A stretch of DNA of 20,853 bases from a virus. Where the stretch lies: positions 1 to 20,853 of IMG/VR virus record IMGVR_UViG_3300030103_001890; one strand, written 5' to 3'. Shown here piece by piece: positions 1 through 20,853 of this stretch (its first letter is position 1; every line of letters starts with the position of its first letter). The notes under the pieces were generated by a model. That model saw only the letters and a list, made by a program, of their open reading frames with translations, was not told the origin of the DNA and searched no databases. A program made the position numbers and the translations under genes.

Positions 1-21
1 ATGTACGTCAATTGTTGTCAT
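1..21 (-). CDS. Start of an unknown gene cut by the window edge
   Basis: An ATG at 21-19 overlaps the TGA stop (20-18) of the DUF3310 gene in the ATGA arrangement used repeatedly in this genome. Only seven codons (MTTIDVH) are visible before the window ends, so no function can be assigned. In many phages an HNH gene and small accessory genes sit just before terminase genes, so a terminase subunit is one possibility, but nothing here shows it. Confidence 0.35.
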
Positions 22-323
22 ACTTTTTGCCCCCCCTCCCTTGTTTTATTTTGTATTCTTTCGAGTTCAAACTTTAGGTGGTCTATTGCTTTGTGTATAT
101 CTGCAACCATTGATTCATTTGCGCTGTTGTTTACATATACTTTTTTCCCTGCTCTCATTAGGTATGTTAATGCAGTCCCTAGATTGTAATTGTTTCCTTG
201 GAAGTTTTCTACTACTTTGTAAGCCTCTATGCCATTAGTTCCTTTGTAATATTTTGGAACAGCATCCTCTTCCTCATAGGGTAAATTCCTTGTGTAATCG
301 TAATAGTATTTATTTTTATCCAT
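18..323 (-). CDS. DUF3310-family phage protein (101 aa)
   Basis: The protein has the DUF3310 pattern: a short Tyr/Lys-containing lead-in, then NGIEAYKVVENF, a GNNYNLGTALTYLMRAGKK core, and a C-terminal helix with DIHKAIDHLKFELERI. Family members are small phage proteins, sometimes labelled nucleotide kinase without experimental proof, so the role is unknown. I chose the ATG at 323. It overlaps the end of the HNH gene by only 8 nt and has an A-rich leader (AAAGAAAGAACA). The frame is open 30 codons further upstream, but that extension lies inside the HNH gene and is not family-like. The stop forms an ATGA overlap with the next gene. Confidence 0.8.
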   Translation of the reverse strand: MDKNKYYYDYTRNLPYEEEDAVPKYYKGTNGIEAYKVVENFQGNNYNLGTALTYLMRAGKKVYVNNSANESMVADIHKAIDHLKFELERIQNKTREGGQKV

Positions 324-651
324 TGTTCTTTCTTTTAGATTTTGCCCACGCTGTCTTTTGGTTGTGATGAGGTAGGCAGAGAGTTTGTAGGTTGTTCGGA
401 TCAAGTCCATCACCTCCGTCTTTTATCTCAACTATATGGTCAATAATTGTCTTACTCTTTGTGTTTATTGTTCCTTCCTCTTCACACCACTTACATATCG
501 GATTCCTTGCATAGTGCCACTCTCGTAGCTTTCTCCACGCTCTTGAATTATAGAAGTCCGAATGCTCAGACCTATGCTTGGTTGTAAAGCCACTCTTCTT
601 TTTGCTTGATGCAATCCATTTCTTTTTTTTCCCTTTTGGTAGACTTGGCAC
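316..651 (-). CDS. HNH endonuclease (111 aa, GTG start)
   Basis: This is a small zinc-finger HNH nuclease. A very basic N-terminus (residues 1-30) precedes FYNSRAWRKLREWHY. Then come the first zinc pair C53-x2-C56, the DH of the active site at 71-72, NNLQTLC ending at C92, and HHNQKT at 95-100. HNH proteins of this type usually sit near terminase genes in HK97-like phages and are thought to act as DNA nicking or cleaving nucleases in packaging; that role here is inference. The start codon is GTG, forming TAGTG with the stop of the gene before it; no ATG occurs in the N-terminal region. The 3' end overlaps the DUF3310 gene by 8 nt. Confidence 0.88.
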   Translation of the reverse strand: MPSLPKGKKKKWIASSKKKSGFTTKHRSEHSDFYNSRAWRKLREWHYARNPICKWCEEEGTINTKSKTIIDHIVEIKDGGDGLDPNNLQTLCLPHHNQKTAWAKSKRKNNG

Positions 652-851
652 TAGTTCATCAATTTCATTTCCTCAATGTATTCATCTGGCAATTGATATT
701 GTATTTTAATGTAAGGATGAACTCCGTCTTTATCGTTTATCCATTCATCACATACATCTATCAGCTTTTCTATTACTCTTGAATTAGCTTGATCAATAGA
801 TTCGTTCTCTTCTAAAATTATGTTAACTTCTAGTATTGCTTTGAGCTTCAT
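651..851 (-). CDS. Small hypothetical phage protein (66 aa)
   Basis: I do not recognise this gene. It encodes a small, mostly soluble, acidic protein with alternating hydrophobic residues at the N-terminus (MKLKAILEVNIILEE), suggesting a beta strand, followed by a helix with VIEKLIDVCDEWIND. The ATG at 851 is the only upstream start and makes it overlap the preceding membrane-protein gene by 29 nt. The stop is shared with the HNH start (TAGTG), so translation of the nuclease is probably coupled to it. Confidence 0.6.
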   Translation of the reverse strand: MKLKAILEVNIILEENESIDQANSRVIEKLIDVCDEWINDKDGVHPYIKIQYQLPDEYIEEMKLMN

Positions 852-1026
852 ATTCTACTGTAAATTTCATGAAATAATAAATAAAAGCAAAGATAACAAA
901 TGGCAACAAAACAAATAGAAGAGCCATTGCTATTGTTATTTTACACAAACTTCTTAAAATGTTCAATGCTTTGATATATTCTAGTTTCATATTCGTTTGC
1001 ATTATCTTCAAATCTTTTTCGTTCAT
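823..1026 (-). CDS. Small single-pass membrane protein (67 aa)
   Basis: This protein has no recognised family. It has a charged or amphipathic N-terminal half, then a strongly hydrophobic segment around residues 30-53 (TIAMALLFVLLPFVIFAFIY) and a short polar tail. It overlaps the upstream 71 aa gene by 86 nt in another frame, which is unusually long for this compact genome. Internal ATGs at 1002, 990 and 927 could be the true start; starting at 927 would remove the overlap but leave only a 34 aa membrane peptide. It could be a host-envelope or exclusion-type accessory protein, but that is not shown. Confidence 0.5.
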   Translation of the reverse strand: MNEKDLKIMQTNMKLEYIKALNILRSLCKITIAMALLFVLLPFVIFAFIYYFMKFTVEYEAQSNTRS

Positions 1027-1156
1027 TGGTTGCGTTTTCTACTACTCCAAACATAAGCTGAAACCCTACATCCGAGTTAATAATTTTAGGCATATTCCAT
1101 TTGAGTCCGTTCTTCGTGCTTCTACAAATCAGTTGATGAAGTGTAGCTTTAGGCAT
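941..1156 (-). CDS. Small hypothetical phage protein (71 aa)
   Basis: No family is recognised. It starts with ATG at 1156, overlapping the stop of the 120 aa gene by 8 nt (ATGCCTAA), the usual coupling pattern here. The sequence is soluble and basic at the N-terminus (MPKATLHQLICRSTKNGLKW) and charged or helical at the C-terminus. Its last 86 nt also encode the N-terminus of the 67 aa membrane protein in another frame, so one of the two, or the upstream start of the latter, may be wrong. Confidence 0.5.
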   Translation of the reverse strand: MPKATLHQLICRSTKNGLKWNMPKIINSDVGFQLMFGVVENATNERKRFEDNANEYETRIYQSIEHFKKFV

Positions 1157-1511
1157 CTAAAGTTGATTTATACTTATTGATTATGCGTTCAAGCTGTGCT
1201 TCATACCAAATAGGGAAATCATAATCTTGTTTGCCTTGTTCCCATACTCTGTAAAGCACCGCCCTTAATCGTTGGCTTGGGGTTTTGCCATTAAACTCAA
1301 AGTCGCTTGTAAAGTTATCGACAGCTTCTATTTCTTGTTTTGTTATATCACCAGAGCTTATTAAAACCATTCCTGGCTTCTTTCTAAGATTAAAGATTCG
1401 CATCATTGTTTCATCCGTTAGTTCTTGTGTATGTATGTTTACACTTAGACTTCCGTCAGATAATGTGCTTACCTTATTGACACCTCCTTCAAATATTACT
1501 GTCTTACTCAT
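1149..1511 (-). CDS. Conserved-looking phage protein of unknown function (120 aa)
   Basis: The N-terminal half (MSKTVIFEGGVNKVSTLSDG onward) looks beta-rich. The C-terminal half has SQRLRAVLYRVWEQ followed by FPIWYEAQLERIINKYKSTL, a pattern I associate with a widespread small phage protein found near NinG or recombination genes; I cannot name the family with certainty. The start at 1511 follows a 68 bp gap from NinG that contains a hairpin. Its place just after NinG, in an operon with the methyltransferase and HNH nuclease, suggests a role in DNA metabolism, but this is inference. Confidence 0.7.
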   Translation of the reverse strand: MSKTVIFEGGVNKVSTLSDGSLSVNIHTQELTDETMMRIFNLRKKPGMVLISSGDITKQEIEAVDNFTSDFEFNGKTPSQRLRAVLYRVWEQGKQDYDFPIWYEAQLERIINKYKSTLDA

Positions 1512-1540
1512 TTCTGCAAATTATAAATACTGAAACTAAC

Positions 1541-1559
1541 TCCCACTCATTAGGTGGGA
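1541..1559. other. Hairpin between NinG and the 120 aa gene
   Basis: TCCCAC (1541-1546) and GTGGGA (1554-1559) form a 6 bp inverted repeat with a 7 nt loop in the 68 bp gap between the NinG stop and the next ATG. On the minus strand it is not followed by a clean T-tract (GTTAGTTTCAG), so it is more likely a weak attenuator, an mRNA-processing or stability hairpin, or chance than a full terminator. Confidence 0.4.
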
Positions 1560-1579
1560 AAGTTGCTAACAATCGTTTG

Positions 1580-1978
1580 TTAATTAAGTTCTTGAATCTT
1601 TCGTTTGATGTTTTCAATTGCCTCTTCATAATCTATTCGTGATAGTTTTACTATTGTGTTTGCTCTTTGTTCTAAATCAACAGATGTGCCTTCTCCCCAC
1701 TTTCTATCTATTCCTATTGATTGCCTGTACTGCTCACCACCACGAAAAGTATTACACCCCGCACATTGCGCATTCACATTCTTTTCATCCCATCTTGTTG
1801 CTAAATGCCTTCGACTCATAAAGTGTCCTGCGTGTATTGATCCTCCAAAGGCAGGAGCTTCTTTGCCACACGAGATACATTTACAGACTCCTCTGTGGTC
1901 GCTATCTCTTTTCCTTATGTATTCAGAGAACAGCTTGTCTAGTTTTGCTTTTAGCTTTGAAGTGGTTGTTTTAGCCAT
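1580..1978 (-). CDS. ninG: NinG-family (lambda Rap-like) recombination protein
   Basis: This 132 aa protein has the NinG zinc-binding layout: a basic helical N-terminus, C34-x2-C37, GGSIHAGHFMSRRH with H49 and H52, then NAQCAGCNTFRGG with C72-x2-C75, and a helical C-terminus. Lambda NinG (Rap) is a Holliday-junction or D-loop endonuclease that supports phage recombination; the same role is inferred here. It is shorter than lambda NinG (about 200 aa) but typical of compact phage versions. The gene overlaps the methyltransferase stop by one base (TAATG). It lies with the methyltransferase and HNH genes in the replication/recombination operon. Confidence 0.9.
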   Translation of the reverse strand: MAKTTTSKLKAKLDKLFSEYIRKRDSDHRGVCKCISCGKEAPAFGGSIHAGHFMSRRHLATRWDEKNVNAQCAGCNTFRGGEQYRQSIGIDRKWGEGTSVDLEQRANTIVKLSRIDYEEAIENIKRKIQELN

Positions 1979-2613
1979 TAAAAAAGTCTTTTTTGTGCTT
2001 TGTGATTGTTTATTCGCTTCATTGCTTGTTCAAAGTATTCTGTATTTAATTCGCAAGCTGTTAAATCAAATCCGAGATTGTGGCACGCAATAGCTATTGA
2101 ACCACTACCTAAGTGTGTGTCTAATATCTTATCGCCCTCCTTTGCGTAATTTATTAGTATCCACTCGTATAACTTAACTGGTTTTTGTGTTGGGTGTATT
2201 CTTTGCTCTTTGTTTTTCATATCGCCTTGAATCATTCCGTTCCAAGCAAAAGTATATTTTTTAGCAGATTTATTAAAAGATGTCCAAGCCAATTCGCCAT
2301 CTGCGTAATTTTCTAACCGCTTTTCTTTATCCCAAAAAATAAAAGAATTTGTAGAATGTAAGTGTTCAATAAAATAATTACCACCCCATACTATTTGATT
2401 TTTACTTACCCTAAATAGTTCATACCAATATTCATTCATAGGTTTATTATCCCATTGTGTACTACCGCTTTCATAATTTCTTTTAGCAAGTCCTAAACCG
2501 TCTCTATTTCTATGAGGGTTTTTTCCGTAAGGTGGGTCTACTATAGCTAGGTTAAAGTAATTATCTTCATACCTTGACATTAACTCCATATTATCTTCAT
2601 TATTTATTGTCAT
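1978..2613 (-). CDS. DNA methyltransferase, beta-type N4/N6 (211 aa)
   Basis: This is an AdoMet-dependent DNA methyltransferase acting on an exocyclic amine (N6-adenine or N4-cytosine). The catalytic motif IV DPPY is at residues 26-29, and HPTQKP at 140-145 leads into the AdoMet-binding motif I DTHLGSGS at 165-172. The order DPPY first and GxG last is the beta-class arrangement. The middle (about 40-135) would carry target recognition. No restriction enzyme is adjacent, so it is an orphan. Orphan phage methyltransferases often protect phage DNA from host restriction; that purpose is inference. It overlaps the preceding gene by 14 nt and NinG by 1 nt. Confidence 0.9.
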   Translation of the reverse strand: MTINNEDNMELMSRYEDNYFNLAIVDPPYGKNPHRNRDGLGLAKRNYESGSTQWDNKPMNEYWYELFRVSKNQIVWGGNYFIEHLHSTNSFIFWDKEKRLENYADGELAWTSFNKSAKKYTFAWNGMIQGDMKNKEQRIHPTQKPVKLYEWILINYAKEGDKILDTHLGSGSIAIACHNLGFDLTACELNTEYFEQAMKRINNHKAQKRLF

Positions 2614-2908
2614 AGCCTAAATCTTTTCTCCATTGCTTTTGCATCTTGTCTTGTCTTACTTCGTAGTTTTTACCTCTTAACTCTTTGTTTTGCTCTTGTG
2701 CTTTTCTCCTACACCTGTGGATCGTTTCGCTGTTAGTAAGTTTAGAGTCTGCAAAATAATGAAGAAAGTCCATTCCACTCATTTCATTTGGATTCATACC
2801 GTTTCTCTTTAATTCTTCAAACCAATAGGCTGCAATGAGCTTATTGTCCGAATCTCTAAAGTGTGGATACTTAGTCAGCAGATTTTTTACTTTGTCTTTT
2901 GCTTTCAT
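2600..2908 (-). CDS. Conserved phage hypothetical protein (102 aa)
   Basis: The layout is KVKNLLTKYPHFRDSDNKLI, then a WFEELKRNG helix, an FLHYFADSKLTNSETIHRC segment, and RRKAQEQNKELRGKNYEVR. I recall this as a common small phage protein type (LL..P..RD.D..LI / ES..R.RRKLQ...LRG..Y..R), function unknown. The Arg/Lys-rich helical C-terminus suggests nucleic acid binding, but there is no proof. It sits directly upstream of the methyltransferase and overlaps it by 14 nt. Confidence 0.75.
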   Translation of the reverse strand: MKAKDKVKNLLTKYPHFRDSDNKLIAAYWFEELKRNGMNPNEMSGMDFLHYFADSKLTNSETIHRCRRKAQEQNKELRGKNYEVRQDKMQKQWRKDLGYDNK

Positions 2909-3020
2909 TGTTTAGTTTTTCTTTGAATGCTTTGTGCTTTTTATCCATTCGATGTTGGAAGTATAGTGTCAAACCAACATACATAATAATAAAAATCAAT
3001 ATAATTTGTAAAATTATCAT
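2871..3020 (-). CDS. Tiny single-pass membrane protein (49 aa)
   Basis: A short gene with ATG at 3020 overlaps the TGA of the preceding gene as ATGA and ends with TAA at 2873-2871. The N-terminus (MIILQIILIFIIMYVGLTLY) is one hydrophobic segment, followed by a strongly basic tail (HRMDKKHKAFKEKLNNESKR), which suits an N-out, C-in membrane peptide. It overlaps the downstream 102 aa gene by 38 nt. It fills what would otherwise be a 108 bp gap. The exact ATGA coupling and the clear membrane segment support it as real; function unknown. Confidence 0.55.
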   Translation of the reverse strand: MIILQIILIFIIMYVGLTLYFQHRMDKKHKAFKEKLNNESKRQSKKSAD

Positions 3021-3271
3021 ACCTCATCAAGATATGTTCTTATCTCTGCTCTTAATCCTTCCTCCCATTTAGGAACAAGCATTGATTCTAACTTTTGTGC
3101 TTCAGATTTATTATTGCTTTTTTTAAGTAGATACAAATCGTAGTAGGCAAGAGCTTCTGAAAACAATGCTTTCAAATCTCTAGAATCATAATCGGTTGTT
3201 GATTCTTTAAGATATTTACTCACAGAATCTAAAATCTTAACAGTTTCCTGTTTTAATTGTCCTTTTTTCAT
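3017..3271 (-). CDS. Small helical hypothetical protein (84 aa)
   Basis: I do not recognise this gene. It encodes a soluble, all-helical-looking protein (QETVKILDSVSKYLKEST; LKALFSEALAYYDLYLLKK; KLESMLVPKWEEGLRAEIRT). It is coupled at both ends by ATGA overlaps (3271-3268 and 3020-3017). Position within the replication operon, two genes after the initiator, is the only clue to its role. Confidence 0.65.
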   Translation of the reverse strand: MKKGQLKQETVKILDSVSKYLKESTTDYDSRDLKALFSEALAYYDLYLLKKSNNKSEAQKLESMLVPKWEEGLRAEIRTYLDEV

Positions 3272-3672
3272 TTTATAAATTTTGCTTTGTTAATAGTTCC
3301 GCCCATCAAACGAGCGTTCTCGATGTATTCGAGTTCCTGTTGCTTGTGATATTCTATTACTTTTTTTGCAACCTTTTGTTTTTCTTTTCGTAACCATATA
3401 TTCCAAGTCCTTACATTTAGAAAGACACTTGCTTCATCTCCAGCTCTCACACCCTCTCTAAAACCCCTTGCAACATCTTCCATTGTCATTGTGCTGAATT
3501 GAGTGTTATTGGCTAAGTCATCAACTAGAATGTTTGCCATTGTCACAATGTCCTCAACACCTGGCTTTTGTCCTATCTCCAAATAAGTTCTAGAAAGTAT
3601 GTCGACAGCTTCCTCTTTTAGCTTTGGAAGGTCGTTCTTCCATCTGTTCCATATTTGGTTTGTTTTATCCAT
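3268..3672 (-). CDS. Hypothetical replication-operon protein (134 aa)
   Basis: No known domain is recognised. The sequence is helical; its most distinctive stretch is residues 67-96, DVARGFREGVRAGDEASVFL followed by NVRTWNIWLRKEK, which looks like a structured core rather than low-complexity filler. It starts 8 nt inside the end of the initiator gene and ends in an ATGA overlap with the next gene. Genes directly after a phage initiator often encode helicase loaders (lambda P, DnaI types). It lacks a Walker motif, so it could only be a non-ATPase loader or adaptor; that is speculation. Confidence 0.7.
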   Translation of the reverse strand: MDKTNQIWNRWKNDLPKLKEEAVDILSRTYLEIGQKPGVEDIVTMANILVDDLANNTQFSTMTMEDVARGFREGVRAGDEASVFLNVRTWNIWLRKEKQKVAKKVIEYHKQQELEYIENARLMGGTINKAKFIK

Positions 3673-4357
3673 TGTTTATCATATTTCGAGCTTTCTGCCA
3701 ATTGTCAAGCGCACTCTTTGTTTTTGATTGTTTTTCTTGTTTAAGGTCAAAAATTCCCTTCCAACCATTCTCAATGCTTTGATTGATGATTTGCTCTTGG
3801 ACTTCGTGACATCCTTGAGAAAGTCGCATCAGCTTTCCTATTGCTGCTTTTTCGCCTATTGGCTTGTAGGTTGTGCGGAATGTTTCCTTTCTATATTCTT
3901 TCCACTTTTTCCAAACCTCAACATTCAACTCTTCTAAATGTTCAAACTCAAACTCTTTTTTAGTATTTACTTTATTTAAGTATTTAATACTATTAGTATT
4001 TAATAGTGGTGCGTTTTGTACTTGTAGCTTTTCTACTTGTACATTTTCTACTTCTACCTTTTGGGAAAGTGGTTTTTCGTAAACAATATAATCCCATTTA
4101 ACAATTTTACCTTTTTCTCTTTGTGTGGTACGTTCTATGTACCCAAGAGTAGAAAGTTCCTTAAATGCGCTGTAAATAGCTTTTTTACCATCTTTGTGCC
4201 ATTGTTCAACTTCCTCAACATACAGATCCCAAGTTTCTGGCAATGCTAATAAATGACACAACAAACCCTTTGCTTTCAAGCTCATCTCTTTATTAAAGAT
4301 AAACTCGTTGTTGATTGTAGTGAAATTAGTGCTTTTTTTAACTAGGATTTTCTTCAT
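3665..4357 (-). CDS. Replication initiator with helix-turn-helix domain (230 aa)
   Basis: The N-terminal domain (1-90) is of the phage replication winged-helix type: NEFIFNKEMSLKAKGLLCHL, then a DGKKAIYSAFKELSTLGYIE recognition helix and a beta wing. A linker (about 95-135) contains a degenerate pentapeptide repeat at 99-118 (QKVEV ENVQV EKLQV QNAPL). The C-terminal domain (about 145-230) has VWKKWKEYRKE and QSIENGWKGIF, resembling the C-terminal modules of DnaD-like or replisome-organiser proteins. The linker DNA is itself a tandem iteron array next to an AT-rich block, as in lambda O. It follows the DnaA-like gene with a 20 nt overlap. I infer it binds the internal iterons and starts phage DNA replication. 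Confidence 0.8.
   Translation of the reverse strand: MKKILVKKSTNFTTINNEFIFNKEMSLKAKGLLCHLLALPETWDLYVEEVEQWHKDGKKAIYSAFKELSTLGYIERTTQREKGKIVKWDYIVYEKPLSQKVEVENVQVEKLQVQNAPLLNTNSIKYLNKVNTKKEFEFEHLEELNVEVWKKWKEYRKETFRTTYKPIGEKAAIGKLMRLSQGCHEVQEQIINQSIENGWKGIFDLKQEKQSKTKSALDNWQKARNMINNG
3957..4063. other. Candidate replication origin inside the initiator gene
   Basis: Within the initiator gene, four tandem 15 bp units (4004-4063) abut a very AT-rich block (about 3957-4007). The AT-rich block holds three copies of AGTATTTA at 3962, 3979 and 3995, spaced 17 and 16 bp, and a perfect inverted repeat AATACT/AGTATT at 3986-4000. Iterons followed by an AT-rich unwinding element inside an initiator gene is exactly the lambda O/ori arrangement. 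The repeats are seen directly; origin function is inferred. Confidence 0.6.
4004..4063 (-). repeat. Four tandem 15 bp iteron-like repeats
   Basis: On the plus strand the units are TACTTCTACCTTTTG (4049-4063), TACTTGTACATTTTC (4034-4048), TACTTGTAGCTTTTC (4019-4033) and a decayed copy TAGTGGTGCGTTTTG (4004-4018). They are in frame and encode the pentapeptide repeat in the linker of the initiator, so the array is constrained both as protein and perhaps as DNA. Confidence 0.85.
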
Positions 4358-4760
4358 TGTATATTTTAGCTAAATGTTTTTGTTTGATAGATTTTACTTC
4401 ATCAATTATGTTTTTAATATCAAAAAAGCCAATATCAGCTTTAACAAGCTCTTCAAATCCATTAAACTTATCTTTGTAATAAAGATCATATTCTATTAAC
4501 TGATAATGACACTTTAAGTGATGCATTATAGTAGCGTGATTCAGCTTAAATATTTTACCTATTTTTGAATATCCAAGATTCAATGTTTCTTTACAGAAAG
4601 CATAAACCATTCTCCTACAATCTACTAAATGCCTTGTCCTTGTTCTAGTGTAAAATTCTTTTTTTGATATGTTAGAAACTAAACAAGCCGCCTCAACACA
4701 CTTACTCACTTTACTATTGATCTCCATTAAATCAACAGCTTCTTCTAAAAAATTACTCAT
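4338..4760 (-). CDS. Orphan DnaA domain-IV-like DNA-binding protein (140 aa)
   Basis: Residues about 20-92 match the C-terminal DNA-binding domain of the replication initiator DnaA: RTRHLVDCRRMVYAFCKETL, then LGYSKIGKIFKLNHATIMHH, equivalent to the DnaA signature around GGRDHTTVLHA. The ATPase and oligomerisation domains of DnaA are absent. The acidic/basic C-terminal helix (about 105-140) is unassigned. The gene lies immediately upstream of the initiator and overlaps it by 20 nt. I infer that it binds DnaA-box-like sites at the phage or host origin, either to recruit the host replisome or to compete with host DnaA. Confidence 0.82.
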   Translation of the reverse strand: MSNFLEEAVDLMEINSKVSKCVEAACLVSNISKKEFYTRTRTRHLVDCRRMVYAFCKETLNLGYSKIGKIFKLNHATIMHHLKCHYQLIEYDLYYKDKFNGFEELVKADIGFFDIKNIIDEVKSIKQKHLAKIYNEENPS

Positions 4761-4962
4761 CTTCTTTTATTATATCTCTGATGTTTTCTACATATTCGTT
4801 CGCTACATTGAATAGCAAATCTGTAACATCAATATTATTGTATATGATTTTGTGTATTTCAACAGAGTGATAGGAAGGAGTGTAATAGTCACCAGAGTCC
4901 TCCCAAACTGTAAACTCAAACTCCAACCCATCATCTGTTAAATATGTGTCTTTTTTACTCAT
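4753..4962 (-). CDS. Small hypothetical protein (69 aa)
   Basis: No family is recognised. It is an acidic protein with an aromatic-rich beta-like N-terminal half (LEFEFTVWEDSGDYYTPSYH) and a helical C-terminus (LLFNVANEYVENIRDIIKED). It overlaps the SSB-like gene stop by one base (TAATG) and the DnaA-like gene by 8 nt, so it is translationally embedded in the replication operon. Confidence 0.68.
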   Translation of the reverse strand: MSKKDTYLTDDGLEFEFTVWEDSGDYYTPSYHSVEIHKIIYNNIDVTDLLFNVANEYVENIRDIIKEDE

Positions 4963-5381
4963 TAGAAAGGTAAATCATTTGATTTTGTAGGTTTTTCATC
5001 ATTCAAAACCCAATTTGCAAACACTTCTGCAACCTCAATGATTTGAGTAACATCTGCTGTTCCTATTACATTACAAGCGTTTGTTAAAGCGTTTTGCTTT
5101 ACAATAAGCTCTTGAGTCTTTTCGTTTCGTTGAGGTGTTTGTCTTGCTGTTGGTTGGAATGTTGATGCAGGTTTTACCTTGTTGATTGTTTTTCCGTTGT
5201 ATTCTCTTGTTGTAACATCAACATCAATCTCTTGTCTTTCAATGAACTTGTTTTGTGTTTCTGTTTTGCTTAGATATTCTGCTTGCATTCCATCCTCAAA
5301 GTCAATCATCCACTTGTAAAAGTGTCCATATTGTGATTCAAAATCTCCTGCGCTTCTAATAGCTTTTACTGTTTTTCTCAT
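4962..5381 (-). CDS. Candidate single-stranded DNA-binding protein (139 aa)
   Basis: The N-terminal part (about 1-70) has the alternating hydrophobic pattern and size of an OB fold (GHFYKWMIDFEDGMQAEYLS; IDVDVTTREYNGKTINKVKP). It is followed by a Gln/Thr/Pro-rich linker (71-90), a helical region (90-128) and a C-terminal tip ending NDLPF. A terminal D-x-PF or DLPF tip is the hallmark of SSB, through which it binds replication and repair partners. The helical insert before the tip is not part of a standard SSB. Location beside the DnaA-like and initiator genes supports a replication role. I do not see a decisive family motif in the N-terminus, so this is a strong inference. Confidence 0.65.
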   Translation of the reverse strand: MRKTVKAIRSAGDFESQYGHFYKWMIDFEDGMQAEYLSKTETQNKFIERQEIDVDVTTREYNGKTINKVKPASTFQPTARQTPQRNEKTQELIVKQNALTNACNVIGTADVTQIIEVAEVFANWVLNDEKPTKSNDLPF

Positions 5382-5506
5382 TACATTGTAATATTTATGA
5401 TGCCATTAACATCCATTAAAATTATTGTGATTAGTATCATTAGAGATACTGAATAGCAAAAAATTGCTCCTGCGTTTTTTGATAAAAAATTAGTCATTTG
5501 TTTCAT
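5381..5506 (-). CDS. Tiny membrane protein (41 aa)
   Basis: A short gene starts at ATG 5506 (overlapping the preceding gene by 17 nt) and ends TAA at 5383-5381, giving a TAATG overlap with the SSB-like gene. It encodes a short polar N-terminus and one hydrophobic segment around residues 14-31 (AIFCYSVSLMILITIILM). It fills the only gap in the early operon. Function unknown; the coupling on its downstream side argues that it is translated. Confidence 0.5.
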   Translation of the reverse strand: MKQMTNFLSKNAGAIFCYSVSLMILITIILMDVNGIINITM

Positions 5507-5789
5507 TATTTTTAATTGTTAATTGTTTCCATATTATATCAGCATATAATTTGCGCAAATGCAATAAAGCTATTCTCAGTCCGTTATTCACACCCTCTGT
5601 TAATGCCTCATCAACTATTGCATCATTCTTTTTGTAATCTACTATCAAATTTTCATTTCTCATCTCTTGCTCTTTTAGCTCTGCAATAAGTTGATTGATT
5701 GTTGCCTCAACAAGATCAGCATTGAGGTGTTTCGTTTTTAGCTCTTCTTTTGGATTAAAGAATAAGTTGTTAATTAAATCTTTTGTCAT
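5490..5789 (-). CDS. First gene of the replication operon, unknown (99 aa)
   Basis: The protein is soluble and helical (LKTKHLNADLVEATINQLIA; ELKEQEMRNENL) with no recognised domain. I chose the ATG at 5789. The frame is open further up to a GTG at 5843, but that stretch contains the -35 and -7 promoter elements, so it is untranscribed, and the ATG lies about 20 nt after the -7 box with an A-rich leader (AACTAAAACA). As the first gene after the promoter it would be expressed early and could be a regulator or host-takeover protein, though nothing in the sequence proves that. Confidence 0.68.
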   Translation of the reverse strand: MTKDLINNLFFNPKEELKTKHLNADLVEATINQLIAELKEQEMRNENLIVDYKKNDAIVDEALTEGVNNGLRIALLHLRKLYADIIWKQLTIKNNETND

Positions 5790-5810
5790 TGTTTTAGTTT
5801 TTTGTTTCGA

Positions 5811-5840
5811 CAAATCTAAATACTTTTTTTTAATTGTCAA
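5811..5840 (-). promoter_or_regulatory. Bacteroidota-type promoter for the replication operon
   Basis: On the minus strand, TTG (5840-5838, within TTGACA) is followed after 19 bp by TAGATTTG (5818-5811). This fits the flavobacterial/Bacteroides consensus TTG-N17-23-TAnnTTTG. Transcription would begin a few bases downstream, about 15-20 nt before the ATG at 5789. It lies just past the terminator of the late operon. Confidence 0.75.
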
Positions 5841-5841
5841 C

Positions 5842-5860
5842 ACTTTTTAACAAAAACTTT
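5842..5860. repeat. 19 bp direct repeat, promoter-proximal copy
   Basis: ACTTTTTAACAAAAACTTT at 5842-5860 is identical to the copy at 5985-6003. It ends two bases upstream of the promoter's TTGACA, where an activator, repressor or RNA polymerase alpha subunit could bind. Base composition is extreme, so chance similarity is possible, but 19 identical bases within 160 bp is notable. Confidence 0.65.
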
Positions 5861-5883
5861 CAAAAAAAATGCGTTCTTATCTA

Positions 5884-5908
5884 GTAAATATTTTTGATAA
5901 GTATTTAC
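5884..5908. promoter_or_regulatory. Inverted repeat upstream of the early promoter
   Basis: GTAAATA (5884-5890) and TATTTAC (5902-5908) form a 7 bp inverted repeat with an 11 bp spacer, about 45-70 bp upstream of the promoter. The right arm with its flank (AGTATTTAC, 5900-5908) equals a 9-mer in the AT-rich block of the candidate origin (3962-3970). It could be an operator for a dimeric regulator; in such AT-rich DNA it may also be chance. Confidence 0.35.
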
Positions 5909-5930
5909 ATTTTATAAAAAAATAGCAAAG

Positions 5931-5953
5931 AAAAAGGGAGTATTTCTACTCCC
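5931..5953 (-). terminator. Intrinsic terminator of the late/lysis operon
   Basis: GGGAGTA (5936-5942), loop TTTC, TACTCCC (5947-5953). Read on the minus strand the 7 bp stem with a GAAA tetraloop is followed by TTTTTCTTTG, a proper U-tract. It lies 60 bp after the phosphoesterase stop and about 90 bp before the replication promoter, so it separates the structural/lysis transcript from the replication operon. Confidence 0.88.
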
Positions 5954-5984
5954 TATTCCTACAAAACAATGAAAAACTTTGTTT

Positions 5985-6003
5985 ACTTTTTAACAAAAAC
6001 TTT
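5985..6003. repeat. 19 bp direct repeat, distal copy
   Basis: Second perfect copy of ACTTTTTAACAAAAACTTT, 143 bp from the first, just downstream of the phosphoesterase stop and upstream of the terminator. A third, partial match (GAAAAACTTTG) occurs at 5971-5981. Together they flank the terminator. Confidence 0.65.
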
Positions 6004-6012
6004 GCGAATATA

Positions 6013-7068
6013 TTAAAAAATATGAGTCAAGTGTGCAACTTGTCCGTTTTCTTTTGAATGAATAAAACCCTCAACAGCTTTAGGAGAGCCACAATATCCT
6101 TTTTGATAGTGCCAAGCATCCGTTCCGCTAGGGCTTCTTAAAAATTCTAAAGTACAAGCAATATCATCAAAACTTGTTAGATATTTGAATCGTTGCTTGT
6201 GATGTATATGATGCAAATACCAATATCTATGCTTCGTCTTTGCCCAAAACTTTGGTTTTTCTTGAGCCATTAACAAAGGAAGTGAATTTGTTTTAGCTCC
6301 ATCTCCGTGTGTCAATCCTATCAATGTGCTGTTGTATCTATAATACTTTCGATGTATAGGATCAGCATCAACATAAACAGATTCCGTATTTCTAAACCAA
6401 GACTTCAATGCGTGTGCTAAATGGAATCCACTCATATAGTCGTGATTGCTCATTGAATGCACACAATCAACTGGAGCGATATTCATAAGCATTTCAACAC
6501 ACTCAACATATACCTCAAGAGCTGTTGTGAAGTGGCGATACCATTTGCCAGATGTGTCTTGAATAGTTCCCTTTGTAGTATGTTGAAACGAATCAGTGTG
6601 TAAAATATCGTTCCCTATGCAGAATAAAACCCTATCAATAGAAAAACCCTCAGACTTTGAGATAATGCCTCTAACGCCATCTAAAATGCGTTGTCGAGCA
6701 ATTTTGATATTGTAGTTAGAACCTGTCTCTAATTCGTCAGCATACTTGCCAATATGAACATCAGCAGGGTTTATAACTAAAAGATGTCCGTCTTTGATTT
6801 TAGGATACTCAATAGAAGGGTAAGAAGGTGAGTAATTAGAGATTAAGTCCTCAATACTTTTAAGAAATTCATCTCTTGAGAACTCGTTTGGCTTTGCAAA
6901 GATAGAGAATCGTTTGCTTTTATACCAATAGTGATGAACAGAATTTAAATCAATTCCTGCCTCTTCACATTCTTTTTCTAATAGCTTTCTGTTTTCTTTG
7001 TCTTTTCTAAACTCATCAATCAATCTCCACTCATCCTCAGAAAGTCGATATCTTTTTTGATGTTTCAT
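6013..7068 (-). CDS. Calcineurin-like metallophosphoesterase (351 aa)
   Basis: A predicted DNA-binding or helical N-terminal region (1-95) precedes a metallophosphoesterase fold. The metal-binding motifs appear in order: D103-V-H105, G-N-D at 152-154, S-N-H-D at 207-210 (usual form GNHD), H-G-D-G at 254-257, and H-H-I-H-H at 286-290 (usual form GHxH). Family members use two metal ions to cut phosphodiester bonds; SbcD/Mre11 nucleases belong to this fold. Similar proteins occur in many phages, often near replication genes, and are presumed to be nucleases. Here it is the last gene of the late transcript, after the holin (ATGA overlap). Changes of the first Gly in two motifs are conservative for metal binding. 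Confidence 0.87.
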   Translation of the reverse strand: MKHQKRYRLSEDEWRLIDEFRKDKENRKLLEKECEEAGIDLNSVHHYWYKSKRFSIFAKPNEFSRDEFLKSIEDLISNYSPSYPSIEYPKIKDGHLLVINPADVHIGKYADELETGSNYNIKIARQRILDGVRGIISKSEGFSIDRVLFCIGNDILHTDSFQHTTKGTIQDTSGKWYRHFTTALEVYVECVEMLMNIAPVDCVHSMSNHDYMSGFHLAHALKSWFRNTESVYVDADPIHRKYYRYNSTLIGLTHGDGAKTNSLPLLMAQEKPKFWAKTKHRYWYLHHIHHKQRFKYLTSFDDIACTLEFLRSPSGTDAWHYQKGYCGSPKAVEGFIHSKENGQVAHLTHIF

Positions 7069-7451
7069 TGTTTGTTTTTAACCTTCTCAATGCTACGCCC
7101 TGCGAAGTAAGCTCCGTAGACTGTAATTAAGAGGGTTTGATAGATTGGCTTATATGCCTCATCAATTGTAAAGCCGCCAACATTTCCGTCAAATAATGAC
7201 ATTATCACAAACATTACAGTCAAAAAGATTAACGTCAATGGTCTTATGTTGGCACTTAACCAATGTCCACTTGAAGCATCCGCCTCCCATCTTCTTGTCA
7301 CTTGTTCTTGTGCTGACTTTTCTCCCTCATTAATTATCTTTGTAAGTTCATTTTTGAGAGTCAATTTTTCTTCTTGTGAAGTTACAACTTCATCAATTAT
7401 TTTGTCAGCGTTTCCTAAAAGTTTTGAAAAGAGCGTTGTTAATAAAGCCAT
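7065..7451 (-). CDS. Holin, 3TM (GTA-like) family (128 aa)
   Basis: A helical, charged N-terminal half (1-58) is followed by GHWLSANIRPLTLIFLTVMF, the WL-x-NIRPL signature of the holin family named for gene-transfer-agent release. Hydrophobic segments lie at about 71-87 and 104-118. Such proteins make holes in the inner membrane so that endolysin reaches the cell wall. It directly follows the endolysin (13 nt overlap), forming the lysis pair, and is ATGA-coupled to the phosphoesterase. The third membrane segment suggested by the family name is not obvious here. Confidence 0.82.
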   Translation of the reverse strand: MALLTTLFSKLLGNADKIIDEVVTSQEEKLTLKNELTKIINEGEKSAQEQVTRRWEADASSGHWLSANIRPLTLIFLTVMFVIMSLFDGNVGGFTIDEAYKPIYQTLLITVYGAYFAGRSIEKVKNKQ

Positions 7452-7828
7452 ATTGAGTTCTGTTTTTCTTTGTCCAAATCAACATGAACAAATGTTTTTG
7501 CTATTCCTATTCTAGTAAATCCTGCCTTGACTAAAGAACAAACGATAGCACTTCTCTGGAGTCCGCTATTCACAGCAATATCAACAGCACACCCCTTACA
7601 ATGACTACTATTGTTTGAAGCTTTATATCCACGCTTACGCAGGTCTTTGTTGTAAGCTTGTGAACGATAGCCACTCGTTATTTTGAAAGGCGTTCCTGCT
7701 AGCATTCTAGCTTCGTCTAGTTTATGTAGAAATTCTAAGTCCATTTGTCCACCCTTTGATTTTGGCATTCCGCTTCCTATCTCGTCTGGTGAATCAAACT
7801 CTTGAAAATTAAAATAGTTTAGTTCCAT
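7439..7828 (-). CDS. M15-type peptidoglycan peptidase, endolysin (129 aa)
   Basis: This is a zinc D-Ala-D-Ala carboxypeptidase or endopeptidase of the peptidase M15 type. The family layout is complete: NFQEFDSPDE near the N-terminus, FKITSGYRSQAYN at 48-60, SSHCKGCAVDI with zinc ligands H76 and D83, and FVHVDLD with H115. It is a single catalytic domain without a wall-binding domain, as is common in Gram-negative phages. I use the ATG at 7828 rather than the in-frame ATG at 7840. The 7828 start forms TAATG with the stop of the 27-codon gene before it and matches where family members begin. The 3' end overlaps the holin gene by 13 nt. Confidence 0.9.
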   Translation of the reverse strand: MELNYFNFQEFDSPDEIGSGMPKSKGGQMDLEFLHKLDEARMLAGTPFKITSGYRSQAYNKDLRKRGYKASNNSSHCKGCAVDIAVNSGLQRSAIVCSLVKAGFTRIGIAKTFVHVDLDKEKQNSIWLY

Positions 7829-7911
7829 TATTTTTTGCATAAGTTACAAACTCCAATGCAAACTTTCTTGAATGTTGCATAGTATATAATCTTGCAGAAT
7901 AAATTTCTCAT
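7828..7911 (-). CDS. 27-residue cysteine-containing peptide
   Basis: A very short gene starts as ATGA (7911-7908) on the stop of the 69 aa membrane gene and ends as TAATG on the endolysin start. The peptide (starting MRNLFCKIIYYATFKKVC, ending GVCNLCKK) has four cysteines in 27 residues and is strongly basic. Exact coupling at both ends in the same style as its neighbours supports translation. It could be a small envelope or lysis peptide, or merely a translational relay; function unknown. Confidence 0.5.
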   Translation of the reverse strand: MRNLFCKIIYYATFKKVCIGVCNLCKK

Positions 7912-8117
7912 TTCTTTTGTTTTATAAATTCTAAAATAGTGTCAATTTTGCTTTTGATATATTGCATATCTTTAGCATTATTTTCGTGATATTTTGAAAA
8001 TTGCGAACGAACTTCAATTATGGAAAAAAAGAAGAATTTATAAAGGGCATACAATGATCCGAGTAATAAAATCAATGTCAATCCATATCGTTCAATTAAT
8101 TGTAGTATCTCTTCCAT
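7908..8117 (-). CDS. Membrane-anchored coiled-coil protein, holin-like (69 aa)
   Basis: One membrane segment at about residues 10-32 (YGLTLILLLGSLYALYKFFF) is followed by a charged helical tail (KYHENNAKDMQYIKSKIDTI). The shape resembles small BhlA-like holin-related phage proteins, but no signature settles this. It lies in the lysis cassette, with a TAATG overlap upstream and ATGA overlap downstream. Two other membrane proteins of the same build lie next to it, so it may work with them in envelope disruption. Confidence 0.65.
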   Translation of the reverse strand: MEEILQLIERYGLTLILLLGSLYALYKFFFFSIIEVRSQFSKYHENNAKDMQYIKSKIDTILEFIKQKK

Positions 8118-8335
8118 TATTTACAGCTTTTAATAGTTGCTAATTCCTTTTCTATCTCAACAATCCTGTCCTCACATTCGTTGATAATCTTAATTTTTTT
8201 CTCAAGTCTTTTATCAAGAACAAGAATATCCTCATCAAGTTGTGCAATCTGACTATAAGCAATCCCCATTGTAAATATTATACCTACAATCCAAATAATA
8301 TTACCAACAGATAAAGTCAAATCCTTTTGAATCAT
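8117..8335 (-). CDS. Membrane-anchored coiled-coil protein, spanin-like (72 aa)
   Basis: A hydrophobic N-terminal segment at about 10-27 (VGNIIWIVGIIFTMGIAY) is followed by an uninterrupted heptad-type coiled coil (about 30-70: LDEDILVLDKRLEKKIKIIN onward) ending in a Cys-Lys tail. This is the topology of an i-spanin (Rz type: inner-membrane anchor plus periplasmic coiled coil) or of a small holin accessory. No matching o-spanin lipoprotein was found in another frame. It is coupled by ATGA to the 39 aa gene and by TAATG to the 69 aa gene. Confidence 0.62.
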   Translation of the reverse strand: MIQKDLTLSVGNIIWIVGIIFTMGIAYSQIAQLDEDILVLDKRLEKKIKIINECEDRIVEIEKELATIKSCK

Positions 8336-8451
8336 TTTCCTTGTCCTCTTGAGGGTTTTTTGCGTTGTTTTTTAGAGGTGTTCTTTGAGTGAACTCCTGG
8401 TCTTTTCTTTATAGGCTTTTCTCTATATGTAAAATTAACTCCTTTTGCCAT
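8332..8451 (-). CDS. Small basic phage peptide with RPGVH and RGQGK motifs (39 aa)
   Basis: The peptide starts MAKGVNFTYREKPIKKRPGV, continues with HSKNTSKKQRKK and ends PSRGQGK. I recall the combination KKRPGVHxK...S...K...RGQGK/R from very small proteins in many aquatic phages, so I think this is a member of a widespread, uncharacterised family; the recall is not a database match. It is extremely basic with no hydrophobic core, suggesting nucleic-acid or capsid/tail binding. It begins inside the end of the 56 aa gene (17 nt overlap) and ends with an ATGA overlap with the 72 aa gene. Confidence 0.65.
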   Translation of the reverse strand: MAKGVNFTYREKPIKKRPGVHSKNTSKKQRKKPSRGQGK

Positions 8452-8605
8452 TCTTTTTGTTTTTATATAGTTTCTCTGCTGTATATATAATAGAAAGAAT
8501 CAAAAGAATAATCTTCAAAATCATTTCTATTTGAGTAAAAGTTATTCCCAAAGTAATAACATTGAGAGTCAAAACATCACCGCATTCTTTTATCAAATTT
8601 TTCAT
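8435..8605 (-). CDS. Small membrane protein, possible second holin (56 aa)
   Basis: The gene starts with ATGA (8605-8602) on the stop of the 42 aa gene and ends TAA at 8437-8435. It encodes two hydrophobic stretches, about 11-23 (VLTLNVITLGITF) and 26-43 (IEMILKIILLILSIIYTA), then a basic tail (KLYKNKKNGKRS). The hairpin-like topology and lysis-cassette position suit a small holin or antiholin. No family signature is recognised. Confidence 0.6.
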   Translation of the reverse strand: MKNLIKECGDVLTLNVITLGITFTQIEMILKIILLILSIIYTAEKLYKNKKNGKRS

Positions 8606-8730
8606 TGCTTTGCTTTAATTAGTTCATCAATCTTTTCAATAATCTTTTCTAAAATTGCTACCATTTCTGGAGTTGTTGCTTGTTCAATTTTTATTTCCGC
8701 CTCTTCTAGTATTTCTGTGAGTGTTTTCAT
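8602..8730 (-). CDS. Small helical peptide gene (42 aa)
   Basis: The gene runs from ATG 8730, which overlaps the TAA of the 265 aa structural gene (TAATG), to TGA at 8604-8602. The peptide is almost entirely one amphipathic, charged helix (MKTLTEILEEAEIKIEQATT; VAILEKIIEKIDELIKAK), probably a coiled coil. Function unknown. It starts the chain of tiny genes between tail and lysis genes. Confidence 0.58.
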   Translation of the reverse strand: MKTLTEILEEAEIKIEQATTPEMVAILEKIIEKIDELIKAKQ

Positions 8731-9527
8731 TATGGTAAGGTTGTTTTTAATACAATAGTAAAATTGATGAGCAAAGTATCATCAGTAGTTGTTAATCCTT
8801 TAATCATTGGATAAATAACATCTCCTGCGGAAATTGCATAAGAACGAGTTAAATCTTCAAACTTTGAAGGTCTATTTGTGAAACTGCCACCTGCATTATT
8901 AGCGGAAGAATAAGCCCTCAAAGTCATTGTCATATCCGTATCAGTTCCCCATTGTGGAGTCCCTACAAATAATCCTCCTGCAAAATCTCTGTTTCCGTTT
9001 GAGTTTTTTCCAGAACCTTTCCATCCTATAAGCGTGCAATTATAAGGAACTCTGAATCCAATATGCTGTAAGTTTTTTGGTATTGTTAGTGTTGAGCTGT
9101 CAACTGTTGTTCCTGTCGCGCCAGAGTCTTGTACCCAGTTGTAAAACTGAACACCAAATCCGTGTCCGTATTTCCAATTCTCACTAGTTCCTGCATCACT
9201 CTTTCCTGTGCAATTTAGATACTGATAAGATGTGTAAATCTTTTCCCATTTTTTATCTGAACGATAGGTTACAATACTTCCTGCGGGAATTGTACTTTCT
9301 AATGTAACAGAGCCAAAAAGAATTGTTGTAGCTCCACTTGTCATACTCCTACCAAGTGTAATCTCTGTGATGCTTCCATCTACTCTAGACATTATCACAA
9401 GCTCATCACCAGAATTTGCCAAATCTGTTCCTAGTTGATATATATCAGCACTAGTTACTGCTCCTACTAGTGGTTTGCTTAAAACCGCTATTGCTTCGTT
9501 TGCTACATAATTAAAAAGTGATCCCAT
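8730..9527 (-). CDS. Beta-rich virion protein, possible receptor-binding or tail-fibre protein (265 aa)
   Basis: The protein is rich in Gly, Ser, Thr and Asn with alternating beta-strand patterns. A short N-terminal part (about 1-95) resembles an attachment segment, and a C-terminal domain (about 100-265) contains LTIPKNLQHIGFRVPYNCTL and ends INFTIVLKTTLP. No enzyme motif is visible. Its position just after the tail-tip protein and before the lysis cassette is where phages place tail fibres or receptor-binding proteins, so I infer that role. It starts 3 nt after the preceding stop. Confidence 0.6.
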   Translation of the reverse strand: MGSLFNYVANEAIAVLSKPLVGAVTSADIYQLGTDLANSGDELVIMSRVDGSITEITLGRSMTSGATTILFGSVTLESTIPAGSIVTYRSDKKWEKIYTSYQYLNCTGKSDAGTSENWKYGHGFGVQFYNWVQDSGATGTTVDSSTLTIPKNLQHIGFRVPYNCTLIGWKGSGKNSNGNRDFAGGLFVGTPQWGTDTDMTMTLRAYSSANNAGGSFTNRPSKFEDLTRSYAISAGDVIYPMIKGLTTTDDTLLINFTIVLKTTLP

Positions 9528-9530
9528 ATC

Positions 9531-11651
9531 TTACCAAATATCTTGTGACAACTCGAATCCGCCTGAGCCATATGATTCATCAGCAGCTTCATCGACTAGA
9601 TTTGTTGTTGATCCGTAGTTTATATTAATGAATTGACCTTTCATTTCTCCTTTTGTAGCATTAAAAGTTATTTGATAAGGAGTAAAATCATTCGAATCTA
9701 TACTAAATGAGTTTTTGAAACTAATTAAATTTGTTCCGCTCATTCTTATACTTCCATTGTAAACTCTAGCGCCCTCTTGCTGTCCTACCATTATTTCTTC
9801 CACTAGAATTTTTGTGATATCTCCCGTTGTACCTGTTCCATAACTTTGCCAATCATTATCAGTTCCGTTATTAAAAGTTGATCCGTTAGAAGATGTTCTA
9901 ATGCGTCCCCAACTTTGAGGGGTAGGTCCACTACCTAACATCAACTCTCCTACATCATATTCAGCATTTGAATTTACTATTGTTCCTCCTGGCTTATTTT
10001 CTGATTTAAAAACCTTTTCTGTTGTTTGCTCTCCATCAATTAAATACTTTACATACTGTTCTTCACTAGAATTAAATTGTGAATTTCCCTCAGCATCGAA
10101 AGATATAATATCTCCTGGCGGTGGTGCAAAAATATGTACTCCGTCAATAATACTTTGAATATCCACCGTTCCACTACTAGCAGGAAGTTCAGTTGCGCCA
10201 CTTGTACTATCAACACTTGTAGGATTATAATAAACCCTAGCATAAGCCTCAATAAAAAGAGTTCCATCTTCAGGAACTTCATCTGTTTCAAACTCCATCA
10301 AAGCATTGTAATATCCAACACCATCTGACTGAGTTCCGATTGTTGTTGGATAACCCATATTTAAAGATCCATAAATGTTTCCCGTTCCCCAAACACCACT
10401 AGTATGGTTCGCATAGTAGGTTGTTGATGATCCAACAAGTTTCAGTCTATAATATAAAATCACACCTGCCATTTCATTATTTCCAATGATATTGTTCCAA
10501 GCATTAGTACTACCCAAATATCTTGCCCTCCAAATGTGCCTTACAGAAATGCTTGAACCTGTAAGAGCTGTTACCGATCCTAAATTGATTTGTTCTGGAG
10601 AAGCAGCGCTGTTGGCAACTCCAAAGCCGCCAGGTCCAAATATTCCATTTAACCAATTATTCCAAAGCACAATTGGAGTGCTTAAAGTATTGTAAGACAC
10701 TATGTGATTATAACTAGCTTCTACTTTTTTAAGAAGAGCTAAATTGTCAAACCCACCTCCTGCTAATCTGTTAAAATTACCTTCCGCTACTTTTCTAAAA
10801 GAGTTGCTACCTGAGCTTATCAATGTTCCAGACCTGTTGTAAACTCTAAAAAATTGAGCAGAAGTTAACATTTTTGCATAGTGATTGACTTGTATAAAAT
10901 ACCAACTACCTTCTGCAAGAAACAATCTAGCTCCCCATACTTTGCAAATATCATTTAATACGCTCCAACAATCTTGATAGGTTTCCGTTCCATTATCATT
11001 GAGTGTCCTATAAGCGTTGATTGGATAGATAGCAGAGAATTTCAAAGGATCTTTGTCAGCAGCTCTTGTTGGCATATTGGATGTATCCCAATCAACTAAA
11101 GTAAAAAGCATCCTATCATCTGGCCCAGTTCCTGTTCCCCAATATAATGATGTTCCTGTTGCTTTGAGTATGTTTTGTATAACATTCCTAAAACTATATA
11201 AAATATTTACCGTGTTTGTAATACCCTCATTTAAAGGCAAGTCTTTTAAGTTAGCAAGTCCATCAATTGCAGTTAGCGTTGACTTTCTTGGGAATGATGC
11301 GTCTTGAGTGTCGTTAACATCATTCAAAACATTTCCCACCCAATACTGAACATAGCCATCACCACTTGTTCCTTTTGTAGATATTTTAGCTTGAAAGCGT
11401 TCAGCATCGGCTGTTCTAATATCATCAATAATGGTTTGATCATCAGCACTTGTTATTATGCAAGTAAACTTAACACTTGACGGAATAAGCCCTGTAAATC
11501 TGTCCTCTGTTTTCGTTTCATATTTTAATTGAAATCCATTACTATCAACGTTCCAAGTATCAGGTGTTCCACTAAAATCTGAATCATAAAGTTCAATTTT
11601 CCAAAAACGACCTTGATCGCTTCTAAACTCTGCTGTCTTTCTTATTGCCAT
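9531..11651 (-). CDS. Tail-tip / hub-like minor tail protein (706 aa)
   Basis: This large structural protein follows the tape measure gene (TAATG overlap). The N-terminal part (1-140) begins MAIRKTAEFRSDQGRFWKIE and looks like a beta-rich tail-hub domain. Residues about 225-265 contain DCWSVLNDICKVWGARLFLA then WYFIQVNHY, a pattern I associate with tail proteins of Bacteroidota phages and prophages. The rest (300-706) is Gly/Ser/Thr-rich beta structure with fibre-like composition. By position it combines the roles of distal tail and tail-associated hub proteins. No lytic or protease motif was found. Confidence 0.7.
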   Translation of the reverse strand: MAIRKTAEFRSDQGRFWKIELYDSDFSGTPDTWNVDSNGFQLKYETKTEDRFTGLIPSSVKFTCIITSADDQTIIDDIRTADAERFQAKISTKGTSGDGYVQYWVGNVLNDVNDTQDASFPRKSTLTAIDGLANLKDLPLNEGITNTVNILYSFRNVIQNILKATGTSLYWGTGTGPDDRMLFTLVDWDTSNMPTRAADKDPLKFSAIYPINAYRTLNDNGTETYQDCWSVLNDICKVWGARLFLAEGSWYFIQVNHYAKMLTSAQFFRVYNRSGTLISSGSNSFRKVAEGNFNRLAGGGFDNLALLKKVEASYNHIVSYNTLSTPIVLWNNWLNGIFGPGGFGVANSAASPEQINLGSVTALTGSSISVRHIWRARYLGSTNAWNNIIGNNEMAGVILYYRLKLVGSSTTYYANHTSGVWGTGNIYGSLNMGYPTTIGTQSDGVGYYNALMEFETDEVPEDGTLFIEAYARVYYNPTSVDSTSGATELPASSGTVDIQSIIDGVHIFAPPPGDIISFDAEGNSQFNSSEEQYVKYLIDGEQTTEKVFKSENKPGGTIVNSNAEYDVGELMLGSGPTPQSWGRIRTSSNGSTFNNGTDNDWQSYGTGTTGDITKILVEEIMVGQQEGARVYNGSIRMSGTNLISFKNSFSIDSNDFTPYQITFNATKGEMKGQFININYGSTTNLVDEAADESYGSGGFELSQDIW

Positions 11652-13510
11652 TAGTATCCGCTTGTTCTGTTTCGATTTCCTCCTGCTCTATCACTTGATA
11701 ATAAAATATCAGAGCCGCTTATTGTTCCAAATACCTCAACAGGAGATCCACCCTCTCCAATCATTCCCTTTAACTTATCTAAAGGAGCAATGACTTCTGG
11801 ATTGATTGCGCTTGTTCCAGGTCCTTCACCAACCATTGCTAAAGTTGCTCCGCTTACCATACCCCCATCTGCAAACGGAGGAATGATTTTATTGAATAAA
11901 CTACCAACTACACTACCTGCCGCAGCGGACAAAGCTAGGTTGAAAGGAAAAGGAACACTAGCAAATATTTTTGCAGCATAAGCCGCAGTCGCTTCCGCCA
12001 CCTGTGTTTTAATTACTTGACGAGCCGCATTCGCTGCCGAAGCTGCCATTTCACTAAAAGAAGCGTTCGCACTTGCAGACATAGAATGAAAAGCCCTTTG
12101 AAAAGTATCTCCTGTTTCTTCCATCTTACTATTAAGCTGGGTCAAAGATTCGGTATAGGCTTTTACAGGTTCAACATCAAACCCCAACTGATCTCTCCTA
12201 CTTTCAATATTTTCTTCAACTAATTTTATTCTTTGTTTACCAATAGCAAGAGGACCAACAGTTTTTGCCTTAATGGTAGTCATTGGCCCTGGTGGTTCTA
12301 TACCACCAAGATCTTTTCTAGTGGATGGCATAGTCATAGAACCAGGAGTTGGTTTAGCCATTGAAGCTGATAACTTTTCAATCTCCTTTTTTTGGTCTTT
12401 TATTGATTCAGTAGTGACATCAGTATTTGTAGCAAGTTTTTTTTGCTCTTCACTCATAACGTCAATCATTGCAATAGCGGCATCGGCTTGCCCTTGATTC
12501 ATACCGCCAAATGCAGCAGCCATTCTAATTATTCCTTTTGCAACAAAACGACCTACATCCCCTAATTTTAGAGCTGCTTTAATAAAACTCTCTAAATCTA
12601 AAATAGCAAAACCCAACAATCCAACAAGGCTGCTTATAGCAGTAAAAAATAAAACCATAGGATTTGAAGCAATAAACATTAAGGCTTTTCCTAAAGAGCC
12701 AACAGCTGTAATGACTTTTCCTAAAATTATTAACAAAGGACCAACAGCAGCGGCAATTCCTGCAATTTGCACAATTGTTTCTTTTTGTTCAGTTGATAAG
12801 CTTCGTAATCGTTCAGCAAGAGAGGAAAGCGCAGATTTAAGAGGTTCAATGTTTTCTAAAATGAGCCTTCCAAATTCTTCCGAAACATCACCAAGTTCAT
12901 TTTTTAATTGTTCAAATGGCCCTAATCCTTGTTGAGCGATAGCAGCGGCAGTTCCGCCAAACGCTGTGCTTAAAGCGTTAACAGCAGAATCAAGTCTGTC
13001 TGTTTGTCCAACAGTTCCCTCAATAGTTATACCATAACGAGAAAGTGCATTTGTGCTAGATCCAACCGATTTAGCAACTAATTTAGCTGCATCACCAAGC
13101 TGCATGTTTTGAGCAGTAGCAAAATCTTGAATTAAAGGAAGAAGGCGAGTGATAGCTTCCTCATTTAATCCTAATTGACCTAAAAAGGCAGCCGCTTCAA
13201 TTGTTGCTTCATCACCAAAAAGAGTTGTCTTTTGTAAATCTTGAGCAACTTTTTTTAGTCTTTGAAACGCTTTTTCATCTTCGCCTAATGCTGTTCTTAA
13301 TTTAGTTTCAGCTTTTATTTGATCATCAAATGCTTTGACTGATGCAGCTCCAAAAGCTAAAACAGGAAGTGTTAATGATGTAGATAATTGCTTTCCTGTC
13401 CTTTGCATTGACTTTCCAAATCGCTGCATTGACTTGGTGGCTTTTCGCAACCCACTCTGAAACTGTTTGTCGTTTAGTGATAATTTTACGGATAGGGTTT
13501 TTTGAGCCAT
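11651..13510 (-). CDS. Tail tape measure protein (619 aa)
   Basis: The N-terminus has the tape-measure pattern: LNDKQFQSGLRKATKSMQRF and GKQLSTSLTLPVLAFGAASV. A long helical, Ala/Gln-rich body follows. A hydrophobic block at about 246-306 likely inserts in the host membrane during DNA ejection. The C-terminus (about 545-600) has FADGGMVSGATLAMVGEGPG and PEVIAPLDKLK, common in tape measures. At about 1.5 angstrom per residue, 619 residues imply a tail near 93 nm, in the siphovirus range. No lysozyme or peptidase domain is visible. TAATG overlaps occur at both ends. Confidence 0.93.
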   Translation of the reverse strand: MAQKTLSVKLSLNDKQFQSGLRKATKSMQRFGKSMQRTGKQLSTSLTLPVLAFGAASVKAFDDQIKAETKLRTALGEDEKAFQRLKKVAQDLQKTTLFGDEATIEAAAFLGQLGLNEEAITRLLPLIQDFATAQNMQLGDAAKLVAKSVGSSTNALSRYGITIEGTVGQTDRLDSAVNALSTAFGGTAAAIAQQGLGPFEQLKNELGDVSEEFGRLILENIEPLKSALSSLAERLRSLSTEQKETIVQIAGIAAAVGPLLIILGKVITAVGSLGKALMFIASNPMVLFFTAISSLVGLLGFAILDLESFIKAALKLGDVGRFVAKGIIRMAAAFGGMNQGQADAAIAMIDVMSEEQKKLATNTDVTTESIKDQKKEIEKLSASMAKPTPGSMTMPSTRKDLGGIEPPGPMTTIKAKTVGPLAIGKQRIKLVEENIESRRDQLGFDVEPVKAYTESLTQLNSKMEETGDTFQRAFHSMSASANASFSEMAASAANAARQVIKTQVAEATAAYAAKIFASVPFPFNLALSAAAGSVVGSLFNKIIPPFADGGMVSGATLAMVGEGPGTSAINPEVIAPLDKLKGMIGEGGSPVEVFGTISGSDILLSSDRAGGNRNRTSGY

Positions 13511-13860
13511 TATTCTTTTTCTTTAGGTAGTTCTATCTTATATTTTTTTGCTGCATACATAGCCGCCTGTTTTCTTTTTTCAGTACTTATTTTTTCTTCT
13601 TTTTTCTCCCATTCAAACCTAACCAAATCTGTGGGGTTTAATTTGCTGTTCTTCTTTTTGTGTGGTTGTAACATCAAACAAGCTAACCACCTTGTTCTTT
13701 CCCACTTAAATCTTTCTTTCATTTCAAATTGTTCATTTCTTCCTCTTTGAATTAAAAAGAACTCATGAAATGTTAAATCCCAAAACTCATCTGGCAATAA
13801 TCCAAAGCCATAAGCAACGGATTCTAAATCATCCCAATCTATTTTTTCTTGGGGGTTTTC
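13510..13860 (-). CDS. Tail assembly chaperone, -1 frame extension (T part)
   Basis: This frame is open from the slippery site to a TAA overlapping the tape measure start (TAATG). It has no ATG near its beginning; an independent start would need the TTG at 13797, giving 95 aa. Read as a frameshift product it continues the upstream chaperone as ENPQEKIDWDDLESVAYGFG then LPDEFWDLTFHEFFLIQRG, giving a 226 aa fusion (110 + 116 residues). This is the lambda G-GT arrangement, in which the extended chaperone recruits the tape measure. The C-terminal half is charged (KWERTRWLACLMLQPHKKK). The frameshift reading is well supported but not proven. Confidence 0.82.
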   Translation of the reverse strand, partial: ENPQEKIDWDDLESVAYGFGLLPDEFWDLTFHEFFLIQRGRNEQFEMKERFKWERTRWLACLMLQPHKKKNSKLNPTDLVRFEWEKKEEKISTEKRKQAAMYAAKKYKIELPKEKE

Positions 13861-14189
13861 TTTCCCCCTTTCTCGTTTCCCTCTTTTTGTCCCATTTTTG
13901 CAGCAAACTGCTCTGAAAACACATCTAATACCTTTTGTAAGGCATCAAAATCATCGTCTAATATATCGGCGATATCATCAACTCCTAAGTCAAATTCTTT
14001 GCCTGCTTTTCTTGCTCCGTCAGTAAGTCCTGCTTTTATTAAAAAACAAGCATCGTCTAAGGACATATCATGACCGAGCTTGTCTAAGTCTTGTAAACTT
14101 CTATTCGTTTCTTTACAGAATAAGCGCATTGCATTCATTCCAAATCTTACGGGATAATCTTTCCCGTTTAGTATTACTACTTCGTACAT
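13839..14189 (-). CDS. Tail assembly chaperone (G-like, 116 aa)
   Basis: This small acidic protein begins MYEVVILNGKDYPVRFGMNA and has helical stretches with MSLDDACFLIKAGLTDG, as in tail assembly chaperones lying between the major tail and tape measure genes. These bind the tape measure during tail assembly and are absent from the virion. The C-terminus (104-116) is a Lys/Gly-rich tail encoded by the slippery region and ends at TAG 13841-13839. A fraction of ribosomes should shift -1 at 13866-13860 to make the extended form. Confidence 0.85.
   Translation of the reverse strand: MYEVVILNGKDYPVRFGMNAMRLFCKETNRSLQDLDKLGHDMSLDDACFLIKAGLTDGARKAGKEFDLGVDDIADILDDDFDALQKVLDVFSEQFAAKMGQKEGNEKGGKKTPKKK
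13860..13866 (-). promoter_or_regulatory. Programmed -1 ribosomal frameshift site, G GGA AAG
   Basis: In the frame of the chaperone the codons read GGG GGA AAG AAA ACC CCC, so the heptamer G GGA AAG fits the X-XXY-YYZ slippage register and equals the lambda G/GT slippery sequence. Slipping one base back enters the open frame that runs to 13510. GGGGG (13868-13864) and CCCCC (13855-13851) could also pair around the site. Confidence 0.85.
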
Positions 14190-14212
14190 TTTTTTCGTTA
14201 GTTAAAAATTAA

Positions 14213-14249
14213 GTTGATTGGAGCGGACCTAAGTCCAACCCCAACCAAC
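14213..14249 (-). terminator. RNA hairpin after the major tail protein gene, possible attenuator
   Basis: In the minus-strand RNA, GUUGGUUGG (14249-14241) pairs with CCAAUCAAC (14221-14213) over 9 bp with one G-U pair. An inner GGAC/GUCC stem sits inside. The sequence after it, TTAATTTTTAAC, has only a short T-run. It lies in the 69 bp gap after the major tail protein stop and may partly stop transcription or protect the abundant upstream mRNA. Confidence 0.6.
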
Positions 14250-14258
14250 GAAAATAAA

Positions 14259-14687
14259 TTAAACAGTAGGATTCAAGATTGCTCCTGTTCCTTCAATTGA
14301 TACAGAATAAGTAGGCGCATCCTCCACAGCCCCACTTACTTCTAAAGAAGTGATAATCCCGCTTCCTGTATACTTGTGACCCGCAGGTGATGCAAGTGCA
14401 AAAGTAAAAGTAACAGGATTTCTTGCCATCATTTCTGTAAATAATTCCTCTGGGTCAGTTGTTGACCCTGTATCCAAGAAATCCATCAATCCATCCGCAG
14501 ATAGAGAAAATGATTTTTGACCACCTAGTAAATCTCTGAATCCCGCAGAGTCTTTTGTGCTTATATCAATCGTGTCAACATTCATTGATAATGAGCAGCT
14601 TGTTGAATGAAGTAGTTTGAATTCATCGGCAGCTCCGTTTGCAGCTTGCACCTTCAAAACTAAATCACTTCCATTAAAAATTGCCAT
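14259..14687 (-). CDS. Major tail tube protein, TP901-1-like (142 aa)
   Basis: The protein begins MAIFNGSDLVLKVQAANGAA and has SCSLSMNVDTIDISTKDSAG, then SFSLSADGLMDF and a closing beta strand (YSVSIEGTGAI). This is the pattern of the TP901-1/phage tail tube family, which stacks as rings to form the tail tube. Size is typical (about 140-170 aa). It stands between the tail terminator and chaperone genes as expected. The gene has its own AT-rich leader upstream and a hairpin downstream, suiting high expression. Confidence 0.9.
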   Translation of the reverse strand: MAIFNGSDLVLKVQAANGAADEFKLLHSTSCSLSMNVDTIDISTKDSAGFRDLLGGQKSFSLSADGLMDFLDTGSTTDPEELFTEMMARNPVTFTFALASPAGHKYTGSGIITSLEVSGAVEDAPTYSVSIEGTGAILNPTV

Positions 14688-14718
14688 AATTTTTTAAGCT
14701 TAAATAGTTAATAATAAA

Positions 14719-14901
14719 TTAGTTATCTAACGAAGGTGCTGATTCATTCTGAATCTCCTTCTCTTTAGATTCTTTTGCTGGTTTTGATATTGCTTTCCAC
14801 ATTTTCAAAACTCGGTATACTTTTCCTTGAACTGTATAGGTTTTTCCTTTTTCATATTGAACACCTCTAAATTCACAGTCTTTTTTTATTTTTACTTCCA
14901 T
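14719..14901 (-). CDS. Small basic hypothetical protein (60 aa)
   Basis: No family is recognised. Residues 1-42 look like a tiny beta-barrel (KKDCEFRGVQYEKGKTYTVQ, GKVYRVLKMWKAI), and the rest is a charged, flexible tail. It is in the neck/tail cluster between the tail terminator and the major tail protein, so a minor structural or assembly role is likely, without direct evidence. Confidence 0.68.
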   Translation of the reverse strand: MEVKIKKDCEFRGVQYEKGKTYTVQGKVYRVLKMWKAISKPAKESKEKEIQNESAPSLDN

Positions 14902-14905
14902 AGTA

Positions 14906-15331
14906 TTATAGATTTAAGTTAAATTGGAAATCCATATTGTACACATAGATTCCGTTCATTCCTGCTGTATCATCAAACGCTTCGCTTGCTCCTTGAAAAA
15001 ATATCTTGTCAACTACAACTCCATTGAAAGTCCCGCTAGTATAGTCTAGTGCGTTTTGTATATGTCCAACCAACAATTGAAGTGTTGTGTAGTTGTTGTG
15101 ATAAACACTTATTTGCACGGTTACATAGTCGTAAGTGGATTTCCCATTCTTTGTGTTAAGTGGCACATCACTTACAACGTGATATATCACATAAGGATAA
15201 GTAGCAGTTTGAGCGTTTTGTCGCATAGCTGAGGGGAAACAACGAAGCGTTCCGTTAGTTGTGTTTCCAATGATTGCTGTGATATCACTATCAGCATTCA
15301 AAATTGTTACTATTGCTTTTCCTACATTCAT
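14906..15331 (-). CDS. Tail terminator / completion protein, DUF3168 (141 aa)
   Basis: The protein begins with the DUF3168 pattern: GKAIVTILNADSDITAIIG, then ATYPYVIYHVVSDVPLNTKN, VQISVYHNNYTTLQLLVGHI and a terminal beta strand (NGIYVYNMDFQFNLN). Family members (gpU / HK97 gp11-like) form the ring that ends the tail tube and joins it to the head. Order after the HK97 gp10-like gene and before the tail tube gene is the normal one. The start overlaps the stop of the gp10-like gene (TAATG). Confidence 0.87.
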   Translation of the reverse strand: MNVGKAIVTILNADSDITAIIGNTTNGTLRCFPSAMRQNAQTATYPYVIYHVVSDVPLNTKNGKSTYDYVTVQISVYHNNYTTLQLLVGHIQNALDYTSGTFNGVVVDKIFFQGASEAFDDTAGMNGIYVYNMDFQFNLNL

Positions 15332-15882
15332 TAGCTCATCTTTTTTGCAAAGCGTTTTCCTATCATAACTTTTATATCAGAAATAAGACTTCTCATAACT
15401 TCTGCTCCTTTAGCTTGAGCGGTTTTATCAAGCCATCTTTTCGGTGGTTCATATTTACCTGTTATTGGATTGAAATGTCCATACTCCCAAAAATAGAAGT
15501 AAAAACCACTCTTATCCATATTTTTGAAAGAGCCACCTTTTACTTTTGGTCCTACATAAACAGAGGGGAATCTTCCTCTACTCGTTTTTCCGTTTATGAT
15601 TTGAATACTCCTTTTCAATTGTCCTGGTCTCCCACCCTTTTTATTTCTTATTTTTTTGGCTTTCTTGTTTTTTCTTGGATCTATCAATCCTCTTAAATAA
15701 TTTTGAACAGGTTTCATTGTCTTACGCATTGATCCCCTCAAAGAATTTCTCAACTTTGTATCAGAGCTAGGAAATAATTTATCCAAATCCTTAATGATTT
15801 GACTAAGTTCTTTTTCGTCTATCTGAACTACTCCGTGATGACCTCCGCTCCCTTGTAATACTTTTGTTGATTTTAATGCCAT
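15331..15882 (-). CDS. HK97 gp10-like head-tail joining protein (183 aa)
   Basis: The N-terminal helix with LSQIIKDLDKLFPS is followed by a very basic middle region (about 65-105, RGLIDPRKNKKAKKIRNKKG), then RGRFPSVYVGPKVKGGSFKN and FYFYFWEYGHFN, and a C-terminal helix (VMRSLISDIKVMIGKRF). This is the HK97 gp10/tail-component family layout, including the aromatic YFWEYG box. It is somewhat longer than many members because of the basic insert. It lies between the head-closure gene and the DUF3168 gene as usual. Confidence 0.82.
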   Translation of the reverse strand: MALKSTKVLQGSGGHHGVVQIDEKELSQIIKDLDKLFPSSDTKLRNSLRGSMRKTMKPVQNYLRGLIDPRKNKKAKKIRNKKGGRPGQLKRSIQIINGKTSRGRFPSVYVGPKVKGGSFKNMDKSGFYFYFWEYGHFNPITGKYEPPKRWLDKTAQAKGAEVMRSLISDIKVMIGKRFAKKMS

Positions 15883-15899
15883 TACTCTTATTTTAGCGA

Positions 15900-16253
15900 T
15901 TAAAAATCTGCAACTCCTATTGTATCTTTATTGTCACACTCCAAAAGCAAACCCTCTCGTCTTCCAATCTTATTTATTTGTTTTACATTACGAATAAAAA
16001 AGTTTCCAAATTCAGAATCGTTAATGTAAAATTCTGGAGATGTTCCAATGTCGGCAGTCCAACGAATTGTTATCTCAACATTTTGTTGAGCCACCATTGA
16101 ATCAGCATCAAACTTAGCAGAGCCGCTCTTGAACTCAATATGAGCAAAAGCAGTTGTAGATGCAGTAGTTCTGATTTTACTAGCACCGAAATCATCAAGA
16201 TTGAAAGTTCTCTTGTATATTGTGATTTGTCTATCTAACCTACCTATTAACAT
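15900..16253 (-). CDS. Head-closure (head-tail joining) protein (117 aa)
   Basis: The sequence begins LDRQITIYKRTFNLDDFGAS and continues TTAFAHIEFKSGSAKF, then VEITIRWTADIGTSPEFYIN and LLLECDNK. This is the pattern of the phage head-tail joining family (SPP1 gp16-like): small beta-barrels that plug the connector. It overlaps the connector gene by 7 nt (ATGTTAA). Confidence 0.88.
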   Translation of the reverse strand: MLIGRLDRQITIYKRTFNLDDFGASKIRTTASTTAFAHIEFKSGSAKFDADSMVAQQNVEITIRWTADIGTSPEFYINDSEFGNFFIRNVKQINKIGRREGLLLECDNKDTIGVADF

Positions 16254-16885
16254 TCTACTATTCTGTAAGGGTTTAATAAATGCTCAACCATTTTTGGAAT
16301 CTCAGTAGCTTGTGTTCCTGTCACAACATCTTGACGAATCTCGTAATATCTTCCAATCACCAAAAGAATTCCTTGATGAATTGCTTTAGGAATCAAATCA
16401 GCATCGTCTGGTCCTGCATTAATAAGATTGATTCTCACTCCACTTGGTATATTATCAGAGGTATCAGGATAATTAGATGAGTCATTAAGTACTATTCTTG
16501 TCGGTCTTGAATACTCATCAACAGCATAGTTTGATGCATCCCAAGTTACTAATGAATCATTGACATCATAATATTGAATCGTAAGAGAATCTGGCATCCA
16601 AATACCATCCAAAAAAATTACAGATGAATCGGGAAACTTATCAAAGTAATAAACTATTCCACTATTTTTAGCCAATAAAAAACCAACATAATTTTCGCAA
16701 GCACTTCTTGCAACACTTATCAAAGTTGTTATGTAAGTATCGTCAGCAGTATAGGATGAGTCAATTCTCAAGTGTGCTTTAGCTTCTGCAAGTGTTACAT
16801 TTTCAGTCACAATATTAGTAGATTTGTATCTTAACCTGCCTACATTATTGAACTTTGCGCCTGTTGTTGTTATTGGTCTTATCAT
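16247..16885 (-). CDS. Head-tail connector protein, gp6-like (212 aa)
   Basis: The core is VTLAEAKAHLRIDSSYTADD, then YITTLISVARSACENYVGFL, the two-helix signature of gp6/gp15-like connectors that form a ring under the portal. The C-terminal part has LIPKAIHQGILLVIGRYYEI, the closing helices of this family, with a beta insert in between (about 85-150). The extra N-terminal 30 residues are not needed by the fold; no later ATG fits better. It is the first gene after the capsid terminator and has no visible promoter, so it depends on read-through. Confidence 0.87.
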   Translation of the reverse strand: MIRPITTTGAKFNNVGRLRYKSTNIVTENVTLAEAKAHLRIDSSYTADDTYITTLISVARSACENYVGFLLAKNSGIVYYFDKFPDSSVIFLDGIWMPDSLTIQYYDVNDSLVTWDASNYAVDEYSRPTRIVLNDSSNYPDTSDNIPSGVRINLINAGPDDADLIPKAIHQGILLVIGRYYEIRQDVVTGTQATEIPKMVEHLLNPYRIVEC

Positions 16886-16894
16886 CTTTGTAAA

Positions 16895-16931
16895 TAAAAA
16901 AAGAGGGAGAGAGCAAAACCCACTCCCTCTT
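16895..16931 (-). terminator. Intrinsic terminator after the major capsid gene
   Basis: AAGAGGGAG (16901-16909) and CTCCCTCTT (16923-16931) form a perfect 9 bp stem with a 13 nt loop. On the minus strand it is followed by an uninterrupted T-tract (16900-16895 and beyond). It lies 17 nt after the capsid stop codon. It should end most capsid transcripts and let a fraction read through to neck and tail genes. Confidence 0.92.
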
Positions 16932-16948
16932 ATTAAAAATCAAATCAA

Positions 16949-18166
16949 TTATGCTTCAATCAAAGTAGCAAATGCAGTGTCGTTTTGAACAGCATCACCA
17001 TCAACTAAAGAAGTAACAATCATTCTAGTTTCTCCGATTCCACCATTCGTGAATGGATCTACTAAAATATCAAGTCCGCCAAACTGAGCGATGTGAACTT
17101 TAGAGAAGTCACCGAATAAAACATGCTCTTTTCCAGCTACTCCAGATGCAGCAACACCAGAAGAAACGAAAGTAAAGTATCCGTTTGCAGTCTTATCTCT
17201 GTTATCATATAAAGGAGAAACAGAAGAAACTTGTGCTTCAGTTTTTACTTTAGTATAAGCATCCATATCCATCAAGTATGCCATTCTCGCTCCTTCTAAT
17301 TGAACACCATTTCCAAGAACAGTAGTTTCAAGAGCAGTCAATGTAGCAGCAGAAACAGCAGCAGTTGAACCCGCAGCAGCATCAGCAAAGATAGAAGCAG
17401 GAGCGTTAGATACATCACCTGTGTCTAACAAAGCGTTCTCTAATGTAGCAGCAACAGATTGAGCCATATTTCTACGAAGTGCAGCTTCGATACCTGCATT
17501 CTGAACTAATGCTTCAGCAGAAACATTAACGATAGAAATAAGTTTCTTTGGGCTCAAAGTAACACCAGATGCAGTACCATTAGCAGCAGGAGCAGAGCCA
17601 CCCGCTTCTGGAACGAATCCAGAGTTAATTGAACTAAATACAGGGAACTTCATATTGTTAACTCCAGAATAGAAGTTTGCGCCCGCTGATGCTAATACTA
17701 GATTAGCCTCAAGCTGATCCGTCCAAGCCATTACCTCAGTTGCGTTACCAGCAGCAGTTCCAACAGCAGCACGAGTTAACACGCTTGAAGGAATTCCAAT
17801 ACCTTTGAAAGACTGTCCTGTGTAACGAGCTTCGTTTCTCGCTTCTTGGTCCATCTCTTTGATAAGTCCTTCCATTCTTCCAGAGTATGCAGCTTTCATT
17901 GCATCTTGGAAAGAATACTCACGGATTTCTTTTGGAGTGTCCTCAATCTTTTCAGACTTTTCAACTTTACTTGCTTGTAGTGCTTCAAATGAAGCAGCTC
18001 TTTTAGCCATACCCTCTAAAGAGTTAGCTTTTTCATTCAAAGAGTCAAATTCTTTTGTTTCAGAATCAGTAAGCTCACGACCCTCTACTTTCGCAGAGTC
18101 AACGATTGCCTCCATATTTTCCAAAACTGAACCACGCTCTTCTGTGTAGAATTTAGATGTTTTCAT
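16949..18166 (-). CDS. Major capsid protein, HK97 fold (405 aa)
   Basis: The N-terminal region (1-80) is charged and coiled-coil-like (NMEAIVDSAKVEGRELTDSE), as in the HK97 delta/scaffold domain. The capsid fold follows from about 110: GIGIPSSVLTRAAVGTAAGN, MKFPVFSSINSGFVPEAGG, an Ala/Thr-rich centre, LEGARMAYLMDMDAYTKVKT, and a C-terminal LFGDFSKVHIAQFGGLDILV. It forms the icosahedral shell; the N-terminal domain is presumably removed by the upstream protease. The coding sequence is clearly more GC- and Ala-rich than its neighbours, consistent with high expression. A strong terminator follows. Confidence 0.93.
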   Translation of the reverse strand: MKTSKFYTEERGSVLENMEAIVDSAKVEGRELTDSETKEFDSLNEKANSLEGMAKRAASFEALQASKVEKSEKIEDTPKEIREYSFQDAMKAAYSGRMEGLIKEMDQEARNEARYTGQSFKGIGIPSSVLTRAAVGTAAGNATEVMAWTDQLEANLVLASAGANFYSGVNNMKFPVFSSINSGFVPEAGGSAPAANGTASGVTLSPKKLISIVNVSAEALVQNAGIEAALRRNMAQSVAATLENALLDTGDVSNAPASIFADAAAGSTAAVSAATLTALETTVLGNGVQLEGARMAYLMDMDAYTKVKTEAQVSSVSPLYDNRDKTANGYFTFVSSGVAASGVAGKEHVLFGDFSKVHIAQFGGLDILVDPFTNGGIGETRMIVTSLVDGDAVQNDTAFATLIEA

Positions 18167-18189
18167 CTTTTTTCAGTTTTTTTAATTAA

Positions 18190-19839
18190 TTACTTTTTAT
18201 TTATGATTGACAAGCGCAACTCTGCTAGAGATCGCTTAGTTAAATCCATTTCCTCCTTCTCTCTTTCTTCCTTCTCTTTGTCAAGGTTTTCTTTCATAAC
18301 CTTTTCTTCTTCTGTTTTTTTCCACTCTTCCATTGAGCGTAAAGCAACTCCTGCTTCCTCAAATGCAGGATAAGTGACTGCCGAAACATCGTATAAACGA
18401 GACACCTTGTTTACTGTTCTGATATTTATACCATCACGAACTTCCCAAGAATCATCCTCAACAACGAATGCAAAAGAACTTTGATTGACCGTTCCGTTTT
18501 TCATCAGCTCTATTAAGTCACGACCTATTGAAGTATTAGCAACCTCAGCTTCATATCTCAAACCTCTTTCATCTGTTGAAAGTCTTAGAGTTCCGTTTGT
18601 TGTTCTTGCTAATGGCAAACCATCGTGATTGATTAAGAAACGCACATCATCTTGTAAGCGACCATCAAAAGCACCTTCAGCGATTATTTCTTTGAAGTTT
18701 CCTAAATCATTAGATAATGTATTAAACACGCTACCATAACCCACAACGACATTAGAATCGCCTTCTTGTCTAAGCTCTAAATCTTGAACATTAAAAGTTC
18801 TAATTTCTTTGTTAGGATTGGAACGATATCCCATTGGCTTTTCCTCTTCATCGTGTCCTTCAATGTGGTCATTCTCTTCCATAACTTCATCATCATTTTT
18901 TGCAAGAGCTTCTTTGATTGCTTCGTGTGATTCAAATGGCATATAGTAAACCTCTCCATCCATTGTATGTTCGTGAAAAAGTTTTTCTCCTTCTGCACCC
19001 ATTTCTTTTGCTAAATCTTCAGCTTCTTGAATAGTGCTAAATAAAGGCATCTCAATACCATCTGTAATCATCGTGCCAACTAGTTCTCTTTTGTCTGTTT
19101 TCATATTTACTAACTTTTTTTCTTCCATCTCTTCCTTTACAGGATGATTGTTTGGAAGTAAATCTGTATCGTGTTTGCCGCCTTGAAACCTTCCTTTTTT
19201 CAATGCAAAAAGAAATGAATTTGTGCGAGCATAACCCCATTGCTCTGGGCTTCCAACATTAGGTCTTACGCTTTGAGGATTGGTTTTGTATGCTCCAATC
19301 CCTCGTTCCATTACTATTTCTAAAGTCTTTAGTGTTACTCTTGGATTCCAAGCAACATCCAAATCTTTTACATCTTCGTTGTGTTCTTTTACTTTATTTT
19401 CTAAAGCTTTTGTTACAGTTGCATTTAACTGTTTTTCTTCCTTCTTTCCTTCTAGCTTTTTTGTCATTTCAAGGATAACATCTTTCATTCCTTGTTCTCC
19501 TAGTATTCCAATCACACCCCATTTCATCTGCGCAACAACACCAGCAATGTTTGAAAGATTTGGTTCTTTATCATCTTGGAATTGTTTGCCATCTTCAAAG
19601 TGTCTTGCAGCCCACGCTTCTCTTTCCTTTATCCATTCTAAAACACTAGGAGTTTCACTTCCTTCTCTTGCTTTTTCCCAAAGCTCAAACGCTTCGTTTC
19701 CTCTTATGTTTCCCCCTGCTTTCCATATTTCAGGAGTTTGTTCTTTTGTATTGTTTGCAAAATCAAAATCAAACTGAGGATAGTTTGAATTGCGCAAACT
19801 TATTTTTTTGTCCTCTCCTTTTGTAGGGAAATTAGTCAT
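18190..19839 (-). CDS. Multidomain prohead protease fusion (549 aa)
   Basis: Residues about 343-503 are an HK97-type prohead protease (family U35-like): VVVGYGSVFNTLSNDLG, FLINHD with H405 and VNQSSFAF with S454/S455 as likely catalytic residues, then VSRLYDVSAVTYPAFEEAGV. A charged coiled-coil tail (503-549) resembles a scaffold. The N-terminal 340 residues are extra: an EAFELWEKAREG / EAWAARHFEDG segment (about 45-130), a segment with GIGAYKTNPQSVRP, WGYARTNSFLFAL and GGKHDTDLLP (about 178-230), and a FSTIQEAEDLAKEMGAEGEK / YYMPFESHEA segment (about 265-310). I have seen these modules in other phages but cannot name them. Typical proteases are about 200 aa. It overlaps the portal gene by 8 nt. 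Confidence 0.9.
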   Translation of the reverse strand: MTNFPTKGEDKKISLRNSNYPQFDFDFANNTKEQTPEIWKAGGNIRGNEAFELWEKAREGSETPSVLEWIKEREAWAARHFEDGKQFQDDKEPNLSNIAGVVAQMKWGVIGILGEQGMKDVILEMTKKLEGKKEEKQLNATVTKALENKVKEHNEDVKDLDVAWNPRVTLKTLEIVMERGIGAYKTNPQSVRPNVGSPEQWGYARTNSFLFALKKGRFQGGKHDTDLLPNNHPVKEEMEEKKLVNMKTDKRELVGTMITDGIEMPLFSTIQEAEDLAKEMGAEGEKLFHEHTMDGEVYYMPFESHEAIKEALAKNDDEVMEENDHIEGHDEEEKPMGYRSNPNKEIRTFNVQDLELRQEGDSNVVVGYGSVFNTLSNDLGNFKEIIAEGAFDGRLQDDVRFLINHDGLPLARTTNGTLRLSTDERGLRYEAEVANTSIGRDLIELMKNGTVNQSSFAFVVEDDSWEVRDGINIRTVNKVSRLYDVSAVTYPAFEEAGVALRSMEEWKKTEEEKVMKENLDKEKEEREKEEMDLTKRSLAELRLSIINKK

Positions 19840-20853
19840 TGTCCTCTACATTAGATTGACCGATTGGAGCATAGTTCATCGGGAAATAGTGTGTATCACC
19901 ATTGTCGATTCTGTTTAAGTTCTCCAATTTTCTTACCTCGTTGATGCTTAAAACTCCCATATCAATCATTTGCTTGTAGAAGTTAGCTCTTGAGTTTGAG
20001 TCACCTCTTAACAATCCCTCAACTTGTATCTTCACATAGTGATTGTCTTGCTCGTTTTCTCTGAACAACTTTCTATTGAACTCTTCCTCTAATGCTACTA
20101 AATAAGGAGTCAAAGTGAATCGAACAAAGTCTATTGATAGTGCTTCAATACTAGAATAGTTTGCGGCTTTCTCTAAATGACCAATCAATGAAAGAGGCAC
20201 TTTGAACAATCTCGCCACCTCTTCAATCTGAAACTTGCGACTCTCTAAAAGTTGCTTATCTTGTGCGTTTATTTTAGTGGGAAAAAAGTCCATCCCCTCT
20301 TCAAGGATTGCTGTCTTGCCTGCCGCATAAGGTCCTTGATATTTATTATTCCAAGAAGTTCTTAGTCTTTCTATTGCCTCTGCACTTAACTTTCCTGGAT
20401 GTTTTATGATGCCACCAACTTGAGCTGAGTTACCAAGCACGCTTGCAGCAGTATCGTTTGCGCTTAATGAAGTTCCAAGCGTTGCGCTTTGTGCTTTCAA
20501 TACACTCTTTCCTTTTAATCCATCAAAGCTCATTCCTACAAAATGCAACATATCCTCTTGACGGATAGTTCCATCTTCACCTTCTATTGAGTAGAACAAA
20601 GCTCCTTCGTGTTTGTACACATCCACTTTATCAGGATCAAGACAAATTAATTCAACAGGTCTTGCGCTGTTATCTCTTACAATTAAGAAGTAAGCATTAC
20701 CCTCAAGCAAAAGATTTGTCAAAATGATTTCCTTGAATGTGTAAGAAGTCATATAGTTGTTCGGCTTTTTTGCTAACAACTTATAAACAGGATGATTCTT
20801 TTGTGAAATCCTATCACCATCCGCCTCTTCTAAAAAAACATTGATAGGTAGTG
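19832..20853 (-). CDS. Portal protein, HK97 type, 5' end outside the window
   Basis: The frame is open to the window edge (20853), starting in LPINVFLEEADGDRI then NHPVYKLLAKKPNNYMTSYT, so this is the portal minus its N-terminus; the internal TTG at 20779 is not the start. Following motifs are typical of HK97 portals: LTNLLLEGNAYFLIVRDN, DMLHFVGMSFDGLKGKS, KLSAEAIERLRTSWNNKYQG, VARLFKVPLSLIGHLEKAAN, and DFVRFTLTPYLVALEEEFNR. It forms the dodecameric DNA entry ring. It is followed by the protease gene with an 8 nt overlap. Terminase should lie upstream. Confidence 0.93.
   Translation of the reverse strand, partial: LPINVFLEEADGDRISQKNHPVYKLLAKKPNNYMTSYTFKEIILTNLLLEGNAYFLIVRDNSARPVELICLDPDKVDVYKHEGALFYSIEGEDGTIRQEDMLHFVGMSFDGLKGKSVLKAQSATLGTSLSANDTAASVLGNSAQVGGIIKHPGKLSAEAIERLRTSWNNKYQGPYAAGKTAILEEGMDFFPTKINAQDKQLLESRKFQIEEVARLFKVPLSLIGHLEKAANYSSIEALSIDFVRFTLTPYLVALEEEFNRKLFRENEQDNHYVKIQVEGLLRGDSNSRANFYKQMIDMGVLSINEVRKLENLNRIDNGDTHYFPMNYAPIGQSNVEDND

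Follow-up and report, generated by a model that had tools for sequence, protein, structure and literature searches.

This locus raises the question of what three modules are doing ahead of a phage prohead protease in a single reading frame. The window, meaning the whole stretch of 20,853 nucleotides analyzed here, covers positions 1 to 20,853 of an IMG/VR virus record of 23,150 bases from a marine phage. On its minus strand, the portal protein gene (19832..20851) is followed by the modular protease gene (18190..19839) and then by the gene for the HK97-fold major capsid protein (MCP; 16949..18166). The protease ORF starts with ATG, overlaps the portal ORF by 8 bases, and encodes 549 aa arranged as module A, module B (DUF5824), module C, and an S78 prohead protease. 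The MCP has its capsid domain at residues 152-400 and, ahead of this fold, an N-terminal delta-like region of its own of ~130 residues. In sister phages, modules A-B are found at the C-terminus of the portal protein.

The protease domain and its upstream modules

The window protein is an HK97-type prohead protease (Peptidase S78), as seen from its profile matches, its His/Ser pair, and its position between the portal and MCP genes. The S78 (HK97/assemblin-type) domain spans residues ~345-510 (18310..18807, minus strand), where Pfam Peptidase_S78 matches residues 353-508 above its gathering score (E 4.8e-43) and NCBIfam proheadase_HK97 matches residues 363-501 (E 1e-29). These matches occupy the last ~38% of the protein, in agreement with the sequence-only reading, which had confined the protease to the last 40 percent. 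The pair His405/Ser455 is invariant across 38 aligned sequences, and the AlphaFold model adds a long C-terminal helix (residues ~511-549; 18193..18309, minus strand). The top PDB match of this model is the T4 gp21 protease (E 1.8e-3). In its protease domain, its fold, and the portal-protease-capsid gene order, the window resembles HK97 gp4 and T4 gp21, neither of which is known to have a 340-residue modular extension. The head maturation protease profiles PHROG 80 and PHROG 9644 show homology to the window protein over residues 313-526; although both are longer than the protease, neither matches A or B. One related locus, L017 (3935-5449; relatives are cited by L number throughout), encodes a protease with an in-frame deletion of ~45-50 residues that include the catalytic His, which is either an assembly error or an inactive copy. 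The strongest synonymous conservation of the window gene lies in its last ~10 codons, at 18193-18225 directly ahead of the capsid gene, and likely marks a translation signal or other regulatory overlap.

Ahead of the protease lie three modules and a linker, all on the minus strand. Module A (residues ~1-132; 19444..19839) is all-helical and has no Pfam or PDB relative. Module B (residues ~138-236; 19132..19428), also all-helical, matches DUF5824 (PF19141) at 25.5 bits against a gathering cut-off of 25 (E 1.6e-5), and the divergent relatives L111, L112, and L113 score well above that cut-off. Module C (residues ~248-312; 18904..19098) has a predicted beta-beta-alpha-beta-beta-alpha order, and the stretch after it (residues ~313-344; 18808..18903) is an acidic and probably disordered linker. 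AlphaFold folds A and B into two distinct helical domains (pLDDT 85); the model of the full protein, with a mean pLDDT of only 67.7, contains low-confidence linkers at residues 243-251 and 317-343, the latter with pLDDT <50.

That the upstream region consists of three separate conserved phage modules had been proposed from the sequence, and comparison bears this out, with conservation well above what chance would give: homologs occur in 183 Salinibacter phage records (A-B-C at ~40% identity, E ~1e-66), in hundreds of IMG/VR contigs in which A-B-C is conserved, and on several head proteins. The borders first suggested (residues 40-130, 170-235, and 250-315) give way to those above, and the concern that the N-terminal segments might have no homologs clearly does not apply. 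Pairwise identity in the close family is highest for A (0.91), followed by B (0.86), C (0.83), and the protease (0.81).

No functional match for modules A, B, or C was found in Pfam, PHROG, NCBIfam, or PDB, and no PDB sequence relative was found for the full protein, the A-B profile, or the P-loop insert of related proteins. A PDB fold search with A-B gave no match below E 1; a sigma-factor region, considered as the A-B fold, reached a middling best Z of 4.3 in VIA-align and was not used. Module C alone had no match among GenBank phages by tblastn, a scan of genome contigs returned only two loci, and a literature search for DUF5824 found no paper.

Exchange of modules and carriers

At the level of sequence comparison, the module borders, the shuffling of modules, and the rule of one carrier per locus are established. 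In close relatives with the same A-B, what follows B is C, an RHIQKIEETD module replacing C, or a P-loop kinase (GxSCSGKST) inserted ahead of C. In L037/L038, the protease is 89% identical to that of the window and A-B-C is entirely replaced by the modules GRIN and GRI2 (names coined here from their motifs), whereas in L009/L034, A-B is 87-91% identical and the protease only 68-69%. This contrast suggests recombination at module borders. In some protease relatives, module A is swapped for GRI2 or dropped, and in Salinibacter phages A-B-C precedes a very divergent S78-like protease within one large protein (open frame of 863 aa). In the Salinibacter phage protein 15_1_37 (WVL96582), A-B-C takes up about residues 160-520 of this frame.

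Modules A (window 19444-19839) and GRI2 (L038 4077-4530) occupy the same place and have a common RH...W pattern. Their hhalign profile alignment is collinear but insignificant, with an E of 0.0028 and a probability of 11%, and the controls gave E values of 0.04-0.58; the two modules are possibly remote homologs. The PHROG 80 profile also matches the GRI2 region of the sibling L038, and PHROG 9644 also matches the P-loop kinase inserted in relatives. In L030, L034, and L067, this insert resembles the PHROG terminase small subunit 4581 and protease 9644 profiles, which suggests that the kinase also moves among head genes.

Across 272 loci, A-B or GRI2-B is placed at the protease N-terminus, the portal C-terminus, the N-terminus of protease-MCP polyproteins (~900-960 aa where A-B leads), on MuF, or in free genes. 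Module A itself also occurs on portal, MuF, and protease-MCP polyproteins, and module B stands alone in Pelagibacter phage HTVC202P and is joined to a cytidylyltransferase in T4-like phages. Among distinct loci with portal and protease both visible, 60 are protease-borne, 25 are portal-borne, and 0 are both; these counts represent distinct gene signatures rather than events that arose independently, and seeding of the searches with A-B under-counts module-free loci. Six loci were scored with modules on neither protein: in five, B is found in a gene of its own or on MuF, and the sixth, L038, has GRI2 on the protease. A portal-C-A-B fusion stands with a bare protease in L167. Free module genes sit exactly between portal and protease (L222, L246, L266, and L270), so that stop loss toward either neighbor explains both fusion types.

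In L333 and L337, different modules are split across two carriers, with GRI2 on the portal and the P-loop kinase on the protease. In L109 (4345-7159), portal-A ends and A-MuF starts in another frame inside module A, giving two overlapping ORFs that reflect either a sequencing error or a frameshift fusion portal-A-MuF. The 974-aa GenBank 'major capsid protein' of Roseobacter phage CRP-821 (L110 3644-6568) is a GRI2-DUF5824-RHI-protease-MCP polyprotein, and Roseobacter phage CRP-822 also has a GRI2-B-protease-MCP polyprotein. Methylophilales phage Melnitz-1 (L113 2849-4801) encodes a DUF5824-cytidylyltransferase fusion, with a DUF6267 protein two genes upstream.

A search seeded with the protease domain alone recovers relatives with the same portal and capsid neighbors and extensions from 12 to 432 aa. 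Proteases 44-64% identical to the window's, with the same portal and MCP neighbors, lack the extension; bare proteases include those of L321 and L322, whose matched segments are 60-64% identical, together with several from more distant relatives. The A-B profile has no match in eight bare-protease records (23-41 kb) or in the 5-kb L321 record, and the B profile has none in the same eight while detecting the positive control L167, although these records may be incomplete. Since A-B was not found in the eight, head building can do without it, and gene comparison shows A-B to be dispensable for the protease as well. The scaffold role that the sequence-only reading had entertained is ruled out as a necessity by the existence of bare-protease relatives that keep their portal and MCP neighbors, and the MCP has an N-terminal region of its own. 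Cargo inside the head is the reading that best fits the modules.

The modules may also be considered as an assembly factor, in which case A-B would bind portal, capsid, or DNA in the prohead and help recruit the protease or organize portal-proximal assembly. Portal and protease would both sit at the portal vertex, which would account for modules on either; the carriers (portal, protease, MuF, and protease-MCP) are all head-assembly proteins, each locus has one carrier, and the module gene, where free, is placed between those of portal and protease. Such a role is nevertheless unlikely, given that related proteases with the same neighbors have no A-B in the records searched, that A can be swapped for GRI2 or dropped, and that a P-loop kinase can be inserted. 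A module fused to the portal could just as well serve in assembly or packaging.

A conserved methionine at the B/C junction

A second start near residue 340, yielding a stand-alone protease, had been named as evidence that would count against the sequence-only reading. No sign of one is seen in that region, where the codons of M319 and M337 are free of synonymous constraint, and comparative support falls instead on residue 246. The Met246 codon (19102..19104, minus strand) is a conserved in-frame ATG at the B/C junction, lies in the low-confidence linker 243-251, and is a candidate nested start for a 304-aa form consisting of C and the protease. It is kept in 14/14 of the closest relatives with the same layout. 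Among divergent proteins with the RHI motif, 24/26 have a Met <=12 residues ahead of it (binomial p 2e-11), a value that overstates the case because the relatives are not independent. Codon-bias-corrected synonymous conservation in the window's family peaks at residues 247-250, second only to the gene end; recombination at this point could be an alternative source of that signal.

In the polyprotein group, long-ORF starts often lie behind an SD (mean duplex energy -4.3), and the junction Met has an SD duplex energy of -5.4 versus a synonymous-codon null of -4.07 (P 0.01, overstated for the same reason). In the window's group, no SD is found at ORF starts (-0.38) or at the junction. The conserved junction Met, together with SD-like sequence in the SD-using relatives, makes a nested short protease product plausible, and Met246 is probably a former protease start that is still used. 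Nested in-frame head genes are known from lambda C/Nu3 and herpes UL26/UL26.5. The window gene is like these in having a candidate internal start within a protease gene, and unlike them in that the internal start would yield the protease, with the passenger borne by the long form.

The same junction could also be an annotation matter, with two coding units (A-B, and C-protease from Met246) in one frame and a fused product that is minor or unimportant. The conserved Met, the SD-like sequence in relatives, the synonymous constraint, and the free-standing module genes of relatives would all accord with this. However, in dozens of divergent loci the frame runs from one unit into the other without a stop. 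This continuity is itself a conserved feature, and a fused product is to be expected; separate units with a negligible fusion are very improbable.

Proposed passengers of the phage head

The reading preferred here, with a probability of roughly 0.55, is that the window protein is an accessory module gene fused to a prohead protease, and that its modules are head-packaged passengers that are cut free and possibly delivered. The carriers of the modules have in common only that they enter the procapsid, which points to passengers. Within this reading, packaging and delivery, cleavage, a start inside the gene, the direction in which the fusion ran, and the function of each module are matters that we infer. 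None of the three modules matches an effector whose function is known or a fold that has been solved, so delivery to the host is argued by analogy.

By this mechanism, the module gene would have lost its stop and read into the protease; in sister phages, it would have been joined to the portal C-terminus instead. Fusion to any protein that enters the procapsid would bring a single A+B (or GRI2+B) set into the head, where the protease would release the passenger by cleavage during maturation. The freed passenger would stay with the DNA and may reach the host, and the retained Met246 start would probably yield some module-free protease, which would hold the passenger dose below the protease dose. 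A more general proposal is tentative: a vehicle-switching passenger system whose cassette (A or GRI2 plus DUF5824, with optional C, RHI, or P-loop kinase) would use one carrier per genome and move between free gene, portal, protease, MuF, and capsid polyprotein, with an internal start setting the dose, release by the protease in the head, and delivery with the DNA.

Packaged polyvalent phage proteins provide one comparison. As described in the relevant portion of Iyer et al. 2017 (PMC5512222), the assemblin-like peptidase invariably sits at the C-terminus, with protein processing during assembly as its presumed task, and effector domains are fused also to portal and MuF. The window protein is similarly multi-domain, lies in a head gene cluster, and has domains that also occur on portal and MuF. 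It combines several unrelated domains (A, B, C, and S78, with the P-loop kinase in relatives), and its assemblin-like peptidase is C-terminal, at residues 345-510 of 549. One difference is that the effector domains listed in that portion of the paper do not include A, B, or C. Relative to the account given there, the present locus and its relatives add the alternation between portal and protease, the free gene between them, and the candidate junction start, with packaging here only inferred. The window gene is best read as a variant of the polyvalent protein with a C-terminal assemblin-like peptidase, and its passenger is probably packaged in the head. A literature search for shuffled N-terminal extensions of prohead proteases found no paper.

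The internal proteins of T4 are diverse passengers that enter the prohead via a common targeting signal and are cut by an assemblin-type protease (PMC3012670, PMC9026906). Their carrier is a short peptide, whereas in the window protein the protease or portal itself would be the carrier. The DUF5824 proteins of T4-like phages have N-termini resembling the T4 capsid-targeting peptide (MKKFSEIIEAR in Melnitz-1 and MITFKKYLEEK in C48C1; the T4 IPI record has MKTFKEFTST), and neighbors of their genes include a run of products with similar starts. The strict pattern matches one Melnitz-1 ORF, and looser patterns give two and six matches, the loosest in 6/357 N-termini versus 2/654 internal Met. With so few matches, the resemblance is used only as a pointer, independent but weak, from a different branch to a passenger role. 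A capsid-targeting peptide is not present in the window protein, whose N-terminus is MTNFPTKGEDKK; starts of that kind were seen only in the DUF5824 proteins of T4-like phages.

The fusion of B to a cytidylyltransferase in T4-like phages would also suit cytoplasmic enzymes or nucleic-acid-binding modules, acting for example on DNA ends before packaging and fused to the protease merely through gene adjacency. Among the profile relatives of the inserted P-loop kinase are terminase small subunit and head protease families, which is compatible with this, as is the small, Lys/Arg-rich free-standing B of HTVC202P. Cytoplasmic modules are nonetheless improbable: fusion has occurred repeatedly to several head proteins and to no replication protein in the HK97-type phages sampled, and module B was not found on plasmids.

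For the passenger reading, Salinibacter phages with the same cassette are a useful case, as a published study includes their virion mass spectrometry (PMC11631230). If the passenger reading is true, common marine-phage genes annotated as 'protease', 'portal', 'major capsid', or 'hypothetical' would each be a passenger with its carrier, and carrier switching would offer a sequence-based route to virion-internal proteins without proteomics. DUF5824 would then become directly testable as a virion component.
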